Positions 1-64,000 of a DNA stretch of 64,000 nucleotides are shown piece after piece. The stretch is taken from positions 1-64,000 of the IMG/VR virus record IMGVR_UViG_3300046834_000025, one strand, 5' to 3'. How positions within the stretch are numbered: the stretch's first letter is position 1; every line of letters starts with the position of its first letter. Made by a program: the position numbers and the translations under genes. Origin of the DNA: a virus. Under the pieces are notes generated by a model. That model saw nothing but the letters and a program-made list of their open reading frames with translations, searched no databases and was not told where the DNA came from.

Positions 1-82
1 CGAGAGTGTCATCTCCGACTTCGACTTCGTCCCACTTCTTCCATCCATCACGCGTCAGGATGCGTGAGCGGAGAGGTGTGCA
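1..82 (-). mobile_element. Intein N-terminus (Hint domain) inside the MuF fusion gene, partial
   Basis: From Cys840 of the MuF fusion protein the reading frame stops looking like a GNAT domain and becomes CTPLRSRILTRDGWKK followed by WDEVEVGDDTL. This matches splicing block A of Hint/intein domains: nucleophilic Cys1, then T/S-x-I-L-T-x-D-G-W-K and E-V-x-V-G-D-x-T-L. Twenty-seven intein residues are visible before the edge. The insertion is directly after the conserved GGY of the GNAT-like motif. Whether it also carries a homing endonuclease cannot be seen here. Confidence 0.82.
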
Positions 83-2599
83 GTACCCGCCGACATCGAT
101 GTTCGCGTGAACCTTGATGCGCTCGATGCCATTGTCAGAGTACCAGGACTCGAGGGTACTGGCGAGTTCTGTTGCCAGCCCACCACCCTGGAAGTTCTCT
201 TCGACGACAAAGTACACGTTGTCGAGTTCCCTGTCCCCCAAGCGGAATGTGCGATCGATGCTGCCGTACATCTTGCTGTCGCCGAATGACCAGCCGATCT
301 CGATGTTGCCGTAGTTGTCGACAGAGAAGTTCTTGAGCTGAGCCTCGAAGGGAAGGTTCAGTTCCTCCATGACGGCGTTGATGCGCGCGTTCATCCCCAG
401 CTTGAACTCATGCGTCAGCTTGGGATCAAGCTTGCCGGTCGACTCGTAGCCGTCCATCAAGTCTCGCAGGATGTTCTCTGTCGCAGCGATGATCTCTTCC
501 CGCGAGCGAATGTCGGACGCGTCCAGCGGGTCGATAGAGAGCATCTTAGAGTGGTAGTGCACCTTCTCGAACGCCTCGTCCAGAGACGCGATGTCCCACT
601 CCACCGGGTCATTGGCCGGGTCATAGATCGCATACTGCCCGCCTTCCTCGAAGATGCGATAGCCCTTCTCGTCGGCGTAGGCTGGGTCATCGCTGTTCGG
701 GTCCGTGATGACCTTCCAGCCTGCGGGCATCTTGGGGAGTTCCAGGTCTCCGAACCCGATGTCTGACTCTTCCTTCTTGGTCAGGTCAGTTTCCTCGTTG
801 AACAAGCTCCAGTCCCTACTCCCCAAGTCGCTGATGCGATCTGCAGCATCGCGGAGCAGGTACCAGGCATCCGAGCCACCATCCACACGTCCCTTGGCCG
901 TGTCCAGGTCGTAGCGCATCTCATCCAGCTCAACGCCAGCCTGGTCCGAGTCCTTCGCCGGATCGAAGAGCTCAGCAGCCTTGCGCGCGGTGCCGACAGG
1001 GCCATCAACCCGGTCGGCATCCTCGTAGTATGTCATCCCTAGCTTCTCGATCAGGTCGTCCATGATCTTGAGCGGGCTGTCCGTCCACCTACCGGAGAAA
1101 TCGCCGTTGCCGCGCGGGATGCGAATCTGGCCCTCGTCGAACCCGCTTGCGCGGAGAGAGGTTGCACCCAGAGGCCACTCCTGGCGCTCGTCTCCCCACC
1201 AGAGGCCGATACGGTCGAAGGGAACGCTCTTGACCTCGTTGATGGACGAGATCATGTCGCCGCTCGCCGGAACGTCGTATCCGATCGTGGTATGCGGCAG
1301 GTACTCTGGGTACTTGGTGAAGGTGCCCTGCTCGATCAGCGCGGCCACTTCGGGATCGTTGACCAGGGCTGAATTCACCTTTGCAAGACTGCCCTGCGGC
1401 TTGAAGAACCACACCAAGGCATTGTCGTCGCCTAGGCTGCCAACCTTGTCGACGACGGCCCGGAACGGTCGCGTGGACTCGGCTGTACGCTCGCAGAGAC
1501 CAGCCAGGTACGGTCGCATGTCGGCAAGCGCCGGAGCGCCGTCGCCGTCCATGTGACCCAGGTAGGCTAGCGTTGCGTGCGTCTCCTCCATCGACTTTCG
1601 GTCTGCGGGTGAGCCTGCCTCTGGCAGCATCACGATACAGACACTCGTGTCCAGGTCGTCGTGCGGGTTGCCCGCTGCCGTCAGGGTCTTGGGGTCGTCA
1701 GCACCCACAATGGTGCAACGACACGAAATCACCTCGTGTGCCGGACCTGCCGGGTCACCAGGGAACTGCAGCATGGACTCGCCGACCTTGAACGGGTGGA
1801 ACAGCGGCACTACCTGCCCGTCTGCTTCTCTATGGCTGTCTCTGGTTCGGCTATCCTTAGTAGCCATCCACCTCTTGTGAGTGCGGCCTTCGGCACCAAG
1901 CGCGGCAAGAGAACCCGAATTCCATGCCGAAGTACTTTCCGTCCTAGCTATGCGAGTTGCCCTTGTCTTCCAGTCACCCTGGTGCTCCATGATCTTGTCG
2001 ACGGCATCGGCACGAACAGACTGCCAGATCTTCACTGCCGGATCGTTGTCGCGGGCACGGTCGCGGTTCGGGCTGCCAGGCTTGCCGAGTGGATCGAGGA
2101 TCTTATCGATCTCGTCTTCAGCAAGCTGCTTCTGCTTGCGCCAGTACTCCTTGTCCGGCTCCCAGGATAGCCGCTCTGCGATGTCGCGGGCCTGCTCCTC
2201 GATCGTCCACCCTCCAAGCGCGCCTGCACTCAGAGTGTGTCGAATCTGTTCGAAGGCAGCCTCGGGAATCTCGGGCAGAGACGCGCGGCTCAAGCGGTCG
2301 CGAACTCGTGAGATGTGGGTCGCCATTGCCTCAGAACGAGCGATCATGCTCACATCGTTCGGGTTGCCGCCGTAGGCTGCTTTCCAAGTGCTCTCGATGT
2401 GTTCGGTAAGCTCCTGGTTGACCTCCTCCGACCACCAGTTCAACAGAACGCCGAGAGCCAGAACAGGTTGTGCGTTGTCGGTGCGACCGGAGCGCATCGC
2501 AGCGAGCACAGCATCCAGGACGCGGACCAGGAAGTCTTTGGTACTCTCATCAACGACAGTCGAGAGGTCCTTCTCGGCGGCATCAAGATTGGATGGCAT
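1..2599 (-). CDS. MuF-type head morphogenesis protein fused to 2H phosphoesterase-like and GNAT-like domains (partial, interrupted by an intein)
   Basis: One open frame of 866 codons runs off the left edge. Residues ~1-300 are a MuF-type head protein: helical N-terminus, then ARTES around 219-222 and the C-terminal CRC signature at 293-295 (ISCRCTIVG). Residues ~318-460 carry two H-x-T-hydrophobic motifs (HATL at 341, HTTI at 436), the signature of 2H phosphoesterases. Residues ~745-839 end in a GNAT-like fold with QGGGLA at 804-809, fitting the acetyl-CoA loop pattern Q/R-x-x-G-x-G/A, and HANIDVGGY. At Cys840 an intein begins. MuF proteins are minor capsid proteins carried near the portal; the added domains may be effector modules delivered with the virion (inference). 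ATG with GAGAGG upstream; overlaps the preceding gene by 17 bp. Host extein continues outside the window. Confidence 0.9.
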   Translation of the reverse strand, partial: MPSNLDAAEKDLSTVVDESTKDFLVRVLDAVLAAMRSGRTDNAQPVLALGVLLNWWSEEVNQELTEHIESTWKAAYGGNPNDVSMIARSEAMATHISRVRDRLSRASLPEIPEAAFEQIRHTLSAGALGGWTIEEQARDIAERLSWEPDKEYWRKQKQLAEDEIDKILDPLGKPGSPNRDRARDNDPAVKIWQSVRADAVDKIMEHQGDWKTRATRIARTESTSAWNSGSLAALGAEGRTHKRWMATKDSRTRDSHREADGQVVPLFHPFKVGESMLQFPGDPAGPAHEVISCRCTIVGADDPKTLTAAGNPHDDLDTSVCIVMLPEAGSPADRKSMEETHATLAYLGHMDGDGAPALADMRPYLAGLCERTAESTRPFRAVVDKVGSLGDDNALVWFFKPQGSLAKVNSALVNDPEVAALIEQGTFTKYPEYLPHTTIGYDVPASGDMISSINEVKSVPFDRIGLWWGDERQEWPLGATSLRASGFDEGQIRIPRGNGDFSGRWTDSPLKIMDDLIEKLGMTYYEDADRVDGPVGTARKAAELFDPAKDSDQAGVELDEMRYDLDTAKGRVDGGSDAWYLLRDAADRISDLGSRDWSLFNEETDLTKKEESDIGFGDLELPKMPAGWKVITDPNSDDPAYADEKGYRIFEEGGQYAIYDPANDPVEWDIASLDEAFEKVHYHSKMLSIDPLDASDIRSREEIIAATENILRDLMDGYESTGKLDPKLTHEFKLGMNARINAVMEELNLPFEAQLKNFSVDNYGNIEIGWSFGDSKMYGSIDRTFRLGDRELDNVYFVVEENFQGGGLATELASTLESWYSDNGIERIKVHANIDVGGYCTPLRSRILTRDGWKKWDEVEVGDDTL

Positions 2600-2966
2600 C
2601 TCTGATCCGCCTCTCGAGTTCTTCGAACTTGTGTGGCTGCATCGAGAATACGAGTTCTCTTACGTAGCCATCGAGTAGGAGAGTCAACTTGCGTTCCTGC
2701 AGGGAGCAACAACCATGCTCGTTGACCATGCGAGGGAGGACGTTCCAGGCTCCCGCCAGGGCTGCTTCGACGTGATGCGGTTCTGGCTTCCAGACCGTAT
2801 GTACGTCGCTCCAGTCCATGCCACTGCGTTGCATCGCACCGAACCGGGCGCGGCCATCTCTAGCAACACGTTTCCCGATGAGCTCTAGTGCTCTCATCAC
2901 AGCCATGTCCGCTGCAGCACACAAGGCTGCAGCGTCATTGTTAGCCGTTGACCGGGCCAGAGCCAC
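2583..2966 (-). CDS. Hypothetical protein between portal and MuF genes
   Basis: 127 residues, helical, with a Trp- and His-bearing centre (GMDWSDVHTVWKPEPHH) and an acidic/basic helical tail. GTG start chosen because GGAAGGAG lies 6 nt upstream; a longer ATG reading would overlap the portal gene deeply. It overlaps the portal 3' end by 26 bp and the MuF start by 17 bp, so it is translated as part of the head operon. Position suggests a small head-assembly partner, but I recognise no family. Confidence 0.75.
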   Translation of the reverse strand: MALARSTANNDAAALCAAADMAVMRALELIGKRVARDGRARFGAMQRSGMDWSDVHTVWKPEPHHVEAALAGAWNVLPRMVNEHGCCSLQERKLTLLLDGYVRELVFSMQPHKFEELERRIRDAIQS

Positions 2967-4653
2967 TGGGTGCTCCTTCCGCCGCAACCGGTGGTCTCGC
3001 ACCGTTGGTGGGTCTGGCGGGAGCAGGCGTGCCAGCGACTGCAGGTCGGGCGCCAGGGACGGCAGGTGCACCGTTGGCTGACGCCTGTGGCGGTGGTGCC
3101 TGCGGGGTATTGCCTGGTGCCAGCGGCTTCAGAGTGTCCGGCACGCGCTGACTGCTGACCACATCTGCGCCAGACTCCGGCGTGCCGTCCAGAACTGCCA
3201 TGACGGATCTCACGATCTCTGGCATATTGTCGATCAGTTGCGGGTTACCCTGCGCGATGCTGAGCGCGATCTCGATTGCCTGTGCTGCGCTGTTCGGCGC
3301 ATCCGTCTCTTCGAAGCCCGCCGCCTCTCGGAGAGCCTTGTCGCTGATCGCGCCGACCGCGTGAAGGGTGCTGGCATCCTCGAGACGGTTTGGCCGCTGG
3401 ACCAGGTGAGAGACATCGAACTTGAGGGTGTAGCTGTCCGGGTCAGGATCGCCCTGCTGCTTCTTGATAGGCCGGTAGAAGCCGTGGGTGAGAGCATCCG
3501 CGATCAGGTCGAGACGCGGGACGACGTGGGTCTGAATGACTTCGTCGCGGACTAACCACATTCCCCAGTGGTTTGCGTCTCCCATGCCTTGCAAGAGTTC
3601 GGGAGGAGCGTCCAGACCCAGGCCAAGACGCCTGATCGCTTCCTCCCGAAGGCCGTGTGTCTCCTTGTCGAATGGCGTCGAGAACGTGTCGTAGCGAATC
3701 TTGGAGATTGAGTCGTCGGGTGCGCCCATCAAGACCGGCACGATCGCAGAAGCGTTGCTACGGTCCTCGATCGGAAGCAACATGCCCTGCATGATCGCGT
3801 TCAGAACAGGGTTCTCGGCGAAGGACTGCTGTTCGGCGGAGGATGGTGCGACCTTGGCGCTGTTCAGGATTGAGTTCGGAATCCAGTACACACCTGCTCC
3901 GGCCAACCGAGAGTCGATCTGCGCACTCACGTGCTGCGTGAGACCGACAAGCTCTCGCAGGACCGGCAAGCAGGAGATGACCGGACTGTCAGCCTGTTCC
4001 CACTCGGCAGGATGCGGATCCCAGATACGCTCGAGGTAGATCTTGTCCTCTTCGTACTCTTCGCCGCGAATCTGGACCCTGCCGTTGGTGGCCTTGACCT
4101 CGAGCTTGGAGGCGATGAACCAGATCGTGTCTTCGCCGGTCGCCGCGCCTGCGTCCGGCGCAATGGTCGAGCCGTCCAAGATCTCCTTGAGTTCCTTGCC
4201 GACCGGCACGCCGACCAGGTAGCCAGAGCCTGCCACGTAGATGTTGAGGCTCAAGCGTTCCACCATCTGCGGCGTGATGAGCGCGATGAGCGGGTCTTCG
4301 TCCTCGCTGTCGTCGACGCGTGCGCCGTCCTTCTCCACGTAGAGGATGGCCTGCGCGCATCGACCGGAGATCGCGTTGGCGATGTAGCGTAGCTCGCCAA
4401 CCTCGTTGTACATCCGCCAGACTTCCTCGTCAGCGGACGTAGAGGTTGTCGTCTGCATGGCGGAGACGGCACCTTTGGCCGTGCGCTTAGCCTTGCCCGT
4501 CACCACGCGGACAGCGGCACCTACGAGGGAGGGTGGAGGCGAGATGGCGGTGTTGTCACTGGTCGGCGCGTTGTACGACCAGGCTGGCGGGTTGACGTGT
4601 ACAGGTTGAGGCTGTGTGCGCGCCCGTCGGCGCTGCTCGAACCAACTCGCCAT
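2941..4653 (-). CDS. Portal protein
   Basis: 570 residues, the usual size for a siphovirus portal, directly downstream of the large terminase (with one HNH gene between) and upstream of MuF. The N-terminal third has the portal-like WRMYNEVGELRYIANAISGR stretch, the centre a beta-rich wing (WFIASKLEV, EYEEDKIYLERIWDPHP) followed by the long stem/crown helices (LREEAIRRLGLGLDAPPELL). The C-terminal ~90 residues are a Pro/Ala/Gly-rich tail. It forms the dodecameric DNA channel at one capsid vertex. The ATG has only a poor ribosome site, 3 bp after the HNH stop, so translation may depend on coupling. Confidence 0.88.
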   Translation of the reverse strand: MASWFEQRRRARTQPQPVHVNPPAWSYNAPTSDNTAISPPPSLVGAAVRVVTGKAKRTAKGAVSAMQTTTSTSADEEVWRMYNEVGELRYIANAISGRCAQAILYVEKDGARVDDSEDEDPLIALITPQMVERLSLNIYVAGSGYLVGVPVGKELKEILDGSTIAPDAGAATGEDTIWFIASKLEVKATNGRVQIRGEEYEEDKIYLERIWDPHPAEWEQADSPVISCLPVLRELVGLTQHVSAQIDSRLAGAGVYWIPNSILNSAKVAPSSAEQQSFAENPVLNAIMQGMLLPIEDRSNASAIVPVLMGAPDDSISKIRYDTFSTPFDKETHGLREEAIRRLGLGLDAPPELLQGMGDANHWGMWLVRDEVIQTHVVPRLDLIADALTHGFYRPIKKQQGDPDPDSYTLKFDVSHLVQRPNRLEDASTLHAVGAISDKALREAAGFEETDAPNSAAQAIEIALSIAQGNPQLIDNMPEIVRSVMAVLDGTPESGADVVSSQRVPDTLKPLAPGNTPQAPPPQASANGAPAVPGARPAVAGTPAPARPTNGARPPVAAEGAPSGSGPVNG

Positions 4654-4656
4654 GTC

Positions 4657-5406
4657 TCATATTACCACGGCATCTGCCAGTTGAGTGCGAGTGGCAAGGT
4701 CGAAGATCGTACTGTCTACACGGTTGCTCTTTCTGATGTTGCAGCGGAGGTGTGCTAGCTGTACGTTTGCAAGGATGTCAGGACCATCGAGGCTGATCGG
4801 TAGAACGTGATCGATCGAGGGTGAGGCAGGATCAGGATGCTTGAGCTTGAGATCGACCGGCTCACCACAGAGACCGCAGTCGAGGCCATCTCGATCAATG
4901 ATGTCTTGCCTCGTGTAAGGCTCAGTCGGAACGGCTGCCTTGTTGGCTCTGCGCTTTGCCCTCCAGGATCGCACCTTGTCGGGATTCGCTAGCTTGTATC
5001 GCTTCTGTTGTGCCAGCGCCTGCTCTTTGTTTGCAGCGTACCATGCCTGAGCTTGTACAAGTAGGCGATCTGCATTCAGTGCGTAGTAGGCTCTCTTGCA
5101 CGGTATGCACTCACCATTGGTATTACGCTCGTTCATACCACATCGGTCACAAGGTTGTGACTTCCGACATGGTATGCAAGTTCCAGCTACAGTGCGTTCT
5201 GTTGCACCGCATGTCTTGCAAGGTCGAGCCTGCAGGCAGGATACACACTTGCCATCTGACAGTCGTTCAGTTGAGCCACATTGCTTGCAAGGAGGGGGGT
5301 TGAGCCTCATCTGCTCTCGGTACGCACGATTGAAGGCTAGCTTGCAGCTTCGACATTCACCGCTCTTGTACCATTCCGTTCCCTTGCAGCGCAAACACTC
5401 TTTCAT
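4657..5406 (-). CDS. HNH endonuclease with four tandem zinc-ribbon repeats
   Basis: 249 residues. The first ~115 contain four Cys4 repeats of the form C-x2-C...C-x2-C (CLRCKG..CRSC, CKQCG..CVSC, CKTCG..CIPC, CDRCG..CIPC). After a basic helical linker comes the HNH domain: CGLCGEPVDLKLKH, then SIDHVLPIS and ANVQLAHLRCNIRKSN. The ATG forms an ATGA overlap with the terminase stop. The HNH domain is closely related to the one encoded at 30.4-31.0 kb, including the shared EPYTRQDIIDRDG motif. A free-standing homing-type endonuclease between terminase and portal; HNH proteins next to terminase may also assist packaging in some phages, but the paralogue elsewhere favours mobility. Codon use is more AT-rich than the neighbours. 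Confidence 0.85.
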   Translation of the reverse strand: MKECLRCKGTEWYKSGECRSCKLAFNRAYREQMRLNPPPCKQCGSTERLSDGKCVSCLQARPCKTCGATERTVAGTCIPCRKSQPCDRCGMNERNTNGECIPCKRAYYALNADRLLVQAQAWYAANKEQALAQQKRYKLANPDKVRSWRAKRRANKAAVPTEPYTRQDIIDRDGLDCGLCGEPVDLKLKHPDPASPSIDHVLPISLDGPDILANVQLAHLRCNIRKSNRVDSTIFDLATRTQLADAVVI

Positions 5407-7007
5407 CCGCGCCTCGTGAACCGAGGAATCGTGGGGTGCCTGGACGGGCCGTACCGACCACGGCTGCGCTGAGGCGTGCCCGCCGTGGGAGGTGCCGCGT
5501 AGGACCTCGAGACATGTCCCTGCGGGACGAACGGAGTCGTGGTGCCGGTGCTCCACATCCGGCGCAGGGCTTGAGCGGTGCAGTCGATCTGGTCGTCGTG
5601 GGCCGAGTTCGGGAAGTTGCGAGCCTCGCTGAGGAAGTCCGGCAACCAGTCTGCCTCTGCCGGGAGGAAGACGTGCTTGCTCTCCACGGTCGGACTGATC
5701 GAACGGGCTCGTGCTTCCTTGGATTCAGTGGGGTTGATGGCGATCAGGCCGGGAATCTCAGTGGTGAGGGTGTCGATGACGGCGGTCCCGTTCGCCTTGT
5801 CCTCGATCAGGTGCTCATGCACGCCGACGCCTTCGGGCAGCCAGAGGTTGCAGGAGTTGACGAATGAGCGCATCTCGGCAATCGACTCCGTGAACGTGAG
5901 CCTCTTCCTGATCTGGCGGAGCAGGAATCGGTCGGGTCCGGCGCTAGCCCAGAGTTGGCCGACCACGTAGTCGCTCGAGGACAAGTTCTTGAATGCCATG
6001 TCCCAACTCGTGAGCACGCGGTCGAACTCTGGCAAGTCGTTCTGTGTGCGCCAGAACTGCCACCAGTCGTTCGAGAAGATGTTCCCTGATGCAGGAGAAG
6101 GAGACTGCTGAAAAAGTGCGGACCACGCGTAGCTGCCGACTGCCTGCCGGATGTCGGCCCACCGTGCGAGGGCTTCCTGCGCCGTCTCGATCACGATCGG
6201 GGACAGTAGAGGCTCACCCTCCTTGCGGCCCAACACATCGTCACCTTCGGCCAGGGCTGGAAAGCTGATAACCTCCCACTGTGCGGGGTCGCCGTCATAC
6301 TCAGGGGAGAGAAGCCTGCCCACGAAATCGTCTTCGTGCCAACGAGTCTGAATAGCGATGACCAGCGACGGCGGGTGAAGACGGGTACGAGAGTTTGCAG
6401 TCCACCAGTCCCAGACGAAGTTTCGGATCGTCGGGCTGTGCGCATCAGCGAAGTCTTTCGTGATATCGTCGAGCACCATTACCTTTGCACCACGACCAGT
6501 GACACTCTCTCGGATTGAGCGACTCAAGACGACACCACGACGGTCGATGGTTTGGCCGTCCTTGACGCCCTTCAAGGCCGGTCGCTGGACCTCCCACTCT
6601 TTTGCTGCGCCTGCGTCCTTGGCGACTTGTAGGTCGAGGGAAGGCCCGTTGACGTCGATTGCGTTTCTGATCTGTCTGCCCCACCCTGCAGCAAGAGACG
6701 GATCGTGGGACAGCAGCATGATCTCCCAGGACGGGTGCTTGTGCAGCACCCATAAAGGTAGGTACACACTGGTAAGCATGGACTTGCCCGTCCTCGGGGG
6801 GAGACTCACTGCAAGATAACGACTCTTGCCTTGCTCGACATCGTGAAGCGCTGCGGCCAGCCGGTCAGACAAGTACTTGAGATGGTCGCGAACGACGTAG
6901 CCGCTGTCCAAGGACAGGGCTAGCTCGAGGGGGTTGGACCAGGTTTGCTTGGTTCCCAACTGAGAGAAGATCTCCTCTTGGAGGGAATCGATCCAATCAG
7001 CGCTCAC
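5403..7007 (-). CDS. terL: Terminase large subunit
   Basis: 534 residues, standard length. The packaging ATPase has Walker A PPRTGKS at 70-76 and Walker B VMVLDD at 176-181; the C-terminal RNase H-like nuclease shows the acidic residues TSWDMAFK (around 340) and DDQIDCTAQAL (around 480). It translocates DNA into the prohead through the portal and cuts the concatemer. GTG start supported by GAAGAGGA 8 nt upstream; it overlaps the previous small gene by 11 bp. The C-terminal ~45 residues are a basic Pro/Arg-rich tail. Confidence 0.95.
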   Translation of the reverse strand: MSADWIDSLQEEIFSQLGTKQTWSNPLELALSLDSGYVVRDHLKYLSDRLAAALHDVEQGKSRYLAVSLPPRTGKSMLTSVYLPLWVLHKHPSWEIMLLSHDPSLAAGWGRQIRNAIDVNGPSLDLQVAKDAGAAKEWEVQRPALKGVKDGQTIDRRGVVLSRSIRESVTGRGAKVMVLDDITKDFADAHSPTIRNFVWDWWTANSRTRLHPPSLVIAIQTRWHEDDFVGRLLSPEYDGDPAQWEVISFPALAEGDDVLGRKEGEPLLSPIVIETAQEALARWADIRQAVGSYAWSALFQQSPSPASGNIFSNDWWQFWRTQNDLPEFDRVLTSWDMAFKNLSSSDYVVGQLWASAGPDRFLLRQIRKRLTFTESIAEMRSFVNSCNLWLPEGVGVHEHLIEDKANGTAVIDTLTTEIPGLIAINPTESKEARARSISPTVESKHVFLPAEADWLPDFLSEARNFPNSAHDDQIDCTAQALRRMWSTGTTTPFVPQGHVSRSYAAPPTAGTPQRSRGRYGPSRHPTIPRFTRRG

Positions 7008-7209
7008 GGATCATCCTCTTCAAGCGCCAGTGCCACCAGCAAACCGGGGACCAGACGGTGTTGAAGCCGAAGGCAGCGTAGAAGTCTGTGCGCCACCACC
7101 ACTGGTGACAGGTGGAGCACTGCGCTAGGGTTCGGTACGGGTACTCGTCGGGGTTGGGCAGGTCACAGCGCGAGTGCGGGCCGACTCGGGGAGTGATGAT
7201 GGCGCTCAT
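6997..7209 (-). CDS. Small Trp- and Cys-rich protein
   Basis: 70 residues with CSTCHQWWWRTDFY and SPVCWWHWRLK, suggesting a small zinc- or lipid-associated fold. Its ATG overlaps the stop of the 20-residue membrane peptide (ATGA) and its 3' end overlaps the terminase start, so it is part of a coupled string. No family recognised. Confidence 0.7.
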   Translation of the reverse strand: MSAIITPRVGPHSRCDLPNPDEYPYRTLAQCSTCHQWWWRTDFYAAFGFNTVWSPVCWWHWRLKRMIRER

Positions 7210-7268
7210 GACCGTGGCCACCAGACCACCCAGAGGATCAGGAGCACGAGGCAGATGATGATGAGCAT
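7206..7268 (-). CDS. 20-residue membrane micropeptide
   Basis: The frame encodes MLIIICLVLLILWVVWWPRS: a single hydrophobic helix with a basic end. It starts 2 nt after the stop of the preceding gene, with GAGGTG about 10 nt upstream inside that gene, and its TGA overlaps the next ATG. Precise coupling on both sides argues for translation. Function unknown; possibly a membrane effector or lysis helper (inference). Confidence 0.6.
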   Translation of the reverse strand: MLIIICLVLLILWVVWWPRS

Positions 7269-7270
7269 CT

Positions 7271-7510
7271 TCACAGGCGCACCTCAAGCTGCAAGATCTC
7301 CCACAGCACCTCGTCGTGGAACCGCTCTCCCGTGGACTGCACGATGAGGTCGATGAACTGTCGGCCCATGCCTTCAACCTCGACCTCCAGCGCAAGCTCA
7401 ACAGGCACGTGGGGTTTGATCCACGTGCCCAGGTCCATGCTCAGGCCCTCGACCAGGACACGCGGGCACTTGGCTCGAACATGCGGGGCGGCAGCCAGCA
7501 AGACCTTCAT
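7271..7510 (-). CDS. Hypothetical protein, 79 residues
   Basis: Acidic protein with alternating strands and helices (PVELALEVEVEGMGRQFIDLIVQSTGERFHDEVLWEILQL). ATGA overlap with the upstream gene and a 2-nt gap to the micropeptide gene place it in the terminase-proximal coupled operon. No family recognised. Confidence 0.7.
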   Translation of the reverse strand: MKVLLAAAPHVRAKCPRVLVEGLSMDLGTWIKPHVPVELALEVEVEGMGRQFIDLIVQSTGERFHDEVLWEILQLEVRL

Positions 7511-7704
7511 TGGTCCTCCGGTGGTGGGAGAGATGGCAACCAGTCCTCTGCGAAGTGTTCGAGTTGAACGATAGCGTTCAGGCGAGCATCGATACGTTCC
7601 GGTCCTTCGTGATCGTCCTTTCGAGCGCGAGTCTCAATGCGGTAATTCACCTTGTGAGGCCGTCCGTAGACCGGCAGGGTTCCCCAGGACAACTCAGTGC
7701 TCAT
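7507..7704 (-). CDS. Hypothetical protein, 65 residues
   Basis: Short soluble protein (GRPHKVNYRIETRARKDDHE, then a helical tail ending in PPPEDQ). Start overlaps the upstream membrane gene by 11 bp and its stop overlaps the next ATG. No family recognised. Confidence 0.7.
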   Translation of the reverse strand: MSTELSWGTLPVYGRPHKVNYRIETRARKDDHEGPERIDARLNAIVQLEHFAEDWLPSLPPPEDQ

Positions 7705-7921
7705 GGTGAGTGCCCACCTTCACACCCATGCGGAAGCCCAGCAGTCCGACCAGGCCGGTGATGGCGACTGTGAGCACCTTCGAGCCGGTCGCACTGAGGC
7801 TGTCGTTGCCGATCGCGGCGGCGACCAGGACGGCGACCGCCAGAAGAACGATCGTGAGCGAAAGGCCAACGGCCAGGATGAGGCTCACCAGATCGCTCCT
7901 CTCGCGCAGACGCTGCATCAT
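7694..7921 (-). CDS. Small two-helix membrane protein
   Basis: 75 residues with two hydrophobic segments (LVSLILAVGLSLTIVLLAVA and VLTVAITGLVGLLGFRM) separated by a short polar loop, and a His-rich C-terminus. Start chosen at the first of two adjacent ATGs, preceded by GGGAGGA. The topology is holin-like, but with no endolysin in view this is only a possibility. Confidence 0.7.
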   Translation of the reverse strand: MMQRLRERSDLVSLILAVGLSLTIVLLAVAVLVAAAIGNDSLSATGSKVLTVAITGLVGLLGFRMGVKVGTHHEH

Positions 7922-7973
7922 GGTGAGCCTATCCTCCCAGGTCCCACCCTGGTTCCATTCTACCGCCTCAACA

Positions 7974-8002
7974 GTGCAAACTGGTGTGGGTGGCGGTACA
8001 AT
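7974..8002 (+). promoter_or_regulatory. Promoter for the plus-strand membrane gene
   Basis: GTGCAA and TACAAT separated by 17 nt. The -10 box ends 6 nt before the ATG of the downstream gene, so transcription would start at or near the start codon and the mRNA would be leaderless, a common arrangement in actinobacteria. Confidence 0.5.
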
Positions 8003-8008
8003 GATCGT

Positions 8009-8206
8009 ATGGACACACTCTACCTGGTGCTCTACATCGCCGCAGCGTTGTGCTTCGCCGTCGCTGCCTTCGTCGCCTCCGTGGTGACGCGAACGGACGG
8101 CACCGTCCGTTCCTCTGCCCTGACGGCGCGGGTCAACTTCGTGGCTCTCGGGCTGCTGCTCTGGGTGCTCGTGCCTCTGATCCACCTCATCGACACGATG
8201 GACTAG
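8009..8206 (+). CDS. Small membrane protein on the opposite strand (moron-like)
   Basis: 65 residues with two membrane segments (LYLVLYIAAALCFAVAAFVA and VNFVALGLLLWVLVPLIHLI). It is the only plus-strand gene within the 13-kb minus-strand arm and has its own promoter and no ribosome-binding site, consistent with a leaderless moron gene. Such genes often alter the host surface or block superinfection, but nothing in the sequence shows this directly. Confidence 0.7.
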   Translation: MDTLYLVLYIAAALCFAVAAFVASVVTRTDGTVRSSALTARVNFVALGLLLWVLVPLIHLIDTMD

Positions 8207-8221
8207 TACCACAGACCCTGC

Positions 8222-8563
8222 TCACGTTGGGATGCTGCCGTCCTCCTCGAATCGCTTCTCTAGCATGAGGCAGAGGCTGTACATCGCGTGAGCGGGGTCT
8301 TGTCCTGTCGCCTCGAGGTCAAGGGCTGTTGCCGCCCACGGCGGGTGGATGCCTTCGAGCCGGAAGTCCTCTGTGGCGCGCAGATCGCCGATCAGTTCGA
8401 CTGAGGCGTCGTCGCCGAGAGCTCGTGAGACCTTGGTCGCAAGGCGGGACAGGGCAGCGAGAGGTGTCGGGGCACTAGCCTCGAAGCCCTCCATCGAAGC
8501 TTCCCAACTCCCAGTCTCGTCTTGAGCGTACAGGTCGCGGGACACCTTGTACACGAGGATCAT
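8222..8563 (-). CDS. Hypothetical protein, 113 residues
   Basis: Mixed alpha/beta protein beginning MILVYKVSRDLYAQDE with a central DFRLEGIHPPWA segment and a C-terminal helix. ATGA overlap with the upstream gene. Its 3' end faces the plus-strand membrane gene, 15 bp away. The N-terminal half has the rhythm of a small HicB-like fold (short strands, then a helix), but I cannot support that family. Confidence 0.7.
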   Translation of the reverse strand: MILVYKVSRDLYAQDETGSWEASMEGFEASAPTPLAALSRLATKVSRALGDDASVELIGDLRATEDFRLEGIHPPWAATALDLEATGQDPAHAMYSLCLMLEKRFEEDGSIPT

Positions 8564-9198
8564 GACGCAAGCCAGACGATGTGGTGGGATGCCTCAGCCA
8601 GTTCCCTGCGGAGCCTCGTGAGTTCCTGCACGCGGAACGCTGCGTAGTCGCCATCGTTCTCGTGGTACGCGCTGGTGCCGTCGTCGAAGGCTACGCCGTG
8701 GCCCACCGTGGTGTCGTCTGCATCCAGAACAGCGAAGACGGCGGGGTCGTCATGCCTGCGCTCCGGTGGCTTGGCAGTGTGGCAAGGACAGGCACAGTCT
8801 CCCTCGCCTGCGTGGCGCTGAGAGCACTCGTCATGGTAGCCGATCGAGCACTGCCTGTACCTCGGGTGGTCGTAGGGTCGGCGGTCTGTCCGGTCGGCAC
8901 CCGTGAGGCGGTCGGTGTACTGCGCGTCCGTCTCGCCAGGTAGAGCAGGCGGCATCTCGGGGTAGTACCTGCCCTTGGCAGGCAAGAGGGTCACGACCAG
9001 GTGGTCGATGAGGGACTGCTCTGTGACCTTCGTGACCACGTTGTCACCCGGCCAGGACTGCACGGCTGCAGTGATCGCAGCGGCAGTGAGGTGGCCTGCA
9101 AGGGTCTCGGTGCGATCTTTCCAGAACTCGACCTCTGCCTGAAGTCGCTGCACCTCTTCGAGGGTGGGTGTGTAGGGTGCGCTCTCGTTGTGGGTCAC
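8560..9198 (-). CDS. Hypothetical protein with Cys/His-rich centre
   Basis: 212 residues. An N-terminal coiled-coil-like helix (LEEVQRLQAEVEFWKDRTE) leads to a Cys/His cluster CSIGYHDECSQRH..CACPCH at about residues 119-141, likely binding zinc, and a C-terminal helix (QELTRLRRELAEASHH). GTG start has GAGAGG 6 nt upstream and overlaps the previous gene (GTGA). No family recognised. Confidence 0.7.
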   Translation of the reverse strand: MTHNESAPYTPTLEEVQRLQAEVEFWKDRTETLAGHLTAAAITAAVQSWPGDNVVTKVTEQSLIDHLVVTLLPAKGRYYPEMPPALPGETDAQYTDRLTGADRTDRRPYDHPRYRQCSIGYHDECSQRHAGEGDCACPCHTAKPPERRHDDPAVFAVLDADDTTVGHGVAFDDGTSAYHENDGDYAAFRVQELTRLRRELAEASHHIVWLAS

Positions 9199-9326
9199 AG
9201 ATTGCCTCTCGTCTCTGCCAGGGCTTCGCCGATCATGTGTGCGAGCTCGAGGCCGGTGACTGGGAGGTCGCCGACCTCGACCAAGCGTTCTTGCAGGTGT
9301 TCGAGGGCTGTTGTGCCGAGGCTCAT
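9195..9326 (-). CDS. Hypothetical protein, 43 residues
   Basis: Short helical protein (LGTTALEHLQERLVEVGDL). Start overlaps the upstream stop (ATGA) and its stop overlaps the next GTG. Supported mainly by coupling on both sides. Confidence 0.6.
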   Translation of the reverse strand: MSLGTTALEHLQERLVEVGDLPVTGLELAHMIGEALAETRGNL

Positions 9327-9505
9327 CGAGGCCACCACCAGTGACGGCGCTTGGTTCGTAGGACCTGTTGCGCTGCGAAGCCTCTCCTGGTGAGCACGTC
9401 CCACTCCTCAAGCGGGACGCGCTCGCCAGTGTTGTGCCTGCGCCAGAGGATCGCTGCCTCAGCTTGGATGTTGGCAAGCTCTTGTCGTGCCTCAGCCTTT
9501 GTCAC
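9323..9505 (-). CDS. Hypothetical helical protein, 60 residues
   Basis: Helical, Ala/Glu/Arg-rich (EARQELANIQAEAAILWRRH), ending in a Trp/Arg-rich tail. GTG start chosen to limit overlap with the upstream gene to 14 bp; a start 54 nt further upstream is possible. No family recognised. Confidence 0.6.
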   Translation of the reverse strand: MTKAEARQELANIQAEAAILWRRHNTGERVPLEEWDVLTRRGFAAQQVLRTKRRHWWWPR

Positions 9506-9902
9506 GGGCGATCCATCGCTGCAGGCGAACGGCTTCGATCCCACGCCGGACGGCTCCACCTTGCGGGCCAGCCCACGTAGCGTAGTCGTCGTTGAGGCCG
9601 AAGTGGTTGTAGAGCCTCTGTTCCTGCGCAGCCTTGAGCGGGCTGTCAGGATCGAAGTTCGGCGCGTCCGTCACCTGCTCCTTGGTGTACGGGACCTCGA
9701 TGCCGGTCTCCGTGAGGACGGCATGGCTGGTGGGGATGACGTTCTCGTTGAGGCCGAACAGGCCGGTGTGCACGCCGATCCACTGCGGCTCGCCGGACTC
9801 GCTGTCCAGGTAGACCTCTCCTGCCTTGCCGATCTTCGCACCGTCGACCGTGCTGAACACGTCGGTGCCCTTGACCCTGGTGATCTGATCCTTGAGAAAC
9901 AT
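9492..9902 (-). CDS. PRC-barrel-like protein
   Basis: 136 residues. The N-terminal ~75 residues read like a PRC-barrel domain: GTDVFSTVDGAKIGKAGEVY..GEPQWIGVHTGLFG. The C-terminal part is helical and polar. The ATG has a very strong AAGGAGG 7 nt upstream, fitting a fresh start of translation after the hairpin upstream. PRC barrels are small interaction domains; the role in the phage is unknown. Confidence 0.7.
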   Translation of the reverse strand: MFLKDQITRVKGTDVFSTVDGAKIGKAGEVYLDSESGEPQWIGVHTGLFGLNENVIPTSHAVLTETGIEVPYTKEQVTDAPNFDPDSPLKAAQEQRLYNHFGLNDDYATWAGPQGGAVRRGIEAVRLQRWIARDKG

Positions 9903-10012
9903 GGCGTTCCCTCCTTGGTTGGTATGTTGAAGGTACCCAAGAGAAGGTAGTTTGAAACGGGCTGGTGTGGGTAAGACGTTGGTGTCAGGAGTCCTCTCAA
10001 AGCCTGCCTCTC

Positions 10013-10044
10013 GCTCGCCCCCCTTCTTCGGGAGGAGGGCGAGC
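10013..10044 (-). terminator. Hairpin, probable transcription terminator
   Basis: GCTCGCCC and GGGCGAGC form an 8-bp stem around a loop that can itself pair in part. It lies 9 nt after the stop of a minus-strand gene and before a gene with a strong new ribosome site. No U-tract follows, so it may act as an RNA-processing or stability element instead. Confidence 0.5.
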
Positions 10045-10053
10045 GTTGTGTTG

Positions 10054-10245
10054 TCAGGCATCATCTGCGCCACCCTTGTGTTGCTGCGCAGTCGCCTCAC
10101 GAACCATCTGTCCGACCAGGTAGAGTGCCTGGCTCTGCGTGAAGCCTGCCGCAACGTAGGCAAGGAAGATCTCGTGCAGGCTGACGGCCATCTCTGCCAT
10201 CGCGGTCATGGGGTCTTCTGGCTTCTGCTGCATCACGGGGTCCAC
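10054..10245 (-). CDS. Hypothetical protein, 63 residues
   Basis: Helical acidic protein with a Met/Ala-rich centre (TAMAEMAVSLHEIFLAYVAA) followed by GFTQSQALYLVGQMVREA. GTG start overlaps the upstream gene by 13 bp. The helical C-terminal half resembles small phage proteins found near nucleotide-binding genes, but no family is certain. Confidence 0.65.
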   Translation of the reverse strand: MDPVMQQKPEDPMTAMAEMAVSLHEIFLAYVAAGFTQSQALYLVGQMVREATAQQHKGGADDA

Positions 10246-10481
10246 CCATTCACTCGTGCGGAGAGACGGTATCGCGGGACGGTCGCGCGGACGAACGCAT
10301 CGAAGTACTCCTCGCTCAGACCGTGTTCGGTGAGTGCCCGCTTCAGGTCGTTGTAGGTGATGCTGCTGCCGTACTTCCGGTTTGCCCTGGTCGCGCTCTC
10401 GAAGACGACACGGAGCGCGGCATCCTGCTTGTCCTTGAAGAAGAACCCAAGCCGCTCAAGCTGCTTCTCAAGATCGCTCAT
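10233..10481 (-). CDS. Hypothetical protein, 82 residues
   Basis: Helical, basic protein (LEKQLERLGFFFKDKQDAA, then YNDLKRALTEHGLSEEYFD). ATG overlaps the upstream stop. No family recognised. Confidence 0.65.
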   Translation of the reverse strand: MSDLEKQLERLGFFFKDKQDAALRVVFESATRANRKYGSSITYNDLKRALTEHGLSEEYFDAFVRATVPRYRLSARVNGWTP

Positions 10482-10597
10482 CGACCCACCCAGTCCTTCC
10501 CGCAGGAGCAGTAGTACGCTCGCTTCCGAGAGTGGCCGTAGATGTCCGGCAACACGGCTGCGCGGTGTCCTCTCAGACGGTGCCACCAGGTCTTCAT
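10478..10597 (-). CDS. 39-residue C-x-C zinc-ribbon-like peptide
   Basis: Begins MKTWWHRLRGHRAA and ends YYCSCGKDWVGR. The W-W-H-R-x-x-G-H start and C-x-C-G end resemble small actinophage proteins of about this size. ATGA overlaps on both sides support it. Confidence 0.65.
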   Translation of the reverse strand: MKTWWHRLRGHRAAVLPDIYGHSRKRAYYCSCGKDWVGR

Positions 10598-10854
10598 GGC
10601 AGTGGGTAGTCGGGACCGGCGACGATCTCATACACGCCGTAGGTCCAGGAGTGCGAGCTACCCTGGTGGTCGCAGGACGCACCCATGAACCAGCCGTGAG
10701 CGTCGATCCAGGCGATGCGGTCTGCACGCTCGCTCTCGAGCAGGCAGGCACGCTGTGCGCTGGCTTTCTGTCGGGAGCGAACGAGAGAGCCCACGGGCGG
10801 CAGGATGATGGGCAGGTCGCCAGGAGTGCCCTTGCGCCGGTCGGTCGTGATCAT
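10594..10854 (-). CDS. Hypothetical protein, 86 residues
   Basis: Arg-rich N-terminus followed by WIDAHGWFMGASCDHQGSSH, aromatic and His/Cys-rich. ATG with AAGGAAACC upstream, a variant of the ribosome-site cassette used across this genome. No family recognised. Confidence 0.65.
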   Translation of the reverse strand: MITTDRRKGTPGDLPIILPPVGSLVRSRQKASAQRACLLESERADRIAWIDAHGWFMGASCDHQGSSHSWTYGVYEIVAGPDYPLP

Positions 10855-10865
10855 GTTGGTTTCCT

Positions 10866-11363
10866 TCAGGGTCGACGGATGGTGACTGTGTCTGCCTCGT
10901 TGGAGAGGTAGTCTGAGAGAAAGCCTTCTGCGCGCTGCAGGCTCGCGAGGATGTGGTCACGGTCGGCAGGCTGCATCGTGACGCACACGTTGTACATCGC
11001 CTCGTAGCTGCAGAGCATCGCGGCTCGCAGGAGTTCCACGGCAAGCTCTTCGGTCGACGGCGGTCGTGGGACGTTGATGGAGGCCATCATCTGCCCGCGC
11101 TCGAGTTCCTTGATCTTGCGCTGCAGCCGCTCGACCTCCGGCTCCGGCATCTCCTCTGCTGCACGGCGGTTCTTGACAGTCTCCGGCTCGTTGGCCTCGA
11201 TCGATCCCATTGCGCTGGCACGTCCCTTCGGTGGCGGTGGTGGTGTGGTGATGTCGGTCGTGGGCTGCTTGTCGAGGATCCTTGCTGCCTGCCTGCGCAG
11301 CCTGCTGTTGAGCGTAGTCGGTTCCCCGTGCGGGTCACGCCAGTCCTGGTCGCCCCAGGCCAT
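10866..11363 (-). CDS. Hypothetical protein with coiled-coil segment
   Basis: 165 residues: Pro-rich linker (TTPPPPPKG) between a basic N-terminus and a coiled-coil (EVERLQRKIKELERGQ), then a helical C-terminal domain (AVELLRAAMLCSYEAMYNV). TGATG overlap with the upstream gene. No family recognised. Confidence 0.68.
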   Translation of the reverse strand: MAWGDQDWRDPHGEPTTLNSRLRRQAARILDKQPTTDITTPPPPPKGRASAMGSIEANEPETVKNRRAAEEMPEPEVERLQRKIKELERGQMMASINVPRPPSTEELAVELLRAAMLCSYEAMYNVCVTMQPADRDHILASLQRAEGFLSDYLSNEADTVTIRRP

Positions 11364-11524
11364 CAGAGCCAGACCGGGTAGAACGACTGGACAACGGCGT
11401 TGCAGTCGATGCAGGCACGCGGCTCTGTGTTGGCGGGAAGCTGGACAGCGAACGTGCTGTTGCCTCTTGCCCTCCAACAGGTCGGGCAGAGCGCGTGCAG
11501 TTCGAGGTTGTTGCGCGGCTTCAC
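11363..11524 (-). CDS. Small zinc-ribbon protein
   Basis: 53 residues with CPTC near the N-terminus and CIDC near the C-terminus, the arrangement of a treble-clef or zinc-ribbon fold. GTG start with AAGGAGG 4-5 nt upstream, overlapping the previous stop. Function unknown. Confidence 0.65.
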   Translation of the reverse strand: MKPRNNLELHALCPTCWRARGNSTFAVQLPANTEPRACIDCNAVVQSFYPVWL

Positions 11525-11685
11525 TGCTCCTCCTTGATGATGCCGAGTAGCTTGAACAGACCAGCACGGCACCGTCTGCCTTCAGTGCCACGCTGCTTGT
11601 GGAACGGTGGTGGCGCGAGCAACCAGTTCTTCTGCCACCATTTCAACGGCGGCAACGGCTCTCCGCAGAATTGGCACTGCCTCAT
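11521..11685 (-). CDS. Small Cys/Trp-rich protein
   Basis: 54 residues: CQFCGEPLPPLKWWQKNWL, then a basic helical tail. ATGA overlap with the upstream gene and overlap with the downstream GTG. Only one CxxC pair plus a later Cys is visible. Confidence 0.62.
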   Translation of the reverse strand: MRQCQFCGEPLPPLKWWQKNWLLAPPPFHKQRGTEGRRCRAGLFKLLGIIKEEQ

Positions 11686-11987
11686 CGGCCTTCCCTCCCA
11701 CTGTTGAAGCCTGCCTTGAACGCTTCGAAGACGGTCACAGGGTTCGTGAGCACGTCCTCTGTTCCCCAAGCTGCCCAAGCACGGTCGAACGCGCGGTCAG
11801 GACCAGAGCCGTCGCGGTTCACAACACGCTCGAGGTGGATGACCTCGATCACCTGCCACTTCAGGTCTGGTTTGCTGGCGTTCATCTCGTCGACGACAGC
11901 CCACGCGAACTCTGCCGTGCCGGTGACGGTGCCGTAGCTGATCCAGCCGTCGTTGGGGTCGAAGTACTCCAAGCGGTGTTGCTTCAT
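11682..11987 (-). CDS. Hypothetical protein, 101 residues
   Basis: Aromatic-rich alpha/beta protein (YFDPNDGWISYGTVTGTAEFAWAVVDEM), ending in the helix FEAFKAGFNSGRE. Start overlaps the stop of the 31-residue ORF. No family recognised. Confidence 0.67.
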   Translation of the reverse strand: MKQHRLEYFDPNDGWISYGTVTGTAEFAWAVVDEMNASKPDLKWQVIEVIHLERVVNRDGSGPDRAFDRAWAAWGTEDVLTNPVTVFEAFKAGFNSGREGR

Positions 11988-12079
11988 CGTGACAACCACC
12001 CACAACTCATCGCGTGACCCAGACCGAACCGCAATCGGAGACAGGCGGGACAGACGAACAGGTTCACCAACCAGGCCAT
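11984..12079 (-). CDS. 31-residue Cys-containing peptide
   Basis: Begins MAWLVNLFVCPACLRLRFG with one CPAC pair. It is framed by TGATG with the upstream gene and ATGA with the downstream gene. The coupling is the main support; the sequence is short and could be an unused frame. Confidence 0.45.
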   Translation of the reverse strand: MAWLVNLFVCPACLRLRFGLGHAMSCGWLSR

Positions 12080-12633
12080 CAGAGGAGTTCCTGGTCTGGC
12101 GTGATCTCCAGCATGGTGACTTCCTCATCACTCTCGCCCGCCGCACGGAGAGCCGCGAGGAACGCCGTCGTCGCAGTACGCTTCTGGTCGTCGGTCGCCT
12201 CGATCGCGGACAGGGCTTGCACGAGCGCAACGGCCATGACACGGACTTTGGCTTGTTCTACCTCAACCAGCTTGCCACTGATCATGTCGGCGAAATCGAG
12301 TCCGAGAAGCCGTGCGCGGCGTTCCAGGACCTTGAGAGCGATCTCGACTGCACGCGGGTCGCCGGACAGTGCTCGTCCCCAGATGCCGTCCTGCAGGTCG
12401 TCGAGCCGCATCTCCTCGAGCCTGATCGCTTCTGCCCGCTTGAAACCGACGTTCTCAGGACGGCTGATCGCGCGGTGGAAGATCCTGCTGGCGTTCGAGA
12501 AGCCGTGTTCCTTCTCGATCTTGGTGAAGCTCTTGCCACGGATGCGCTCTTGCATCACAATCGCTTCGGCTTCGAGCATCGCCTTCTCTTGCTCAGCCGT
12601 CAGCGTTCTACCGAGGTTCTTCCTGGTCGCCAC
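12079..12633 (-). CDS. HTH protein, probable terminase small subunit
   Basis: 184 residues. Helix-turn-helix region GKSFTKIEKEHGFSNASRIF, followed by LDDLQDGIWGRALSGDPRAVEIALKVLERRARLLGLD, a pattern seen in phage small-terminase-like HTH proteins that act on packaging sites. GTG start with GAGAGGA 6 nt upstream. It lies about 5 kb upstream of the large terminase, more distant than usual, so the assignment is inference; a DNA-binding regulator is the alternative. Confidence 0.55.
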   Translation of the reverse strand: MATRKNLGRTLTAEQEKAMLEAEAIVMQERIRGKSFTKIEKEHGFSNASRIFHRAISRPENVGFKRAEAIRLEEMRLDDLQDGIWGRALSGDPRAVEIALKVLERRARLLGLDFADMISGKLVEVEQAKVRVMAVALVQALSAIEATDDQKRTATTAFLAALRAAGESDEEVTMLEITPDQELL

Positions 12634-12919
12634 CGTTGTCCTCTCCCAACAGACCGTCGATGAACGAGAGCAGGATGTCGGCAAGCTCAGGACAGTTGCC
12701 GAACGACGCACCAGGAATCCACGGGTGTCGCTTACCGTCGATGCCGATGTAGTCGAGGTTCGCTCGCGCGTGCCGAAGAGCCCATTCGAGTTTCGAGTGG
12801 TGGCCGATCGGAAAGAAGTCGGTCTCCAGGTCGAACGGTCCAGGTGCGACCGGCGTGCGGGTGATCAACAGACCGGGCTTGCCTTCGACGGTTGAGACAG
12901 ACCAGGAGTTCGCGCTCAT
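12608..12919 (-). CDS. Hypothetical protein, 103 residues
   Basis: Mostly beta with a central helix (SKLEWALRHARANLDYIGID) and an acidic C-terminus (GEDNGGDQEEPR). The start is preceded by the exact GAGAGGAAACCG cassette found before many genes here. The 3' end overlaps the HTH gene by 26 bp. No family recognised. Confidence 0.7.
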   Translation of the reverse strand: MSANSWSVSTVEGKPGLLITRTPVAPGPFDLETDFFPIGHHSKLEWALRHARANLDYIGIDGKRHPWIPGASFGNCPELADILLSFIDGLLGEDNGGDQEEPR

Positions 12920-12939
12920 CGGTTTCCTCTCAAGAGATG

Positions 12940-12978
12940 GCCGGTCCCCTGCCCTGTGACAGAGGGCAGGGGACCGGC
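12940..12978 (-). terminator. Perfect 16-bp stem-loop
   Basis: GCCGGTCCCCTGCCCT pairs perfectly with AGGGCAGGGGACCGGC around a 7-nt loop. It stands between the micropeptide gene and the next cassette-led gene on the minus strand. There is no U-tract. Termination, RNA protection or processing are all possible. Confidence 0.6.
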
Positions 12979-13037
12979 TCTGCAACCCGTGGTAGCTCAC
13001 CGCCTCTGTGTACGGACGGGCCTCACCGTGGGTTGTT

Positions 13038-13109
13038 CTAGAGGACGGCCACCAGCCACACGATCAGGCAGATGGCGACCAGGACGCCGACGATGGTCCA
13101 GATGTTCAT
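13038..13109 (-). CDS. 23-residue membrane micropeptide
   Basis: Encodes a single hydrophobic helix beginning MNIWTIVGVLVAICLIV. Its ATG overlaps the upstream stop as TGATG. Similar in size and character to the 20-residue peptide at 7.2 kb. Function unknown. Confidence 0.55.
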   Translation of the reverse strand: MNIWTIVGVLVAICLIVWLVAVL

Positions 13110-13393
13110 CAGAGAACGTCGTCCTGCTGCTCCGCCGACTGGTCCGGCGAAACGAGGTCCGGGTGCGCCTGCAGGAACGCGACACGCTTCTCAGCGGCGG
13201 TGACGGCGGCGTCGGCGGAGATGACCTCGTCCTTCTTCTCGAGCAGGATGCGCTCGTACTTCTCGATCAGCGCGGGGTTCTCCGCGTCGATGCGCTCCTT
13301 GCGCTTGCGCGCCGTCTCGAGCACACGCTGCGCGGTCTCGAGCTCGTCCTGCGCGCGCTGCTGCGGGGTCCGGCGTTCCCTGGTGTTGGCCAC
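13109..13393 (-). CDS. Coiled-coil protein, 94 residues
   Basis: Nearly all helix, rich in Glu, Lys, Arg and Ala (QQRAQDELETAQRVLETARK, then EKYERILLEKKDEVISA). GTG start with GAGGAG upstream. First gene of the long minus-strand unit that runs to the terminase, downstream of a TATGAT box. Possibly a scaffold-like or structural helper; not recognised. Confidence 0.7.
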   Translation of the reverse strand: MANTRERRTPQQRAQDELETAQRVLETARKRKERIDAENPALIEKYERILLEKKDEVISADAAVTAAEKRVAFLQAHPDLVSPDQSAEQQDDVL

Positions 13394-13427
13394 CCTGATC
13401 TCTCCTCTGATTGATTCCGTTTGATAC

Positions 13428-13433
13428 ATCATA
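13428..13433 (-). promoter_or_regulatory. Candidate -10 box for the leftward small-gene operon
   Basis: TATGAT on the minus strand, 35 nt upstream of the coiled-coil gene and at the edge of the noncoding region. No convincing -35 box at 16-18 nt. Confidence 0.35.
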
Positions 13434-14137
13434 CCGCGACCGGTGCGCTTTCGCTGCAGTTTCGCCGACCTCGATACACCTCGACAGTTCTTCCGGCTCA
13501 CGGTAGTTTGCCGTCCTCGTGCCCGTAGGTGACGGTCTCTCTGCCGGTCTCCTGACGGTGGTGGTGGCCGGTCGCTACCGTCGGGCCGGGTCCAGAGATC
13601 GGCACGTAGGGCCAGACGGTAGGCTGGCACCTCTGTGCCTGGCCGCAACCTACTAAAGACCGCGTGCTCTGCGGGCTGCTCTCGCGACCGAGCACGGTCT
13701 GCTCTCGCTACCGGCAGGCCGGTCGCAAAGGCACCGCGCGGCGAAACGCCGCAGGCGTGCCGCTCTCGCGGGCGGGTGTACCCTGGTGCACGAAAGAACG
13801 ACTGACCGCTCTCTGGCAGAGACGGCAACCTCTGGCCACTCTGGGCCAGTTATGCCGTCTCGTCGAGAGGCCGGTCTGTATCAGCGACCGAGCACGGACG
13901 CCGTTGATCTTGAGCGCGGGCTCCTGGTACAGAGTGGCCGTAGGCGGGCATCTCTGGACCTGGACGGTTCGCGCGGTGTGCAAAGACGCGGCATGCCCGA
14001 GGCACGGCAGCCCGACCAGGTGCCACCACCGGTGGACAGAGGTGCAACTCGGCACGGTGACAGTCTGTGCCGAAGTACCGGCTGTTCGGCCTCAGTGTCG
14101 AGGCACAAGGTTGCGGAACTTGTTTCCTCGCGCCGAG

Positions 14138-14181
14138 ACCCGTTGTCCAGCTTTCAGTTTGGTTGTTGTTGGCGCGCAACG
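14138..14181 (+). repeat. 44-bp direct repeat, copy A
   Basis: Starts ACCCGTTGTCCAGC and ends TTGGCGCGCAACG. Matches copy B at 14505-14548 with three mismatches by hand alignment. The two copies flank the AT-rich tract and the 21-bp repeats. Confidence 0.85.
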
Positions 14182-14445
14182 CCGTCCCGACCAGGTGGGA
14201 GTCCCGTGGGAGTGGGAAGACACTGGGAACAGTCCCGACCGTTCCAAATCGATTCTTATTCTTATCGATGAAAATTTAAATCGAATCTGCGTCCAACCAA
14301 TCTAATCCCACACACTCCCCACTCCCACCACCCATTTCCAGGACAAACCAGGACAAAACGGATCGTTTACTTTTCGATGGTGTACCGCCGTCGAAAGTTA
14401 TTGCACCGCAGTGAAATATACGCGCGGCGAAATCGGCTGCGACAG

Positions 14446-14502
14446 AAGCGACCGGCGCTTGATTCTAAGCGACCGGCGCTTGATTCTAAGCGACCGGCGC
14501 TT
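14446..14502 (+). repeat. 21-bp tandem repeats (iteron-like), 2.7 copies
   Basis: Two exact 21-bp units followed by 15 bp of a third. Each unit contains AAGCGACCGGCGCTT, an imperfect palindrome. About 160 bp upstream lies an AT-rich tract with ATCGAT repeats and AAAATTTAAAT. Iterons beside AT-rich DNA and a primase-helicase gene fit an origin of replication. Confidence 0.8.
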
Positions 14503-14504
14503 AA

Positions 14505-14548
14505 ACCCGTTGTCCAGCATCCAGTTTGGTGGTTGTTGGCGCGCAACG
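14505..14548 (+). repeat. 44-bp direct repeat, copy B
   Basis: Second copy of the ACCCGTTGTCCAGC...GGCGCGCAACG repeat, adjoining the last 21-bp unit. Confidence 0.85.
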
Positions 14549-14777
14549 GCTCTCGCCGTCGAGGTTTCTTCGCGAGTGGCGGTGGTCCGGCTGGCTGGCG
14601 GCGTGCTGATTTTGGGGGCTCTGCCAGGTTCTCGGCAGTCCGGTTCACTCCCCCACAGTCAACCACGGTGGGAGTCGATGGAAGTCCTTTGCAACCGAAC
14701 CACCCTCAAACCGTCATTTCACGGTTGTTAGTCCCGCAACCCCGCGAGCCCCGAACCACTCCCACACAAACCCCTGA

Positions 14778-17297
14778 TCAGAGCAACTTCGTGTTTGTGT
14801 CCACGATCTGCCACAGAGCCGTGTTCGACTTCTTCCCTGCATCTCGCACAGACAGCCCTCCGGCCCAACGGCCTTCACGGTACCGGAACCACTTCCCCAA
14901 CGTCTTGGCTGTTGAGGTGTGGTTGCCTCGCTTCGCGAGCACGTCCTCCGGCAACGCTTCCTCCGGCAGACCGCCTTCCAACCCCACACTGTCGAGCAGC
15001 TTCGCGACAGTGAACGGCTTGTCTCCGCACACCAGGTACGCCGCCTGCAGGAAGCTGCCCCACTCTTCTTCGTCCTCGAGCCCGGTCTCCCGGATCGAGT
15101 CCGGGTGGTTGACCCGTCCAACAAGCCCCGCGTGCTGCAGGATCGAGTCGCAGACCTGCTGCCACACTGCAAACGAGTCCGACCGTGCCGCCTCCACGAG
15201 AGGCCGACCGGCCACGACCCAGTCAGACACCACACCGAGCAGCGCAGCGAGCAGCCGACCACGGTTCGCCTCGACCCAACCCTCAAGGTCCGGGTGCAGG
15301 AAGTCGACCCGTGTCTCCGGGTGTTCCATCCTGGGATCGATCGTGACCCAGATCGTCCGGCGTTTCAGGTCTCCCCCGAGAGCCAGGTTGTTGCCCGTGA
15401 TCGTCCAGAGCCGGTCGTTCCGCATCGTTCGGTCTTCCGTGCGACCGAGAATCCGGTCTGTCCACTCGCGTGACGTCAACAGGCCGTCCAGAACAGCCGA
15501 ACGCAGCACGCCTGCCATGTTGTCGAACGTCACGACCGGCGCAGAAGTTGTATCCAGGATGGCCGTGATCTGCTTTCTCAGTTCCGCAACGTCGCGCGGC
15601 ATCTCCGACCGAAACACGCCGCCGTGGATCAGCCGCATCACAGAGGTACAGAGCGACTTGCCAGCACCGGGCTGAGGTGCGCCGACAGCGATCAGCGGGT
15701 ACGGTGGAGGCACTAACAGCCGAAGAACAGGCGTCAACAACGCCGCCAAGTAGTTTGCCTTGTCGTGCTCCGTTTGGAACGGGAAGTCCACCACCAGTTC
15801 CTCGAGCAACCCTAAACCGCCGTGTCTCGCAAGGTCAACCTCGAGCCCTTCGGGCGGCAAGTACAGAGTCCGTGTGTCTTGGTCGTATCCCGGCTTGTCC
15901 AGGATCGAACCGTCCTTCCGCACCAACGGAGTGTGCGTGATCGCTTCGAGATCGCGAACGGCTCGAAGCTCATCCGGCGCAGCGAGGAACATCGAGAACA
16001 CTTGAGTGGGAAAGACCGCTCGAACACGCTCGCCGCCCTTCCGCATCCGATAGACCTTGATCTTCTTCGCGACGAAGCGTGCAGCAAGAGCAGCCTCGTT
16101 CAGCCGTCGAACCTGTGCTGGCCCGTCGTCGCCGTCCTTCGGTGGCTCGTATCCATTCTCGCCGACTCTCGGCGTGTGCACCAGATCGAACCCTCTTCGG
16201 AACACGCCACCGTGCCGTGATCCCGGCATCCCCAACGTCATGATCAGCCACTCGGCAGCGTCGACGGCGTTCGTGACATCGACCTCGTGCGGGTTCGGTC
16301 CCGTCCGAACCGTCGTCCCGTCTCCCTGATCCGCGTCATCGTCCCACGCCTCGAAATCGTTCTCGACCGTTGGGCGTCCAGGCCCGACCTCATCCGCCTT
16401 CCGGCGTGCGCGTTCCGTGACATACTGGTGCTCCGACCAAGTCCACGGCTCGTTGCCCTTGGCCCGCTGTGCCGCGTGCCACATCGGCGTTTCGACCTCT
16501 TGCAGATCGAGGCACCCGCCGTCGACCAACTGATACAGGGTCACCATCATCGCGAACAGAGCGGAGTTCCGTCCGGCGAACTCCTCGCCCGTGTCCTTGC
16601 GTTGCAATGTCTCAAGCTGCTTGATGTACTTCTTCAGGATGCCGTGCGCGCGTTCGACTTGCCTTTCTGTCGGTTCGCTGTCTTCGTCGAAGTCTGTCTC
16701 GAGGGCACTCTTGCCCGCCTGCACCGTTGCAAGCCGTTCCGTGATGCCTGTCGAGTCCGCGATCGCGAGCCAGTCGTCCGCAACCAGGTACGCGCCGTCG
16801 AAGACACGGTACTGGAACGCTGACTCGTTCGCTGCTGGCCCGTACATCATCCGTGCCGGTTCGGCGCACGAGAGATCGAACTGCCCGACACCATGTTGCT
16901 CCATGAGAGCCCACACGATCCGGGTGTACTCTCCTGGCTCAACGTCTCTGTCCAGGGGCAGATGGATTCGGTACCGAGGGTTGACATCTGTGTGCGAGAA
17001 GGTTGTGTGCCAGACGAAAGCTGTTCCGTCTCGTGCCCGTTCAAAACCCTCGATGAACTCGAGCCCTGCTCTGTCAGCGTCCAGGTGAACGATCGACCGT
17101 GAGCGAACATTCGCAACAAGTTTGCGAGGCCCGGACAGATCGCCACCGAAGAACCCGTCGCACTCTTTATCTGCGGCAGGCTGGTCAAGATGAAGTAGCT
17201 CGACAAACTCATTCCAGGACAGATCGTGCCCTATCCAGTTTTTCGAGATCGCCGCTGGTGCATCTGCCGTCGCGACGTGGAATAGCCTCGCACTCAT
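14778..17297 (-). CDS. Primase-helicase (phage replication protein)
   Basis: 839 residues. The N-terminal third resembles an archaeo-eukaryotic-type primase: a possible acidic motif SIVHLDAD and a conserved RYRIHLPLDRDV stretch. The C-terminal half is a helicase-type ATPase with Walker A GAPQPGAGKS, Walker B VVTFDN and the ITGNN..RRTIWVTID sensor/arginine region, like D5/P4-type or related phage helicases. It would unwind DNA and make primers for the family-A polymerase. ATG chosen because it overlaps the stop of a 10-codon leader frame (ATGA); a TTG six codons upstream in frame is possible. Transcribed away from the nucleotide-metabolism operon and reading into the origin-like region. Confidence 0.85.
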   Translation of the reverse strand: MSARLFHVATADAPAAISKNWIGHDLSWNEFVELLHLDQPAADKECDGFFGGDLSGPRKLVANVRSRSIVHLDADRAGLEFIEGFERARDGTAFVWHTTFSHTDVNPRYRIHLPLDRDVEPGEYTRIVWALMEQHGVGQFDLSCAEPARMMYGPAANESAFQYRVFDGAYLVADDWLAIADSTGITERLATVQAGKSALETDFDEDSEPTERQVERAHGILKKYIKQLETLQRKDTGEEFAGRNSALFAMMVTLYQLVDGGCLDLQEVETPMWHAAQRAKGNEPWTWSEHQYVTERARRKADEVGPGRPTVENDFEAWDDDADQGDGTTVRTGPNPHEVDVTNAVDAAEWLIMTLGMPGSRHGGVFRRGFDLVHTPRVGENGYEPPKDGDDGPAQVRRLNEAALAARFVAKKIKVYRMRKGGERVRAVFPTQVFSMFLAAPDELRAVRDLEAITHTPLVRKDGSILDKPGYDQDTRTLYLPPEGLEVDLARHGGLGLLEELVVDFPFQTEHDKANYLAALLTPVLRLLVPPPYPLIAVGAPQPGAGKSLCTSVMRLIHGGVFRSEMPRDVAELRKQITAILDTTSAPVVTFDNMAGVLRSAVLDGLLTSREWTDRILGRTEDRTMRNDRLWTITGNNLALGGDLKRRTIWVTIDPRMEHPETRVDFLHPDLEGWVEANRGRLLAALLGVVSDWVVAGRPLVEAARSDSFAVWQQVCDSILQHAGLVGRVNHPDSIRETGLEDEEEWGSFLQAAYLVCGDKPFTVAKLLDSVGLEGGLPEEALPEDVLAKRGNHTSTAKTLGKWFRYREGRWAGGLSVRDAGKKSNTALWQIVDTNTKLL

Positions 17298-17326
17298 CGC
17301 GAGCGGCACAAGCAAATCGTGAGCAT
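17294..17326 (-). CDS. 10-residue leader peptide upstream of primase
   Basis: The consensus ribosome site of this genome (GAGAGGGAAACCGA) stands directly before an ATG that opens the frame MLTICLCRSR, whose stop overlaps the primase ATG. The primase start itself has no Shine-Dalgarno sequence. This suggests primase is translated by coupling through the minicistron. Confidence 0.5.
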   Translation of the reverse strand: MLTICLCRSR

Positions 17327-17370
17327 TTCGGTTTCCCTCTCGTTGACGGTCGGTTTACAGCGATCCTACC

Positions 17371-17376
17371 AGTATA
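17371..17376 (-). promoter_or_regulatory. Candidate -10 box for primase
   Basis: TATACT on the minus strand, about 45 nt upstream of the leader peptide. The -35 region (CAGCAT at 17-nt spacing) is poor. Confidence 0.4.
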
Positions 17377-17454
17377 CCCCCGCCGTCCCCGAAATGCTGC
17401 AGTTCCCACAAACCTCGACTATTCGTTTTGCTGCGGAACCCGACCTCCACAGGT

Positions 17455-17460
17455 TACAAT
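17455..17460 (+). promoter_or_regulatory. Candidate -10 box for the rightward nucleotide-metabolism operon
   Basis: TACAAT upstream of the dATP/dGTP diphosphohydrolase-like gene, back to back with the primase promoter. No clear -35 hexamer; TTGCTG is present but 21 nt away. Confidence 0.4.
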
Positions 17461-17504
17461 GGTCGAAGTACACCACACGCCGACCAGGAAGGCACGACCT
17501 CACG

Positions 17505-18440
17505 ATGCCAGACAACGACTACCCTCTTGCCGACAGCGGTGATCGCACACCGCTGCATGGAGGCGCGATGCGCGACCGGCCACGAGGCAAAGGTCGGTTC
17601 GACTTGATCAGCCCGATCTTCCTGCAGGACCTTGCTCTCCTGATGGAGAAGGGTGCCGACAAGTACGCCGTGCGGAACTGGGAGCGTGGGTACTCGATCT
17701 CGCTCTGTGCCGACAGCGCGATGCGCCACCTGACGCAGTTCCTCGCAGGTGACGACACCGAGGACCACGTCATCCAGGCCGCGTGGAACCTGATGGTGAT
17801 ACACGCGATTCGGCGCATGGTCGAGCAGGGCAAGCTCCCCAAAGAACTGGCGGAGGGGTATGTCCCGCTTCACGTCGTGAACCCGATCACCGGCTCCATT
17901 TCGCACGACGGCGAGACGTATTCCAACAATGCCGACATCCCCGGTATCGAAGAAGACCCGACTACCCTTCTGGTGACCGAGGGAACGCCTTCTCTCGACG
18001 GCAGATTCATCGAGCCGAACGCGGTTCTCTGGGACGGCAATGAGGTACCGATCATCGCCTACCAGGGTGGCCGCCAGTACAACATGGGCCGTGCGACCGA
18101 CATCCGGCGCACGCCGACCGGCGAGATTCGAGCCGTGATCTTGCTCAAGGACGAGCCTGCCGACACGCCGACCTATGGCGCGTACCTGACCGGCTTGACT
18201 ACGCACACGAACGCAGACAACGTGATCGTCATCGAGACTGCAACACTCTTTGCCGTCTCCATGACCCTTGCCCCGCGATACGGTGCGCAGTCGCAGTGTC
18301 GGCTCTGCAAGGACGCGATCGGCTGGAACGGCTCGAGGTGGGTCGACGCCAGTGGAGACGCCGACCAGGCAGGCTTCTGCCGGGAGAGCAACGACCCTGA
18401 CCCGCAACACATCCCGAACATCGACGCGGACGGAGTCTGA
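17505..18440 (+). CDS. dATP/dGTP diphosphohydrolase-like (MazG-superfamily) protein
   Basis: 311 residues. The N-terminal ~100 residues match the DUF5664-type domain: GKGRFDLISPIFLQDLALLM, GADKYAVRNWERG and SAMRHLTQFLAGDDTEDH, with the acidic and His residues of all-alpha NTP pyrophosphohydrolases. Such enzymes remove phosphates from purine dNTPs and shape the nucleotide pool during infection. The central ~150 residues look beta-rich; the C-terminus has CRLCKD and a later Cys. ATG has AGGAAGG about 12 nt upstream. First gene of the rightward operon. No purZ-type gene is present, so diaminopurine DNA is not indicated. Confidence 0.72.
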   Translation: MPDNDYPLADSGDRTPLHGGAMRDRPRGKGRFDLISPIFLQDLALLMEKGADKYAVRNWERGYSISLCADSAMRHLTQFLAGDDTEDHVIQAAWNLMVIHAIRRMVEQGKLPKELAEGYVPLHVVNPITGSISHDGETYSNNADIPGIEEDPTTLLVTEGTPSLDGRFIEPNAVLWDGNEVPIIAYQGGRQYNMGRATDIRRTPTGEIRAVILLKDEPADTPTYGAYLTGLTTHTNADNVIVIETATLFAVSMTLAPRYGAQSQCRLCKDAIGWNGSRWVDASGDADQAGFCRESNDPDPQHIPNIDADGV

Positions 18441-18444
18441 CAAG

Positions 18445-18675
18445 ATGAAGGTTCATATCGGATCTCGTGGCGGAACTTTCGACCAGAGATGCGACATGCC
18501 TGCAGTTCCGCATGTCGGAGATAAGATCATTCTGCCCGACGATGTAGGAACCGTGTTCGAAGTTACTTGGGCTCCGTTCCAAACGCACACGGAAGAGATC
18601 TTCGTGCATGTTGATCTGACGAAACCCGAGTACAACCCGCCTTCACCCAGGTGGGCAGGGTGGCCCGATGTCTGA
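18445..18675 (+). CDS. Hypothetical protein, 76 residues
   Basis: Beta-rich small protein (VGDKIILPDDVGTVFEVTWAP) ending in a Pro/Trp tail. It starts 4 nt after the previous stop. The SH3-like strand pattern is suggestive only. Confidence 0.65.
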   Translation: MKVHIGSRGGTFDQRCDMPAVPHVGDKIILPDDVGTVFEVTWAPFQTHTEEIFVHVDLTKPEYNPPSPRWAGWPDV

Positions 18676-18769
18676 CTGGGTGATCGTGAAGCGCAAGGGA
18701 AACAAGGTGCGCTACTTCAACACCAAGACCGCTGTCTGGACCGGCTGGATGCGAGAGACCGATGGCTGA
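18668..18769 (+). CDS. 33-residue peptide
   Basis: MSDWVIVKRKGNKVRYFNTK, then a Trp-rich end. Overlaps the upstream gene by 8 bp and the next by 8 bp. The GNKVRYFNTKTAVW pattern reads like a small beta hairpin. Supported by its fit in the coupled string. Confidence 0.55.
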   Translation: MSDWVIVKRKGNKVRYFNTKTAVWTGWMRETDG

Positions 18770-19028
18770 GACTCCTCGACGCAGTACCGTCACCTCCACC
18801 GAGACACACGTCTCGCACACCGCCAAGCCACTCGGCAGGTCCCGAGAGAACCCGCCACACCTCGGCGATCTTCGAGCGTTCGTGGCCGCGTGCGAGGGTC
18901 TGCCGGACGACCTATCTGTCTACATCAACAACGGCTCTCTGGACGAGGGTGGACGGCGTAACATCACCTTCTTTGTCCGGCATCGAGTCACGGACGGCAC
19001 CGAGGAAGCGGAGCCGGTCGATGTCTAG
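18762..19028 (+). CDS. Hypothetical protein, 88 residues
   Basis: Ser/Thr/His-rich N-terminus, then an alpha/beta segment (LGDLRAFVAACEGLPDDLSV, then ITFFVRHRV). The LRxFVxxxxxLPDD..V pattern is seen in small actinophage proteins. Overlaps both neighbours. Confidence 0.68.
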   Translation: MAETPRRSTVTSTETHVSHTAKPLGRSRENPPHLGDLRAFVAACEGLPDDLSVYINNGSLDEGGRRNITFFVRHRVTDGTEEAEPVDV

Positions 19029-19284
19029 CTTGCAGTACCTCACCGTGTTCGGGTGGGTGGTCGGCCACGGCAACATGGCCTTGCCAGAGCCGAAGAAGTA
19101 CCTCGACAAGCTGTACGCTGGCAAGGGCATCTACGGGCGGTTCGTCGACGACGGCGGTGTCCCAACATACCCAACAAACCCACGACCTGACCCGATACCG
19201 AGAGGAAAGGTCCCGATCACCCGCATCGCGGCCTGCATCCATTGCAACCAACCGCACTCGAAACCGTTCGAGTGCCTTCTGTAA
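19021..19284 (+). CDS. Hypothetical protein, 87 residues
   Basis: VFGWVVGHGNMALPEPKKYL near the start and ACIHCNQPHSKPFEC at the end, a possible single zinc-binding knuckle. Overlaps the previous gene by 8 bp. No family recognised. Confidence 0.65.
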   Translation: MSSLQYLTVFGWVVGHGNMALPEPKKYLDKLYAGKGIYGRFVDDGGVPTYPTNPRPDPIPRGKVPITRIAACIHCNQPHSKPFECLL

Positions 19285-19297
19285 GGAGAACCCTACC

Positions 19298-19525
19298 GTG
19301 GCTACGCCCGCGAACCCTGTCATGATGGCTGTCGGCAAGCTTGCTCTCGCGCAACGGCGAGACCGCTACGACCCTGCCAAGGTCGCCGACGCTCGAAACG
19401 AGTTGGTGGCTGTCAAGCTCGAGCGAGAGATCTTGCGCGCCATCAATCCCGAATCCAGTTCCGACTACGAGCCGCTGCGCCAGGAGGACCGGGCACGGCT
19501 TGCCGACATTCTGTTGAACGGCTGA
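19298..19525 (+). CDS. Hypothetical helical protein, 75 residues
   Basis: Basic helical protein (VADARNELVAVKLEREILRA). GTG start with AAGGAGA 8 nt upstream. No family recognised. Confidence 0.65.
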   Translation: MATPANPVMMAVGKLALAQRRDRYDPAKVADARNELVAVKLEREILRAINPESSSDYEPLRQEDRARLADILLNG

Positions 19526-19528
19526 ACC

Positions 19529-19801
19529 GTGCTGACGCACCTGGTCGATCGCACGACCCGCGAGCCGTGCCCAACCAACGACAATGCGCTCTGCACGATC
19601 ACCGATGAGGGACATCGGCACGTGTTCGCGTCAAACTGCCCGTGCGAACGGCACGAGAATACGAACGCACGCTGCACGTGCTTCTGTCCTCCGAAGGAGC
19701 ACGTACCGGAGCTATGCCGGAGATGTGGTGGTCGCGTAGAGACCATGATCCGGCGTGGTACCGGCGTCTGCTCCGGCCCGTGTGCAGACACAGTACCCTG
19801 A
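19529..19801 (+). CDS. Cys-rich zinc-binding-like protein
   Basis: 90 residues with at least eleven Cys and several His in the second half (CPCERH, CTCFC, CRRCG, CSGPC), consistent with two zinc sites. GTG start 3 nt after the previous stop. Last clear gene before a noncoding stretch. Confidence 0.62.
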   Translation: MLTHLVDRTTREPCPTNDNALCTITDEGHRHVFASNCPCERHENTNARCTCFCPPKEHVPELCRRCGGRVETMIRRGTGVCSGPCADTVP

Positions 19802-19971
19802 AGAACTTGCCGTGAAGGCGTCAACGCGTACGAATCGAGGTCAATCATGGAGGGACCGCGCGAAGGACGCCCACAAGGGAGCACGACAAAAGGGCCTGGA
19901 TCTCGAGCCTGCCTTCCGTGCATCATCCCGGCGTACCTGCGCCTTCACGGCCACCTATCCCAGAGTGGCCA

Positions 19972-20072
19972 GAGGTTGCCACCTCTGGACCTCGTGGGCC
20001 TTTCTGGTACCCTGACCATAGGGTGCCCTCGTTCGGTCGACTCCGGCAAAACGACAGGTCGCGTGGAAGGAA
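19972..20072 (+). repeat. 101-bp structured element, copy 1
   Basis: Begins GAGGTTGCCACCTC and ends GACAGGTCGCGTGGAAGGAA. Copy 2 lies at 31395-31495 with the same length and about 16 differences by hand alignment. Both contain self-pairing GAGGT/ACCTC and ACCCT/AGGGT stems and lie 75-170 bp upstream of strong promoters, after the end of an operon. Confidence 0.8.
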
Positions 20073-20146
20073 GCTTTCGGTGCCCTCTGTCGCCCTGTCC
20101 CGCAACCCCGATTTTGATCATGAAAAAGTGCCCCTGATCAGCGGAG

Positions 20147-20175
20147 TTGCGTACTTTCCAAGTACATGGTATACT
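20147..20175 (+). promoter_or_regulatory. Strong promoter with embedded palindrome
   Basis: TTGCGT, 17 nt, TATACT. The spacer holds GTACTT-TCC-AAGTAC, an operator-like inverted repeat. The next bases, GAGAACTCGA, are identical to those after the promoter at 31.67 kb. Drives the long operon of small genes from 20.29 kb. Confidence 0.75.
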
Positions 20176-20242
20176 GAGAACTCGACACCACACCTGCCGC
20201 TGCTCAGCGTGCACTGATCTCCGCTGCCGTTTGAGTGATCTT

Positions 20243-20275
20243 CTGGCCGGAGGGTACAGAAAGCCCTCCGGCCAG
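20243..20275 (+). promoter_or_regulatory. 12-bp hairpin in the 5' leader
   Basis: CTGGCCGGAGGG pairs perfectly with CCCTCCGGCCAG around a 9-nt loop. It lies about 65 nt into the transcript and ends 5 nt before the AGGAGG site of the 17-codon ORF. Could be an attenuator or an mRNA 5' protection element. Confidence 0.6.
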
Positions 20276-20289
20276 CCGATAGGAGGATC

Positions 20290-20343
20290 ATGACCACCTC
20301 GCAGCGCCACCCGCGCATCTCGTCCGGCAAGACCTGGCAGTAA
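20290..20343 (+). CDS. 17-residue leader peptide
   Basis: MTTSQRHPRISSGKTWQ, with a near-perfect AGGAGG ribosome site directly upstream. It ends 11 nt before the next gene. The strong site and position after a hairpin suggest a translated leader. Confidence 0.5.
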   Translation: MTTSQRHPRISSGKTWQ

Positions 20344-20354
20344 GGGAGAGCATC

Positions 20355-20585
20355 ATGGAACTGTTTGCGATCATCCGTCTCGACACCAACAAGCTGGTGT
20401 GGGCATCGTACACCTCTCAGGAGGTGGCCGACGACCACGCCGTTCGTTGGGCCGTGTCCGTGGGCATGATCAGCCTGCTGTCCGGCCAGGAACTCGTTGA
20501 CCACCTGGTCGACAACATGGACGAGTACGCGGGCCACCACGGTAGCCCGAAGAACGTCTACGGCGACCTGGACGTGACCCTGTGA
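20355..20585 (+). CDS. Hypothetical protein, 76 residues
   Basis: Alpha/beta protein (LFAIIRLDTNKLVWASYTSQ, then a helix LLSGQELVDHLVDNMDEY). GGGAGAG upstream of the ATG. First full gene after the promoter and leader. No family recognised. Confidence 0.7.
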   Translation: MELFAIIRLDTNKLVWASYTSQEVADDHAVRWAVSVGMISLLSGQELVDHLVDNMDEYAGHHGSPKNVYGDLDVTL

Positions 20586-20833
20586 GCCGCTACCCGTGGG
20601 AGCAGGTCAGGTACGCCGAAGAGGCTCTGCAGGAGCAGGCCGAAGAAGACGCCGCCAAGGAAGAGGCCGTCCTGTACGCCGACAAGGCGTGCGAGGCCGG
20701 GGACCGCTGCCCCGCCTGCGGAGAGCTCATCGCCTTCTGCACCGGTCACGGCGAGATCGGCGACCCTACCGGATTCGCGATCATCGAGAAGCACGACAAT
20801 GACGACCACACCGATTGCTACGGAGACCTCTGA
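20582..20833 (+). CDS. Small zinc-ribbon protein
   Basis: 83 residues: an acidic helical N-terminus (EALQEQAEEDAAKEEAVLY), then CPACGELIAFCTGH and a C-terminal Cys. GTG start overlapping the previous stop. Confidence 0.68.
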   Translation: MSRYPWEQVRYAEEALQEQAEEDAAKEEAVLYADKACEAGDRCPACGELIAFCTGHGEIGDPTGFAIIEKHDNDDHTDCYGDL

Positions 20834-21153
20834 TGTCCTACACCGCCCGCGTTCGCTGGACTGACACCAGGACGAACCGCACCGTCAACAACGCCGTCCA
20901 GATCATCACTGGCCACACCACGACCGACGACATTCCCGCGATTCTCTCGTTCAGGTACGGCGTGCCTGTCGAGAACATTGCCCTGGTCGAGGTGTCTCAG
21001 CCGCCGAAGAGCCGTCCGAAGCAGTTCCAGTTCTACGTCAACGGTGTTTGCCGGTCGTACTCCATGCTCGGGGCTGCGATGGCTCAGCGGACAATGGTCA
21101 TGGAGAACGACAACACCGCTGTTGTCTCGCCGGTCTACACGGTGGTGCTCTGA
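20833..21153 (+). CDS. Hypothetical protein, 106 residues
   Basis: Beta-rich with a central helix (TTDDIPAILSFRYGVPVENI). TGATG overlaps on both sides. No family recognised. Confidence 0.7.
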   Translation: MSYTARVRWTDTRTNRTVNNAVQIITGHTTTDDIPAILSFRYGVPVENIALVEVSQPPKSRPKQFQFYVNGVCRSYSMLGAAMAQRTMVMENDNTAVVSPVYTVVL

Positions 21154-21545
21154 TGAAGTATGAACTCAACCTGGACGGCGCGCGCAAGATCCTGCCGGTC
21201 GACGGCGACCTGACGACCGGCTTCTGGCAGCTAGCTGAGGCACTTCCGATCCACTCCATCGTGGCTCTCGGCTGGCCGGACGAGCTCTCCTACTGGGTCA
21301 AGGGAAGCAACGTCTCGTTCCACTGGATGCTCGCTCAGAGCGACAACCCGGACATGCTGGTCGGCTACGTCGAGACGGCAGACCCGGACACGCTGGTCGC
21401 TGGTGGTGACATCGAGGTTGCCTACCTGGTGGTGCCGCCCAACAGGATCGGTGGAGTCTCGCTGACCCTGGAAGACGTACTCGGAGAGGACGGTCTCTCG
21501 CACACCGATATCGCCGCGATCCTGGACAGGACGGAGGCACTGTGA
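21153..21545 (+). CDS. Hypothetical protein, 130 residues
   Basis: Acidic alpha/beta protein with LPIHSIVALGWPDELSYWVK and a C-terminal EDVLGEDGLSHTDIAAILD helix pair. Coupled to both neighbours. No family recognised. Confidence 0.7.
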   Translation: MKYELNLDGARKILPVDGDLTTGFWQLAEALPIHSIVALGWPDELSYWVKGSNVSFHWMLAQSDNPDMLVGYVETADPDTLVAGGDIEVAYLVVPPNRIGGVSLTLEDVLGEDGLSHTDIAAILDRTEAL

Positions 21546-21955
21546 GCCGCGAACTGGTTGTCAAGGCAACCGCTGTCGAGCCAGGCAAGATGTTGGGCCT
21601 GCGCACCAACTGGATCAGTGGCAAGGGCAAGGGTGTCACCTTCGACCTGAACTCCGGTGCGGGTGTGGGCAACTCGGCTCTCAGCCTCACTGTCCGGCGT
21701 GACGGAGAGGTCATCGCCAGAGAGGTCATCGACATGGCGGTCATGGTCGAGGACTGGATCAGGAACATCCTGCGCTGGTCCCTCTTGGGACCAGACACCT
21801 GGAAGAACAACGAGACTGGTTTCACCGTTGCCAGCTTCGCCGATGACTACCTCGTGTACGACGCCGACGATGAGATTCGCGCAGACGGCGGGTTCACCTC
21901 CCTGCTCGACGCCCAAGCTGCCGCAGACGCATTCGCAAAGGAGATCAAGAAGTGA
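21542..21955 (+). CDS. Hypothetical protein, 137 residues
   Basis: Beta-rich first half (SGKGKGVTFDLNSGAGVGNS), then helices (VEDWIRNILRW) and an Ala-rich C-terminal helix. GTG start overlapping the previous stop. No family recognised. Confidence 0.7.
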   Translation: MSRELVVKATAVEPGKMLGLRTNWISGKGKGVTFDLNSGAGVGNSALSLTVRRDGEVIAREVIDMAVMVEDWIRNILRWSLLGPDTWKNNETGFTVASFADDYLVYDADDEIRADGGFTSLLDAQAAADAFAKEIKK

Positions 21956-22692
21956 GCATCGAAGACACCAAGAAGAAGATTGCGTTCCTGCTCAACAAGG
22001 CAGAGAACACCGACAACGAGCACGAGCGCGACACGTTCAACGCCGCTGCCGAGAAGATGATGCTGCGCTTGGGCATCGACCGGGCCGAACTCGAGTCCGT
22101 TGGGGAGGCGAAGCCGGAAGACATCGTGAAGCAGTTCCGCACCTGGACGACCATCTACGCTCCGGCCATGAACACGTTCACGTGCTGGATCGCGGACGGC
22201 TACGGTGACCTGACGTGCTTGCAGACCCGTCGAGGCAAGGACCTGATCCTCACGCACATCATCGGCCACGAGAGCGATGTGGCAGAGTTCCTGGTCCTCC
22301 TGGACAGCCTCAACCTGCAGGTCTGGGAGGCCGTGCGACGGTTCCGCAAGGAGTACGCGGAGCTTCGTCGGTTCCACACGATCCACGAAAACTTCGTGGC
22401 CGACCGCTCGTTCATCCAGAGTTTTGCGCTGGCCGTCTCCAACAGGCTCGCTGCGGAACGCAAGGAGGTGTCCGAGGACATCACGCCAGGGACGGCGCTC
22501 GTGCTGGCCAGCAAGCAGTCTCGCGTCGACGCTCAGGTCGCACTCTGGCACCCAACCATGAAGAAGTCGAACAAGGGTCGTTCGAGCCAGTGGAACGGTC
22601 TCGGTTCGCAGGCTGGGCACGAGGCTGGCAAGAAGGCGAAGCTCAAGGAAGACAAGGCCATTACCGGTGCACGTCGAGCGATCGGAGGATGA
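21952..22692 (+). CDS. DUF2786-like protein
   Basis: 246 residues. The N-terminal ~40 residues match the DUF2786 pattern: KKIAFLLNKAENTDNEHERD followed by FNAAAEKMMLRLGID. The middle and C-terminal parts (HIIGHESDVAEFLVLLDSL, RRFRKEYAELRRF) correspond to the second domain often found in these proteins, with a possible metal-binding ATSL-like region replaced here by a Lys/Gly-rich basic tail. Common in actinophages; function unknown. ATGA overlap with the upstream gene. Confidence 0.78.
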   Translation: MSIEDTKKKIAFLLNKAENTDNEHERDTFNAAAEKMMLRLGIDRAELESVGEAKPEDIVKQFRTWTTIYAPAMNTFTCWIADGYGDLTCLQTRRGKDLILTHIIGHESDVAEFLVLLDSLNLQVWEAVRRFRKEYAELRRFHTIHENFVADRSFIQSFALAVSNRLAAERKEVSEDITPGTALVLASKQSRVDAQVALWHPTMKKSNKGRSSQWNGLGSQAGHEAGKKAKLKEDKAITGARRAIGG

Positions 22693-22694
22693 TC

Positions 22695-23174
22695 ATGGAT
22701 ATGGAGTTCGTCAGAGACGACCACAACCAGATCTACAAGGTGGAGGAGGTGATGTTCGAAGGCAAGGTGGTTTCGGTGCGTAATGTGCACACCGGAGAGC
22801 CGTCAACCTTTGCCGTCGACACCGTCGAAGTGCTGGACGGTGAAGCACTGCACTACTGGCAGAGTCAATTCCCTCTCATGGAGGGTGGTGACCCGACCAG
22901 GTTCAAGAGCCGTGTGGTCGTGGAGAGCCCGGACGGCTGGTCCGACGAAGAGATCATCGCGAGTGTCGGTGCACAGTTCTCGGCACAGACGTTCGTCAAC
23001 GAGATCTCCGTTGCAGCCCTTGGCTCTCGACTCACGATTACCACAATCTACCAGGCCGACGACCTGGACCAGGCTCGTGAGATTGCCGACCAGGTGTTCT
23101 CCGGCTTCACCGTCGTCCATCGAGCGGACATGCAGCGTACCAACAAGCGCGGGATGTTCGAGGTGGCACGATGA
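22695..23174 (+). CDS. Hypothetical protein, 159 residues
   Basis: Acidic alpha/beta protein with ITTIYQADDLDQAREIADQV, then VFSGFTVVHRAD near its end. ATG chosen 6 nt after GGAGG; an ATG two codons earlier overlaps the upstream stop. No family recognised. Confidence 0.7.
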   Translation: MDMEFVRDDHNQIYKVEEVMFEGKVVSVRNVHTGEPSTFAVDTVEVLDGEALHYWQSQFPLMEGGDPTRFKSRVVVESPDGWSDEEIIASVGAQFSAQTFVNEISVAALGSRLTITTIYQADDLDQAREIADQVFSGFTVVHRADMQRTNKRGMFEVAR

Positions 23175-23410
23175 AGATGTACCCACAGTTCCGCATCGTG
23201 ATCACACCGCAAGACCCGTTCGGCGACCGTTGGGTCAATGTGGAGCGCAAGCTCGAGTTCGCCCGCATCCAGAACTCGATGCCGACCGAACAGGTCATCA
23301 TCCAGTGGGAACTCATTGAGGGAGAGGTGGTGAAGGGTGGTGACATCGACCAGGCTGTCGCAATTGCTCAGGAACGGCTCACAGAGATCAACTCCGGTGA
23401 CTACACGTGA
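23171..23410 (+). CDS. Hypothetical protein, 79 residues
   Basis: Alternating strands and a C-terminal helix (DIDQAVAIAQERLTEINSGD), a ferredoxin-like rhythm shared with the preceding protein's C-terminus. ATGA overlap with the upstream gene. Confidence 0.68.
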   Translation: MKMYPQFRIVITPQDPFGDRWVNVERKLEFARIQNSMPTEQVIIQWELIEGEVVKGGDIDQAVAIAQERLTEINSGDYT

Positions 23411-23666
23411 TGCGCGGATCAGCGAACACGCGCGGCAACGGTGTCGCGAGATGGGCATTAGTACGAAGGTGGCTAAGCGCATCGCTCGCAACCCAACGAT
23501 GGTGCTACCAGACTTCGGCGGCATCACGACTCGCCGCTTCATCTACTCCTCTGATGAGCCGCTGTATGCGATCGTCATTGCAGAGATCGACAACGATCGA
23601 CCGCTCGTTGTCACCGTCCTGCACTACTCCCAGACCTACACACCCCGAAGGAACTCCAATGTTTGA
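23397..23666 (+). CDS. DUF4258-like small protein
   Basis: 89 residues: ISEHARQRCREMGISTKVAK followed by RIARNP and strands IYSSDEPLYAIVIAEI and PLVVTVLHY. The H-A-x-x-R-x-x-E-x-G-I-S start and strand end fit DUF4258/RelE-like small folds. GTG start overlaps the previous gene by 14 bp. No antitoxin partner is evident, so a toxin role is not claimed. Confidence 0.62.
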   Translation: MTTRDARISEHARQRCREMGISTKVAKRIARNPTMVLPDFGGITTRRFIYSSDEPLYAIVIAEIDNDRPLVVTVLHYSQTYTPRRNSNV

Positions 23667-23865
23667 GGCTCTGTACCAGCTTCACAGGACCGTCTACAAC
23701 ACCGACTACGATCCCAACGAGCCGGAGTACCCCGGCAACTTCTCCTACCCGATGCCGAGTGAAGAGAAGGCAGGCCGAATCGTGGCCGTTGACTGGTCCA
23801 CGCCCGGACAGGTCACCGTGACCCGCCTCACCGTCAACAGCGTTGCCGTGGGTATCAGGTCATGA
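23659..23865 (+). CDS. Hypothetical protein, 68 residues
   Basis: Tyr/Pro/Asn-rich N-terminal half (TVYNTDYDPNEPEYPGNFSY), beta-rich C-terminus. GAAGGA 7 nt before the ATG. No family recognised. Confidence 0.65.
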   Translation: MFEALYQLHRTVYNTDYDPNEPEYPGNFSYPMPSEEKAGRIVAVDWSTPGQVTVTRLTVNSVAVGIRS

Positions 23866-24224
23866 CCATCTACGAGTACCGGCTTGGCCTGCAGGGACCG
23901 TGGACACAGGTCGCTGCCGACACCATCGCGTTCGTCCACAGTGGTCACGTGGTGTTCTCCGATCAGCGCGATAGGCTGATCCTGGCCGTCGACCGACCGG
24001 CGAACGTCCGACTGGCACCCGACCAGACACCACAGGACACGCCGGAATCGGAGTCGCTACCGATGGCAGAGGAGGAGAACGTCAACCTGGACTTCTACGA
24101 GAAGCGCCTTGAGAAGGGCATTACCCCACCGTGGGAGATCTGGTACAAGCGTGACGTTCCGCGTCTGATCGCAGAGATCAGACTTCTTCGCCAGCACATC
24201 CGCTTCCTCAAGGGGGGTCTCTGA
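23862..24224 (+). CDS. Hypothetical protein, 120 residues
   Basis: Beta-rich N-terminus, Pro/Asp linker, and a helical C-terminus (LDFYEKRLEKG, RLIAEIRLLRQHIRFLK). Coupled on both sides. No family recognised. Confidence 0.68.
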   Translation: MTIYEYRLGLQGPWTQVAADTIAFVHSGHVVFSDQRDRLILAVDRPANVRLAPDQTPQDTPESESLPMAEEENVNLDFYEKRLEKGITPPWEIWYKRDVPRLIAEIRLLRQHIRFLKGGL

Positions 24225-24619
24225 TGCTGAACCGCCTCGAGCACCGCTTCAACGAGCCCGTCTTTCTCACCGGCTGGTATCCGTTCTTCGAGGAGGGTTC
24301 GCACATCATCCGGCCACTCCTGTTCGGTGTCCTGGTCGAACTGGCCGAAGGCAAGCTGCAGGAGTTCCGTGGCGACCTGTTCCACGATGCCAAGTGGCTC
24401 GAGGAGAACGTCAACGGGCCAATCAAGTTCCCATTCATGGTCCGGCACTCTGGCACGCACATCGGTGACCAGGACGTGCAGACCGCGATCGATATCAAGA
24501 GCCCTGGCATGATCTACGACATCGAGCTCACGTGCAGGCGTGGAGCCTACTACGTCACCGTGACGGAGCGCACGAGGGAGAGCGAGACCGTATCAGCGCA
24601 ATGGGCTACCGTAGCCTGA
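24224..24619 (+). CDS. Hypothetical protein, 131 residues
   Basis: Aromatic-rich N-terminal half (FLTGWYPFFEEGSHIIRPLL), beta-rich C-terminus (IYDIELTCRRGAYYVTVTER). TGATG overlap with the upstream gene. No family recognised. Confidence 0.68.
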   Translation: MLNRLEHRFNEPVFLTGWYPFFEEGSHIIRPLLFGVLVELAEGKLQEFRGDLFHDAKWLEENVNGPIKFPFMVRHSGTHIGDQDVQTAIDIKSPGMIYDIELTCRRGAYYVTVTERTRESETVSAQWATVA

Positions 24620-24634
24620 AGGAGTACAAGAGCG

Positions 24635-24934
24635 ATGACTGAGATCGAGAGACTGCGTGCCTGGATTCGGCTCTCCAACAAGGCCGGTCTGCGCACCGAG
24701 CACGTCAGGGATGTCGAGACCGTTGTCGACCACCTGGAAAGTGCGCGCGACACCATGAGCCGCATGGCAGATACCATGACCGAGATCTGTCAGGCTCTCG
24801 GCTTGCCGGAAGCCACACATGTCAACGAGCTACCGGCTGCCGTCACCAAGGCTCTCAAGGAGTCCTACGACAAGGGCTACGCGCAGGCCGAATCAGGTGG
24901 CCGGATCGATCTAGGGAGAGACACCGATGACTAA
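24635..24934 (+). CDS. Hypothetical helical protein (paralogue pair, first member)
   Basis: 99 residues, helical. Its C-terminal segment NELPAAVTKALKESYDKGYA resembles DTLPTAVREAMQAAYTKGRL in the protein at 25.1 kb, so the two may share an ancestor or a docking helix. AAGGAG upstream of the ATG. Confidence 0.68.
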   Translation: MTEIERLRAWIRLSNKAGLRTEHVRDVETVVDHLESARDTMSRMADTMTEICQALGLPEATHVNELPAAVTKALKESYDKGYAQAESGGRIDLGRDTDD

Positions 24935-25139
24935 GATCGGGACGAAGGACCTGACGAAGTGGGCGGTTGTATCGTCATCACCGTTCCTCACCGCCAGTGG
25001 GTTGACCGAGGTGGTTGCCTTCACGGTGACAAAAGCTCAGGCCGAGTCGTTCATCGCTCTCCTTGAGCCGAACCGCAAACACCGACGTGAATGGAAGGCT
25101 GTGCGTAAAGACGACCTAGGGAGAAACACCGATGGGTGA
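24927..25139 (+). CDS. Hypothetical protein, 70 residues
   Basis: Alpha/beta (VVAFTVTKAQAESFIALLEP), preceded by CTAGGGAGAGACACCG, nearly the same leader as the next gene (CTAGGGAGAAACACCG). No family recognised. Confidence 0.65.
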   Translation: MTKIGTKDLTKWAVVSSSPFLTASGLTEVVAFTVTKAQAESFIALLEPNRKHRREWKAVRKDDLGRNTDG

Positions 25140-25515
25140 GATCATCCACAACAGGGAGTTCTGCCGTGGCTTCTCAAGCCCGGATGAATGTTGCGGCTGC
25201 CCGAACTGCACGGCAACGGAACACGTGCCTGGCTGCCACTTCGCTCTCGAGCGCGGAGGCATCACGATCACGGTCAACAGCCTTCTGTCGATCCTGACCG
25301 ATATCCGCAAGGGTCTCCTTCTGCCAGGGACCACGCCCGTCGACACGCTACCGACTGCTGTTCGCGAAGCAATGCAGGCAGCCTACACGAAGGGTCGGCT
25401 GGAAGGCTTCGCAGAGGCGAACACTCTGTGGCAGACTGGCCGTGCTGGTCGCTCTGAGAACGAGCCGGACTACCAGGCATGGCTCGCCCAAGCCAAGAGG
25501 GAAGGCTGGCTCTGA
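25132..25515 (+). CDS. Hypothetical protein with zinc-binding N-terminus (paralogue pair, second member)
   Basis: 127 residues. CCGCPNC and a further Cys/His near the N-terminus, then the helical LPTAVREAMQAAY segment shared with the 24.6-kb protein. The ribosome site and preceding bases duplicate those of the previous gene. Confidence 0.68.
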   Translation: MGEIIHNREFCRGFSSPDECCGCPNCTATEHVPGCHFALERGGITITVNSLLSILTDIRKGLLLPGTTPVDTLPTAVREAMQAAYTKGRLEGFAEANTLWQTGRAGRSENEPDYQAWLAQAKREGWL

Positions 25516-25516
25516 G

Positions 25517-25804
25517 ATGGACACCCGCACCTGGACAATGGGTTACTATCCCATGCCTGCAAAGAAGCCCTACTCTGATGCCGATCTGGTTGCACGAGCA
25601 AGGATGTTCAACCACAACGACATCGCCGATCGCTTAGAGGCTCTGATCTACAAGGACTTGTGCCTCTGCAACATTGGTGTGCAGGCGTGTCCGGTGCATC
25701 CCGGCAACCTCCGCACCAAGGAGGAGAAGATCTCGTTCCGCAAGAGGTGGGACGAGGATGTGGAAAGGGCTGCGCAGGCCGCACATTCAAGGGATAATGA
25801 GTAA
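25517..25804 (+). CDS. Hypothetical protein, 95 residues
   Basis: Helical, basic, with DLCLCNIGVQACPVHPGNLR near the middle, a possible small zinc knuckle. Starts 1 nt after the previous stop. No family recognised. Confidence 0.63.
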   Translation: MDTRTWTMGYYPMPAKKPYSDADLVARARMFNHNDIADRLEALIYKDLCLCNIGVQACPVHPGNLRTKEEKISFRKRWDEDVERAAQAAHSRDNE

Positions 25805-25884
25805 TGGGCAAAGCACAACAGTACCAGATGCCGAACGCTACAGGACCGAGGCCCGTCCGCGTGCCTCCCAAAAGAGGGAAACCG

Positions 25885-26499
25885 ATGAGCAACAACACTG
25901 TGCCCGCCGACGGGCGAGAGATCTGCCCTGGCGACCCGGAGCACTACAAGGACGCCCACGGACCTGGCCAGGTCTGGTGGGGCGTCCCATTCAGCCACGA
26001 GGGCAAGGATGGTGGCAAGGACTACTCGGAGTGGGTGATCTCAAAGCACGACGCCGCGCCGTCTGCCCTGGTCGAGGACGTTCTGCCGGACTGGCTGAAG
26101 GTCGATCCGCGTGCGTGGGTGTACTACAACCGCGAACTCGATGTCGTGCAGGCCGCGAAGGAGAAGTGCACCGAGTGGTCCTTTGATCAGGACTCTCACG
26201 GCTACTGCCACGACCGTGTCGTCCTGCAGGGTCTCCTGCGCAAGATCGAGACCGTCAACGGTCTGCTGGCCGACCTGCCCGACAGCGTACCACCTCCCGT
26301 CTGGACTGACGGATACCGGGAACTGGCCGATGCCATCCCGTCTGTCCATGATCTAGCTCATCAACTTCTGCGCGCAGCGATGCGCGGCGACAAGGGTGAG
26401 ACGGCTCGCATCGTGCGAACCCTGGACCGCGAGACCAGGGACCACTTCCGTGCGAGCTTCGACCGGGTGATCGAGGCGATCGACCACGAGGACATGTGA
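25885..26499 (+). CDS. Hypothetical protein, 204 residues
   Basis: Start chosen at the ATG after GAGGGAAACCG, the genome's usual ribosome cassette; an ATG 27 codons earlier touches the preceding stop. Contains GPGQVWWGVPFSHEG and a helical C-terminus rich in Arg/Asp (RAAMRGDKGETARIVRTL). No family recognised. Confidence 0.7.
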   Translation: MSNNTVPADGREICPGDPEHYKDAHGPGQVWWGVPFSHEGKDGGKDYSEWVISKHDAAPSALVEDVLPDWLKVDPRAWVYYNRELDVVQAAKEKCTEWSFDQDSHGYCHDRVVLQGLLRKIETVNGLLADLPDSVPPPVWTDGYRELADAIPSVHDLAHQLLRAAMRGDKGETARIVRTLDRETRDHFRASFDRVIEAIDHEDM

Positions 26500-26541
26500 T
26501 GAGTGCCATCGTTGCCGAGAACTATGGCAGGGGGAGACCAC

Positions 26542-26946
26542 GTGGCAAGGTGTGAAGGCTCTGGCGACCTGGTTGACCTCGCTTGGGTGCCGGACGACAA
26601 GGGCTATCCTGGTGCCGCTGTCTGTCTGCATTGCAGTGGCGGCATACAGGTCCGCAAGGGCTCTGCCAAGCTGTACACGCTCGAGGACGGTCGAGAGGTC
26701 TGGGCCGGAATCCTCAAGGTGCACACCTTCCCGAAGGCGTGGAAGGACGCCGATGAGCACTTGGAGAAGCACGAGTCTCCGCCGATCGAGTGCTCTGAGC
26801 CGGATTGCCCTGAGACTATCCCGAACCACATGTGGGGTAAGGTCAAGAGCAACTGGTTCTTTCAGAAGGACGGTAAGCAGTACTGCCCCAAGCACACACC
26901 GGCTTGGGTCGCAGGTTGGCGTGCACGGAAAGCAAAACGCAAGTAG
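26542..26946 (+). CDS. Hypothetical zinc-binding protein, 134 residues
   Basis: Two Cys/His clusters: an N-terminal C...CLHC pair and a later CSEPDCPE...CPKH, consistent with two zinc sites. GTG start with GGGGGAG upstream. Basic C-terminus (RARKAKRK) suggests nucleic-acid contact. Confidence 0.65.
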   Translation: MARCEGSGDLVDLAWVPDDKGYPGAAVCLHCSGGIQVRKGSAKLYTLEDGREVWAGILKVHTFPKAWKDADEHLEKHESPPIECSEPDCPETIPNHMWGKVKSNWFFQKDGKQYCPKHTPAWVAGWRARKAKRK

Positions 26947-26989
26947 AGCTTTCGAGACATCCGGTCTCGGAGAAACAAAGGAGAGTAAC

Positions 26990-27175
26990 ATGGCAAAGGG
27001 TTCCAGCAGTGGTAGTCGCAGCAGTGGTGGCGGCTCGCACTCCTACGGCGGCAAGAGCTACCCCAACACGGGTGCCAGTCCCGCCCGTCAGAGCCAGCCG
27101 TCCGGCACCACGGTCGGCGGGTACACGAAGGTCGCGAACCCGGACGGTACGTACCGGATGAAGCCGAGCAAGTAG
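26990..27175 (+). CDS. Low-complexity Ser/Gly-rich protein
   Basis: 61 residues; the first half is almost all Ser, Gly, Lys (SSSGSRSSGGGSHSYGGKSY), ending in VANPDGTYRMKPSK. AAAGGAGAG 6 nt before the ATG. A small CGAGAC/GTCTCG hairpin precedes it. Function unknown. Confidence 0.65.
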   Translation: MAKGSSSGSRSSGGGSHSYGGKSYPNTGASPARQSQPSGTTVGGYTKVANPDGTYRMKPSK

Positions 27176-27186
27176 CAGTTCCGATG

Positions 27187-27212
27187 GGGGAGAGGCAACA
27201 CGGCCTCTCCCC
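27187..27212 (+). terminator. 9-bp hairpin before the helicase gene
   Basis: GGGGAGAGG pairs with CCTCTCCCC around an 8-nt loop, 11 nt after the previous stop. No U-tract; the stem also contains a GGGGAGAGG Shine-Dalgarno-like sequence. Confidence 0.45.
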
Positions 27213-27240
27213 ACTGCGCCTGGAAGGAGGTGATGCCACG

Positions 27241-28594
27241 ATGACCTATGATCCCCGCTTGCACGAATATCAGTTGCGAGCGATCGAACATCTGCTTGGA
27301 ACCGGCGAACGCGGTTCAGCGTTGTTACTTGACATGGGCCTCGGTTGAAGGCAAGACCGCTACCGTCTTGCAGGCGATCGACGAGCGCCACCTTCCGATG
27401 CTTGTGTTGGCACCCAAGAGGGTTGCCGAAGAAGTGTGGCTGGAACAGCGTGACCTCTGGCGACCTGGTCTGGACATGGTCGTGGCGACCGGCAGCCCGA
27501 CCACGCGGGCCAACAAGCGTGCCAGAGACGCCGATGTCGTCGTCATGACCCGCGACAACGTGGGTGACTTCGGAGACCGGAAGCACCCGTTCCGCACTGT
27601 CGTCCTGGACGAGTCGTCCGGCTACAAGGACAAAGGTACCGCCCGTTGGAGGGCGACTAACAAGGTAGTCAACAAGAGTCACTTCACTTGGGCATTGACT
27701 GGCACACCTGCGCCGAACAGCTACATGGACCTCTGGGCACAGATGTACCTGCTCGACCACGGCAAGCGACTTGAGACCACGTTGGGGGCGTATAGGAACC
27801 GCTACTTCGACGCTGGACGCCGGACGAAGATCACCAACATCGTCTACGAGTGGTTGCTCAAGCCTGGTGCCAAGGACTCGATCAACAAGAGGCTTGAGGA
27901 CCTTTGCCTCTCAATGAGAGCCGAAGACTACCTGACGCTTCCAGAGCTCACCTTCAACGAGGTACGGGTCAAGATACCGCCCGTGGCGAAGCGAGCTTAT
28001 GAAGACCTGCATAAGGTCTTGGTCGCCGACCTGACGCTCATGGGAGGGTATGTCCACACTGCAGCGAACGCGGCTGTCCTCTCGAACCGTCTGCGTCAGG
28101 TGTGTGCCGGATTCCTCTACGAGGACGGCAACACGGACAACCACACCTGGTTGCACGACGAGAAGATGCGTGCGTTGCAGGAGATCGTCGATGGTACTGG
28201 CTCGCCGGTCCTGGTCTTCTACCAGTTCAAGGAGGAAGAGCGAAAGATCCTCTCTGTCATCGATGGTGCCGTCTCGATCCGCGAGCCAGGCATCATTCCT
28301 GCCTGGAACCGTGGAGAGGTACGAGCCCTGGTCGCACACCCGCAGTCAGCCGGTCACGGTCTCAACCTGCAGCACGGCGGTCACACGATCGTCTACACCA
28401 CCTTGCCGTGGTCTGGTGAGGAGTGGGAGCAGTCCGTTCACCGCCTGCACCGCCAGGGACAGCGCAACGCTGTTGTCGTCCACTGGCTCTGGGCAGGCCC
28501 GATCGACCGTACCGCCTTCAACACGGTGCAAGACAAGAAGTCCGTACAGGACGGGCTCAAGTCGTACCTCCGAGAGACAGACCTGTGGCTATGA
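27241..28594 (+). CDS. SNF2-type DNA helicase with a frame break in Walker A
   Basis: The ATG has a strong AAGGAGGTGAT site and opens a frame ending LLLDMGLG then TGA. The next frame (+1) continues GKTATVLQAIDER and runs 415 codons to the end. Across both, the protein is a phage SNF2/SF2 helicase of about 448 residues: motif I MGLGKT, motif II VLDESS, motif III LTGTPAPNS, and C-terminal motifs V/VI AGHGLNLQ and SVHRLHRQGQ. TGA at 27346-27348 separates GGT from GGC. Removing 7 nt restores MGLGKT exactly. Options: ribosome hop, +1 shift (giving MGLGEGKT), real inactivation, or sequence error. Normally it remodels replication or recombination intermediates. Confidence 0.8.
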
Positions 28595-29130
28595 ACTACG
28601 ATGCAGCACACTATAGTCTTCGCAAGGCGCGAGGACTCGCTTCCGCATACGCGTGCGTGAACTGCGATGCGCAGGCACGCGACTGGTCATACCAGTACAA
28701 CGCAGGGGCAGATGAGCTTACAGAAGGTCGGAGACGATACTCAGCCAACCCGGATCACTACGTGCCGATGTGTCGGCGCTGCCACAAGGCTTTCGATGCA
28801 GAGCATGATCCCTCGATCACAGAAGCTCTAGCAGCCAGTGGGCGGAGAAACATCGTACACTGCCTAGAGGTGAAGGCTGAACGGTTAGCGACTGACCCTG
28901 AATACGCTGCACGAGTTGCCGACCATGCGCGTACCATGTGGACACCAGAAGGCAGCCTGGCAGGTGGGCTGGCCGTCATGGAGAAGATCGGTCCAGAACA
29001 GTGGAGCGAGAACGCAAGTCGAGGAGGTACAACCGTCAGCAAGCAAACACGAGAGTGCGAGTGCGGGTTAATCAGCAACCCCGGAGCAGTTGGAAGACAT
29101 CTGAGTGCAACAGGGCACTCACTGAAGTGA
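28591..29130 (+). CDS. HNH endonuclease at the 3' end of the SNF2 gene
   Basis: 179 residues. Zinc-type HNH core: ACVNCDAQARDWSYQYNAGA, then YVPMCRRCHKAFD. The C-terminal ~30 residues form a second Cys/His motif (CECG...GRHLSATGH) shared with the HNH protein at 45.1 kb. ATG overlaps the helicase stop. Directly after its stop, 29130-29153 encode K-E-T-D-L-W-L-stop, a recoded copy of the helicase C-terminus R-E-T-D-L-W-L-stop. A homing-type cassette. Confidence 0.85.
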   Translation: MNYDAAHYSLRKARGLASAYACVNCDAQARDWSYQYNAGADELTEGRRRYSANPDHYVPMCRRCHKAFDAEHDPSITEALAASGRRNIVHCLEVKAERLATDPEYAARVADHARTMWTPEGSLAGGLAVMEKIGPEQWSENASRGGTTVSKQTRECECGLISNPGAVGRHLSATGHSLK

Positions 29131-29153
29131 AGGAGACTGATCTATGGCTATGA
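29130..29153 (+). repeat. Recoded duplicate of the SNF2 helicase 3' end
   Basis: Eight codons ending ETDLWL-stop, in a frame with no start of its own. Compared with 28571-28594 it differs mostly at synonymous positions (ACA/ACT, GAC/GAT, CTG/CTA), as expected for DNA brought from a related phage rather than a fresh copy. Confidence 0.8.
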
Positions 29154-29377
29154 AGCTCAAGACGATCTGGACCATGCCTGCGATGAGCTTGCGAGAGCGG
29201 TTCGGTCGCACCTACGACCTGGTGCTGATCAAGCTGGCGCACCATCTGCCTGCCTCTCTCAAGTACCGCGTCTTCCTGGATGTCGGGGCAGCCAACATCC
29301 GGCCCGACGAGACCGTGCCCAGCGTGTACTATTTCGATATCCTGCAGCGCATGGAGGTTGGTCGCCGTGGCGAGTGA
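29144..29377 (+). CDS. Hypothetical protein, 77 residues
   Basis: Basic helical N-terminus with LRERFGRTYDLVLIKLAHHL and a short beta end. AAGGAGA is 8 nt before this ATG; an ATG two codons later overlaps the duplicated helicase stop and may be the ancestral start. Its 3' end overlaps the next gene. Confidence 0.62.
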   Translation: MAMKLKTIWTMPAMSLRERFGRTYDLVLIKLAHHLPASLKYRVFLDVGAANIRPDETVPSVYYFDILQRMEVGRRGE

Positions 29378-29474
29378 GTGTCCATACTGCCAGTACCGCT
29401 TCGAGACGGAAGCCGAGCTCGCAGAACACGTTCCTTGTCCTGAAACGATCGGTGACCTGGAGGTTCCATGCTAA
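29367..29474 (+). CDS. 35-residue C2H2-like zinc finger
   Basis: CPYCQYRFETEAELAEHVPCP is a compact zinc-finger pattern. GTG start with GGAGG 10 nt upstream, overlapping the previous gene. Probably a small DNA- or protein-binding module. Confidence 0.62.
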   Translation: MASECPYCQYRFETEAELAEHVPCPETIGDLEVPC

Positions 29475-29620
29475 GAGCCTGGCGAGGGCTAGTAGACGCC
29501 TTCAAAGGGGTGCTCAACGGCTTTGTCCGAGCTATTTCCATCGAACCACCGTGGGCACTGCTCTACTGCGTGATGGCGCTCGCGTTCGTTTTCGTTGTGG
29601 TGTTTGGAGGCAAACGATGA
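29468..29620 (+). CDS. 50-residue membrane protein
   Basis: An amphipathic basic N-terminus (MLRAWRGLVDAFKGVLNGFV) and one membrane helix (ALLYCVMALAFVFVVVFGG). Overlaps the zinc-finger gene and the next ATG (ATGA). Function unknown. Confidence 0.62.
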   Translation: MLRAWRGLVDAFKGVLNGFVRAISIEPPWALLYCVMALAFVFVVVFGGKR

Positions 29621-30330
29621 CCAAGAAGTGTAATGCGATCATGACCAGCGAAGGTGGTGTCTGCGAGCTTCACGGCGCTGCCTGGTCGAAGGACGGCTGT
29701 ACGACAGCCGTTGTACTGGAAGATGTGCGCGAGCACCGGCAGTGGCAGTTCGACCACCACGGCTCGAACCGGAATGTGCCGGATGGCACTGGTCCGCAGG
29801 TCGAGTGGCTGATGCCAGTCCTCGGTGCAGACGGCGCAAAGCAGGCATACGTCGGCTCTGTCGGTGCAGCCACGATCGAAGCCCTGTTCCGCGAGGACTG
29901 GGACTGGCCGAAGGACGGCACCGACCAGGAGAAGGCCGATGCCTACGCGGCAATGACCTGGTTGGGTCTTGTGCGCGAGGAGACCGCAGAAGCGTTTGCC
30001 AAGGAAGACCAGGACGAGCTCTACGGTGAGCTCAAGCAGCTTGCCTCACTTGCGATCTCCTGGATGGAGAAAATCCGTGAGCGCAAGCAGTGGCAGTACG
30101 GCCAGCTTCATGACGACGGCACCGTCTACAGCCTGCCCTACTGGCACTCTCCCGACCAGGTGATCGCTGCACAGCATGGTCTGATGCCGGTCCCTGGCAT
30201 GCAAGTCATGGTCGTTCGTCGTCGCCCTGGTCAGCCGTGGGAGCCGATGCCGGACACCTACTGGGGAGGAAAGCATGAGCCGCCTGATCTGCCCGGTCTG
30301 CACAGCACCACACGGCACGCCGCATCGTAA
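29617..30330 (+). CDS. MazG-like protein
   Basis: 237 residues. The middle (about 85-150) reads DWDWPKDGTDQEKADAY..WLGLVREETAEAFAKEDQDE..ELKQLASLAISWMEKI, the E-E-x-x-E plus downstream helix arrangement of MazG-type NTP pyrophosphohydrolases. Flanking N- and C-terminal parts are unlike other MazG proteins and carry several His/Trp. Probably acts on nucleotide pools with the deaminase and the 17.5-kb enzyme. The 3' end overlaps the next gene by 56 bp. Confidence 0.6.
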   Translation: MTKKCNAIMTSEGGVCELHGAAWSKDGCTTAVVLEDVREHRQWQFDHHGSNRNVPDGTGPQVEWLMPVLGADGAKQAYVGSVGAATIEALFREDWDWPKDGTDQEKADAYAAMTWLGLVREETAEAFAKEDQDELYGELKQLASLAISWMEKIRERKQWQYGQLHDDGTVYSLPYWHSPDQVIAAQHGLMPVPGMQVMVVRRRPGQPWEPMPDTYWGGKHEPPDLPGLHSTTRHAAS

Positions 30331-30457
30331 GACCTGCGCTGAAGAGGCACGCAGGATGGTCGATCACCTGACCACCGAACTCGAGAGGCTGCGAGCGCAA
30401 AACGAGCAGCTACACATCGAGATCCAGAACCCAGAGATGAGGATCGATTGGAACTGA
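30275..30457 (+). CDS. Small protein with CxxC and coiled-coil helix
   Basis: 60 residues: CPVCTAPHGTPHRKTC, then a long helix (ARRMVDHLTTELERLRAQNE). GGAGGAAAGC before the ATG. The last residues MRIDWN-stop recall the RPDW start of the deaminase beyond the HNH gene, so the 3' end may be a remnant created by HNH insertion (weak). Confidence 0.62.
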   Translation: MSRLICPVCTAPHGTPHRKTCAEEARRMVDHLTTELERLRAQNEQLHIEIQNPEMRIDWN

Positions 30458-31005
30458 TCAAGCCGTGTCGTCGAGGTCTCCACGATCTCGCCGATACGGT
30501 CAACGTCTACGTGCAGCCAAGTACCGGCAAGCCGCAATGCAAGCGGTGCATGGCTGACCGGCGCAAGAGGAACAGGCAGCGCAAGGCAGATCAGTATGCA
30601 GCAGTTACCAAAGCCTGGAGAGAACAGAACAAAGAGAGGAATGCTGCAGTACGACGCGCCAACAAGGAGGGTGTAGCTAAGTGGAACAAGACGTATCGCC
30701 AGAACAACCCGGAGAAGTTCCAAGGGTACCAACGAAAGAGACGTGCGCTGAAGGCTAGCCTGCCTTCGGAGCCGTACACCAGGCAGGACATCATCGATCG
30801 TGATGGAACGGACTGTGGTCTCTGTGGAGAGCCTGTCGATCTTGAGCTCAAGTACCCAGATCATCTGTCGCCGTCGATCGACCACGTCATCCCGATCACC
30901 AGGCAAGGACCAGATACCCTTGCGAACGTGCAACTCGCGCACCTGATTTGCAACATACGCAAGCACAACCACCTGGAGGAGAAGGACCTTGAACGAGCGT
31001 CCTGA
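30448..31005 (+). CDS. HNH endonuclease (paralogue of the terminase-adjacent one)
   Basis: 185 residues. Basic helical N-terminus with one zinc knuckle (CRRG...CKRC), then EPYTRQDIIDRDGTDCGLCG, SIDHVIPIT and ANVQLAHLICNIRKHN. The HNH half is closely similar to the protein at 4.66-5.41 kb; the N-terminal halves differ. TTG start overlapping the previous gene by 10 bp; the 3' end overlaps the deaminase by 17 bp. Confidence 0.82.
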   Translation: MELIKPCRRGLHDLADTVNVYVQPSTGKPQCKRCMADRRKRNRQRKADQYAAVTKAWREQNKERNAAVRRANKEGVAKWNKTYRQNNPEKFQGYQRKRRALKASLPSEPYTRQDIIDRDGTDCGLCGEPVDLELKYPDHLSPSIDHVIPITRQGPDTLANVQLAHLICNIRKHNHLEEKDLERAS

Positions 31006-31387
31006 TTGGCATAGCTATTTCTTGATCATCGCTCAAGCCGTCGCGACCCGTGGCGAGTGCGTCAGGAGCAAGGTAGGTGCCGTGATCGTTCGCGATCAGC
31101 GCATCCTCGCGACAGGCTACAATGGCGTGGCCGCAGGAGAGCCGTCGTGCCTGGATGGCATCTGTCCGCGTGCTCAGAACCGAGTACCACACGGTACTCC
31201 TTATACTGGCGCTGGTGCCTGCATCGCCAAGCACGCCGAGATGAACGCGATCGAGGACGCAGAGCGCAGAGAGATCGATATCGAAGGTGCCTGGATGTAC
31301 CTCACGAAGGAGCCCTGTGAGCAGTGTGTCGGCCAGCTTGACGCCTACAGGCTCTCCGTCATGTGGCCGGACGACCCTACATCCTAG
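30989..31387 (+). CDS. dCMP/deoxycytidylate deaminase
   Basis: 132 residues with the zinc deaminase signature HAE at 82-84 and PCEQC at 109-113. It converts dCMP to dUMP, feeding thymidylate synthesis. TTG start supported by GGAGGAGAAGGACC just upstream and by the typical N-terminus RPDWHSYF. Lies at the end of the rightward operon with MazG-like genes. Confidence 0.9.
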   Translation: MNERPDWHSYFLIIAQAVATRGECVRSKVGAVIVRDQRILATGYNGVAAGEPSCLDGICPRAQNRVPHGTPYTGAGACIAKHAEMNAIEDAERREIDIEGAWMYLTKEPCEQCVGQLDAYRLSVMWPDDPTS

Positions 31388-31394
31388 CTTGCTG

Positions 31395-31495
31395 GAGGTT
31401 GCCACCTCTGGACCTCGAGGCCCACTTGAGTACCCTCACCATAGGGTGCCCTCGTTCGGGCCACTCTGGCGTTTTGACAGGTCGCGTGGAAGGAA
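31395..31495 (+). repeat. 101-bp structured element, copy 2
   Basis: Same length as copy 1 with about 16 differences. The most striking is CGTTTTG here against CAAAACG in copy 1, an exact flip of a 7-bp segment between shared GGC and ACAGGTCGC flanks. TTGATCATG follows a short way downstream in both copies. Confidence 0.8.
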
Positions 31496-31634
31496 CTCCG
31501 GCAGGCCGTGCTCCCCCGTGCCCATGTTGATCATGGAAAGGGGCCAAATGGGTGATCTTCCGCCGAAAGACGCGAGGATGCTCGTGCTCTGGCCGATGAG
31601 GTAAGTGCAAGCACACACCGAGGAAGGGAGGTCG

Positions 31635-31651
31635 CCAGGTCACTGACCTGG
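31635..31651 (+). promoter_or_regulatory. Operator-like palindrome
   Basis: CCAGGTCA-C-TGACCTGG, 8-bp arms around one base, 15 bp upstream of the -35 box. Likely a regulator binding site. Confidence 0.55.
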
Positions 31652-31666
31652 TAAAACACCTGAAAG

Positions 31667-31695
31667 TTGCATTTGAGCGAGATTCATGCTATGAT
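31667..31695 (+). promoter_or_regulatory. Strong promoter for the DUF932 operon
   Basis: TTGCAT, 17 nt, TATGAT, followed by GAGAACTCGA as at the 20.15-kb promoter. Confidence 0.75.
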
Positions 31696-31756
31696 GAGAA
31701 CTCGAACAAGACGTGCCCGCCACCAGGGTCGGCACACCGAGGAAGGGAAGCCCACC

Positions 31757-32797
31757 GTGGCCCACGAAATCACCGACACCGACACCGTCATCTCCGTCCG
31801 TGACGCAGGCTGGCACGGCCTGGCCAAGGTGCTCGACGACTACGTCACGCCGGAAGAGGCTCGCAAGGCTGCCTTCGACTGGGAGCCGATCACCACGCCT
31901 CTCTACCGTGGCGTTCCGGTCATTGGTGACGACGGCTATGTCAGCCGGGGATACGAGCTCATCGAGGGCACTGTCGGCGTGGAGCGCAGCGACAACGGCG
32001 TCTTCTTCGGCGCTGTCAGCAAGGAACTCGGCGAGACGCTGGAGCACACCAACAACAAGACCCTGACCGAGGTGGCCGAAGCCGTCGAGGGCATCGCCGC
32101 TGGTGATGTCCGGGTCGAGACCGCTGGCAGCCTCAAGGGTGGCCGGAAGGTCTGGATGCTCCTCCGCCTCAACGAGCCGATTGCCATCAAGGGTGACCCG
32201 CACGGCGACACGATCCCCTACTTCGCGCTCCAGACCTCCCACGACGGCACCGGCTCGTTCCGTGGGCAGGCTCTGTTCACCCGCGTGATCTGCGACAACA
32301 CCGCTCAGATGGCCGACCTCGAGGCCGCGAAGCGCGGCACGGAGTTCACCTTCCGCCACACCTCCGGCATCAAGGACCGAATCGAAGAGGCGAAGGCTGC
32401 CGTCGCCATGTGGCGCAAGAGCGTGGAGGACTGGAACACGCTCATGGGCAACCTGATGGATCTCAAGATCACCGTGAAGCAGCAGGAACTCTTCGTCGAC
32501 CAGTGGCAGCCGCTGATGCTGCCGGAGGGTCTGGCCGTCAGCCAGCGCGTGCAGAACAACATCGAGACTGCTCGCGGTGAGTTCTGGGGCATCATGAACG
32601 GCGTCACCACGGAGGGCATCGACCTCACGGCCTACGGACTGGTGCAGGCCGCGATTGAACACCAGCAACATGTTCGGAGCGTCCGCGCTGACTCGGATCT
32701 CGCTCGTGCTGAAAGCCGCTTCAACCGTGCCTACCTGCAGCGCGATAGCCTGACCACCCTCGCCGTGAAGCTCGCTCGTGAGGTTGCGGCAGCCTGA
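31757..32797 (+). CDS. DUF932 protein (phage/plasmid-like)
   Basis: 346 residues matching the DUF932 / TIGR03299 pattern throughout: AGWHGLAKVLDD, YELIEGTVGVERSDNGVFFG, GGRKVWMLLRLNEP, ALFTRVICDNTAQMA. GTG start with AGGAAGGGAAG upstream, just after a strong promoter. Highly expressed early proteins in many actinophages; biochemical role unknown. The last four codons read AREVAAA and its stop overlaps the HNH ATG. Confidence 0.88.
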   Translation: MAHEITDTDTVISVRDAGWHGLAKVLDDYVTPEEARKAAFDWEPITTPLYRGVPVIGDDGYVSRGYELIEGTVGVERSDNGVFFGAVSKELGETLEHTNNKTLTEVAEAVEGIAAGDVRVETAGSLKGGRKVWMLLRLNEPIAIKGDPHGDTIPYFALQTSHDGTGSFRGQALFTRVICDNTAQMADLEAAKRGTEFTFRHTSGIKDRIEEAKAAVAMWRKSVEDWNTLMGNLMDLKITVKQQELFVDQWQPLMLPEGLAVSQRVQNNIETARGEFWGIMNGVTTEGIDLTAYGLVQAAIEHQQHVRSVRADSDLARAESRFNRAYLQRDSLTTLAVKLAREVAAA

Positions 32798-33306
32798 TGA
32801 ACTCCGGCGTGCCGACCCTGGCCAACCTGCTCAGCAAGTTCGAGCAGGTCGGCTCGGGGTGCTGGGAGTGGGTCAACCCGACTCACAAGCAGGGCTACGG
32901 TACGATCAGGTGGGACGGGCGAACGGTCTTCGCTCACCGGCTGATGGTGGCTGCAGTCTACGGCGTAACGCTCGAACAGATCCGAGAAGATGTAGTCCGG
33001 CACTCATGTGACAACACGTCGTGTGTCAACCCGCTTCATCTGCTCGTAGGAACACAACAGCAGAACTGTTTCGATCGGCTAATCCGTGGCCGACGCGTCG
33101 AACGACTAAACAACACAAGGCGTCTCTCCGTCGACATCGTTACGGAGATGCGACGTCGAGCACGGCAAGGCGAACGAGGTGTTGCTTTGGCACACGAGTT
33201 CGGAATTTCGAAGAGCAGCACCTATCAAGCAATCCGAGGCTACACATGGTCATGGATTGAAGAACCACCCGTCACAACACTGAGAGGAAACCGACATGAA
33301 CAGTAA
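32797..33306 (+). CDS. HNH endonuclease with C-terminal HTH
   Basis: 169 residues. HNH_3-type His-Me finger: GCWEWVNPTHKQGYGTIRWD, AHRLMVAAVYG, VRHSCDNTS-CVNPLHLLVGT. C-terminal HTH: RRARQGERGVALAHEFGISK followed by SSTYQAIRGYTW. TGATG overlap with DUF932. It opens M-N-S (ATG AAC TCC) and the gene it overlaps downstream also opens M-N-S (ATG AAC AGT), a possible recoded-end insertion. Confidence 0.83.
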   Translation: MNSGVPTLANLLSKFEQVGSGCWEWVNPTHKQGYGTIRWDGRTVFAHRLMVAAVYGVTLEQIREDVVRHSCDNTSCVNPLHLLVGTQQQNCFDRLIRGRRVERLNNTRRLSVDIVTEMRRRARQGERGVALAHEFGISKSSTYQAIRGYTWSWIEEPPVTTLRGNRHEQ

Positions 33307-33640
33307 GAACACCGGCGCAGTCAAGATGGTCACGGACCTGTTGAAGCACGAGTGGGCATCAAGGGAGGTTGGTAAAAGCGTTCTCATCAATCCCGTCATC
33401 TTCGCAGCAAAGAACAATCTCTCAGCAGAGGTAGTCACGGGTGCCTTGCAGGATATCGCTCGCCCCGGTGCACCTCACACCTGGATCACCCGTGTTGCAA
33501 AGGGTGTCTATGAGATCGTAAGCGAGCCCATGAGTGCGCGTGAAGCGAGCGGTAATACCTCGCATCACTCGCGTATCAGTGCGCTCGAAGCTGAAGTCGC
33601 AGATCTCCGTGACATCCTTAAGCGTGCTGGACTCATCTGA
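33296..33640 (+). CDS. Winged-helix-like protein with coiled coil
   Basis: 114 residues. The N-terminal ~75 residues resemble a small winged-helix (FAAKNNLSAEVVTGALQDIA, then ITRVAKGVYEIV), ending with a coiled coil (ISALEAEVADLRDILKRAGL). Ribosome cassette GAGAGGAAACCG upstream. Possible DNA-binding regulator (inference). Confidence 0.65.
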   Translation: MNSKNTGAVKMVTDLLKHEWASREVGKSVLINPVIFAAKNNLSAEVVTGALQDIARPGAPHTWITRVAKGVYEIVSEPMSAREASGNTSHHSRISALEAEVADLRDILKRAGLI

Positions 33641-33702
33641 TCCTGCCGACCAGGATGGTGCCGGTCTTCGGAGAGACCGGCGCTGTCTGGGCCGACTGGC
33701 TC
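33638..33702 (+). repeat. Intergenic double-hairpin repeat, copy 1
   Basis: Starts with the stop codon of the upstream gene. Two hairpins: ATCCTG-N5-CAGGAT and GCCGGTCT-N6-AGACCGGC, then GCTGTCTGGGCCGACTGG. The second stem is one pair longer than in the other copies and both sides of the extra pair changed together. Confidence 0.85.
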
Positions 33703-33728
33703 ACCACCGCCAAGAAGGGAAACCGACC

Positions 33729-34250
33729 ATGAGCAACGCCGACCGGACTCGCGAAGCGAAGCCAGCCTGCCCGTTCGACGGCGCGACCGTCCGTGACAGC
33801 AACGGACAGTGCCACTGCAGGAACGTCCTGTACCGTGAGTGGCAGAAGGACCTCTCCATCAAGGACGACATGACCCTGATCTTCAACAAGGCTCTCCTGG
33901 ACGGCGACTCGATCGAGACCGCTCTCGCTGCCGTGCGCGCCGAATTCCCTCACCTGGTTCGCACCCGGAAGATCAACGCGACGCCCACGCCCGCTGCCCC
34001 GCCTGCCGTGGTCGAGACGCCTGCCGTGGTCGAGGACGAGAAGAAGCCGACGACCGCCGAGATCATCAAGGACGAGGTGGCCGTGGAGAAGGCGGAGAAG
34101 CCTCGCTACGTCCTCGCGTTCGTGCCGTCCGGCCAGACCACGGAGTACGCTCGCAAGGACGCCGCCATCAAGGCTGGTGTGCGCTCTGGTGGCGAGTGGA
34201 CCGTCAGCTACAAGGGCAAGAAGGTCGCTCAGTCCGATGAACTGCTCTGA
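33729..34250 (+). CDS. Hypothetical protein with Pro/Ala/Val linker
   Basis: 173 residues: N-terminal Cys motif (CPFDGATVRDSNGQCHCRN), helical middle (LIFNKALLDGDSIETALAAV), a low-complexity linker (TPTPAAPPAVVETPAVVEDE) and a small C-terminal beta domain. GGGAAACCGACC before the ATG. No family recognised. Confidence 0.68.
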   Translation: MSNADRTREAKPACPFDGATVRDSNGQCHCRNVLYREWQKDLSIKDDMTLIFNKALLDGDSIETALAAVRAEFPHLVRTRKINATPTPAAPPAVVETPAVVEDEKKPTTAEIIKDEVAVEKAEKPRYVLAFVPSGQTTEYARKDAAIKAGVRSGGEWTVSYKGKKVAQSDELL

Positions 34251-34307
34251 TCCTGCCGACCAGGATGGTGCCGGTCTCCGACCGGCGCTGTCTGGGCCGA
34301 CTGGCTC
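34248..34307 (+). repeat. Intergenic double-hairpin repeat, copy 2
   Basis: 60 bp starting at the stop codon; hairpins ATCCTG-N5-CAGGAT and GCCGGTC-N3-GACCGGC. Identical to copy 3. Confidence 0.88.
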
Positions 34308-34335
34308 GATTCGAACCGAGAGAAGGAAACTTACT

Positions 34336-34647
34336 ATGAGCACCATCACCACCACCGTTCTCCCCGCCAAGCAGTCCCGTGGCACCGTTGCGATCCTCAA
34401 CACCGTGCGCTGGATCGGCACCGGCTTCCACCTCCTGATCGCCGCGATCCTCCTGCTCATGTCCCTGGTCGCGATGTTCACGGCTGACAACGGCTTCCTG
34501 GTCTTCCTCGGTGGCCTCCTCGGTGTCGGCATGACCCTCGTGTTCGGCGCGCTGTTCTACGCGACCGTGGGTTGGTTCGTCGACACGCTGAGCCAGCTCA
34601 ACCAGATCGCTGCCAACACTGCTCCCACCAGCATCACCGCTCTCTGA
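34336..34647 (+). CDS. Two-helix membrane protein
   Basis: 103 residues with membrane segments FHLLIAAILLLMSLVAMFTA and LVFLGGLLGVGMTLVFGALF. Short polar ends. Lies between two copies of the hairpin repeat and upstream of the secreted protein and sortase, so it may belong to a surface-acting set (inference). Confidence 0.72.
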   Translation: MSTITTTVLPAKQSRGTVAILNTVRWIGTGFHLLIAAILLLMSLVAMFTADNGFLVFLGGLLGVGMTLVFGALFYATVGWFVDTLSQLNQIAANTAPTSITAL

Positions 34648-34704
34648 TCCTGCCGACCAGGATGGTGCCGGTCTCCGACCGGCGCTGTCTGGGCCGACTG
34701 GCTC
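34645..34704 (+). repeat. Intergenic double-hairpin repeat, copy 3
   Basis: Exact 60-bp copy of copy 2, again starting at a stop codon. Confidence 0.88.
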
Positions 34705-34738
34705 GTGATTGCACCACTCACCTCACGGAAGAGAGACC

Positions 34739-36061
34739 ATGACTAGGTTCAGAATCGCAACGATCGCCATCCTGGCGGTGGTGATCGCTTGCTTCGCATG
34801 GAACTTGACTGCTCCTGCGCAGGCAACCAGCACGGACTGCGTGCCGCAGGCTGCCTACGACGAGACCGTCGTGGACAAGGCTGCCTGGGACGAGACCGTC
34901 ACCGACAAGGCTGCCTGGGACGAGACCGTCATCGACACGGCTGCCATCGATCGGTGGTACTCCTGGACGGGTGGTCCCTCCGACTCGCACCCTGCTCCGC
35001 CTGCAGGCTCGTGGCAGGTGGACAACGGTAGCCACGACGGCTTCGACCAGAGCCCTGGTTTGCTGCAGCGGGACAAGGGCAACAGTGGCAACAGCGACTG
35101 GTTCTACCACCTGGTCGTTGCGGAGGTGTCTCACGTCGTCCACCACGCCGCTGAGACTCACGTCGTCCACCACGCCGCTGAGACTCACGTCGTCCACCAC
35201 GATGCTGTGACGTGCCCGCCTCCGGCGACCACCACGATCACCACACCTCCGGGTGACGACGAGGAGACGACCACGCCTCCGGTCACCACCACGCCGACCG
35301 GCCACAAGTACTACGTCTGCAAGTACGTTGGCACGCCTGGTGAGGACGAGCGTCCTCAGCCGAGTGACCAGAACCCGATCTTCGTCGACGAGCACTCCAT
35401 CGCCTCGTTCCCGAACATCGTCATCGGCGCGTTCTTCGCTGACGCACAGGGTCGCTCGAAGGTGATCGCTGGTCCGTACGACAAGAAGCTCGATGTCGAG
35501 CCTGGCATCGAGGCATGTGGCGGAACGACAACCACCACGACCACACCGCCGACCACCACCACGCCGAACGGCTTCCCGGTTCCGGCTCTGTTCAACGCTG
35601 CGCCGACTCCGGCAACGTGTGTCTCTGCCGGAGTGTTCAACGATGGCGCTCTCGGTGGTGTCCTGATCGACACCTCTCCCTCGGGTCTGACCAAGGTGTA
35701 CTCCTTCGCGGACGACGCCTTCCGGCTCGTGGTCAGCCGCGAGACTGCCGGAGAGGTGGGCCTGTGGCTGGTGCCGTTCGAAGAGGGCCTTACGTTCTCG
35801 GGTCTGTCCGATGCCTGGACCGACAACGGTGACGGAACATTCTCTCGCACCATCATTCTCCCCGCTCAGTTGAGCGGTGAGGACTGCCCGACGACCACGA
35901 CCACGCCGCCGACGACGACCACCACGGTCCCGCCGACGACGACCACGACCGTGCCGCCGACGACGGTGACCACGACCGTGCCACCGACGGAGAAGCCGAA
36001 GCCTGCTCCCAAGCCGGTCACGCCCAAGCCGTCTCGTTCCGTTCTGTCGCACACCCTCTGA
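34739..36061 (+). CDS. Secreted Thr/Pro-rich surface protein with short repeats
   Basis: 440 residues. N-terminal signal or anchor helix (ATIAILAVVIACFAWNLTA-PAQA). Then three ~11-residue repeats around DETVVDKAAW and three ~9-residue repeats HVVHHAAET (tandem at DNA level). Thr/Pro stalks (TTTTTTTPPTTTT and a long C-terminal run) separate two globular parts. The second (PALFNAAPTPATCVSAGVF ... EDC) shares its PTPATC-type opening and closing Cys with the secreted protein at 43.5 kb. C-terminus is Lys/Pro-rich without an LPxTG-type signal. 25 bp upstream of the sortase gene. Confidence 0.8.
   Translation: MTRFRIATIAILAVVIACFAWNLTAPAQATSTDCVPQAAYDETVVDKAAWDETVTDKAAWDETVIDTAAIDRWYSWTGGPSDSHPAPPAGSWQVDNGSHDGFDQSPGLLQRDKGNSGNSDWFYHLVVAEVSHVVHHAAETHVVHHAAETHVVHHDAVTCPPPATTTITTPPGDDEETTTPPVTTTPTGHKYYVCKYVGTPGEDERPQPSDQNPIFVDEHSIASFPNIVIGAFFADAQGRSKVIAGPYDKKLDVEPGIEACGGTTTTTTTPPTTTTPNGFPVPALFNAAPTPATCVSAGVFNDGALGGVLIDTSPSGLTKVYSFADDAFRLVVSRETAGEVGLWLVPFEEGLTFSGLSDAWTDNGDGTFSRTIILPAQLSGEDCPTTTTTPPTTTTTVPPTTTTTVPPTTVTTTVPPTEKPKPAPKPVTPKPSRSVLSHTL
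34857..34947 (+). repeat. Tandem ~33-bp coding repeat
   Basis: Three imperfect copies around GACGAGACCGTC encoding the DETV repeat of the secreted protein. Confidence 0.7.
35128..35208 (+). repeat. Tandem 27-bp coding repeat
   Basis: Three copies of CACGTCGTCCACCACGCCG-type units encoding HVVHHAAET; nearly exact at DNA level. Confidence 0.72.
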
Positions 36062-36086
36062 TCCACTAGCCCGAAGGGAGAGCACG

Positions 36087-36719
36087 ATGAAGACAACTGC
36101 AGCAGCGATCACCGTGCTCTCCCTTCTGGCCGGAGGAGCTACCCTCTTCAGTCTTGACCAGCAGGCACCGCCTGCGCGGCGCACTCTGCCCGTTTCTGCA
36201 CCGCTCTCGGTACCAGCACCCGTCACCATCACCGTGCCGACCACGGCACACACGACCACGACCAGGGCCGTCTCTGTGCCGAAGGTGAAGGTTGGGCAGC
36301 GCATGGCTGTCCTCGACCTCCCTCATGCCGGAAAGATCACGATCAAACAGGGCACCAACAACCTGGACCGCGAGACCTCGATCCTCAACACTGGCGCAGC
36401 AGTTCACTACGTGGACAGCGCGAAGTGGTTCGGAGACGGCGTGTTCGCGATGTCCGGCCACCGAACGACCTACGGTGCCGTCTTCAACAAGCTAGACAAG
36501 ATGAAGAAGGGAGACATCGCCACTGTCACGACCAAGGACGGCGTCTTCAAGTACCGCTACCTGGACACCCGAATCGTGACGCCGGACAAGATGTGGGTGC
36601 TCGATCCCACCGAGAAGAAGGAGTACCGACACCTCAAGGATGGTGGTCTCGTGATGACTGCCTGCCACCCGAAGCACTCAGCCCGTCAGAGGATCGTTGT
36701 CCTCTGGAAGGAGATCTGA
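36087..36719 (+). CDS. Sortase (class E-like transpeptidase)
   Basis: 210 residues. N-terminal membrane anchor (TAAAITVLSLLAGGATLF), Thr/Pro linker, then a sortase fold: catalytic His in AMSGHRTTYGAVF (about 126), Cys in VMTACHPKHS (about 195), Arg in SARQRIVV (about 203). The order and spacing match class E-type sortases, which anchor proteins to actinobacterial cell walls. It follows a Thr/Pro-rich secreted protein. No matching LAxTG/LPxTG substrate was found in the window, so its target may be a host protein or lie outside. Confidence 0.87.
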   Translation: MKTTAAAITVLSLLAGGATLFSLDQQAPPARRTLPVSAPLSVPAPVTITVPTTAHTTTTRAVSVPKVKVGQRMAVLDLPHAGKITIKQGTNNLDRETSILNTGAAVHYVDSAKWFGDGVFAMSGHRTTYGAVFNKLDKMKKGDIATVTTKDGVFKYRYLDTRIVTPDKMWVLDPTEKKEYRHLKDGGLVMTACHPKHSARQRIVVLWKEI

Positions 36720-36862
36720 TGCACGTCAACGGCCAGGAGGCGACCCGCTGCGAGCGGTGCAGTCACCCGCAGGGTGCCTGGGCCACCTACATCCCCACGG
36801 ACGAGTGGGAAGCACACGTTCAGTGGCACAAGGAAACTGACGCAAAGGAGAAAGAAGCATGA
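36719..36862 (+). CDS. 47-residue zinc-finger-like protein
   Basis: CERCSHPQGAWATYIPTDEW followed by EAHVQWH gives a C-x2-C...H-x4-H spacing. TGATG overlap with the sortase. Function unknown. Confidence 0.62.
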   Translation: MHVNGQEATRCERCSHPQGAWATYIPTDEWEAHVQWHKETDAKEKEA

Positions 36863-37089
36863 GCGCGCCAGGAGTGCTCCGCACCAAGAAGAAGCGGTGC
36901 GTCTGGTGCGCCAATGAGAAGGCTCGCACGTCGAAGACGGCCTGGCCGATTGTCGACACGACCGGCGTGGTCATCAGGTGGATCACGCTTTGGGCCTGCC
37001 AGCCGTGCCTGTGGGTCAACATGGAGAAGCGAGAGTGGCTGACTGCGCGTGAGCTACGAATCGCCGAAAGAATGAGGGTACCAGCATGA
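36859..37089 (+). CDS. Small CxxC protein, 76 residues
   Basis: CVWCANEKARTSKTAWPIVD and ACQPCLWVNMEKREW give two CxxC pairs, likely a zinc ribbon. ATGA overlaps both ends. Confidence 0.65.
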   Translation: MSAPGVLRTKKKRCVWCANEKARTSKTAWPIVDTTGVVIRWITLWACQPCLWVNMEKREWLTARELRIAERMRVPA

Positions 37090-37400
37090 GTGACAACGTG
37101 ATTCGGATGGACCGGCTCTCGATCCCGCCGACTCCTGAGCTCGACAAGCGCAACAAGATCCTGCACAGTAACGCTCACCCGCAGGATACGCTCACGGACT
37201 TCTGGGACTGGATGGAGGGACAGGGCTGGCACGTGTGTGAACTGGTCGTGCGCAACCCCGAGGTCTCCGACACGCGAGAGTTCGTGCCGGTCAGGGAACG
37301 CGTCGAGAGCATGTTCGAGCGGTTCTTCGGCCTGGACGGCGCGAAGATGGAGCAGGAGAAGCGCGCGATCCTGGCGCACTTGAGGGAGCAGCAGGGATGA
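37086..37400 (+). CDS. Hypothetical protein, 104 residues
   Basis: Helical acidic protein with TLTDFWDWMEGQGWHVCELV and RERVESMFERFFGLDGAKME. This type of small protein is frequent in actinophages; role unknown. Coupled on both sides. Confidence 0.7.
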   Translation: MSDNVIRMDRLSIPPTPELDKRNKILHSNAHPQDTLTDFWDWMEGQGWHVCELVVRNPEVSDTREFVPVRERVESMFERFFGLDGAKMEQEKRAILAHLREQQG

Positions 37401-37489
37401 GCCCACAGTGGAGACGGCGCATCATCGCTGTCGACCTCGTGATCATCGTGTTCGGCCTGTCCTACATCGCGTACAGGCTGTTCTCGTGA
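37397..37489 (+). CDS. 30-residue membrane micropeptide
   Basis: Basic start (MSPQWRRRIIAVDL) and one membrane helix (VIIVFGLSYIAYRLF). ATGA and GTGA overlaps on either side. Confidence 0.57.
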   Translation: MSPQWRRRIIAVDLVIIVFGLSYIAYRLFS

Positions 37490-37671
37490 AGCCGGTCAGG
37501 GCTGAGGCTGCAGTTCTCCACTGTCCCAACTGTGGTGCCAAGCCGAACCGTCCATGCACCAAGGCCGCTGAGCGCGGTCGGCGTCCGATTCCCTGGTTGC
37601 ACCTAGGCAGAGAGCTTGCCGCTGACCGGCTGTTGGAGCCTGATGACCTCTGGAAGGAGCCAGAGCGGTGA
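37486..37671 (+). CDS. Zinc-ribbon protein, 61 residues
   Basis: CPNCGAKPNRPCTKAAERGR then WLHLGRELAADRLL; the CPxCGAxPxxPC...H layout is a common phage zinc-finger protein also seen at 48.05 kb. GTG start overlapping the previous stop. Confidence 0.68.
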   Translation: MKPVRAEAAVLHCPNCGAKPNRPCTKAAERGRRPIPWLHLGRELAADRLLEPDDLWKEPER

Positions 37672-38117
37672 TCCCTGGTCTGGGTGAGCCAGAATGCGAG
37701 CTCACGTACAAGGAGATTGACGCGCGGTTCGTCAGCATCCCTGAGCTCGCTCAGCTAACCGGCTTCTCTGCCAGGCAGATTGACTACCTCATCCGGTCGG
37801 ATCGGCTCTACCCAACGCACTACACGTGGAGCAATCTGCACCTCAAGGCACCCGTGTGGGTTTGGTTGCCAGGCACCGAGATCAGCAGCGGGTACCGCCG
37901 CATCTGGGAGCGAGGCAGCGACCGGCTGAGGTACGTGCTCCTGCTTTCCGCCTGGGTGAAGATGGGCATGAGCACTGCGTCAGCCGTTGCTCTGGCCAAG
38001 CACCATGTCTTTGGAACGGAACTGCCAGTATTCCTTCTCCCGCTGGCGGATGTGGAACTGAGAGAGGAAACCGATGAACGACGCAATGAAGCGAGTCAAG
38101 AAGGCTCTCAAGGGTGA
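37668..38117 (+). CDS. MerR-like HTH regulator
   Basis: 149 residues. FVSIPELAQLTGFSARQIDY-LIRSDRLYPTH is a winged-helix MerR-type DNA-binding region, followed by helices (YVLLLSAWVKMGMSTASAVA) that resemble a dimerisation part. Probably a transcription regulator or an excisionase-type protein. GTG start; the 3' end overlaps the next gene by 44 bp. Confidence 0.65.
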   Translation: MIPGLGEPECELTYKEIDARFVSIPELAQLTGFSARQIDYLIRSDRLYPTHYTWSNLHLKAPVWVWLPGTEISSGYRRIWERGSDRLRYVLLLSAWVKMGMSTASAVALAKHHVFGTELPVFLLPLADVELREETDERRNEASQEGSQG

Positions 38118-38349
38118 TCTGGCCGACTTCGAGGTTGGCACGATCATCACCTGGACACGTGTTGTGGAGAAAGAGCCGTTCCCCTACGCGGCGATCAGAA
38201 CGCCGCGAGCCTGGCTCACGACGGCTCCCAACGATCTCATCGTGAAGCGGGTCTACTCCTTCGACAATCTGCTCGAGGTGCTGTCCCGTGAAGGTATCGC
38301 TGACGTGCGGGTCATCGGTCGAGACGATGGCACGAAGGTCGAGCCGTGA
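38074..38349 (+). CDS. Hypothetical protein, 91 residues
   Basis: Basic N-terminal helix, then an alpha/beta domain (GTIITWTRVVEKEPFPYAAI ... LLEVLSREGIADVRVI). Overlaps both neighbours. No family recognised. Confidence 0.67.
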   Translation: MNDAMKRVKKALKGDLADFEVGTIITWTRVVEKEPFPYAAIRTPRAWLTTAPNDLIVKRVYSFDNLLEVLSREGIADVRVIGRDDGTKVEP

Positions 38350-38699
38350 GTAGCCTCTACCAGACCGAGACCTGGACGGACAAGGACGGCAACGTCTTCC
38401 GGCTCAAGGACATGGACGCGCGCTACTGTGCCGGTCTGCTGATGTTCCTCGAGCGCAACGCAAGAGCGTTGATGTGGAACGAGTACCAGCACGCTGACGC
38501 TGATGTTGTGCTGCACGACGGTGGAGACATGGCGCACGCTGCCTTGGAGCGAATCGCTGATGAGCTCCTGGACGGATTCTTGGAGGGTGCGTGGGACGAG
38601 TGGCTGGCCGAGTTGCCGTTCGTCATCGCGCTCAAGAAGGCTCTCAAGAAGAAGCGCAAGAAGCTGAACAAGGCGTTCAAGAAGGAGCTAGTGCGATGA
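38346..38699 (+). CDS. Hypothetical protein with Lys-rich tail
   Basis: 117 residues: an alpha/beta N-terminal part and a very basic C-terminus (ALKKALKKKRKKLNKAFKKE), suggesting nucleic-acid binding. GTG start; coupled to WhiB downstream. Confidence 0.66.
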   Translation: MSSLYQTETWTDKDGNVFRLKDMDARYCAGLLMFLERNARALMWNEYQHADADVVLHDGGDMAHAALERIADELLDGFLEGAWDEWLAELPFVIALKKALKKKRKKLNKAFKKELVR

Positions 38700-38971
38700 C
38701 AACTACGCACGTCGACTGGATGGAGAGTGGTCTGTGCCGCCAGGTCGATGTGTCAGATGCCATGTTCGTCTCTGGCAAAGACCAGGCGAAGGCAAAGGTG
38801 TTGTGTCGGACGTGTCCTGTCGCACTTCTCTGTCTGGCTGATGCCCTGGACAACAAGACTGAGTTCGGTGTCTGGGGAGGGTTGACGGAGCGCGAGCGTC
38901 GTCGGCTTCTCAAGCAGCATCCGAACGTCACGTCCTGGAGGCGAGTCTTGGAGAGGAAGTTCGGTGGGTAA
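38696..38971 (+). CDS. WhiB-like iron-sulfur regulator
   Basis: 91 residues. Four Cys at 14, 37, 40 and 46 (GLC, CRTCPVALLC) and the GVWGGLTERERRRLL motif that contacts sigma factor. Phage WhiB proteins bind a 4Fe-4S cluster and act on host transcription with the housekeeping sigma factor. ATGA overlap with the Lys-rich protein gene. Confidence 0.9.
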   Translation: MTTTHVDWMESGLCRQVDVSDAMFVSGKDQAKAKVLCRTCPVALLCLADALDNKTEFGVWGGLTERERRRLLKQHPNVTSWRRVLERKFGG

Positions 38972-39245
38972 GTACGGGTCTGCAACCTGTCAGACATGCC
39001 GCAAGCCCTGCGCGCTGCGCTGGAACGGCAGGCTGTACACGCACCGCGCACCGAACGGGCGCGTCTGTGACGGCGTCAACCAGATGAGCGGGTTGCCAAC
39101 TCTCAACGGACACACGGCAACAGTACTTGCCAATGGCTCCATCGACTGCAGTTGCGGAGAGGTCTCGCCAGTCTTCTCCGCCGCGAGGTTTCGCGAACGC
39201 TGGTGGGGCTGGCACGTAGGTGATACAATCACAAAAGACGGCTGA
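38964..39245 (+). CDS. Cys-rich hypothetical protein, 93 residues
   Basis: CQTCRKPCALRWNGRLYTH, a middle C, and CSCGEVSPVFSAARFRERWW: two probable zinc sites. GTG start with GAGAGGAAG upstream; overlaps WhiB by 8 bp. Confidence 0.67.
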   Translation: MGKYGSATCQTCRKPCALRWNGRLYTHRAPNGRVCDGVNQMSGLPTLNGHTATVLANGSIDCSCGEVSPVFSAARFRERWWGWHVGDTITKDG

Positions 39246-39370
39246 CGGCGGTTTTCTCGAACGACTCCGACCGGCGTCAGAAGCGCGAAGGGCTTTTCGC
39301 GCTGGCCCGGACCCTGCTGTCTTCCCTGGAGCAGGGTCCGGGTCCTCCCCCTTCCGAGAGAGGAAAACCG
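39221..39370 (+). promoter_or_regulatory. Promoter plus structured leader with anti-Shine-Dalgarno
   Basis: Extended -10 TG-A-TACAAT at 39221-39229. The leader can form CTGACGGCGG/CCGGCGTCAG (one mismatch), AGCGCGAA/TTCGCGCT and a perfect 13-bp CCCGGACCCTGCT/AGCAGGGTCCGGG stem. CGGTTTTCTC inside the first loop can pair, with one bulge, with GAGGAAAACCG of the ribosome site. Suggests translational control of the next gene. Confidence 0.55.
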
Positions 39371-39508
39371 ATGGCAGGCAAACACGCAGCACTCGGCGTT
39401 CTCACACACGACCGCACTGAGCCTGGCAAGCATGTCGACACGACCAAGCCAGTGGAAGAGGAACCCGCTTGGCTCGACCCGGACGACTGGGCCGACCTGG
39501 ACGACTGA
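39371..39508 (+). CDS. 45-residue acidic protein
   Basis: MAGKHAALGVLTHDRTE, ending in an Asp/Trp-rich tail (WLDPDDWADLDD). Preceded by GAGAGAGGAAAACCG. The acidic tail could mimic DNA or bind a basic partner (inference). Confidence 0.62.
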   Translation: MAGKHAALGVLTHDRTEPGKHVDTTKPVEEEPAWLDPDDWADLDD

Positions 39509-39548
39509 GCCTACCTGGTTCAGTTCCAACAAGAGAAAGAGGAAACCG

Positions 39549-40310
39549 ATGGATCACATCTCTGTCAAGGGAAGCGAGCTCCGTATCGACCCCGATGCGC
39601 AGCGTCTCTTCGAGCAGCACCGCGCCAACAAGATCGCAGAGGAGTGGGACGAGCGTTCTGTCGGCGCGATCACCGTTTCCCTCCGGGACGATGGCGGCAT
39701 GTACATCCTCGATGGGATGCACCGCGTTGCTGCCGGTCTCCTGGTCGACCCCGACATGATGTTCTTCTGCATCATCCACAAGAACATGTCGGCAGAGGAC
39801 GAAGCGACCCTGTTCCTGCGCTCAAACAACGAGCGCAAGAGCGTCAACAGGTTCGACACCTACCGGATGTACCTCCGGGCGAACGACGAAGTCGCACTCC
39901 GCATTCAGGCGGAGGTGATGGCTGCCGGACTGTCGGTCGGACGCAGGGCATCTACCAACCAGGTATCTGCCGTCGTTACCCTCCGGCGCTGGGCAGAGAA
40001 GGACGTACCTCCGTACGGTCTGATCACCCGCGCACTCAACATCAACGAGGTTGCATGGGGGCGCACCGCTGAGGCATGGGACAACACCGTCATCGCCGCA
40101 GTCTGCGAAGTCTTGCACAAGAACCCGCACATCCAGATCAACCGGCTGGTGCATACCCTTCAGAAGTTCGTCGTGGCTCAGTGGGCTGCAAAGGGTGTGG
40201 AGCGCATCGGCGGTAGCGGTGGTTCCGCGTCACGTCCGAGCAGCACTGCAGCCTGCATCTGCGACGAGTACAACAAGAGGCTGAGCTTGGCCAAGCGCAT
40301 CGGTCTCTGA
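39549..40310 (+). CDS. ParB/sulfiredoxin-like nuclease-fold protein
   Basis: 253 residues. YILDGMHRVAAGLLV is the ParB-type 'DG.HR..A' motif, followed by ATLFLRSNNERKSVNRFDTY and a helical C-terminal part with HTH-like segments. Phage proteins of this type (DUF6551-like) are found in replication modules. GAGGAAACCG cassette before the ATG. Could act as a DNA-binding or NTP-dependent nuclease; unproven. Confidence 0.72.
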   Translation: MDHISVKGSELRIDPDAQRLFEQHRANKIAEEWDERSVGAITVSLRDDGGMYILDGMHRVAAGLLVDPDMMFFCIIHKNMSAEDEATLFLRSNNERKSVNRFDTYRMYLRANDEVALRIQAEVMAAGLSVGRRASTNQVSAVVTLRRWAEKDVPPYGLITRALNINEVAWGRTAEAWDNTVIAAVCEVLHKNPHIQINRLVHTLQKFVVAQWAAKGVERIGGSGGSASRPSSTAACICDEYNKRLSLAKRIGL

Positions 40311-40313
40311 CTC

Positions 40314-40619
40314 ATGAGGGAGACGGCTGTCGAGAAGCGACTCATCAAGAAGGTCAAGGAAGCTGGCGGGGCGTGCATGAAGATCATGCCCGTCGTCGCC
40401 GGTTACCCCGACCGGCTCGTGTTGCTTCCCGGTGGCCGTCTCTTCCTCGTGGAGACCAAAGCTCCGAAGGGTGCGCTCCGACCAGCGCAAGTTGTCTTCA
40501 TCGCTCGCGCTGAGGCGATGGGCATCCCAGTCGCAGTCTTGTACACGAGCAACGAGGTTGACAACTGGGTGAACGAGGTTTCACGTTTGTCAGCGGACCC
40601 CCCGCTCGACCAGGTATGA
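40314..40619 (+). CDS. VRR-NUC domain nuclease
   Basis: 101 residues, a stand-alone VRR-NUC: AGYPDRLVLLPGGRLFLVET, then KAPKGALRPAQ, with the catalytic D...E-x-K arrangement. Such phage nucleases are structure-specific and travel with family-A polymerase and SNF2 helicase genes. Confidence 0.88.
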   Translation: MRETAVEKRLIKKVKEAGGACMKIMPVVAGYPDRLVLLPGGRLFLVETKAPKGALRPAQVVFIARAEAMGIPVAVLYTSNEVDNWVNEVSRLSADPPLDQV

Positions 40620-40620
40620 T
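40615..40620 (+). promoter_or_regulatory. Candidate -10 box
   Basis: TATGAT at the end of the nuclease gene, 51 nt before the next start. No -35 match at usual spacing. Confidence 0.35.
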
Positions 40621-40671
40621 GATTCTTGTCAGCAAGCCTGACCCCCAAGATTCATCGTTGAGAGGAAACCG

Positions 40672-41058
40672 ATGATCATCACCATCGACACGAGCCAGCC
40701 TCTGTCTCAGATCGACTTGGACGCGCTCATGGCGCTCACGGGTGTCGTCGCCCCTTCGCCGAACGGCCAGGAACCGCCGTCTGCGCCGGTCTCCGTCGTG
40801 CCCACCAAGAAGGCTGCGCCTGCCAAGAAGGCCGCTGCACCGAAGGCTGAGCCGAAGCCGGAGACGCCCGCAGAACTCGCTGCGGACGAGGACGAGGCTG
40901 CCAAGCTGCAGGAGACCGCTCACGCCAAGGCGAGTGGCCTTCTCGCCGATGGTCAGCGTGACCGCGTGATCGCGGCTCTCAAGGAGATCGGCGCTGCACG
41001 TGTCGCCGAAGTCCCGGCTGACAAGCTGCAGGAGTTCATCGACGCTCTGGGTGAGTGA
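40672..41058 (+). CDS. Hypothetical protein with Ala/Lys/Pro linker
   Basis: 128 residues: short N-terminal part (QIDLDALMALTGV), a KKAAPAKKAAAPKAEPKPE linker, and a C-terminal helical module (VIAALKEIGAARVAEVPADK). That last module resembles tails found on several phage recombination and single-strand-binding proteins. GAGAGGAAACCG exactly before the ATG. Confidence 0.66.
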   Translation: MIITIDTSQPLSQIDLDALMALTGVVAPSPNGQEPPSAPVSVVPTKKAAPAKKAAAPKAEPKPETPAELAADEDEAAKLQETAHAKASGLLADGQRDRVIAALKEIGAARVAEVPADKLQEFIDALGE

Positions 41059-41064
41059 TCTCCG

Positions 41065-41319
41065 ATGGAGGAGTTCACTCCCTTCGCGCGGAAGTGTCCT
41101 TCCTGCGGAGGCCAGATGCGCCTACGTCGGCAGGCACAGATTCATGATGCCTGTCTTTCCCGTCCGTCACAGACGCCGTGGTACCGGCCACAGAAGTGGG
41201 TCGGTGGGGACGACACTTGTGCTGTCTGCCAAGAGGCACTAGCTGACACACTCTACACATGTGTCCACGGCGACTGTGCCGACTACCTTGCACGGCGTCG
41301 ACAGTCGGTGCGAACATGA
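41065..41319 (+). CDS. Zinc-binding protein, 84 residues
   Basis: CPSCGGQMRLRRQ, C-later, then CAVCQEALADTLYTCVHGDC: two zinc sites. Its stop overlaps the DUF2800 start. Confidence 0.66.
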   Translation: MEEFTPFARKCPSCGGQMRLRRQAQIHDACLSRPSQTPWYRPQKWVGGDDTCAVCQEALADTLYTCVHGDCADYLARRRQSVRT

Positions 41320-42509
41320 GCGAGCACATGCGGCTTCACGCAACGCTCTCACCTTCAAGTGCAGAGCGGTGGCTGGAGTGTCCGGCATCAATCCGGCTCA
41401 TCAGTACTCTCGAGCGCGGTGAAGACAGCAGTACCGTCTACGCCGAAGAGGGTACGCGGGCACACAACCTGGCCGAGATCGAAGCCTCCTACCAGTTCGA
41501 CATGATCACGGTGGAAGACTACCGGACTCGCCGGACAGCCTGGTTGCGAATCGCCGAGACACACGGTGACGATGTGGAGGAAATGGATCGGCACGTTCGC
41601 GTGTACGTCCGTCTCCTGCAGGACATTATGGCTAGCAGGCCGCACGCCACCCTACGCCTGGAACAGCGGGTGCAGACCGGCGTTCCTGGTTGTTGGGGAA
41701 CGGGAGACGCAATCATCATCGCGCCGACCACGATCGATGTCGTCGACTTCAAGTACGGCCAGGGCGTCGGCGTCATCGCACACGAGAACCCGCAACTCAT
41801 GCTCTACGGCCTCGGTGCGCTCGAGATGTTCGATGGTGTGATCGGAGACACGCAGTCTGTCACCGTTCATATCTGTCAGCCACGGGTCGGAGGGATGTCA
41901 CACTATACCATCGGTGCGAAGGAACTTCGAGCCTGGCGCGACGATGCCGTCATGCCGATCGCACGAGAGACGCAGCACCCTGATGCCCGATTCGGGCCGT
42001 CCGAGGTTGCCTGTCGCTGGTGTCCGGCATCAGGTATCTGCAAGGCACGAGCGCGCTACATCACGGAGCGTGACTTCGGCAGTCCTGACGTGCTGTCGAT
42101 GGACGAGCTCGCGGAAGCCTTCAAGACACTCACCGACATCCGAGACTGGTGCAATGCCGTTGAGGCAGAAGCCTTGAAGCAGGCGTACAGCGAGGGTGAA
42201 GAACTGCCTGGACTGAAGGTCGTGATGTCGGGCGGCAAGCGGTCGATCCCTGATCCTCCGGCTGCCATCAAGAAACTGCAGGCAGCAGGCTTCTCGCTCG
42301 AACAGGTGAGCCGTCTCTCCATGAAGACATTGGGAGACTTGGAGCGCCTGGTCGGCAAGGACAAGCTACCCAACGTGCTAGGTCCCTTGCTAGTCAAGAG
42401 CCCTGGCAAACCTGCTCTCGTGCCTGAGAGCGACAATCGGCCAGCCGTCACCGCACTAACGGCTGCCGCAGAAGACTTCCAGAGTCCTCTGGAGGATGAG
42501 CAAGGATGA
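41316..42509 (+). CDS. DUF2800 protein (PD-(D/E)XK-like nuclease)
   Basis: 397 residues matching DUF2800: LSPSSAERWLECPASIRL, EEGTRAHNLAE, then IIIAPTTIDVVDFKYGQGVGV (nuclease core D...D-x-K), and a Cys4-type cluster ACRWCPASGICKARA like Cas4/RecB-related proteins. Partner of DUF2815 in the recombination-replication set. ATGA overlap with the upstream gene. Confidence 0.9.
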   Translation: MSEHMRLHATLSPSSAERWLECPASIRLISTLERGEDSSTVYAEEGTRAHNLAEIEASYQFDMITVEDYRTRRTAWLRIAETHGDDVEEMDRHVRVYVRLLQDIMASRPHATLRLEQRVQTGVPGCWGTGDAIIIAPTTIDVVDFKYGQGVGVIAHENPQLMLYGLGALEMFDGVIGDTQSVTVHICQPRVGGMSHYTIGAKELRAWRDDAVMPIARETQHPDARFGPSEVACRWCPASGICKARARYITERDFGSPDVLSMDELAEAFKTLTDIRDWCNAVEAEALKQAYSEGEELPGLKVVMSGGKRSIPDPPAAIKKLQAAGFSLEQVSRLSMKTLGDLERLVGKDKLPNVLGPLLVKSPGKPALVPESDNRPAVTALTAAAEDFQSPLEDEQG

Positions 42510-42525
42510 GAGAGATGAGAACGCT

Positions 42526-43119
42526 ATGGCAGAGAACGACACCACCGAGGCACGCCGTGTCATCACGGGCCGTGTCCGGCTGAGCTTCCCGTACCTGTTC
42601 AAGCCGCGACCCCCGATGGCTGGCCAGGAGGGAGAGCCGAAGTACAGCGTGATGCTGTTGATCCCCAAGAGCGACACCGTCACGATGGAAAAGCTCCGCA
42701 AGGCCGAGAAGCTTGCCCTCGAACAGGGCAAGGCCGGAACGTTCGGCTCGAACTTCAAGATGTCCTCTCTTGCACCGTCCATCATCAAGGACGCCGACGA
42801 GGACGGCACTGCGGAGGACTACCCGGAGCGTGAGGGCATGTACTACATGACCGTCAACGCTCAGGAAGCCTTCAAGCCGCAGGTGGTCGACAAGAACCTC
42901 AACCCGATCATCGACCAGAGCGAGGTCTACTCCGGCGTCTGGGCCAGGGTCTCCGTCTCCGCGTTCCCGTACAAGTACGGGGACATGAAGCGGGGCATCT
43001 CCTTCGGCCTCAACAACGTCCAGGTTCTCGGCTACGGTGAGAGCCTGCGCGGTGGCAAGAGCGCCGACCAGGACTTCGACGCGGTCGAGATCGCGGAAGA
43101 GGACGCGAGTCTGCTCTGA
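42526..43119 (+). CDS. DUF2815 protein, probable single-stranded DNA-binding protein
   Basis: 197 residues: VRLSFPYLFKPRPPMAGQEG, KYSVMLLIPKSD, WARVSVSAFPYKYGDMKRGI, SFGLNNVQVLGYGE, all typical of DUF2815, an OB-fold ssDNA-binding family. Acidic C-terminal tail (EIAEEDASLL) as in SSBs. ATG chosen with AGGATGAGAGAG upstream; an earlier ATG overlaps DUF2800. Confidence 0.88.
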   Translation: MAENDTTEARRVITGRVRLSFPYLFKPRPPMAGQEGEPKYSVMLLIPKSDTVTMEKLRKAEKLALEQGKAGTFGSNFKMSSLAPSIIKDADEDGTAEDYPEREGMYYMTVNAQEAFKPQVVDKNLNPIIDQSEVYSGVWARVSVSAFPYKYGDMKRGISFGLNNVQVLGYGESLRGGKSADQDFDAVEIAEEDASLL

Positions 43120-43146
43120 TTCACCCCCACGTCGGGCTCGACGTGG

Positions 43147-43233
43147 TAAGATAGGTGTGGTGCCGCGCGGCGGTTGGGTTATGTCGGTTTCCTCTCCCTC
43201 GCGCGGCACTACTCCCTCCCTGAGAGGAAACCG
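43147..43233 (+). promoter_or_regulatory. Promoter plus RBS-sequestering leader switch
   Basis: Extended -10 TG-G-TAAGAT begins the unit, just after a CCACGTCG-GGCT-CGACGTGG hairpin. In the leader, CGGTTTCCTCTC (43185-43196) is the exact 12-nt reverse complement of the ribosome site GAGAGGAAACCG (43222-43233). A competing perfect 9-bp stem, TGCCGCGCG (43161-43169) with CGCGCGGCA (43200-43208), encloses the anti-site in its loop. The two pairings interfere, as in a translational switch. Confidence 0.65.
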
Positions 43234-43461
43234 ATGACGCAGTACGTGAAGGTCGAAATCGACGAGGGTCGTGCCTACACCTACGGGTGGGACGGCGAAG
43301 AGCCTCTCAAGCCTGGCGACCAGGTGGTGCTTCCTAGCAACATGGTCCGCAATCGGACCTTCTCCGGACGAGTTCTGCGAATTCTGGCAGAGTCGGATTT
43401 CAAGGGGCCGATCAAGAACATCCTCTCGAAGGTCAATGACGACTTGGAAAGCCTTCTGTAG
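43234..43461 (+). CDS. Hypothetical protein, 75 residues
   Basis: Beta-rich (YVKVEIDEGRAYTYGWDGEE, then LKPGDQVVLPSNM) with a C-terminal helix. The ribosome site is the one that can be masked by the leader. No family recognised; possibly an SH3-like fold. Confidence 0.68.
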   Translation: MTQYVKVEIDEGRAYTYGWDGEEPLKPGDQVVLPSNMVRNRTFSGRVLRILAESDFKGPIKNILSKVNDDLESLL

Positions 43462-43464
43462 AGG

Positions 43465-43493
43465 TTGCGTTGTAGCATCAAACATGCTACAAT
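43465..43493 (+). promoter_or_regulatory. Promoter with perfect operator palindrome
   Basis: TTGCGT, 17 nt, TACAAT. Overlapping it is TTGTAGCAT-N5-ATGCTACAA, a perfect 9-bp inverted repeat that fills the spacer and most of the -10 box. A repressor bound there would block RNA polymerase. Drives the secreted-protein gene. Confidence 0.75.
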
Positions 43494-43542
43494 GATCGAA
43501 CGTACCAGTCGACCGGCTGGACGAGTAGTGGAAGGAATCACA

Positions 43543-44823
43543 GTGTTCAAGAAGAGCCTGCTCTGTCTGTGTTCGAGCGTTGCGCTCATTCTCGGCATGG
43601 GCCTCATCGCCTCTCCGGCTGAGGCTGCTCCGGGTGACGAGTTCATCGTCAACGGCGACTTCAGCGACTACGACCCGGCGACTGGCGCGATCACGGACGG
43701 CGTGACGACGACCGACTTCTCGCTCACCACCTCTCTCGCTGAGGCATCTTCGCCTGGCAACGGGGACATGTACGACCCCGGCGTGTACGCCGTCTCGACC
43801 AACGCGGGCGCGCTCCACAACCAGTGGATCGAGCAGGCGGGCGACAACCCCAAGATGGTCCTCAACGGCTTCACCGAAGGCGTGCAGACCGTCTGGCAGC
43901 AGACCGCTGACGGCGTCACCTGCGACACGCCCGGATCGACCATCGGGTTCGAGTTCACCGCTGATGTCGCCAACGTCCTTCCGCTCGACCAGTACAGCGA
44001 CGGCGGAGCGAACATTTCGGTCTACATCAACGACCAGCTCATCGGCTCCGCCGACCTCACATCCAACGACGGTACGCCCGTGTCGATCTCGAGCGCGATG
44101 GTTCCGGCTGCTGATGCGTTCGTCATCGAGGTTCGGAACAGCGCGACCGTCTATGTCGGCAACGACTTCTCGCTCGACAACCTGTCGCTGGTCCAGACCG
44201 GCGATTGCACCGCTCCGGTGGCCGTCCTGTTCGATGTCGCGCCGACCGACCCGACGTGTGAAGCCGATGGCTCGCTCGACACCTCGCTGTTCCCGATCGT
44301 CCGCGAGGGCTACACCCTCACCGTCGACCGGGCCTTCGACGGTCCCGGCGACTACGTGATCACTGCCACCGCTGCTGACGGCTTCTTCTTCTCCGGCGAC
44401 GGCGACCCGTTCGTCCGCTCCGTGACTGTCACCGTGGGCGAACGTCTGCCCGCTGCGGAGTGCCGTGTTGGTGGGCTCACGATCGGCTACTACAAGAACC
44501 ACGCCGTCTCCGAGGCTACCTGGGATGCGGCACGCGCCGGTCTGAACACCCTGTTCGGGGCGTACCCGAACTGGAACAACGCGCTCGCGGTGCTGAACGC
44601 CAAGCCGACCAATGACGGCTCGGTGCAGTTGCTCCGTCAGGCAATCGCGTTCGCTCTGAACGTCGAGACCATCGACGGCTTCGCTGAGAACATCATGCCG
44701 AACGGCATGACCGCCGAGGCGTACCTCGACTACCTGAACGCCACGCCGACAGCGTGGGACACCAGGTCGGAACGGCTCGCGATCGCTGCGATCCTCGACG
44801 CTGCCAACCAGCACGTCGTCTGA
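43543..44823 (+). CDS. Secreted multidomain protein
   Basis: 426 residues with a Sec signal peptide (VFKKSLLCLCSSVALILGMG ... SPAEA|APGDE). Residues ~30-220 form a jelly-roll-like domain (NGDFSDYDPATGAI ... YINDQLIGSADL). Next a ~90-residue domain opening VAPTDPTC and closing AAEC, homologous to one in the 34.7-kb protein. The C-terminal part begins TIGYYKNHAVSEATWDAA, recalling 'FWKNH' extracellular modules. GTG start with GGAAGGA. Has its own regulated promoter. Probably acts outside the cell on host or competing phage (inference). Confidence 0.8.
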   Translation: MFKKSLLCLCSSVALILGMGLIASPAEAAPGDEFIVNGDFSDYDPATGAITDGVTTTDFSLTTSLAEASSPGNGDMYDPGVYAVSTNAGALHNQWIEQAGDNPKMVLNGFTEGVQTVWQQTADGVTCDTPGSTIGFEFTADVANVLPLDQYSDGGANISVYINDQLIGSADLTSNDGTPVSISSAMVPAADAFVIEVRNSATVYVGNDFSLDNLSLVQTGDCTAPVAVLFDVAPTDPTCEADGSLDTSLFPIVREGYTLTVDRAFDGPGDYVITATAADGFFFSGDGDPFVRSVTVTVGERLPAAECRVGGLTIGYYKNHAVSEATWDAARAGLNTLFGAYPNWNNALAVLNAKPTNDGSVQLLRQAIAFALNVETIDGFAENIMPNGMTAEAYLDYLNATPTAWDTRSERLAIAAILDAANQHVV

Positions 44824-44831
44824 CCCGAACT

Positions 44832-44864
44832 GGGCCGGAGCATCCCACGGGGGTGCTCCGGCCC
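44832..44864 (+). terminator. 11-bp hairpin after the secreted-protein gene
   Basis: GGGCCGGAGCA pairs with TGCTCCGGCCC around an 11-nt loop, 8 nt after the stop. No U-tract. Confidence 0.6.
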
Positions 44865-44885
44865 TACACCATTGAGAGGAAACCG

Positions 44886-45071
44886 ATGAGCTACCTCGAT
44901 AGACTCCTGACAGAGCCTGCCGTCAAGTGTCAGTGCCCGTCCCGCGACTCTGGTGCTGCAGCCTTCCACGGCGGCAAGCCGGACGGCTGCCCACGGGATG
45001 CCCTGGTGCCACGCGGAGTGGTCACCAGTCCAGCACTCTGTGCCGCCTGCCTGCACGGCTGCATGGACTGA
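44886..45071 (+). CDS. Cys-rich protein, 61 residues
   Basis: Cys at CQCPSRDSG, C later, and CAACLHGC near the end; one or two zinc sites. Exact GAGAGGAAACCG before the ATG. Ends 3 nt before the HNH gene. Confidence 0.65.
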   Translation: MSYLDRLLTEPAVKCQCPSRDSGAAAFHGGKPDGCPRDALVPRGVVTSPALCAACLHGCMD

Positions 45072-45074
45072 CCG

Positions 45075-45614
45075 ATGGACCTCACCCCGGCAAAGACCTA
45101 CGAACAGATGCACAGTGGTCTTCACTGGGCCTTTGGACGGGCGAAGGACTACGTGTGCATCGAGTGTGGCCAGCAGGCTGAAGATTGGGCGTACCAGTAT
45201 ACTTCCATTGATCCTCAAATAGATACGAAGAACAGAGTCTACAGCGAGTCTTTCGATGATTACGCGCCCATGTGCCGTAGCTGCCATCGTCGGTTCGACA
45301 TGCTCAGACCCGAACGGCGCGAAGCTCAGCTAGCCCACCTAGCTCGAGTGCATGCTGCGATCGCAGCCGATCCTGTTGCGCAAGAACGACGCCGCGAAGC
45401 AGGAGTCAAGGGACGACAGGTAATAGCTGAAATGCGGGCACAAGGGGTGCCTATGGCTAGAGGACGGAGAACGGACACTGCAAACCTACGCGTACTAGGG
45501 AAGATGGTTGGGAGTATACGACGACGTTGCAACACTTGTGGACTAGAGACGGCGGCAGGCCCGCTAGCGCGTCATCAGACTAAGTCTGGACATACAGGCT
45601 GGACGGTAGCATAA
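45075..45614 (+). CDS. HNH endonuclease at the 5' end of the polymerase gene
   Basis: 179 residues, related to the 28.6-kb HNH protein: YVCIECGQQAEDWAYQY, then YAPMCRSCHRRFD, and a C-terminal CNTCG...LARHQTKSGH motif. It opens M-D-L (ATG GAC CTC), as does the polymerase directly after it (ATG GAT CTA), both synonymous. Codon use, and that of the first ~250 bp of the polymerase, is more AT-rich than the surroundings. Confidence 0.84.
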   Translation: MDLTPAKTYEQMHSGLHWAFGRAKDYVCIECGQQAEDWAYQYTSIDPQIDTKNRVYSESFDDYAPMCRSCHRRFDMLRPERREAQLAHLARVHAAIAADPVAQERRREAGVKGRQVIAEMRAQGVPMARGRRTDTANLRVLGKMVGSIRRRCNTCGLETAAGPLARHQTKSGHTGWTVA

Positions 45615-47404
45615 TGGATCTACTAGATTGTGACGTGGAGACTTTCAGTACCGTCAACATCAAAAAGACGAACCCGTATGCTTACGTAGAGTGTCCGTCG
45701 TTCGAGGTGTTGATGTGCGCGTGGAGTCTCAATGATTCGCCGATTGAGATCGCCGTGGGCGAAGCTGCAATACGAAAGATTCCGGGACTGCTTGACCCCG
45801 AAGTGAAAAAATGTAGCTTTAACGCGGGCTTCGAGCGGATCGTTTTCTCTGCCATGAGCGGTATGCCAGTCGGCTCGTATCTTCCTCCTGAGATGTGGTT
45901 CGACCCGGCTGCTGTCGCTGCGGAGTATGGACTACCGCGCTCTCTCGAAAAGGTAACGGAAGCATTGAACCTCGAGCGCAAGGATTCAGCAGGCACCAGA
46001 CTGATCAACCTGTTCTGCTCTCCCTACCGTGGTCGGCGGGTGTTCGGCCACGAGCGACCGGAAGAATGGGCTCGCTTCCAAGCCTACTGCATCCAAGATG
46101 TTGTCGCACTTCAGGATGTCCGGCGCAAGCTGAAAGGCTGGCCGTCTACCTTCGAGCGGGACCTCTGGTACGTCGACCAGCGCATCAACGATCGTGGCTT
46201 GAGGGTCGACCTGGACATGGCTCGTGCAGCCGTCAAGGCAGCGCAGGCCAACGCCGAAGAAGCCGAACACGAGCTCATCGAACTAACCGGCGTCAAGAAT
46301 CCCAACAGCATTCAGCAACTCATGAAGTGGCTCATCGACAACGACTGTCCTCTTGCAGACCTGAAGGCTGAGACGGTCGCTATTGCCCTGGAAGCACCGT
46401 TCCCAAAGACGATCATCCGTGTGTTGGAGCTTCGCCAAGAGCTAGCCCTGGTCGCGTCGAACAAGTACATCGCGGCTCTGCGTAGCGTCTCGACGGACGG
46501 CAGGCTTCGTGGGCAGTTCAAGTTCCACGGGGCTCATACTGGGCGATGGAGTTCCAGTGGAGTACAGTTGCATAATCTTCCTCGACAGTCCGATCCCCGT
46601 GAGGCAGAAGCGATTCTCGATCTGGCGCTAGGTCTTGGTGCCCCACCTGAGATGCTGAAGTCTCTCGTGCGACCGATGTTCCTCGGACCCTTCACGATCT
46701 CCGACCTTGCCGGAATCGAGGCCCGCATCCTGGCTTGGCTGGCCGGACAGCAGTGGGTGCTCGATGCGGTTGCAGCCGGTCGAGACATCTACGAGGAAAC
46801 CGCCAAGCGTATGGGGGGCATGACCAGGCAGCAGGGTAAGGTTGCCGTCCTGGCACTCGGCTACCAGGGTGCCGTAGGGTCGATGCGGAACATGGGCTAC
46901 GGTGGTCGAGCCGATCCCAAGAGTGACGCTCAGATCAGGATCATTGTCGATCGCTGGCGAGAGGCAAACCCGAAGATCGTGCAGTTCTGGTACAACCTCG
47001 AGCGCGCGTTCCGTAGTGGTGGCAAGGCGGGTCGCATCATCGTTGAGGCACAGGACAAGGAGCGCCGGATTCTCCTGCCGTCCGGTAGGAAGCTCTACTA
47101 CCACAATGTGACTGCGGGGCAGCGTCTGACGTACCGCCACATCCGTGGGTACCAGGAGGAGACCTACGGTGGTCGGCTGACAGAGAACGTCACGCAGGCG
47201 GTTGCACGAGACGTGTTGGCTGACGCGATGATCCGGCTCGACCGAGAGGGCTACCCGATCGTGGCCCACATCCACGACGAAGCCGTGGTCGAGAGCGATG
47301 CCGTGGAAGAGATTCGAGCCATCATGAAAAAAGTGCCGGACTGGGCAGAGGGTCTTCCTCTGGACGCGTCAGCCGATTACGTTCAACGCTACACGAAGGG
47401 ATAA
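45614..47404 (+). CDS. DNA polymerase, family A, with 3'-5' exonuclease
   Basis: 596 residues. Exonuclease motifs: DVE at 7-9, NAGFE around 91, and YCIQD near 166. Polymerase motif A SDLAGIEAR (around 360), motif B RQQGKVAVLALGYQG (around 405), motif C HIHDEAVV (around 553). Shorter than bacterial Pol I because it lacks the 5' nuclease domain; typical for phages with DUF2815 and VRR-NUC. The TAA of the HNH gene overlaps its ATG. The first ~250 bp look compositionally foreign. Confidence 0.93.
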   Translation: MDLLDCDVETFSTVNIKKTNPYAYVECPSFEVLMCAWSLNDSPIEIAVGEAAIRKIPGLLDPEVKKCSFNAGFERIVFSAMSGMPVGSYLPPEMWFDPAAVAAEYGLPRSLEKVTEALNLERKDSAGTRLINLFCSPYRGRRVFGHERPEEWARFQAYCIQDVVALQDVRRKLKGWPSTFERDLWYVDQRINDRGLRVDLDMARAAVKAAQANAEEAEHELIELTGVKNPNSIQQLMKWLIDNDCPLADLKAETVAIALEAPFPKTIIRVLELRQELALVASNKYIAALRSVSTDGRLRGQFKFHGAHTGRWSSSGVQLHNLPRQSDPREAEAILDLALGLGAPPEMLKSLVRPMFLGPFTISDLAGIEARILAWLAGQQWVLDAVAAGRDIYEETAKRMGGMTRQQGKVAVLALGYQGAVGSMRNMGYGGRADPKSDAQIRIIVDRWREANPKIVQFWYNLERAFRSGGKAGRIIVEAQDKERRILLPSGRKLYYHNVTAGQRLTYRHIRGYQEETYGGRLTENVTQAVARDVLADAMIRLDREGYPIVAHIHDEAVVESDAVEEIRAIMKKVPDWAEGLPLDASADYVQRYTKG

Positions 47405-47407
47405 CTG

Positions 47408-47479
47408 ATGAAGCTCATCATGTTCGCGTTCCTGGTCGGCGCGATTCTTTCTGTCAGTATCACACCGAGAGGAAACTGA
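47408..47479 (+). CDS. 23-residue membrane micropeptide
   Basis: MKLIMFAFLVGAILSVSITP and a short end. Sits between polymerase and the next gene; its last codons are the ribosome site (GAGAGGAAACTG) of that gene. Translation is plausible but unproven. Confidence 0.42.
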   Translation: MKLIMFAFLVGAILSVSITPRGN

Positions 47480-47646
47480 TGAGAGTTGCAGCGCGGGTCA
47501 CCATCGTCATGCCGGACGGCACTACCTACGACTACGCTCCTGGTGAGGCACAGGTCCAACTAGTTGACACCGTCGTTGAGGACAAGAACACCAAGAAGAA
47601 GTCGCCGGTCAGGTACTTCAACATCGTTGCGCCGGTTGTGCCATGA
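47479..47646 (+). CDS. Hypothetical protein, 55 residues
   Basis: Beta-rich (RVTIVMPDGTTYDYAPGEAQ) with a Lys-rich loop (DKNTKKKSPVRYFNIV). GAGAGGAAACTG before the ATG. No family recognised. Confidence 0.64.
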   Translation: MRVAARVTIVMPDGTTYDYAPGEAQVQLVDTVVEDKNTKKKSPVRYFNIVAPVVP

Positions 47647-47864
47647 AGGAGTTATGGCCACGACCAGCTAAGCCAGTGAAGGCTCAGGTCTGGCGGAAGT
47701 GGCGGGTCGACTATCAGCTTGCTTACGACGGTGGAGAACTGGCGATGTTCTCCACCTACCACCGGACGAAGTTCGGTGCCTACGTTGCTGCCTGGTGGCA
47801 CTACAACATCGCTTCCTACGGTGGGACAGCGACTCTCTTTCTGAATCAGGAGGACCGGGCATGA
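47643..47864 (+). CDS. Hypothetical protein, 73 residues
   Basis: Aromatic- and basic-rich (VWRKWRVDYQLAYDGGELAM, AYVAAWWHYNIASYGG). ATGA overlap on both ends. No family recognised. Confidence 0.66.
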   Translation: MKELWPRPAKPVKAQVWRKWRVDYQLAYDGGELAMFSTYHRTKFGAYVAAWWHYNIASYGGTATLFLNQEDRA

Positions 47865-48049
47865 GCTACCAGTTCACCTCTATCGAACGGAGGCATGTGC
47901 TTCCAGACATCTCAGTGCGCGATGGCAAGGCGTACTGGGCCGACACGGACACGCTTATCAACTGGGAGGAACTGAAGACTCTCGGATACGTCATCGAGAT
48001 TGCGGACTGCCCGACATGCGGACAGCCGTTGCCGCAGAAGGAGGAGTGA
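47861..48049 (+). CDS. Small protein with C-terminal CxxC
   Basis: 62 residues; strand-rich N-terminus, LINWEELKTLGYVIEI, and DCPTCGQPLPQKEE at the end. TGATG with the next gene. Confidence 0.65.
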   Translation: MSYQFTSIERRHVLPDISVRDGKAYWADTDTLINWEELKTLGYVIEIADCPTCGQPLPQKEE

Positions 48050-48408
48050 TGCCGTCTCGCGCTGAGCTCGCATTGACGGTGCGGTGTCCGTTCTGCCGTG
48101 CCCGACCAGGTGCGCCATGCCTGTACTCCGATGTCAAGCCGAACAAGTACCGCTACGACTGGAAGAAGGACCGGGAAGCTCTCAACGGCACGCCGACCAA
48201 GATGCCTCACCAGCAACGCTTCCATGCTCTCTTTGACAAGGAGACTCGAGATGCGATGCGAGAGCGGTACAGAGACGTGATGGCTATTCGGATGCTGCCC
48301 TACCAGGTGGCCAACATCCGGGCCTTGCGTGAGTTCGATCGGCATGAGGCAGAACAGCTTGCGACCTGGTTCCGTACCTACGGCAGCATCTTCGAGGAGA
48401 TCCGATGA
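48049..48408 (+). CDS. Zinc-ribbon protein, 119 residues
   Basis: N-terminal CPFCRARPGAPC...H-like knuckle, similar to the 37.5-kb protein, then basic helices (FHALFDKETRDAMRERYRDV). Its stop overlaps an ATG that opens a truncated copy of the epimerase start. Confidence 0.66.
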   Translation: MPSRAELALTVRCPFCRARPGAPCLYSDVKPNKYRYDWKKDREALNGTPTKMPHQQRFHALFDKETRDAMRERYRDVMAIRMLPYQVANIRALREFDRHEAEQLATWFRTYGSIFEEIR

Positions 48409-48423
48409 CCAAGAGAGTGCTTC
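48405..48423 (+). repeat. Recoded remnant of the epimerase 5' end
   Basis: Opens M-T-K-R-V-L then diverges and stops. The real epimerase at 48894 also opens M-T-K-R-V-L, with three synonymous codon changes (AGA/CGC, GTG/GTA, CTT/CTC). The HNH gene starts at 48424. Confidence 0.8.
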
Positions 48424-48897
48424 ATGGCTAAGAAGGGCGAGCGGACTGCTGACCGGGTGCAGGTCACCTGTCCGTGTGGCACAGAGTTCGAAGTCACCAG
48501 ACGCCGGTTCGAGGAAGGCCGTGGTCGGCGGTGCTCCAAGCCGTGTACCTACAAGTACATGGAACGCCCAAGTGGTTTGACGTACAACATCGTTCAGGAG
48601 AACGCAGCCTGGAAGAAGCCTGGCGATGAGCCCTGGAACAAGGGCATGGTCATGAAGGACGAGATCACCTACAAGGAGCTTCACAAGTGGGTTGCACGAC
48701 ACCGTGAGAAGACTGGTGTGTGCGAGCACTGTGGAGAAACACGCAAGACCGAGTGGGCAAACAAGAGTCATACGTACCAACGCGACCTGGCCGACTGGCT
48801 TGAGTTGTGTAAGAAATGTCATGGCAAGCATGACAGCGGAGAGAATCGAGGCAAAGCCGTGGAAAAGTTCGGAGTGAAGCAGGTGGCTTGCAGATGA
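48424..48897 (+). CDS. HNH endonuclease at the 5' end of the epimerase gene
   Basis: 157 residues. An N-terminal Cys4 motif (CPCGTEFEV...CSKPC), then a NUMOD-like basic part (EPWNKGMVMKDEITYKELHK) and an HNH-like core with CEHCGETRKTEWANKSH and CKKCHGKHD. The ATG lies just inside the truncated epimerase copy and its stop overlaps the intact epimerase ATG. Confidence 0.82.
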   Translation: MAKKGERTADRVQVTCPCGTEFEVTRRRFEEGRGRRCSKPCTYKYMERPSGLTYNIVQENAAWKKPGDEPWNKGMVMKDEITYKELHKWVARHREKTGVCEHCGETRKTEWANKSHTYQRDLADWLELCKKCHGKHDSGENRGKAVEKFGVKQVACR

Positions 48898-49988
48898 CCA
48901 AGCGCGTACTCCTCAGCGGAGCGGGTGGCTTCGCTGGCTCGCACGCTCTGCGGCACATCCTGGCGACGACAGACTGGGATGTCGTTGCGCCGGTCACGTT
49001 CTCTCACAAGGGTCTCAGCGACCGTATCCGACTTGCGATGGACGACATGCCGGAAGCCGCCACACGAGTCAAGGTCCTACGCTGCGACCTGGCCGCGTCG
49101 ATCAGTCCCGTGACGGACGACGCCTTCGGCCACATCGACTACGTGCTGAACTTCGCCTCTGAGTCGCACGTCGATCGCTCCATCCGGCAGCCTGGTCCGT
49201 TCATCCGCAACAACGTTGCACTCATGACGCACCTGCTCGACTGGGCGGCCAGCCGTTCAGAGCTCCAGGCTTTCATCCAGATCTCGACGGACGAGGTGTA
49301 CGGTCCCGCGCCAGTCGGCTACAACCACCACGAGTGGCACGACCAGCACTTGCCGTCGAACCCGTACAGTGCGAGCAAGGCTGCGATGGAGGACATCGCC
49401 TTCGCGTACTGGCGCACCTACGATCTGCCGATCGTGATCACGAACACGATGAACCTCGTCGGCGAGACGCAGGATGCCGAGAAGTTCGTGCCGATGACGA
49501 TCAGCAAGGTTCTCAACGGCAAGCCGATGACCATCCACGCCAGCAGGTCCGGCAAGCCTGGCAGTAGGTTCTACCTCCACGCTCGCAACCAGGCTGACGG
49601 CGTGCTGCACGTCCTAAAGTACCTCACGCAGGCAAGGACGGTCGAGTTCCAGGGCAGCACCCGCCTCTCGTGGGATCACGTCACCGACCAGGAGACCGGC
49701 GAAAGCCTGCTCCATAGCGAGGGTGGCACCAAGCCGTTCCGCTACCACATCGTTGGTGAGCGCGAGGTTGACAACCTCGAGATGGCACAGATGATCGCTC
49801 AGGCAGTTGGAAAGCCGCTGCAGTATGACCTCGTGGACTTCCATTCGAGTCGTCCTGGACACGATCTTCGCTACGGGTTGGACGGCGAGAAACTGGCAGG
49901 CATCGACTGGGCACCTCCGGTGCCGCTGGACGAGAGCCTGCAGCGCATGGTGAAGTGGACCCTCGATCACCCGGAATGGCTGCTATGA
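48894..49988 (+). CDS. NAD-dependent epimerase/dehydratase, dTDP-glucose 4,6-dehydratase-like
   Basis: 364 residues, extended SDR. Rossmann motif GAGGFAGSH at 9-17, ASESHVDRSI, catalytic STDEVYG around 130 and NPYSASKAAME (Tyr/Lys) around 155-162. The T-D-E-V-Y-G form points to RmlB-type dehydratases that make keto-deoxy sugars. Followed by three glycosyltransferases, so it likely supplies or edits a sugar for virion, DNA or host-surface glycosylation (inference). Flanked on both ends by HNH cassettes. Confidence 0.87.
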   Translation: MTKRVLLSGAGGFAGSHALRHILATTDWDVVAPVTFSHKGLSDRIRLAMDDMPEAATRVKVLRCDLAASISPVTDDAFGHIDYVLNFASESHVDRSIRQPGPFIRNNVALMTHLLDWAASRSELQAFIQISTDEVYGPAPVGYNHHEWHDQHLPSNPYSASKAAMEDIAFAYWRTYDLPIVITNTMNLVGETQDAEKFVPMTISKVLNGKPMTIHASRSGKPGSRFYLHARNQADGVLHVLKYLTQARTVEFQGSTRLSWDHVTDQETGESLLHSEGGTKPFRYHIVGEREVDNLEMAQMIAQAVGKPLQYDLVDFHSSRPGHDLRYGLDGEKLAGIDWAPPVPLDESLQRMVKWTLDHPEWLL

Positions 49989-50504
49989 CCAAACGGTGTC
50001 CCCGGTGTACGCGAGATCTTCCACACTCTGAGTTCGGAAGGGATAGCTGGAAACGAGACGGCCTTCAAACCTACTGCCGGACATGTTGTTCAGCGAGAAT
50101 GCAAGAGCACAAGATTCGGACAAACAAGCGTTGTCCAGACTGTGAGGCTCTCATCAGCCCCTATCGAGATCGTTGCCGCAAATGTTCTACTCTGGGTGAG
50201 AGAAGTGCTCGTTGGATCAGTGGACGGCAGAGGGATCGGAAGGGCTACGTTATCCTCAGCATAGCACAAGCACCGGGTGCTCTCAAGACACGACAGGGGG
50301 GGACAGATAGCTGAGCACCGATACGTCATGGAGCAGATCCTTGGTCGCGCTCTCCTCCCAACAGAAACCGTCCACCACAAGAACGGGGTCCGGGATGACA
50401 ACCGACCTGAGAACCTCGAGCTCTGGTCTACCAGTCAGCCACCAGGCCAGCGAATCGAGGACAAGCTCCAATGGGCTCGTGAGTTCATCCGGCTGTACGG
50501 TTGA
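49985..50504 (+). pseudogene. HNH endonuclease with a G-run frameshift, at the 3' end of the epimerase gene
   Basis: First frame: zinc-rich N-terminus (CPRCTRDLPHSEFGRDSW, CRTCC, CPDC, CRKC) to ...RQGGTDS-stop. Second frame (+1), after a run of seven G at 50296-50302: QIAEHRYVMEQILGRALLPT, HHKNGVRDDNRPENLELW, an intact HNH_3 core. Six G would join the two. ATG overlaps the epimerase stop. Its own stop lies in a second copy of the epimerase 3' end (D-H-P-E-W-L). Decay, recoding or a homopolymer sequencing error are all possible. Confidence 0.8.
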
Positions 50505-50526
50505 TCACCCGGAATGGTTGCGTTGA
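50503..50526 (+). repeat. Recoded duplicate of the epimerase 3' end
   Basis: Encodes D-H-P-E-W-L-R-stop, matching D-H-P-E-W-L-L-stop at the end of the real gene (49965-49988). Fifteen bases are identical, then TGG-C/T-TGC diverges. Confidence 0.8.
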
Positions 50527-50547
50527 GGCAGGTCACCGCGTTATGAT
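50518..50547 (+). promoter_or_regulatory. Promoter for the second WhiB operon
   Basis: TTGCGT, 18 nt, TATGAT. The -35 box lies inside the duplicated epimerase end. Same TTGCRT type as the promoters at 20.15, 31.67 and 43.47 kb. Confidence 0.65.
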
Positions 50548-50661
50548 GACGAACAGCAGGGTCCGTGGTGGCCCGGAGGCAACGAAGACTACGAGCACTA
50601 GAGGTACACGTAGCTCGCTTCCCCTGTTACTAGTCTCCCTTTCAAAGACGAGAGGAAACCG

Positions 50662-50964
50662 ATGTCAACTGCCTCAATCTCAGGCACCATCGCCGGTTCC
50701 CGTCCTCTGTCACTAGGTTTCAACGTCGCCACTCCTCCACTTCTCATGGGTCGCAGCGTACTTCCGTGCGCCGGTCGTGCGAGCTTGTTCTTCCCCGCCA
50801 CCTACCGAAACTGGGCACGAGTCCGAGAGGCTTGTGCCCTCTGTGACACTTGTCCTGTAGTTCGCGAATGTCTGGCATGGGCCGTCGCCAGACCTGACCT
50901 CGACGGTATCTGGGGCGGGACCACACCGCCTCAACGTCGCCGAATACGAACAGGGAAAATCTGA
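50662..50964 (+). CDS. Second WhiB-like regulator
   Basis: 100 residues. Cys at PCAG, then CALCDTCPVVREC, and the GIWGGTTPPQRRRIR motif. The spacing fits WhiB, but the N-terminal ~30 residues differ from the 38.7-kb protein. GAGAGGAAACCG before the ATG; its stop overlaps the glycosyltransferase start. Confidence 0.85.
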   Translation: MSTASISGTIAGSRPLSLGFNVATPPLLMGRSVLPCAGRASLFFPATYRNWARVREACALCDTCPVVRECLAWAVARPDLDGIWGGTTPPQRRRIRTGKI

Positions 50965-52040
50965 TGCCAAAGCACGTCGTTGTGATCCCTGCCGACCACG
51001 GCGGATGCGGCCAGTACCGGCTTGTCTGGCCAGCACAGGCAGTCGCACACGCCCGACCAGACTGGCACGTCACGGTTCTTGAGCCAGATGGAATCCAGGC
51101 AGGCTTTCGCGACGGCATGTTCACTGGTGTTCGAGGCTTTCCGAACCCGCAGCCAGACTTGCTCGTAATGCAGAGAGTTGGCACGCCTGCGCAGTTCCAC
51201 ATCTTCAAGTGGGCGAGCGAGCAGGGTATCGCTACCGTGGTGGACTTCGATGACGCTATGTGGTGCATCGACAAGGACAACCTCGCGTGGAGAGCGTGGA
51301 ACGTCCGCAACCCTTACAACCAGCACTGGCGCACCTGTGAGGACGCCGCGAGGATCGCGGACCTGGTGACCGTAACAACTGTTGCACTGGCACAGCGGTA
51401 TGGCAAGAACCACCATCGTACCGAGGTCATCCCGAACAGGGTGCCGATCGCGGCGACCGGTCTTCCTCGCCACGAGGACAACGAGGTCTTCACGGCAGGG
51501 TGGTGCGGGTACACCAAGACGCACCCTGGCGACTGTACGGTGAGCGCGCCTGCAGCCCACGCCGTCTTGGACGACGGCGGTGCTCTCCGGGTCGTGGCCG
51601 ACCCCCTTGGTGCCGCGACCGAGTGGGGCATCGATCCGGCCAGGGTCGACCCCATCGGGCCGCAGAAGTTCGGGCCGGAGTACTACCGTTCGATCTCGAG
51701 GCTCGACCTCATGTTGGTGGGCCTCAAGGACACACCCTTCAACAGAGCCAAGAGCTTCCTCAAGGTACTTGAGGCTGGTGCCGTAGGCACGCCGTCGATT
51801 GCACCGGACAACCACCCGCACCGAGCCCTTGCCGCCACGGGTTACCCTGTCATTCTTGCGAGCTCACCGAGTGAGTGGGCCGATGCTGCAAAGCAGATCA
51901 AGGGCATCTGGGAGGCAGACGGACCAGAGTATATGCGCGAGCTTGTGTCTGACGCAACCGCCGCCAACTGGACGATCGAAGGCAACGCTGAACACTGGGC
52001 ACAAGCTTGGGAGCGCGCGATGCAAAGGAAGCACGGATGA
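50964..52040 (+). CDS. Glycosyltransferase (GT-B type)
   Basis: 358 residues. N-terminal GGCGQYRLVWPAQAVAHARP (donor-side glycine loop), central VVDFDDAMWCIDKDN and VIPNRVP, and C-terminal PFNRAKSFLKVLEAGAVGTP with the E-x7-E-like region of retaining GT-B enzymes. Transfers sugar to an unknown acceptor. Overlaps both neighbours. Confidence 0.82.
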   Translation: MPKHVVVIPADHGGCGQYRLVWPAQAVAHARPDWHVTVLEPDGIQAGFRDGMFTGVRGFPNPQPDLLVMQRVGTPAQFHIFKWASEQGIATVVDFDDAMWCIDKDNLAWRAWNVRNPYNQHWRTCEDAARIADLVTVTTVALAQRYGKNHHRTEVIPNRVPIAATGLPRHEDNEVFTAGWCGYTKTHPGDCTVSAPAAHAVLDDGGALRVVADPLGAATEWGIDPARVDPIGPQKFGPEYYRSISRLDLMLVGLKDTPFNRAKSFLKVLEAGAVGTPSIAPDNHPHRALAATGYPVILASSPSEWADAAKQIKGIWEADGPEYMRELVSDATAANWTIEGNAEHWAQAWERAMQRKHG

Positions 52041-52621
52041 AGAGACTGAAGTTCGCTGTCATCACAACGCACAACCGGCCAAGAGACTACCGGGACTGCT
52101 TGGCAGCGATTCGACCTCAAGTCGACCAGGTCTACACCGTCAGCCACCATGCGCCGTACACCAAGAAGTACCACGACCAGACAGCGGTGATCACGTTCCC
52201 GGATGCCCTGATCAACATCTCTGAGGCATGGAATCTCGGCTTGCGCGCGGCTGCTGTCAGAGCCAACTCTCATCCCTACGATGTTGCCGTCCTGAACGAC
52301 GATGCGATCGTGCCGGAGACTTGGTTCGAGACTGTAACAGCCTCAATGCGTAGGCTCAAAGCTTCTGCCGGTGCAGCACGTCGTAGGGACGATCCTCGCA
52401 TGGCAGGCTTCGCCTTCATCCTGGACGGCGGAGCAGGCATCTACGCCGACGAGCAGTTCCAGTGGTGGTATGGCGACACTGACATCGAGCGCCGTGTCGG
52501 CACGGTCGCTCAGCCCAACGGACTCGTGGTCGAACACCGGCATCCGAACTCGACCACGATCGGTGCCCTGGCCGAGATCGCCAAAGCAGATGCCCGTCGC
52601 TACGATCGGAAGTGGGCCTGA
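52037..52621 (+). CDS. Glycosyltransferase family 2-like protein
   Basis: 194 residues, GT-A type: FAVITTHNRPRDYRDCLAAI, then ISEAWNLGLRAA and VLNDDAIVPETWFE with the D-D-A metal motif. Shorter than full GT2 enzymes. ATGA overlap with the GT-B gene. Confidence 0.75.
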   Translation: MKRLKFAVITTHNRPRDYRDCLAAIRPQVDQVYTVSHHAPYTKKYHDQTAVITFPDALINISEAWNLGLRAAAVRANSHPYDVAVLNDDAIVPETWFETVTASMRRLKASAGAARRRDDPRMAGFAFILDGGAGIYADEQFQWWYGDTDIERRVGTVAQPNGLVVEHRHPNSTTIGALAEIAKADARRYDRKWA

Positions 52622-53121
52622 TGCACCCTGAAGCGCGAGAGGGCTTCGCACGGATGCTGGTGGATTCCGGCATCGATCCGTCCGACCGGATGCAAGTTCT
52701 CGATCTCGGTGGCCAGAACGTCAATGGGACGGTTCACGACCTGTTCACGCACCCTGGCACTGTCGTCACTACACTCGACCTGGAGAACGCCGACATCATC
52801 GCTGACGCGACGAGGTGGTCATCCGGCAAGCGGTACGACCTGGTGATGGCGACAGAGGTCTTCGAACACGTCAAGAACTGGCGTGCCGTGATTGAGACGG
52901 CATGGTCTGCACTGCGACCGGCTGGTGTCCTGATCGCCACCTGCGCCTCGACCAACCGGCCAGTCCACGGTGCGACCGGCGCACCGGCTCCGGCACCAGG
53001 GGAGTGGTACGAGAACGTCACGCCGGACGAACTGTCCGATGTGCTTGTCTACCTGTTCCACCGCTACAACATCGAGTACCGTTATCCTCCTGGCGATGCG
53101 TACATGTGGGGTGTCAAGTGA
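52621..53121 (+). CDS. SAM-dependent methyltransferase
   Basis: 166 residues, class I fold: VLDLGGQNVNGTV (motif I), TLDLENADIIAD, YDLVMATEVFEHVKNW (motif IV), WSALRPAGVLIATCAS. Likely methylates a sugar or other small group made by this cluster. TGATG with the upstream gene. Confidence 0.83.
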   Translation: MHPEAREGFARMLVDSGIDPSDRMQVLDLGGQNVNGTVHDLFTHPGTVVTTLDLENADIIADATRWSSGKRYDLVMATEVFEHVKNWRAVIETAWSALRPAGVLIATCASTNRPVHGATGAPAPAPGEWYENVTPDELSDVLVYLFHRYNIEYRYPPGDAYMWGVK

Positions 53122-53318
53122 GCGTTCAAGAGTCGATCGTTCGCGTCCAGAACCACGTCTGGACTCTCGACCTGGCCACGAACATGTGGAGCCTGTACGA
53201 CATGACTTTGCACCAAGTCAATCACTACTGGTGGTTGACGTGTGGCGATGGCTCGCAGTACAACTGTGGACCGGAGTCCGGTCCTGCATTCGAGCGAGCA
53301 ACCCGCTATGCACAGTGA
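53118..53318 (+). CDS. Hypothetical protein, 66 residues
   Basis: Aromatic-rich with VNHYWWLTCGDGSQYNCGPE near the end. GTG start overlapping the methyltransferase stop. No family recognised. Confidence 0.63.
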   Translation: MSVQESIVRVQNHVWTLDLATNMWSLYDMTLHQVNHYWWLTCGDGSQYNCGPESGPAFERATRYAQ

Positions 53319-53889
53319 CGTGACGGTTGTCATACCGACCATCGCACCTCGTGCGCACATGCTCGAGCGCGCGCTGAGAAGCGTTGACATCCAAACCTAC
53401 TCTCAGCTAGGTACCATCGTGGAGACCGACACGCAGCATCTCGGCGCAGCCATGACCAGGCAGCGCGGACTCGAACAGGTGCATACCAAGTGGGTTGCGT
53501 TCCTGGATGACGACGACGAGTTTGAGCCGTATCACGTTGAGTCCCTTCTCGAACACGCTTGGAAGACAGACGCAGACTTCGTCTTCTCTTGGTACCGTGT
53601 AATCGGCGGAACCGACCCTCGTGCAGACGAGTTCGGCAAGCCGTGGGACGAGTACAACCCCCGCCAGACCACGATCACGACCCTCGTTCGCACGGAACTC
53701 GCTCTGGCCGTTGGAGGATTCGTCGACCCGGACGACGATCTGCTGTCACCTGGTCGGCAATGTGCCGGAGAAGACTTCCGATTCACTAAGCGGATCAACA
53801 AGGCGGGCAAGATCGTTCATTTGCCAGAGAAGACATGGCGCTGGTACCACCACAGTTCGAACACGAGCGGTCTACCAACTCGCTGGTAG
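53308..53889 (+). CDS. Glycosyltransferase family 2
   Basis: 193 residues, GT-A: VVIPTIAPRAHMLERALRSV, AMTRQRGLEQVHTKWVAFLD-DDDEFEP (acidic metal motif), GGFVDPDDDL and a C-terminal GEDFRFTKRINKAGK with W-R-W-Y-H-H. Third glycosyltransferase of the cluster. Confidence 0.85.
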   Translation: MHSDVTVVIPTIAPRAHMLERALRSVDIQTYSQLGTIVETDTQHLGAAMTRQRGLEQVHTKWVAFLDDDDEFEPYHVESLLEHAWKTDADFVFSWYRVIGGTDPRADEFGKPWDEYNPRQTTITTLVRTELALAVGGFVDPDDDLLSPGRQCAGEDFRFTKRINKAGKIVHLPEKTWRWYHHSSNTSGLPTRW

Positions 53890-53893
53890 TCTG

Positions 53894-53902
53894 TGTTACA
53901 AT
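53894..53902 (+). promoter_or_regulatory. Candidate extended -10 promoter
   Basis: TG-T-TACAAT, just after the GT2 stop and about 20 nt before the next start. No -35 match. Confidence 0.4.
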
Positions 53903-53922
53903 GGAAGCGAAGGGAGACCGAC

Positions 53923-54201
53923 ATGATCTTACGCCCGCACCCACGGTTCACCACAGCGCGCTTCCGCGCGATTCAAGAGGTAGAGGAGGGCCGAGTCACG
54001 TACTGGCATGGCATGATCTCCGAACACGAGCACCAGGAAAACTGGCTCGTGGATGGCCAGCGAGTCAACCCGACGGCATACAACTGGTTGCGCGAGTTGG
54101 ATCTTGTCAAGCGCGTTCCAGGTATCGGCCAGCCGCACGCGATGATGCTCACCCCGCGCGGCCTAGAAGCCCTCGAACGAGAGACGGTGCGTACCGCATG
54201 A
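53923..54201 (+). CDS. Winged-helix-like protein, 92 residues
   Basis: FTTARFRAIQEVEEGRVTYW, NPTAYNWLRELDLVKRV, then AMMLTPRGLEALERETVR, the order of a winged helix with a terminal T-x-x-G-x-x-x-L motif. GGGAGACCGAC before the ATG. Probable small DNA-binding protein. Confidence 0.65.
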   Translation: MILRPHPRFTTARFRAIQEVEEGRVTYWHGMISEHEHQENWLVDGQRVNPTAYNWLRELDLVKRVPGIGQPHAMMLTPRGLEALERETVRTA

Positions 54202-54560
54202 TCCAGTACAAGACAATCAATCTCGGTGAGATGGTTGCTGCGTTGCAGGCATTGCCTGCCGATGCAGTGATCCTCGACACTGATGGTACCATGTTCTCCT
54301 ACCGTGGCTACTACGATCAGTTGGCACTCAATCTCGCCCCTGGTGAGCAGGCCGACAAGGACGTGCTGTTGACCTTCGCCACGGCGGCTCTCGCCGGACA
54401 GACCTTCCACGGGTACCGAGGTGGTGAGTACTTGGCAACTGACACCACCGCTGTCTTCGTGGCTGCATTCGGTGAGACGAGCGACCTGCGGCTGATGGGC
54501 TTCCGCCCGTCAAATGCAGCCTACGAAATCGAGGTAGTCAGCGTGGTACCGATCTTCTAG
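54198..54560 (+). CDS. Hypothetical protein, 120 residues
   Basis: LDTDGTMFSYRGYYDQLAL, then a helical part (DKDVLLTFATAALAGQTFH) and strand end. Known as a frequent actinophage small protein; role unknown. Last plus-strand gene; its stop is tail-to-tail with a minus gene (4-bp overlap). Confidence 0.68.
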   Translation: MIQYKTINLGEMVAALQALPADAVILDTDGTMFSYRGYYDQLALNLAPGEQADKDVLLTFATAALAGQTFHGYRGGEYLATDTTAVFVAAFGETSDLRLMGFRPSNAAYEIEVVSVVPIF

Positions 54561-54766
54561 AGGCTACCACGACGGCGTAGCTGCATCAGCGACAGCACCA
54601 GAGTGGCCACCAGGGCAGCCGCCACCGTCCTGACGGCACCGGCATAGACTGCGCTGGCCGCGATCAGACCGACCACCAGGGCGACCGCCAGGAGCCGTCC
54701 GACCAGGGTGCTGATGACTTCGCGTGTCGTCAGTGCCTCTCGCCAGCCTCGAAGTTCGTCGCGCAT
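54557..54766 (-). CDS. Small membrane protein (holin-like)
   Basis: 69 residues with two hydrophobic helices (GRLLAVALVVGLIAASAVYA and VRTVAAALVATLVLSLMQL) and a basic C-terminus (RRRG). Size and layout fit a small holin, but no endolysin is visible nearby. Confidence 0.66.
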   Translation of the reverse strand: MRDELRGWREALTTREVISTLVGRLLAVALVVGLIAASAVYAGAVRTVAAALVATLVLSLMQLRRRGSL

Positions 54767-54768
54767 GA

Positions 54769-55089
54769 TCAGTCCAACCTAGAACCGATATGTCCCGTGA
54801 TGTAGTTCAGCGCGAAGACGCCGGTCATCCACCGCCACCACTCGGCAGCCTCACCAGGACCGCCGACCAGCCAGAGCGAGATGCAGGCGGCAACGCCGAT
54901 CCAGAAGCCGACGCAGAAGGGACACTGCAACCCTTCAACGTACTTGGCCCACCGTGACTCCTTGCCTCGGTAGGCTCTCTTGGCTATCGGCTTGTAGAGC
55001 CACCACTGGCCGATACTGTCCGTGGTCACGACTCGCGTGAGGCGAAGCGTGACAAGGACCAGGAGCACAAGGTCTAGTGCGATGAACAT
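54769..55089 (-). CDS. DUF1360-like membrane protein
   Basis: 106 residues. LDLVLLVLVTLRLTRVVTTD and GLQCPFCVGFWIGVAACISL are the conserved parts of DUF1360 proteins, found in Bacillus and in many actinophages near tail genes. Three membrane segments. Function unknown. Confidence 0.8.
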   Translation of the reverse strand: MFIALDLVLLVLVTLRLTRVVTTDSIGQWWLYKPIAKRAYRGKESRWAKYVEGLQCPFCVGFWIGVAACISLWLVGGPGEAAEWWRWMTGVFALNYITGHIGSRLD

Positions 55090-55098
55090 GTTCCCACC

Positions 55099-56958
55099 CT
55101 ATATCTTGATGATGTACTGCACCGCTCCAGATGGCTGGAACGAGTTCTGGCTGTCAGTGTTGCCCATCAGGCCGATGCCGAACGAGTGTGTAACATTCGA
55201 AACCGTTCTGGTGGCTGCATAGAACACTTCGGAAGTCCATGAGCCAGTAGCCGCACCGCTCTGTACGCGGAAGCCGGAAGTCGTGTTCGATGCGAGCTTG
55301 GCTGCACCGTCGTCGGATAGCGGATGCGTGTGTGTCTTGGTGCCATAGTACTTGCCAACTGCCGGAAACTCTGTGGAGCCATCGAAACCGACAGCGGTAC
55401 GACCTCTGAAGTTCGGCAGGCGGAACTGATCGGCTGTTTCACCACTAGTATTCCAGAGAGTCCCGATCACACCGAACAGATCTGGATAGGCCTTACGGCT
55501 TAGAACGGTACCATCGCAGAGGAGCCAGCCTGCTGGAGCCGTGATCCCGCCGAACATGGTGATCGAGCCAATCGGCGGAAGCACACCGACCGGGGCCGTT
55601 TCAGTCTTGCCTGTTGAGAGGTCGAGCCGCACAAGACGAATGCGCTCACGCAATGTGTTCGGGTTGCCGACCGTTTCGACCAAGGCGGAGACAGACCACG
55701 GACTCCAGTCTACGTGAGCACCCTTGGTTCGCACCTGCCATTCGATCTCGCTGTTGTCAGGGAACGTGTTCGCGGCCATGCTTGCTGATGCCGACGAGGA
55801 CGCAATCTCTGCCTCGATCGTCCAGGCTGGTGCACCGACGACACGCCACTGTATCTGTTCCTTCGTCTGTGCCGTGGTGTCCGAGGTGTTGTACTTCCAG
55901 GAGAATGTGTTCGCCGTGGTCGGACTGATGATCGAGCCATTCGGCGCGAGATTCGTTGGAGCGAATGGCGCAGAGGTGATGCCAGCCGTTTCTGTTGTCT
56001 CACCCGTATAGGCACTGTAGAGTGTGCCCTGGATACCAGTAGTTGTCTTGGCTCGAAGCTTGTACTTAGTCTTCTTGGCGGCGTTGGCCGTTGTGTCGAT
56101 GTAACTCTGAGAAGAACCAAGGCCAGTGTGCGCGATCGTGGCCAAGAGTGCGTACACGCCGTCCTGTGCTCGCCACACCTCGATAGAGAACTCATCGTAG
56201 CCACCGGACTTGTTCTTCCACGAGACGGTCTGTTGTGCGCCAGATGGCCCGTCATAGCGAGCTGGTCCCAACGGAGGAGCTGGAGCAGTGTAGATGTAGC
56301 TCGTGTAGTCCCAGGCCGATGATCCCTTGCTGTTGGATGATCTGACTGCGTACCTGTACTTGCGATCCTCGAGAACACTGTCGGTGATCGATGTGCTGGA
56401 GCCGCTTGTCGTACCGAGATCGACGTAGTCGCCGTCGAGTGTCTGAACACGGGTAAGAACTGACTCCCACGGCCTCTCGGGAATGCTCTTGTTCGACCAG
56501 GTGATCTTGTGAGCGGTCGAGGAAACACGAGCCACTTCACCGTTGGTCGGCGGGTTCGGTGCCGCGATCGGACGGGCCGGAATCGTCGTGGTGACAGAGA
56601 TCGTCGGCGTGACGCCATTGAATGCACCACTCAGTGTTGCAACGAGAGTCCATGTGCCAGGAGACTCACCGTAGGAACTATCAGAGTAGTCACGGAAGAA
56701 GGAAACTAGGTCTCGCTGAACCGCTGCAGTGCCATCGTTATTGGTGAACGAGATCGATGAGCGGCCCTGGAAGTTGTTGTCCAACTGGTTCGAGTAGTTG
56801 ATGACCTGGCTGTCGTTGTACGGGTCTGTGTTCTGCGAGTAGATCTTTACGATGAGGTGGGCCTCGTCGTCCGAGGTCTGGACTGCATCCCATGCGACAT
56901 CGAGCCCAAGGCGGATACCGATGCCGCTGGACTCGTAGCTGCCCCACTGGATAGCCAT
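55099..56958 (-). CDS. Minor tail protein with fibronectin-like repeats and tail-collar domain
   Basis: 619 residues. Several Fn3-like modules (HKITWSNKSIPERPWES, APTNLAPNG ... WQVRTKG), then a phage tail-collar domain near the C-terminus: MFGGITAPAGWLLCDGTVLS followed by FRLPNFRGRTAVG and KTHTHPLSDDG. Such proteins form the receptor-binding tip. Starts 3 bp after the next upstream gene. Confidence 0.88.
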   Translation of the reverse strand: MAIQWGSYESSGIGIRLGLDVAWDAVQTSDDEAHLIVKIYSQNTDPYNDSQVINYSNQLDNNFQGRSSISFTNNDGTAAVQRDLVSFFRDYSDSSYGESPGTWTLVATLSGAFNGVTPTISVTTTIPARPIAAPNPPTNGEVARVSSTAHKITWSNKSIPERPWESVLTRVQTLDGDYVDLGTTSGSSTSITDSVLEDRKYRYAVRSSNSKGSSAWDYTSYIYTAPAPPLGPARYDGPSGAQQTVSWKNKSGGYDEFSIEVWRAQDGVYALLATIAHTGLGSSQSYIDTTANAAKKTKYKLRAKTTTGIQGTLYSAYTGETTETAGITSAPFAPTNLAPNGSIISPTTANTFSWKYNTSDTTAQTKEQIQWRVVGAPAWTIEAEIASSSASASMAANTFPDNSEIEWQVRTKGAHVDWSPWSVSALVETVGNPNTLRERIRLVRLDLSTGKTETAPVGVLPPIGSITMFGGITAPAGWLLCDGTVLSRKAYPDLFGVIGTLWNTSGETADQFRLPNFRGRTAVGFDGSTEFPAVGKYYGTKTHTHPLSDDGAAKLASNTTSGFRVQSGAATGSWTSEVFYAATRTVSNVTHSFGIGLMGNTDSQNSFQPSGAVQYIIKI

Positions 56959-56961
56959 GCG

Positions 56962-59900
56962 TCACCTCAGAAGGTAGGACTGTTGCGGATGGAAGTGGAA
57001 TGTCGTTTCGTCAGAAGCAAAGCCGACCTGTTGGACGATCTGCCCGACTGCATTGGGGTTCTTCGTACCGATCTGGCCGGGTTGTGTCTGGAGGAATTGC
57101 AGACCGGGCTGCAGTCCGACCAGGGCTGGAACGTAGCCAAGAGTGAAGACTGGGACGGCATCTCCTGGCTCGGCATCCTCCAAGACGAAGCCGTGGGCCT
57201 CATGCGGTTCGATGGTTCCGGCATGATAGGGTGAGAGGACCGAACTTGCTTCCACCATCAGCGCATCCCAGTACACGAGCTCTGTGGGGATGTTGGATCC
57301 ATTGAAGATTCGAATCAGCGCACTTGTCGTGTCTCCCGGCAGAGTTACAGTTACGGAGACTCTATAGGTGCCTACAGCATTGGCTGCAGCGACCCCCGGT
57401 ACAGTGTACTGCACACCGCCGTTGTTTGATGGAGACGTGATGTATACCCAGATGTTTCGTGCTGCCGCACTGAGAGACCCAGTCTGGACGTTCGCCACTC
57501 TGATAGTGCCAGAGATAGTATACGTTCTGCCTGGAACCAGGAAGGAGGGCATGCCAGCAGAGACACCGATGTAGGCACTGCTGTTGACAGTCGCGCCATT
57601 CGGCGTGATCAGCAATGAGGCGACTCCATCAGCCGCAAAGCTAGTCGACCTGGCTATGGTTGCGTTGCTAGCGATGTATCCACTGGCGTCTGTTTCGATC
57701 GATGGGTTCGGAAGCAGGTTCATGGCACCCGCCTGCGCTGGTCGAACGAAGAACACTCCGTTGTTGTCCCATGTGTTCACAAGCATACCATACCGAACGG
57801 CGTCACTGACCCGCATCGAGTTCGTCAGGAGCTTGTACGGCGGCAGGCTGTTGTATGCGATGCGATCTGGGTCCAGAATGCCGGTCGTCAGGTCGCTTGC
57901 GTCAGAGTCATACTGCGTGGAGCCCGTGAAGTCTAGTGGGAGCCAAGCACCGTCGTAGAGCTCGTAGACAGCGGTGATCTTCCCGCCGACCAAATGGGAT
58001 GTCGAGGCGTGCGGTGCGCCGTCCCACACGGCATCGTAGGAGTCGCCATCGAAGTACCGACCAGTGGCCTCTTCCTGCTCGATCAGGGCAGCGTTGATGC
58101 GCCAGACGGCGCTTGCATTCGGGTTGACAACCTGGATACCACCGAGATATGCTACAATGCCGCCACTGGGAACCGGCGCTGCGACTTTCAGTTCCACCCA
58201 TTCATCTGTCAGCAGAGTGACTGGTGGGCTGTTGAAGTGCTCTACGAGGCCTGCAGCGGCATCGTAGTAGCGAAGGCTGACATAGGACCCCACGCCAGAG
58301 CCGGACTCGAGACGGGCAAAGACGGTGATCGCCCACGACTGTCCCTCGCTCACCGGGAAGCCAGGAATGCCGCCGTCCCACGAAATCGAATGCAACTCAG
58401 CGGCAGCCGTGTTCAGCGCCCGCGCGTCATGGGTGCCCGTGCCAGGAATCGGCACGGAGACATCAGTGAGTTCTCGTGTGAAGGTACCTGTGCCGGTCGA
58501 TGTCCAGCCTGCCAGGTCGAGTTCGAACGACGGGTTGGAGCAGTGGTTCTGCCTCGCACGGGTACGAGTGTACCACATCGAGCCTGGCTCGCGACCCTTG
58601 ATGAGCGTGTTGGCTCCGACACCATCAACAGCGTGGGCCGGGTCGGCAGCCTCAGCGATGTGATACGAAACTGTCCACGGCGCAACCTCACTGAATGACG
58701 AGACCGTCCAGGTGCCGTCGTAGGGTGCCCCTACGCGGGTAACGACGATCAGGCCACCGATCGGCATTGTCATGCCGCCCACGTCGTCCAGGGTCAGCCT
58801 GGCGACACCGCCTGTGGATGTGCCCTCGATGTACGTGTCCAGGCCGGGAGCTACCTCGAGCAGGGCTGCATCCACCTGCCAGACATCTGCGTTGGCTACA
58901 CTCGGAGAGGAGACACCTGGTGCCACCGTCACGGCAGTGGCCGGGACTACTGCCGTGACGTATGGTCGCACCCAGGTACCATCAGCGGGTAGCTGAACCG
59001 GCGCACCGGAGATACTAACGCCGCCAACGATTGCGCCGACTGAGTCGTAGAACCACACCGTCGCAGTGTAGTCGGCTCCACCGATACCAGACATCAGTCT
59101 AGCGTAGGCAGAGAACGTGATTGTCTGGCCGACTGTAACTGGGATGCGATTTGCAGTTGCAAGAGTAAGATAGTGCGTGTTGGCAGTTCCGTCGTTAGTC
59201 AGTTGTGCTACGGCAGTACCAGACTGCATGCGCGCCGAAGGCGTTCGGACCACGGGTGGTATCACCCTGGTCAAGGCTGCACGCACGCCCGACCAGCCCG
59301 CTGTGTCGATCTCGAAAGACGGATTGGGGAACAGGTTGGACCTAGAGCCTAGAATCTCTGCCTGCACGATCCGCCACAAGCCATCCGGCAGAAGGTTGCC
59401 ACCATCGGAGCTCGCGTAGTAGAGAACGTCCTCTGCCGTAGGCTCGTAGTCAGAGATCGAGATTCGACCATCAGCCGTGTTAGCGAGGTTGTGTGCGTCA
59501 ATCGCCGTCACACCAGAGATCGCGGCCTTAATCGCAATCTCGTTCAGGGTCGAGTCACCGACCACGAGATCGCCTGCGTTCTCAATGATCTCATCAACCT
59601 TTGGGTCTGAGGCATCGACCCAGATCATGTTGTCGGCGTCCCAGACCCACGGTTTCATGTTGTCGTTCGTGTCATACCAAAGATCGTTGTCTGGCATATC
59701 CGGTGTGCCGTCCGGCCACGGCGGCTCGTCCTGGCGATAGATGTCATTGCCACCATCACCGCCAGATGGTGTGGGTGCGGGTGGCAAGGAGTCAGGCGGG
59801 ATGTACTCACCAGAGATAACCGGCTGCGCACCAGGGAGATCGATCACACGCTGATAGTCATCGCTGATCAGAATGGTGACTGGCTGCTCATACGGGCCTT

Positions 59901-60252
59901 CAGGCATGACAGCGAGATCGTGGATCGTAAGCGGAACCTCGATCGGTTCCTCTGCATCGATGATCGTGACCTCTGCGACCCATCGCTTTCCGGGTGCGCC
60001 ACCGATGTCGGGAGAGACGTTGGTGCTCTCCTCCCAGGTCTCGATGAGCGGTGACTCGATGGTGATGGTGACGGCTTCGTCGTCGTTCTCTGTGACGATG
60101 AATGGACCTTCACTGCCAACCCAGACACGCTCACCAGCAGAGATTTCTGCGAAGTCTAGCTCGAGGATCGTTGAACCAGAGGGCATGTCTACTGCCAGTG
60201 TGGGACCGATGTACTCCCACCTGACCTCGTTGAGAAGCCCTTCGATCGCCAC
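56962..60252 (-). CDS. Minor tail protein with three carbohydrate-binding-like modules
   Basis: 1096 residues. Three jelly-roll-type modules each open with an N-P-S-x-E-x-D motif (LFPNPSFEIDTAGW, NHCSNPSFELDLAGW, LLPNPSIETDASGY), as in carbohydrate-binding modules. The N-terminal part looks like a tail-attachment domain (STILELDFAEISAGERVWVG). Likely binds cell-wall sugar of the host. One-base overlap with the next gene. Confidence 0.85.
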   Translation of the reverse strand: MAIEGLLNEVRWEYIGPTLAVDMPSGSTILELDFAEISAGERVWVGSEGPFIVTENDDEAVTITIESPLIETWEESTNVSPDIGGAPGKRWVAEVTIIDAEEPIEVPLTIHDLAVMPEGPYEQPVTILISDDYQRVIDLPGAQPVISGEYIPPDSLPPAPTPSGGDGGNDIYRQDEPPWPDGTPDMPDNDLWYDTNDNMKPWVWDADNMIWVDASDPKVDEIIENAGDLVVGDSTLNEIAIKAAISGVTAIDAHNLANTADGRISISDYEPTAEDVLYYASSDGGNLLPDGLWRIVQAEILGSRSNLFPNPSFEIDTAGWSGVRAALTRVIPPVVRTPSARMQSGTAVAQLTNDGTANTHYLTLATANRIPVTVGQTITFSAYARLMSGIGGADYTATVWFYDSVGAIVGGVSISGAPVQLPADGTWVRPYVTAVVPATAVTVAPGVSSPSVANADVWQVDAALLEVAPGLDTYIEGTSTGGVARLTLDDVGGMTMPIGGLIVVTRVGAPYDGTWTVSSFSEVAPWTVSYHIAEAADPAHAVDGVGANTLIKGREPGSMWYTRTRARQNHCSNPSFELDLAGWTSTGTGTFTRELTDVSVPIPGTGTHDARALNTAAAELHSISWDGGIPGFPVSEGQSWAITVFARLESGSGVGSYVSLRYYDAAAGLVEHFNSPPVTLLTDEWVELKVAAPVPSGGIVAYLGGIQVVNPNASAVWRINAALIEQEEATGRYFDGDSYDAVWDGAPHASTSHLVGGKITAVYELYDGAWLPLDFTGSTQYDSDASDLTTGILDPDRIAYNSLPPYKLLTNSMRVSDAVRYGMLVNTWDNNGVFFVRPAQAGAMNLLPNPSIETDASGYIASNATIARSTSFAADGVASLLITPNGATVNSSAYIGVSAGMPSFLVPGRTYTISGTIRVANVQTGSLSAAARNIWVYITSPSNNGGVQYTVPGVAAANAVGTYRVSVTVTLPGDTTSALIRIFNGSNIPTELVYWDALMVEASSVLSPYHAGTIEPHEAHGFVLEDAEPGDAVPVFTLGYVPALVGLQPGLQFLQTQPGQIGTKNPNAVGQIVQQVGFASDETTFHFHPQQSYLLR

Positions 60253-61499
60253 TAGACAGCCGCACCTCCAGCCGTCTTCTCCCTGATCTTCGATCCGGCA
60301 TATGTGGCCTTCTGGACCGTGACGCCTGCGCTCACGATATTGGTGCGACCAATGGTCATGTTCCCGCCTGTGCCGAGTGGGATGCTGATGTTGTCGAACA
60401 GCACCTCACCGACACCCTGCGGGAGAACAAACTTGTCGTACACGTCCATGTGGAAGAACGGGATGATCTCGTAGGACTGGTCACCCTTGATGCCGGACGA
60501 GCCTTTCAGCGTGGAGATTGCGCGCTTGGTGAGCTCAGACGGCGTGTCCAGGTTGTCATCTTGAACCACGATCGGCAGATAGCGGTACTTCCCGTTGCGC
60601 CGGAGCGCGTACGCGCTCAACGGGTGAGAGCTAACGAGTTGCGCCGTCGATACGCGTAGGGTTGAAAACGTGTAGTCGTCTGCGATCTTCTTCTCTGCCT
60701 TGGTGAGGTTGCGTTCCTCGATCTGGCGCTTCGAGGTTACTTTTGCGTAGTTCGAGAAGTCGGTGAATGATGTACTCGCACTAGGAAGAGCCAGCAAAGA
60801 GTTGACCACGACGGGATACTTCGCGGTGTTGGTCGGCTCACACGTTGCATAACCGTCTGCGGAGTAGTACGACCGCCAGCCCATCTCGCTACCTGCGATA
60901 CGCCGGAACAGCTTCCACGGCGTCAGTGCGTCGTCGCCCATGCCCATCGCGTATACCTTGGAGGTTCGCTTGGTGGTCGTGGGGATACGAAACTTCTTCT
61001 CTCCCGTGGAACCGAGAATATCCAGGAGAGCAGAGCGGACGTTCGTACCAGCCTTGTAGGACTTCGGTAGTGTCCCGTGATGGGAGACAGCGGACTTGTC
61101 GTTGAGTTCGAGACCAACCTCTGCGCCTTCACGGCTTACGGCAGTCGGCAGGCCGACGAATACGGTCGTGTAGATGTTCTTGTTCAGCTTGGGGACAAAG
61201 ATCATGTGCATGATGCGCAACAGGCGGTTCACCCACAGCACGCCATCGTCGTCTGTGGTGTAGCTGTTGCCGTAGCTGAGCCGACCCTCCGGGTCGCTGA
61301 TCGTGATGCTGGCCGTTCGCAGCGGGCCGTCCTCACCAATCGTGAGGTTTACCTGTCCGTCCAGGAGCTCGAGCGTATCGACTTCTACCTCTTCGAGAGT
61401 CAGCACCTCCACCCACACCTTGAAGTCGTGGTCCGACTGCAAACGCTCATGATACGCCGCGCGCTCTGCGGCGTCCTTGAGAACGGGATAGGTCTGCAT
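60252..61499 (-). CDS. Minor tail protein (baseplate/tail-tip)
   Basis: 415 residues: FKVWVEVLTLEEVEVDTLEL, then NLTIGEDGPLRTASITISDP and a long beta-rich body ending VLFDNISIPLGTGGNMTIGR. The layout is that of siphovirus tail-tip or hub proteins of actinophages. ATG overlaps the upstream stop as TAATG. Confidence 0.8.
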   Translation of the reverse strand: MQTYPVLKDAAERAAYHERLQSDHDFKVWVEVLTLEEVEVDTLELLDGQVNLTIGEDGPLRTASITISDPEGRLSYGNSYTTDDDGVLWVNRLLRIMHMIFVPKLNKNIYTTVFVGLPTAVSREGAEVGLELNDKSAVSHHGTLPKSYKAGTNVRSALLDILGSTGEKKFRIPTTTKRTSKVYAMGMGDDALTPWKLFRRIAGSEMGWRSYYSADGYATCEPTNTAKYPVVVNSLLALPSASTSFTDFSNYAKVTSKRQIEERNLTKAEKKIADDYTFSTLRVSTAQLVSSHPLSAYALRRNGKYRYLPIVVQDDNLDTPSELTKRAISTLKGSSGIKGDQSYEIIPFFHMDVYDKFVLPQGVGEVLFDNISIPLGTGGNMTIGRTNIVSAGVTVQKATYAGSKIREKTAGGAAV

Positions 61500-63304
61500 T
61501 AGGAGTTCGACAACCTCTCCCACCAGTTGAAGCTGATCAAGAGTCGGTCAGGACCGCAGTTCTCCGAGTAGAAGTCATCCACAGGTGAGTAGTCTCCGAT
61601 GATGACTGACATGTTCACCTTGCCGAAGATGAGGCGGTACTTGCGTCCGCTGTCAGCCCGTGTCCAGTCGTCCAGAGTCTGCTCGTCCTGATCGAATACC
61701 AGGCCGGTGACGCTGCCAGCCCTGGTGGTACGCATCAGCCTACGCCGGACGACCTCGATGCGGAGATCGCCGTGAACTGGTGCATGGAGAATCGCGCCTT
61801 CTTGTGTCTCCTGTTCGACAGTGGGGACATCGCCTGCGCCGAAGATCTCGATCTTCCTGCCATCGGTCGGATCAACAATCCAGACGCTCTGAGTCCATAG
61901 CTTCGCTGTCACGGTCGGGCCGTCGCCATCTACGATGCCCGCGTTGCGAACCTTGACACGCCATGTGTGTTCGTGCCGGAGGTCTGCCGTGAAATCTGCG
62001 ATGTTGGCGAAGTTCACGTTGTCCGGGAAGAAAACCGAGCCAGGCGCCCACTTGTAGTTGACACCGGTTTCTGGATCCCAGATGTCTACCTGTACGTTGT
62101 CACGGAACAGGCTGATCTCGTCCGGGATGCCTTGTGTGCGTGTTCCTCTGAACACCGGGATAGGATCATTGAAGTCCATCGCGAGTGTCGAGACAGCGAG
62201 ACCAGTTGTCGCGGAGATCGTTGTGAAGTCGTGCGAGACAGTAACCTCAGTCGGTGCATCATTGGCTGCGACCCGTGGAGCTACGTTGTCACGCACCCGG
62301 ACTGTAACCCTGCCGATGCCGCCGGGAACCTTAATGCCCTTCTGAGGATCCCATTCCTTGTCCGTGCCGCTCTTCAAGCCGCTGATGTCCTTGCGGACAG
62401 CACCCTCGTAAAGGGCTGCCTCCCATGCAGTCTGGGTGTCCGGCGTGACCGTCCAACGCACCGTGGGTTCGCCGTCCTGAGAGGTAGCAAGCGGAGAAGT
62501 GATCACGACAGCAGGCAGGCTCTTGTACGAGTAGTCGGCAAACTCGCTCCACTTGCTCTCACCCTCTGGTCCGTTGGTCATGGCACGCCAGAAGATGCCA
62601 GGCCCGCCGTCGATCAGGGCAGGGTTGGCACCAGGGTCCAGCACTGGGTCGTACATGCCGTCTGTGGCAGCCAGGAAGCCGGTGTCGTAGGTGATGTCCG
62701 CTGCGCTGCCCGTGGGGGAGAACTGGATGCGCTGCTGTGTCATGTCCTGGTCGCCTGCGAACTGCAGGACCGGCTCTGGCACGGAGACCGCTCCGCCGTC
62801 CGGCTTCAGACTCGTGGGCACCTTCGGGATGATGGTGTAGGTGACCTCGACATACGGCTTGTTGACCGAGGCTGCAGAGCCCTTGATCCAGCCGTAGGAG
62901 TTCGTGTTGGTGCTGACGCGCAGGCCGTACCGTGGCCGAGTCTTCACCCAGTTGGTGATGTTGAGCGCGATCGCTGTTCCACTGACCGGACTCGGAATGG
63001 TGATGCCAGTGAGCTGAGAACCGTAGGTCGGCTGCGTCTTCCAGGTGACCTTACTGTTCCACGTCTTCGTGATCGGAAATGCATTGATGTGAAAAGGGTT
63101 CGCTGCAGCCTTGTGGAACCACATGCGCAAGATAGCTGACGTGATCGTCGCGTCGGCAGGAATCACGTTGGTATCGAACTTGACCGACACCAAAATACGG
63201 TGCGTGTTGACCTTGTTCGGAAGCGCACCAGGAGAGCCGAAGGCGTAGGTAGGCTTGGGTGACTGGATGGAGTACGTAGAGACTGGAACTCGCACTACGG
63301 CCAT
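61499..63304 (-). CDS. Minor tail protein with DNRLRE-like domain
   Basis: 601 residues. The first ~165 residues resemble the DNRLRE beta-sandwich (NTHRILVSVKFDTNVIPADA ... TSAILRMWFHKAA). The rest contains Fn3-like modules. Start chosen 1 nt after the tape-measure stop; a longer frame would overlap that gene. Confidence 0.83.
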   Translation of the reverse strand: MAVVRVPVSTYSIQSPKPTYAFGSPGALPNKVNTHRILVSVKFDTNVIPADATITSAILRMWFHKAAANPFHINAFPITKTWNSKVTWKTQPTYGSQLTGITIPSPVSGTAIALNITNWVKTRPRYGLRVSTNTNSYGWIKGSAASVNKPYVEVTYTIIPKVPTSLKPDGGAVSVPEPVLQFAGDQDMTQQRIQFSPTGSAADITYDTGFLAATDGMYDPVLDPGANPALIDGGPGIFWRAMTNGPEGESKWSEFADYSYKSLPAVVITSPLATSQDGEPTVRWTVTPDTQTAWEAALYEGAVRKDISGLKSGTDKEWDPQKGIKVPGGIGRVTVRVRDNVAPRVAANDAPTEVTVSHDFTTISATTGLAVSTLAMDFNDPIPVFRGTRTQGIPDEISLFRDNVQVDIWDPETGVNYKWAPGSVFFPDNVNFANIADFTADLRHEHTWRVKVRNAGIVDGDGPTVTAKLWTQSVWIVDPTDGRKIEIFGAGDVPTVEQETQEGAILHAPVHGDLRIEVVRRRLMRTTRAGSVTGLVFDQDEQTLDDWTRADSGRKYRLIFGKVNMSVIIGDYSPVDDFYSENCGPDRLLISFNWWERLSNS

Positions 63305-63305
63305 G

Positions 63306-64000
63306 TCAGAACCCCCGCCATTCGAGCGAGTCTCGCGCACTGATTCGCTTGTCTGCAACCTCAGTGACATACGCCACGAAGTCTCTCGCACCGATGCGCA
63401 GGATCACAGTCTTCGGCAGTCTGCTTTCGTTCTGCGCCATGCCCCTACTCTCCTGATTGGAGTGGACACGGCTGCCACGTGGCAAGGTCACGATCTCTGG
63501 CCCCTTCTCTCCGACCAGGGCTGCGCCACCTGGAGCCACACCACCAGTGGCGAACGAGGGGATCGTGAACTTGAGCGGTCCCTTGCCGATGGTTCGAGGC
63601 AGGCCCAGCATGCTGTTGATGGCACTGCGGATCTTGCCCACGATGTCAGAGGCGAAACCGCCTGCGGCAGAGAAGCCGTCCTTGATCCCCTGGATCACCT
63701 TGCCGCCCAGTTCAGTCCCAGCATGGAGGAAAGATGATGCCATGCCAGCGATCTTACCAGGTAGGCCCTTGATGAAGTTCACGACCGTGCGAATGCCATT
63801 CTGTACCGTTCGACTCAGACCGCTGATAGCGAATCGTGCGCCAGCCACCAGGTTGGTCCAGACAGTAGAGACAAAGCTTTGGATGGCCCTGAAGCCGTTA
63901 CGGAAGAGGCCACGTATGAAACTGATGCCGCCGCTGATAACTCGCCGGATGACCGACCAAGCAACGCGGATCACTCGCACGATCACATTGAAGACAGTCG
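63306..64000 (-). CDS. Tape measure protein, C-terminal part (partial)
   Basis: Open to the right edge; about 231 residues visible. Repeating hydrophobic helical text (VFNVIVRVIRVAWSVIRRVI, FIRGLFRNGFRAIQSFVSTV) and IKGLPGKIAGMASSFLHAG are typical of tape-measure C-terminal halves, followed by FATGGVAPGGAALVGEKGPE-IVTLPRGS, a standard C-terminal signature. Sets tail length and may enter the host membrane with the DNA. Confidence 0.9.
   Translation of the reverse strand, partial: TVFNVIVRVIRVAWSVIRRVISGGISFIRGLFRNGFRAIQSFVSTVWTNLVAGARFAISGLSRTVQNGIRTVVNFIKGLPGKIAGMASSFLHAGTELGGKVIQGIKDGFSAAGGFASDIVGKIRSAINSMLGLPRTIGKGPLKFTIPSFATGGVAPGGAALVGEKGPEIVTLPRGSRVHSNQESRGMAQNESRLPKTVILRIGARDFVAYVTEVADKRISARDSLEWRGF

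Follow-up and report, generated by a model that had tools for sequence, protein, structure and literature searches.

An SNF2 helicase gene carried by an uncultivated virus is interrupted within the codons of its ATP-binding motif I, and the interruption appears to belong to a family-wide, horizontally moving cassette rather than being a single oddity, a point absent from the earlier note on this DNA. Considering the sequence comparisons as a whole, we think it probable that the cassette is a mobile homing element, that its insert marks an immune allele, and that ribosome bypassing restores the motif DMGLGKT.

The stretch of DNA analyzed here, hereafter the window, comprises bases 1–64000 of the 77.8-kb virus record IMGVR_UViG_3300046834_000025. 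On its plus strand, the helicase locus opens with a very strong Shine–Dalgarno leader, GGAAGGAGGTGATG (27223–27236), a signature of broken alleles. Within this leader, GGAGGTGA is located at 27226, ahead of the helicase start, and ribosome site and start together read GGAAGGAGGTGATGCCACG ATG, with the ATG at 27241. The first open reading frame (27241–27348, plus strand) encodes the helicase N-terminus up to DMGLG in 35 codons, the last of which are CTT GAC ATG GGC CTC GGT, and ends with TGA at 27346–27348. The order at the break is GGT (27343–27345), TGA (27346–27348), a single A, GGC (27350–27352), and then AAG ACC. GGT is the presumed take-off codon, as judged by its position and by comparison with broken alleles, and GGC is the presumed landing codon, as judged by the sequence and by the landing-codon table of the whole family. 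The two are spaced by the four bases TGAA, and the ribosome would be required to move 7 nt. Alignment to intact relatives gives the skipped 7 nt as TGAA plus the landing codon (27346–27352), and the same gap can equally be drawn as an insert GGTTGAA at 27343–27349.

The remainder of the SNF2/HepA-like helicase (27353–28594, plus strand; PF00176; PHROG 62 DNA helicase, 3.5e-108) is intact in the +1 frame, a register (the 27248 frame) that contains no stop until 28592–28594. The joined protein aligns to relatives continuously across motif I and scores 4e-14 against SNF2-rel_dom (residues 10–256), as compared with 4e-10 for the downstream part alone. The earlier note had described a frame break in the Walker A motif of an SNF2 helicase, from which a +1 slip would give MGLGEGKT and a GGT-to-GGC hop would give MGLGKT; the sequence is as described, and both products follow from it. 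In relatives, the helicase neighbors VRR-NUC and primase genes. The exact broken sequence of the window has no other instance in IMG/VR, and a single-protein search returned no close relative of its helicase. A scan of the window clade found nearest relatives that are 55–56% identical at best, intact, and without the strong leader.

Breaks of the same kind recur across the helicase family. We assembled a motif-blind sample of 330 distinct genes from scans of IMG/VR and GTDB genomes, in which one query began after motif I to avoid favoring intact genes. Forty-five of these genes carry an insert of 1–10 nt, in every case within the DMGLGKT codons (L052 is scored as broken in this count, and L584, a substitution, is not). 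A pattern search brought the broken set to about 117 genes (over 110; 118 in one tally), and every break is located in the codons for M-G-L-G. For instance, in Paenibacillaceae the pattern matched in 10 of 300 genomes, and all 10 matches are this helicase. Among named phages, the closest relative is Glutamicibacter phage Montesquieu, in which the break falls four codons earlier (ATG TAG CTA ATC GGA CTT GGA AAG); Paenibacillus phage Pd_22F reads GGT TA GGT AAA, and two Ruminococcus phages NatCom (L519, L520) read GGT TGAC AAA. The genome of Clostridium guangxiense (G003) carries two copies of the helicase (L607, L608), and in one copy motif I is interrupted. Database annotation of L002 and L518–L520 either places the start downstream of motif I or gives two hypothetical proteins.

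An artefact of sequencing or assembly might be suspected in a metagenomic contig known from a single uncultivated record, the more so as the same contig has a frame break beside a run of seven G at about 50.3 kb. The helicase insert, however, is 7 nt long and lies in a non-homopolymer context, and equivalent breaks occur in isolate phages and in bacterial genomes from separate projects; we therefore give this explanation almost no credence. Simple mutation or sequence error, which the earlier note had held out as the sober alternative, is disfavored by same-codon breaks in over 100 other phage and prophage genes.

The inserts are 1, 2, 4, 5, 6, 7, 8, 9, or 10 nt long and span all three frames, and the motif is restored by skipping any one of them. 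In 40 of the 45 motif-blind cases, the first codon of the insert is TAG, TGA, or TAA (TGA in the window), so that after take-off the A site would be occupied by a stop codon, such as programmed bypassing characteristically has there, if not a slow codon; the other 5 of 45 have no immediate stop. TGG, permitted by the search pattern TRR, occurs 0 times among the pattern matches in this helicase family. The inserts are mostly positioned after the second Gly codon (GGT/GGC), and a few after the Leu or Met codon. A one-base insert is seen in L296 and L297, which read CTT CGG C without a stop; CGG may be slow in these hosts, and the +1 shift site of Ty1, CTT AGG C, is similar. We rejected an intein or intron at motif I, present at none of the loci, and an alternative genetic code, given that TAA, TAG, and TGA are all used and the frame changes.

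The codons on either side of the insert are constrained. Of the landing codons (those just before AAR) in 106 Gly-class genes, 58 are GGN, 36 are AGC or AGT, and 9 are GAC; in 103 of the 106 the codon is GGN or one transition off, and a perfect Gly match is missing in about half. A landing codon that can pair with the take-off tRNA is a further characteristic of programmed bypassing, and the window has GGT and GGC. The +4 class has landing codons that are non-Gly at the first or second base, and 32 of its 33 genes have C at the third, a bias that would fit re-pairing by tRNA-Gly with the anticodon GCC. On the upstream side, synonymous constraint is limited to the three pre-stop codons, GGC, TTG/TTA/CTC, and GGY, with none further upstream. 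GGC is fixed by the search pattern in part of the set, and the motif-blind set independently has GGC in 31 of 40. The Leu codon is TTG, TTA, or CTC in 99 of 104 broken genes, as compared with CTT, CTG, CTC, or ATG in intact genes, and this bias is not caused by the search pattern. The window codons ATG GGC CTC GGT (27334–27345, plus strand) have the constrained form GGC-(TTR/CTC)-GGY. Besides these codons, the window allele shows the leader, an insert that opens with a stop, and take-off and landing codons that match perfectly as Gly/Gly. No stem-loop was found in the RNA around the break, and folding z-scores differ weakly and inconsistently from those of intact genes.

These features bear on whether stop readthrough or an ordinary frameshift (+1 or −1), with a gain of one to three residues in the P-loop, might suffice. 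A stop in the A site does promote slippage, and L296/L297 (CTT CGG C) and L288 (GGG TAA G) require merely a +1 shift. Nevertheless, frames 0, +1, and +2 are all needed within one family, so no single shift suffices, and, unlike a prfB-type +1 frameshift with its one fixed direction, the inserts fall in all three frames. Moreover, for most classes the extra residues would fall inside motif I, as with MGLGEGKT in the window, and the landing codons are Gly-like. We consider frameshifting or readthrough quite improbable, and favor a hop of variable length, since it is the sole translation mechanism that would yield exact DMGLGKT from every insert.

Selection on the broken genes provides a further line of evidence. 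Downstream of the stop, Ka/Ks is about 0.03–0.09 in several groups that share an insert (L403/L420/L422; L318/L352/L371/L395; L364/L389; L339/L340/L385; Ks 0.1 to over 1), indicating strong purifying selection, and it is higher for L101/L106 (0.32) and L089/L268 (0.27). One cassette could be acquired repeatedly by a same-insert group, which would weaken its Ka/Ks argument, and no single group is taken as proof since shared cassettes may be acquired more than once. A test of N/S on branches, which is independent of shared inserts and would be diluted where the break is younger than the branch, gave a ratio of 0.219 for broken branches and 0.193 for intact ones (35 broken/intact/outgroup triplets; Fisher P 0.17). 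In the first ten post-break codons, pN/pS is 0.106 (11 pairs pooled). The post-motif frame is shortened in 0 of the first 250 distinct genes, and further truncation is found in 2 of 117 broken genes (L324 and L325, both found by the pattern search). As a set, the broken genes do not show the relaxed selection and further damage of pseudogenes and, judged by selection, appear to be functional.

It might be argued instead that the insert kills the helicase, and that broken copies are recent, dead, and carried by a selfish endonuclease. On paper the insert does destroy motif I, some junctions are very young (L101/L099), and L324 and L325 bear additional damage. Such recurrent inactivation is nonetheless unlikely, because post-stop Ka/Ks stays at 0.03–0.09 in same-insert groups at Ks of 0.3 to over 1, N/S is not elevated on broken branches, the stop-first rule and the three-codon synonymous constraint would be pointless in dead genes, and the landing codons are biased. 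The absence of relaxed selection on broken branches also speaks against the suggestion, made when the break was first noticed, that it could act as an off switch. Alternatively, the gene could make two proteins, a 35-residue peptide and an internally started C-terminal fragment, and the annotated helicase start is indeed downstream in Montesquieu and Pd_22F. The fragment would be without a P-loop, however, the K-T codons and those that follow are under selection (the pN/pS of 0.106 noted above), and in 47 of 118 broken genes the 12 codons that follow the break contain no in-frame start, all of which makes two proteins very unlikely. A universal internal start was rejected, as no conserved start was found after the break.

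The broken alleles differ from intact ones upstream of the insert as well. Among loci with enough flank, 29 of 108 broken ones have an HNH_3 gene (PF13392, 1e-12) inserted between VRR-NUC and helicase, as against 3 of 248 intact ones (P 1e-13). The endonuclease is therefore found next to its presumed target, as in intronless homing, for the family and not for the window; most broken loci, the window among them, have no HNH_3 gene adjoining the helicase, as expected if the endonuclease is often lost after fixation. In L519 and L520, the HNH gene upstream has a frame break of its own close to a run of A, and the helicase break persists. The match to the anti-Shine–Dalgarno complement has a mean length of 9.0 nt in broken and 5.9 nt in intact alleles (P 1e-15), and in the Clostridia clade compared, broken alleles have a different N-terminus, MKFIPH; these alike N-termini might reflect a nascent-peptide signal as in T4 gene 60, but descent of the cassette would explain them too.

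Several pairs of alleles have a recombination junction at the insert, consistent with the co-conversion tracts of intronless homing. L101 (broken) and L099 (intact) share about 35–65% identity before the break and 97–100% from the Lys-Thr codons on, and L258 differs from L172 by an endonuclease-gene insertion of ~450 bp, with 96–100% identity after the break. L101 and L106 share 97–100% identity in the 500 nt that precede the break and 76% immediately beyond it. For L055 and L017, identity is 92–100% to either side, and most of the difference resides in the leader, N-terminus, and insert.

When the endonuclease was used as a probe against the phage collection, copies beside this helicase were found in Pd_22F and the two Ruminococcus phages, all of them broken. 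In Corynebacterium phage StAB, the endonuclease lies beside an unbroken helicase whose motif is altered to GLGMGKT. Altered forms of motif I (ECG/DCG or GLGMG) occur in 5 of 7 endonuclease-positive unbroken genes, as predicted if an allele that bears the endonuclease is immune, and alteration is perhaps a second route to immunity. In L180, L632, L638, L648, and L517, which are endonuclease-positive and have no insert, ECGLGKT/DCGLGKT or GLGMGKT replaces DMGLGKT. In all but two of the genes examined, the endonuclease-bearing allele lacks the presumed target, either broken or altered.

Of the cassette, the window helicase has the leader and the insert, and no HNH_3 gene adjoins it. A frame-broken HNH_3 gene related to the cassette endonucleases is located at 49955–50501 (plus strand) and is a possible source or relic. 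Its two frames split near the GGGGGGG run, and it may be a decayed gene, a homopolymer error, or another recoding site; epimerase-like and glycosyltransferase-like genes flank it. The open reading frame that overlaps the helicase stop (ATGA; 28591–29130, plus strand) has a weak match to phrog_1271 HNH (7e-4), no Pfam match, and better PHROG matches to function-unknown families. With its CxxC motifs and zinc-finger-like C-terminal end, it is possibly a homing endonuclease. Two further HNH endonuclease genes, at 30448–31005 (PF01844) and 32797–33306 (PF13392/PHROG endonuclease), indicate that the phage has several homing-type nucleases. With no adjacent HNH_3 gene, and with closest relatives that are intact and lack a strong leader, it is by resemblance that we infer a cassette origin for the window allele.

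We propose that a free-standing, homing-type HNH_3 endonuclease, whose gene in relatives usually lies directly ahead of the helicase, targets the DNA of the constrained motif I in uninvaded alleles, and that repair would copy in the endonuclease gene together with the helicase N-terminus, its strong ribosome site, and the insert. The insert would destroy the target and thereby confer immunity, and the 7-nt insert of the window would be the mark of an immune allele. During translation, the ribosome would stall at the stop, peptidyl-tRNA-Gly would leave GGT at 27343, pass over the insert, and pair again at the following Gly or near-Gly codon (GGC at 27350) to give exact DMGLGKT. Inefficient hopping is probably compensated by the strong ribosome site. 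The Gly-to-Gly hop that the earlier note had put forward on the logic of T4 gene 60 thus appears to be the best fit to the comparative evidence, given about 115 further breaks, the stop-first rule, the use of three frames, the landing codons, selection, and the linked endonuclease.

Somewhat less firmly, we lean toward the broader view that short natural stop-hops keep the immune allele of a widespread mobile element viable, and that the capacity to bypass is general to bacterial ribosomes and not peculiar to T4. Lineages would then be free to vary in hop length, frame, and stop codon, with constraint limited to the E-, P-, and A-site codons (GGC, TTR or CTC, GGY, stop) and the very strong ribosome site. 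This would explain how a homing endonuclease can target an invariant ATP-binding motif and yet leave a working allele. The variants occur in isolate phages and type strains, which makes ribosome departure at a stop codon, the landing pairing required, and how common bypassing is open to experiment. In practice, annotation pipelines split or shorten such helicases.

To our knowledge, T4 gene 60 is the one well-studied bacterial bypass, and bypass-dependent homing cassettes were, as far as could be found, previously known from T4 alone. We found no prior account of such a cassette in SNF2 helicases in the literature searched, in which subscription journals were thinly covered. The T4 gene 60/mobA pair resembles the present case in its Gly take-off codon with an immediate stop, its Gly landing codon, and a nearby HNH homing endonuclease (PMC5009743, PMC3014915), and the 50-nt insert of gene 60 is thought to protect against the nuclease that spread the neighboring mobA (PMC5009743). 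It differs in its 50-nt gap, as compared with 1–10 nt here, and in its stem-loop. The present breaks, in which the hop is a predicted one, lie in motif I of an SNF2 helicase, take many forms, and occur in many phages and prophages whose hosts are Firmicutes or Actinobacteria. Since a stem-loop was sought and not found, with 4 nt between the codons and weak folding differences, we do not class the break as of the gene 60 type but regard it as one that may work like it.

Intronless homing, in which the target gene is cut and co-conversion proceeds from the cut, is established for the T4 Seg and Mob enzymes (PMC2988022). As with Seg and MobE, the HNH gene here adjoins its presumed target, and the co-conversion tract extends toward the presumed cut site (PMC2988022); here, however, the immune allele interrupts the frame and so needs recoding, and cleavage is presumed. 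The byp elements of Magnusiomyces capitatus mitochondria are similar in their many short skipped inserts, imperfect landing, and lack of need for an mRNA context (PMC5009743), whereas the present inserts are in bacterial viruses, at one site of one gene family, with a stop in the A site and a linked HNH endonuclease. The Streptomyces phage Hau3 terminase, a probable bypass, is likewise a phage gene whose coding sequence has a short gap (PMC5009743), but it is UUA-related, has no known homing link, and is another gene. Closest in form are the synthetic stop-hops of Weiss et al. (1987), which, in the account given in PMC5009743, were short forward hops in E. coli over a stop between matched codons, e.g., GGT TGA GGC; a natural in-frame stop-hop was not known to that 2016 review (PMC5009743). 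The genes described here are natural, and offer over a hundred variants of a putative short hop at a single homologous motif, for which intact sister genes can serve as controls.

Follow-up and report, generated by a model that had tools for sequence, protein, structure and literature searches.

Why should the end of a phage helicase gene occur twice, once on either side of a gene for an HNH-type nuclease? The question arises in what we call the window, the 64 kb of DNA analyzed here out of a 77,833-base IMG/VR virus record, in which the helicase, the epimerase, the HNH genes and the duplicated gene ends discussed below all lie on the plus strand. The terminase encoded in the window is most similar to those of Microbacterium phages (~50% identity) and the helicase to that of Glutamicibacter phage Montesquieu (45% identity); no close relative of the window phage was identified in the collections searched. 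The host gene at the locus, which encodes an SNF2-type DNA helicase (27241-28594; PF00176, E=7e-10; phrog_62, E=1e-105), terminates at 28571-28594 with CGAGAGACAGACCTGTGGCTATGA, which reads RETDLWL followed by a stop and is the copy in use. The nuclease gene, denoted H1 (28591-29130; 179 aa; phrog_4160, E=1e-18), begins over this stop in an ATGA overlap, with its ATG at 28591 inside CTATGA, and extends to the TGA at 29128-29130. The last base of that TGA (29130) is at the same time the first base of a second version of the helicase terminus, AAGGAGACTGATCTATGGCTATGA (29130-29153), which reads KETDLWL and a stop in a frame that has no start codon. The two copies, with 559 nt between them, are identical at 19/22 nt (28574-28595 vs 29133-29154); within ETDLWL there are three synonymous and no non-synonymous changes, and the preceding codon differs (R/K).

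The strength of this duplication was assessed by comparing what lies on either side of H1, in all frames, by amino-acid score; ~5,950 pairs of gene boundaries drawn at random from the same window served as the null distribution. The pair LRETDLWL/VKETDLWL, each with its stop, scores 42, a value reached by 0 of the ~5,950 random pairs (p < 2e-4). The start-less, synonymously altered duplicate reported by the first-pass annotation of this DNA can be read directly and stands up to this test; the word "recoded" that was applied to it there is too strong, given that the copies differ at three synonymous sites and that nothing shows cleavage to be blocked.

The downstream copy adjoins the next gene, a 77-aa ORF (29150-29377) that is readable from 29144, the ATG given by the ORF finder, and is homologous to other proteins from the methionine at 29150. 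All seven of its homologs, from Gordonia phages and viral contigs, begin with MKL, MKF or MRL, their methionine matching position 29150, where the start of the gene forms an ATGA overlap with the second TGA; the earlier claim that the next gene starts over the second stop is thereby borne out. The Shine-Dalgarno-like AAGGAG ahead of this gene (29130-29135) lies within the downstream copy itself. Because the junction with the next gene at 29150 looks undisturbed, the downstream KETDLWL is probably the native end of the helicase, whereas the upstream RETDLWL likely arrived with the HNH cassette. It had also been predicted that phages lacking this HNH gene would show a direct ATGA overlap between the helicase and the next gene. 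The seven homologs that start at the overlapping methionine agree with this prediction, but searches of phage records and viral contigs with helicase, HNH, next-gene and terminase queries returned no relative without an HNH gene at the helicase locus, and alignment of the helicase against viral and genome contigs recovered no relative of the helicase/H1 locus itself. Hence, of the HNH "cassette" of the first-pass annotation, the duplicate of the helicase C-terminus flanking H1 is real, whereas insertion and the donor origin of the upstream copy are what we infer from the arrangement of the sequence, with no HNH-free relative found.

H1 is a separate ORF, located outside any self-splicing intron or intein; no Rfam match of any kind was obtained in the window, nor any up to E=1 at 28400-29300, and no group I or group II intron was detected. 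The H1 product has no Pfam match and matches an HNH family weakly (phrog_1271, E=7e-4), and its actinophage homologs are annotated as HNH endonucleases. A fold model built from two sequences (pLDDT 57) yielded no usable match. The GC content at third codon positions (GC3) of H1 is 0.56, vs 0.77 in the helicase. For H1 we infer nuclease activity and mobility and, for the new locus, resistance to cleavage; the nuclease genes of the window, placed at the ends of essential-looking genes, look like selfish DNA.

Six HNH-type genes of the window, with starts at 28591, 30448, 32797, 45075, 48424 and 49985, were examined in the same way. The recurrence of the pattern claimed at the outset holds for the 5' and 3' ends of a nucleotide-sugar epimerase, where the HNH genes belong to unrelated families, but it is not general, as two of the six genes lack a duplicate. 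The epimerase (48894-49988; PF01370, E=1e-36), which starts with MTKRVLLSG and terminates with WTLDHPEWLL and a stop, is the host of H3 at its 5' end and of H4 at its 3' end. Ahead of H3 (48424-48897; weak phrog_559 HNH match, E=3e-4) lies MTKRVL (48405-48422), an orphan epimerase 5' end that matches the epimerase start at 15/18 nt (ATGACCAAGAGAGTGCTT vs ATGACCAAGCGCGTACTC; p = 0.005). At the opposite end, H4 (49985-50504), an HNH_3 gene (PF13392, E=7e-10, in its C-terminal part), starts over the epimerase stop, and the copy of the 3' end in use (49956-49988) matches at 26/33 nt an orphan copy after H4 (50494-50526; GATCACCCGGAATGG) that ends with DHPEWLR and a stop (score 47, p < 2e-4). Both epimerase fossils are genuine gene ends, because relatives in Arthrobacter phages (Mimi, Racecar, Atuin) share these termini, beginning with MTKRILL and ending with WTLDHPEWL or nearly so. 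The repeats at the epimerase 5' end, the helicase and the epimerase 3' end are 18, 22 and 33 nt long, respectively. The coding sequence of H4 falls into two frames, the break lying at seven consecutive G near 50296 (50290-50310), which reflects either a decayed gene or a sequencing error.

A possible fourth case involves the 5' end of a dCMP deaminase (30989-31387), upstream of which lies H6 (30448-31005; PF01844, E=1e-8). The stretch ATG AGG ATC GAT TGG AAC TGA (30437-30457), preceding H6, reads MRIDWN and a stop, and related dCMP deaminases begin with MRPDW or VRPDW; the similarity is suggestive and not significant in the blind test (p = 0.21). Neither H2 (45075-45614), a relative of H1 (35% identity) located before DNA polymerase A, nor H5 (32797-33306), another HNH_3 gene (PF13392), displays a duplicate above chance in the gene-boundary test. 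Conceivably, such repeats could reflect chance or convergence, with common junction signals (Shine-Dalgarno, ATGA) and frequent residues, rather than common descent, producing the resemblance, an explanation that fits H2, H5 and H6, all within chance, and would account for the weak repeats in other phages. We consider it highly improbable for the cases at hand, given that H1 and H4 score above all null pairs and that the matching residues at the epimerase are conserved gene ends.

The origin of the copies can be approached through their composition and the nature of their differences. GC3 of the HNH genes ranges from 0.50 to 0.68, below the 0.77 of the helicase and the 0.86 of the epimerase middle. 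In the first and last 60 codons of the epimerase, GC3 (0.73 and 0.72) is below that of the middle (z-test p ~0.002), as if these ends were imported with the cassettes; the last 60 codons of the helicase do not differ in GC3 from the helicase body. Within the matched stretches, the differing codons are all synonymous (three in the helicase, three at the epimerase 5' end and one at the 3' end), a pattern that has to be read with the caveat that alignment on protein similarity biases towards synonymous differences, and three further codons at the edges of these stretches differ non-synonymously. Synonymous-only differences fit two coding sequences drifting apart, rather than the decay of a dead copy. 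A terminus supplied by a donor is preferred on these two grounds, the synonymous differences and the lower GC3 at both epimerase ends.

A local origin of the duplicates has nevertheless to be weighed. In the break repair that joined in the HNH gene, the recipient might have copied ~20-30 nt of its own gene junction, much as in a target-site duplication, after which the copies drifted and both were kept, one completing the upstream gene and the other supplying the next gene with its ribosome-binding site and start. At H1, the next gene does have its AAGGAG and its ATGA start within the downstream copy, which would be a reason for that copy to be retained; the varying repeat lengths (18, 22 and 33 nt) also fit, as do the HNH-flanking repeats, largely ribosome-binding sites, at the VRR-NUC/helicase junction of other phages. 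Drift in a useless copy, however, is expected at all codon positions, and the matched-codon differences are all synonymous even in the fossil ends of the epimerase, for which no current use is evident, so that we regard this scenario as rather unlikely. Gene-order shuffling, in which the second copy would be the end that remains of an additional helicase or epimerase gene once brought in by mosaic recombination, with the HNH gene a bystander, appears very unlikely: phage genomes are mosaic, and the homologs of the next gene do occur in differing neighborhoods, but such a history would have to be repeated independently at the epimerase, leaving only the first or last codons, with the HNH gene exactly between the copies each time.

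The reading that we favor, to which we assign a probability of about 60%, is that homing-type genes, each a free-standing unit, entered at the ends of host genes and brought a diverged spare terminus along. Under this proposal, H1 would have landed, as a free-standing HNH gene of the homing type, at the ATGA overlap between the helicase stop and the start of the next gene, on a segment whose own form of the final helicase codons preceded the nuclease gene. The helicase would now terminate with the imported end, the native terminus being left behind H1, where it would still provide the Shine-Dalgarno-like AAGGAG and the ATGA start to the next gene. Both host genes would retain complete ends because the spare terminus comes with the cassette, and the changed terminus would presumably guard the new locus against cutting. 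Members of other HNH families would have undergone the same kind of event at the epimerase 3' end and, in mirror image, at its 5' end. The shortness of the duplicates (18-33 nt) counts against this reading.

The closest parallel is provided by the C-terminus-replacing ORFs of fungal mitochondria (Glomus atp6, atp9, cox2 and nad3; Allomyces atp6; Phlebia cox2), which follow the host gene as H1 does (PMC3630166, PMC4019555). There, an endonuclease ORF is described as standing between a foreign C-terminus ahead of it, which is in use, and the native one behind it, and the two copies of the atp6 C-terminus are 91% identical in protein and only 63.5% in DNA (PMC3630166). The resemblance extends to the presence of the host gene end twice, flanking an endonuclease ORF, at H1 and H4, and, at H1, to copies that differ more in DNA than in protein. 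The mitochondrial elements, in contrast, are LAGLIDADG or GIY-YIG rather than phage HNH genes, involve stretches reported as ~50-240 nt compared to 18-33 nt in the window, and have close element-free relatives, whereas none was found for the window; the mirror 5' case seen at the epimerase was not encountered in the available portions of the mitochondrial descriptions. By analogy, the window cassette is likely to work as a fungal mitochondrial C-terminus-replacing ORF does, yet we do not class it as a member of that group. The Seg and Mob genes of T4 and the HNH genes of Skunavirus are likewise intronless nuclease genes located between phage genes, several per genome, and their flanking DNA is reported to be transferred as well (PMC2988022, PMC12724721). 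A text search of these two accounts returned no mention of duplication, and our literature search found no report of spare-terminus HNH insertion in a phage. If the proposal is correct, an intronless selfish gene can enter phage genes that overlap tightly and leave them unbroken, a spare diverged end being brought in on the 5' or on the 3' side; the duplicate would then be a simple signature for spotting such invasions and telling which copy is native, the frequent location of HNH genes at gene boundaries would have a possible reason, and a mechanism described in fungal mitochondria would extend to phages.

Beyond the window, no general trend emerged among 78 further phage HNH ORFs that were scanned, only a small excess consisting mostly of shared ribosome-binding sites, and no duplicate termini were seen at 8 actinophage loci with H1 relatives. 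In four helicase-bearing phage contigs (L276, L256, L204 and L269), HNH genes lie between near-identical stretches that surround the Shine-Dalgarno sequence and the start codon, for instance GGTGATGCC[A/G]AATGAAG on both sides of the HNH gene in L276; these repeats may have arisen by a junction duplication of the same kind, or else by convergence. The pair FQVYCVD/YQLYCID at locus L090, a candidate for a duplicated helicase start, was rejected, since FQVYCVD is apparently the end of an upstream VRR-NUC-like gene.

One point to correct in the first-pass annotation is that the helicase gene itself is not a single clean ORF, as an in-frame TGA (27346-27348) and a frame shift disrupt its P-loop. 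The N-terminal part (27241-27345) and the remainder (27353-28594) are separated by a 7-nt interruption within LLLDMGLGKT, in which GAC ATG GGC CTC GGT is followed by TGA AGGC before the reading resumes with AAG ACC, ending at 27358 (27337-27358; ATGGGCCTCGGTTGAAGGCAAGACC). The Montesquieu helicase has a comparable interruption, its annotated gene beginning after the P-loop, and comparable interruptions occur in several of ~140 helicase loci. Interrupted P-loops were noted at L008, L039, L041, L042, L065, L072, L108, L119, L123 and L167-L246, L119 being a Paenibacillus prophage, and they show a biased GGC-YTN-GGY codon context ahead of the stop.

A scan of viral contigs for nucleotides encoding LDMGLG and then TGA yielded at least 120 stretches, of which 80 loci were read. 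Among the matches listed, 71 of the 80 loci are helicases of the SNF2 kind, and the insert that separates KT from the last glycine codon spans, with its stop, 4-10 nt and falls in all three frames. The downstream ORFs (n=67, namely 65 among the scan matches listed plus L041 and L042) are 321-469 codons long. Pairs with the same gap, among those listed, keep it while dS reaches 0.1-1.2 at dN/dS of 0.03-0.11, and the region downstream of the P-loop stop is under strong purifying selection. Among the matches listed, all 62 interrupted P-loops have GGT or GGC as the glycine codon ahead of the stop, vs 33/60 intact ones, and 52 of the same 62 use GGC for the first glycine, vs 10/60 intact. Where the insert is 6 nt or longer, the codon before AAR is again glycine in 33/36 of the listed matches, like the GGC of the window; a codon of this kind is absent from inserts below 6 nt. 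No RNA structure signal was detected at the P-loop stop. These patterns tentatively suggest, at somewhat less than even odds, natural stop-hop translation in phage SNF2 helicases, apart from any HNH link. "Stop-hops" are known from synthetic constructs, and the bypass in T4 gene 60 takes off at GGA followed by UAG (PMC5009743); no report of a stop-hop in helicases was found in the literature.

T4 mobA/gene 60 offers a further likeness, in that a homing endonuclease gene adjoins a gene containing a stop followed by an untranslated gap (PMC5009743); the gap is 50 nt in T4 gene 60 vs 7 nt in the window, where the nuclease lies 1.2 kb downstream of it. HNH genes adjoin interrupted helicases in ~8-10 of 59 neighboring ORFs (L167-L218) and intact ones in ~3 of 70 (L028-L151), under non-independent sampling, and several interrupted helicase loci have no HNH gene at all; for these two reasons, we claim no link between the P-loop interruption and the HNH cassette. 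It is a distinctly doubtful idea, drawn from the T4 analogy, that the helicase locus could be a two-part homing system in which the HNH cassette swaps gene ends and the P-loop stop and gap, hopped over by ribosomes, remove a nuclease target; natural short stop-hops would in that case be widespread in phage SNF2 helicases.

Two further repeats were observed in the window. A 64-nt element (CTCTGATCCTGCCGACCAGGATGG...) is present in three copies between small genes, at 33635, 34245 and 34642, two of them identical, and is possibly a regulatory or recombination repeat. A 66-nt repeat (GTACCCTNACCATAGGGTGCCCTCGTTCGG...) occurs at 20007-20072 and 31430-31495, 11 kb apart and 86% identical, and is perhaps a promoter or operator.

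Follow-up and report, generated by a model that had tools for sequence, protein, structure and literature searches.

Sortases are the main tool with which Gram-positive bacteria dress their surface, and those of class E fasten proteins to the walls of actinobacteria. This class, represented by SrtE1 and SrtE2 of Streptomyces coelicolor (model NF033747; structures 5cuw and 5go5), is the closest described system to the locus presented here. In SrtE1, C320 and R329 are the catalytic positions, and Tyr229, placed in the beta3/beta4 loop, has been proposed as the reader of the Ala in LAXTG (PMC5148588). The phrase 'phage-encoded sortase' is absent from the open literature searched, a search outside which most of the subscription literature lies, while related searches returned, among the papers examined, only host, pilus or ICE sortases.

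The window, that is the whole stretch of DNA analysed, comprises 64 kb of the 77,833-bp virus record IMGVR_UViG_3300046834_000025, which is classed as linear without end repeats and may be incomplete. The record encodes portal, terminase, tape measure, major head protein, major tail protein, head-tail adaptor and endolysin, as well as a WhiB regulator, and its DNA polymerase is closest to that of Glutamicibacter phage Montesquieu (48.5%), followed by that of Brevibacterium phage LuckyBarnes (47.1%); judged by these genes, it is a genuine tailed phage of actinobacteria. Since no tyrosine integrase was found in the record, the phage is probably lytic. The genes of interest belong to a plus-strand group of early-side genes, whereas the structural genes are encoded on the other strand. 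The features referred to below are the following:

34336..34647, plus strand: small membrane protein of 103 aa with two hydrophobic helices (by eye, from the translation), first gene of the envelope block
34642..34705, plus strand: 64-nt intergenic hairpin element before the stalk gene, with an identical copy at 34245-34308 and a longer-stem variant at 33635-33698
34739..36061, plus strand: secreted stalk protein of 440 aa, recognised by repeats and composition, with the boundaries of its pieces set by eye
36087..36719, plus strand: sortase of 210 aa, recognised by Pfam PF04203, NCBIfam (class E best), PDB matches, alignment and an N-terminal hydropathy peak
37408..37671, plus strand: small phage-type zinc-finger protein, downstream (PF24623, 26.9 bits against a cut-off of 24)
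43525..44823, plus strand: second secreted protein of 432 aa, family not recognised, an accessory insert without sorting signal
33281, 38061, 39536, 40659, 43221, 44873, 47466 and 50649 (plus strand) and 12917 (minus strand): copies of TGAGAGGAAACCGATG, several of which overlap start codons

The preliminary description of this DNA had located the stalk and sortase genes correctly; they lie on the same strand, 25 bp apart. It had also placed 'small zinc proteins' downstream, which holds for the zinc-finger protein at 37408-37671; the products of 36719-36862 and 36859-37089 have CxxC motifs, without Pfam support as zinc proteins. Elsewhere in the genome, TGAGAGGAAACCGATG is present in nine copies with up to 2 mismatches (0.06 expected) and, from its positions, is a start-associated sequence with a ribosome-binding site. 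Such sequences have been reported for some mycobacteriophages. The interval 48888-53889 of the window encodes a sugar-nucleotide dehydratase/epimerase, glycosyltransferases and a methyltransferase, a sugar-modification cassette with no assigned target.

By homology, the product of 36087-36719 is a real sortase, the only one encoded in the record. It matches PF04203 at 71.2 bits (E 8.8e-20; Pfam cut-off 26.6), and its best PDB matches are 5go5, 5cuw (S. coelicolor SrtE1) and 5utt (E about 3e-11). The protein is made up of a predicted membrane anchor (about residues 5-23, with a single hydrophobic segment at about 6-23), a Thr/Pro linker (about 28-62) and a catalytic domain (about 66-208), the latter of which, given the hydrophobic N-terminus and the linker, is predicted to lie outside the membrane. 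The catalytic His125, Cys193 and Arg202 follow each other in the right order, as had been described, and stand on conserved columns: in an alignment with 34 bacterial homologues taken from the sampled actinobacterial genomes, G124-R126, C193, P195 and R202 are invariant or near-invariant, and the Cys-Arg spacing of 9 equals that of SrtE1. The codon-position GC of the gene has the pattern of a real gene. Single-sequence AlphaFold models of the sortase and of the stalk protein reached pLDDT values of 37 and 36 and were discarded, and the fold is not confirmed by them. From the match of the phage sortase to phrog_23668 (E 2.7e-7), a PHROGs family of unknown function, it may be deduced that further unannotated viral sortases probably exist.

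Among the NCBIfam class models, class E gives the best score (98 bits), followed by class D (46 bits); as the cut-off of NF033747 is 160, the enzyme is termed class-E-like. The class named in the preliminary description is the nearest one, although strict membership, as scored, falls short. The phage sortase has in common with the class E enzymes the catalytic His, Cys and Arg and the predicted N-terminal anchor with its linker. Moreover, Y108 aligns with the Tyr of the 'HY' motif of SrtE1 (Tyr229), 22 residues before H251, and the long beta6/beta7 loop is present, the alignment with SrtE1 being ungapped from P166 to the end and the stretch leading to the catalytic Cys equally long. The differences concern the motif around this Cys, which reads VMTACHP in the phage enzyme and TLTTCxP in class E sortases, the identity to the sampled bacterial homologues, which is at most about 41% over the domain, and the location of the gene, carried by a phage in whose record no substrate gene bears a sorting signal. 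The phage sortase takes no firm position in the tree, where its branch measures 2.42 changes per column, compared with a median of 0.5. The strong sortase match and the intact active site, despite this very long branch, indicate that the catalytic core was preserved as the remainder of the protein diverged; fast divergence of this kind argues for a working but re-tuned enzyme.

The stalk protein has a more composite architecture. A signal peptide (about residues 1-30, called by eye from a hydrophobic N-terminus with an AQA site) is followed by three YDETV/WDETV repeats (about 37-67; DETV at residues 41, 51 and 61, period 10), a Trp/Tyr-rich middle (about 70-125), three HVVHH repeats (132-154; at residues 132, 141 and 150, period 9), Thr/Pro linkers, two Cys-bounded domains (about 188-261 and 277-384) and a 40-residue Thr/Pro stalk (residues 384-423, Thr+Pro 80%), after which the protein ends in a Lys/Pro tail and SRSVLSHTL. 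Both kinds of repeat and the stalk had been recognised in the preliminary description. The repeats are also repeated as DNA, with spacings of 30 nt and 27 nt, and the DETV and HVVHH runs flank the middle piece, by eye, like two hairpin legs. No match to this protein was found in Pfam, PHROG, NCBIfam, PADLOC or PDB; its matches in actinobacterial genomes were rejected as Thr/Pro or simple-repeat low complexity (L043, L047 and L051 were read). In WDETV/HHDA-type proteins of two unrelated contigs (L068 and L072), K(A/E)AWDETV and HHDA-like runs likewise flank a middle piece and the proteins are exported, but one of these counterparts is a putative lipoprotein and the other a protein with a single membrane span. 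To our knowledge, no function has been established for repeat proteins of this type. Repeats as in L068 and L072 were also observed in an exported protein of a viral contig (L085), and the C-terminal HHPAE / CxxC / KEAWDETV unit of L072 resembles, by eye, two strands around a zinc knuckle.

A classical sorting signal combines a C-terminal motif, a hydrophobic segment and a basic tail, a combination that the stalk protein does not have: LPXTG/LAXTG motifs are missing from it, as had been noted before, and so is any C-terminal hydrophobic or membrane segment. A read-through or frameshift that would supply a sorting tail was sought in the other frames after 36061, and none was present. The preliminary suggestion that the sortase anchors the adjacent repeat protein thus finds neither motif nor hydrophobic segment to build on. 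The LAxTG-type proteins that it proposed to look for in the remaining genome did not appear either, since no recognisable gene with a credible sorting signal emerged in the 77.8-kb record from four scans, based on motif plus hydrophobic segment, on the Gram_pos_anchor model, on motif positions in predicted genes and, motif-free, on a hydrophobic segment plus basic tail. The motif-free scan recovers the secreted protein of a second phage described below, and so works on the expected type of tail. With no recognisable substrate encoded in the record, host wall proteins would be the most likely substrates, or else a phage protein on missing sequence.

Class-E-like sortases are rare in viral contigs. 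In 2.9 million of them, the strict pattern GHRxTYG..F........GD had 0 matches, and one further class-E-like sortase, in contig L087, came from an alignment-based scan; a third pattern returned L087 again and one chance match, contig L090, rejected because the DNA matched lies within a 2431-codon reading frame on the opposite strand. Records very near the genome of the window may be left out of these scans. Single-sequence searches found no close relative of the sortase or the stalk protein in INPHARED phages and IMG/VR, none of the stalk protein in plasmids and none of the sortase in 84,980 genomes, while tblastn with this, bacterial or L087 sortases gave weak, unannotated matches in fecal 'Bacteriophage sp.' records. 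A 394-kb viral record (G403), with a sortase of another type far from its repeat protein and a sigma-factor-like gene at the sortase locus, was excluded as possibly bacterial. In L091 (1408-2295; 394-kb record IMGVR_UViG_3300021400_002728), a sortase of 295 aa, class-B-like by eye and with a TLSTC motif, adjoins a sigma-factor-like gene; that record may belong to a huge phage or else be of bacterial origin.

The second case, L087 (IMGVR_UViG_3300030376_004686), is a 12.6-kb contig of 33% GC with endolysin and phage exonuclease genes, and its locus is:

L087, 5965-8441: adjoining genes for a secreted Thr-stalk protein and a class-E-like sortase, after the lysis genes

Class E is again the best model for this sortase (104.6 bits, likewise short of the cut-off), whose gene begins, with an overlapping start codon, before that of the 567-aa secreted protein has ended. 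The C-terminus of the latter (...TTTTTTTGTNLPLALLSISGVSSALFLGRNKRKND; the protein ends CPTTTTTTTGTNLPLALLSISGVSSALFLGRNKRKND) is sorting-signal-like, with a hydrophobic stretch and an RNKRK tail. In the tree, the nearest bacterial sortase belongs to genome G202 (moderate support, 91/84; sortase locus of 34% GC), whose own substrates end in LPDTG, LPTTG, LAETG or LAKTG, a hydrophobic segment and a basic tail. Given this likeness, the tail of the L087 protein is comparable to a sorting signal, its core being TTTTG, a possible cut site. The two phages are unrelated, yet in both a secreted Thr-stalk protein lies directly upstream of a class-E-like sortase with a Thr-rich linker; kinship of the two secreted proteins is not apparent by eye, and the stalk protein does not have the signal-like C-terminus of its L087 counterpart. 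The tree places the two phage sortases apart, with weak support, which suggests that such enzymes were acquired twice, and the same gene order in two phages supports, in general, a remodelling of the infected-cell surface.

This second phage also bears on the proposal of a covalent attachment, by the sortase and through a non-canonical signal, of the neighbouring stalk protein to the host wall, where it would serve as a decoy or receptor mask. The adjacency of the two genes on one strand, the Thr/Pro stalk, typical of wall proteins, and the signal-like tail in the same position in L087 speak for such a pairing; however, the Lys/Pro-rich, motif-free end of the stalk protein, with no hydrophobic segment, offers no membrane hold-up, and in its absence known sortases would not meet their substrate. 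This form of anchoring is considered unlikely. What stands of the preliminary interpretation is an intact class-E-like sortase among envelope genes, with a like order in a second phage; the anchoring of the stalk protein is not supported.

Two IMG/VR phages (L003 and L004) keep the surrounding gene order, namely helicase, deaminase, DUF932, then VRR-NUC-like nuclease, exonuclease, ssDNA-binding protein and DNA polymerase, with about 43-67% identity. Their DUF932-nuclease interval is about 2-2.7 kb, compared with about 7.5 kb here, and no sortase was found anywhere in their records. As these relatives share the flanking genes without the sortase, the block was acquired and retained, and by this comparison it is an accessory envelope module. 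The small membrane protein at its start has no significant family match. Each of the 64-nt elements starts at the stop codon of the preceding gene and forms a strong hairpin (z about -3.2 to -3.4), and together they precede three consecutive block genes (starts 33729, 34336 and 34739). They are possibly cassette boundaries or processing/regulatory hairpins, and the presence of near-identical elements before three genes looks like piecemeal gene addition. The second secreted protein lies between the ssDNA-binding protein and DNA polymerase genes, which are separated by about 50-220 bp in L003, L004, Montesquieu and LuckyBarnes but by 2.5 kb here. It shares a Cys-bounded domain with the stalk protein (about residues 280-384 of the latter), with a local score of 59 against 29 +/- 5.7 for shuffled sequences, 5.2 SD over the shuffles. 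Neither protein has a match in the libraries searched, and no homologue of the second one was found in 396 actinobacterial genomes, in a search without positive control.

The stalk protein might accordingly be unrelated to the sortase, the block simply collecting envelope genes as separate cargo. The near-identical hairpins make piecemeal addition possible, and the second secreted protein, 7 kb away, has no sortase of its own; nevertheless, the 25 bp between the stalk and sortase genes contain no hairpin element and an independent second phage has the same gene order, so that this explanation, too, is doubtful. An inactive remnant or a bacterial contamination of the assembly, which the long branch of the sortase could recall, is very improbable in view of the complete set of catalytic residues, the synteny of both flanks with other phages and the codon-position GC. 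That the stalk protein, repeat-rich and fibrous as it is, or some other product belongs to the virion or tail, with the sortase cross-linking virion parts, is hardly credible, as both proteins bear export signals at the N-terminus and their block is placed among early/replication genes, opposite in strand to the structural genes.

What can be read directly from the DNA is a sortase that has all its catalytic residues and a predicted N-terminal anchor, encoded next to a small membrane protein and the secreted stalk protein. Most likely, the sortase, predicted to be active, changes wall proteins of the infected cell. The fuller reading, i.e., an accessory envelope module in which the sortase acts on host wall proteins and the stalk protein is exported beside it, with an altered cell surface as the result, is held with confidence that is about evenly balanced. 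During infection, the sortase would be held in the host membrane and expose its active site to the exterior, where it would cleave sorting signals of the LAXTG/LPXTG type and join the proteins to the cell-wall precursor, as host class E sortases do. The stalk protein would be held at the surface in another way, or by a signal not recognisable by motif. The surface so altered, for example with hidden receptors, might keep out competing phages or stop progeny from sticking to debris. In favour of this wall-remodelling reading, both upstream neighbours of the sortase are predicted envelope proteins; against it stand the lack of a recognisable sorting signal in the record and a class E score under the curated cut-off. 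As to the benefit, superinfection exclusion is one possibility; receptor masking is plausible, with the prevention of progeny re-adsorption an equal candidate, and the masking or decoy role against superinfection put forward in the preliminary description is a guess. A broader view, in which a phage sortase with a surface protein forms a recurring, independently acquired wall-remodelling system, and substrate recognition here goes beyond the classical C-terminal signal, is offered tentatively, as an improbable extension.

A phage with its own sortase could dress the infected cell, and in actinobacteria this would allow superinfection to be excluded, or adhesion to be altered, directly at the level of proteins. 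The rarity of such enzymes in viral contigs (one match besides this record, at the sensitivity used) makes both cases stand out, and the two phages provide concrete, testable pairs of enzyme and partner.
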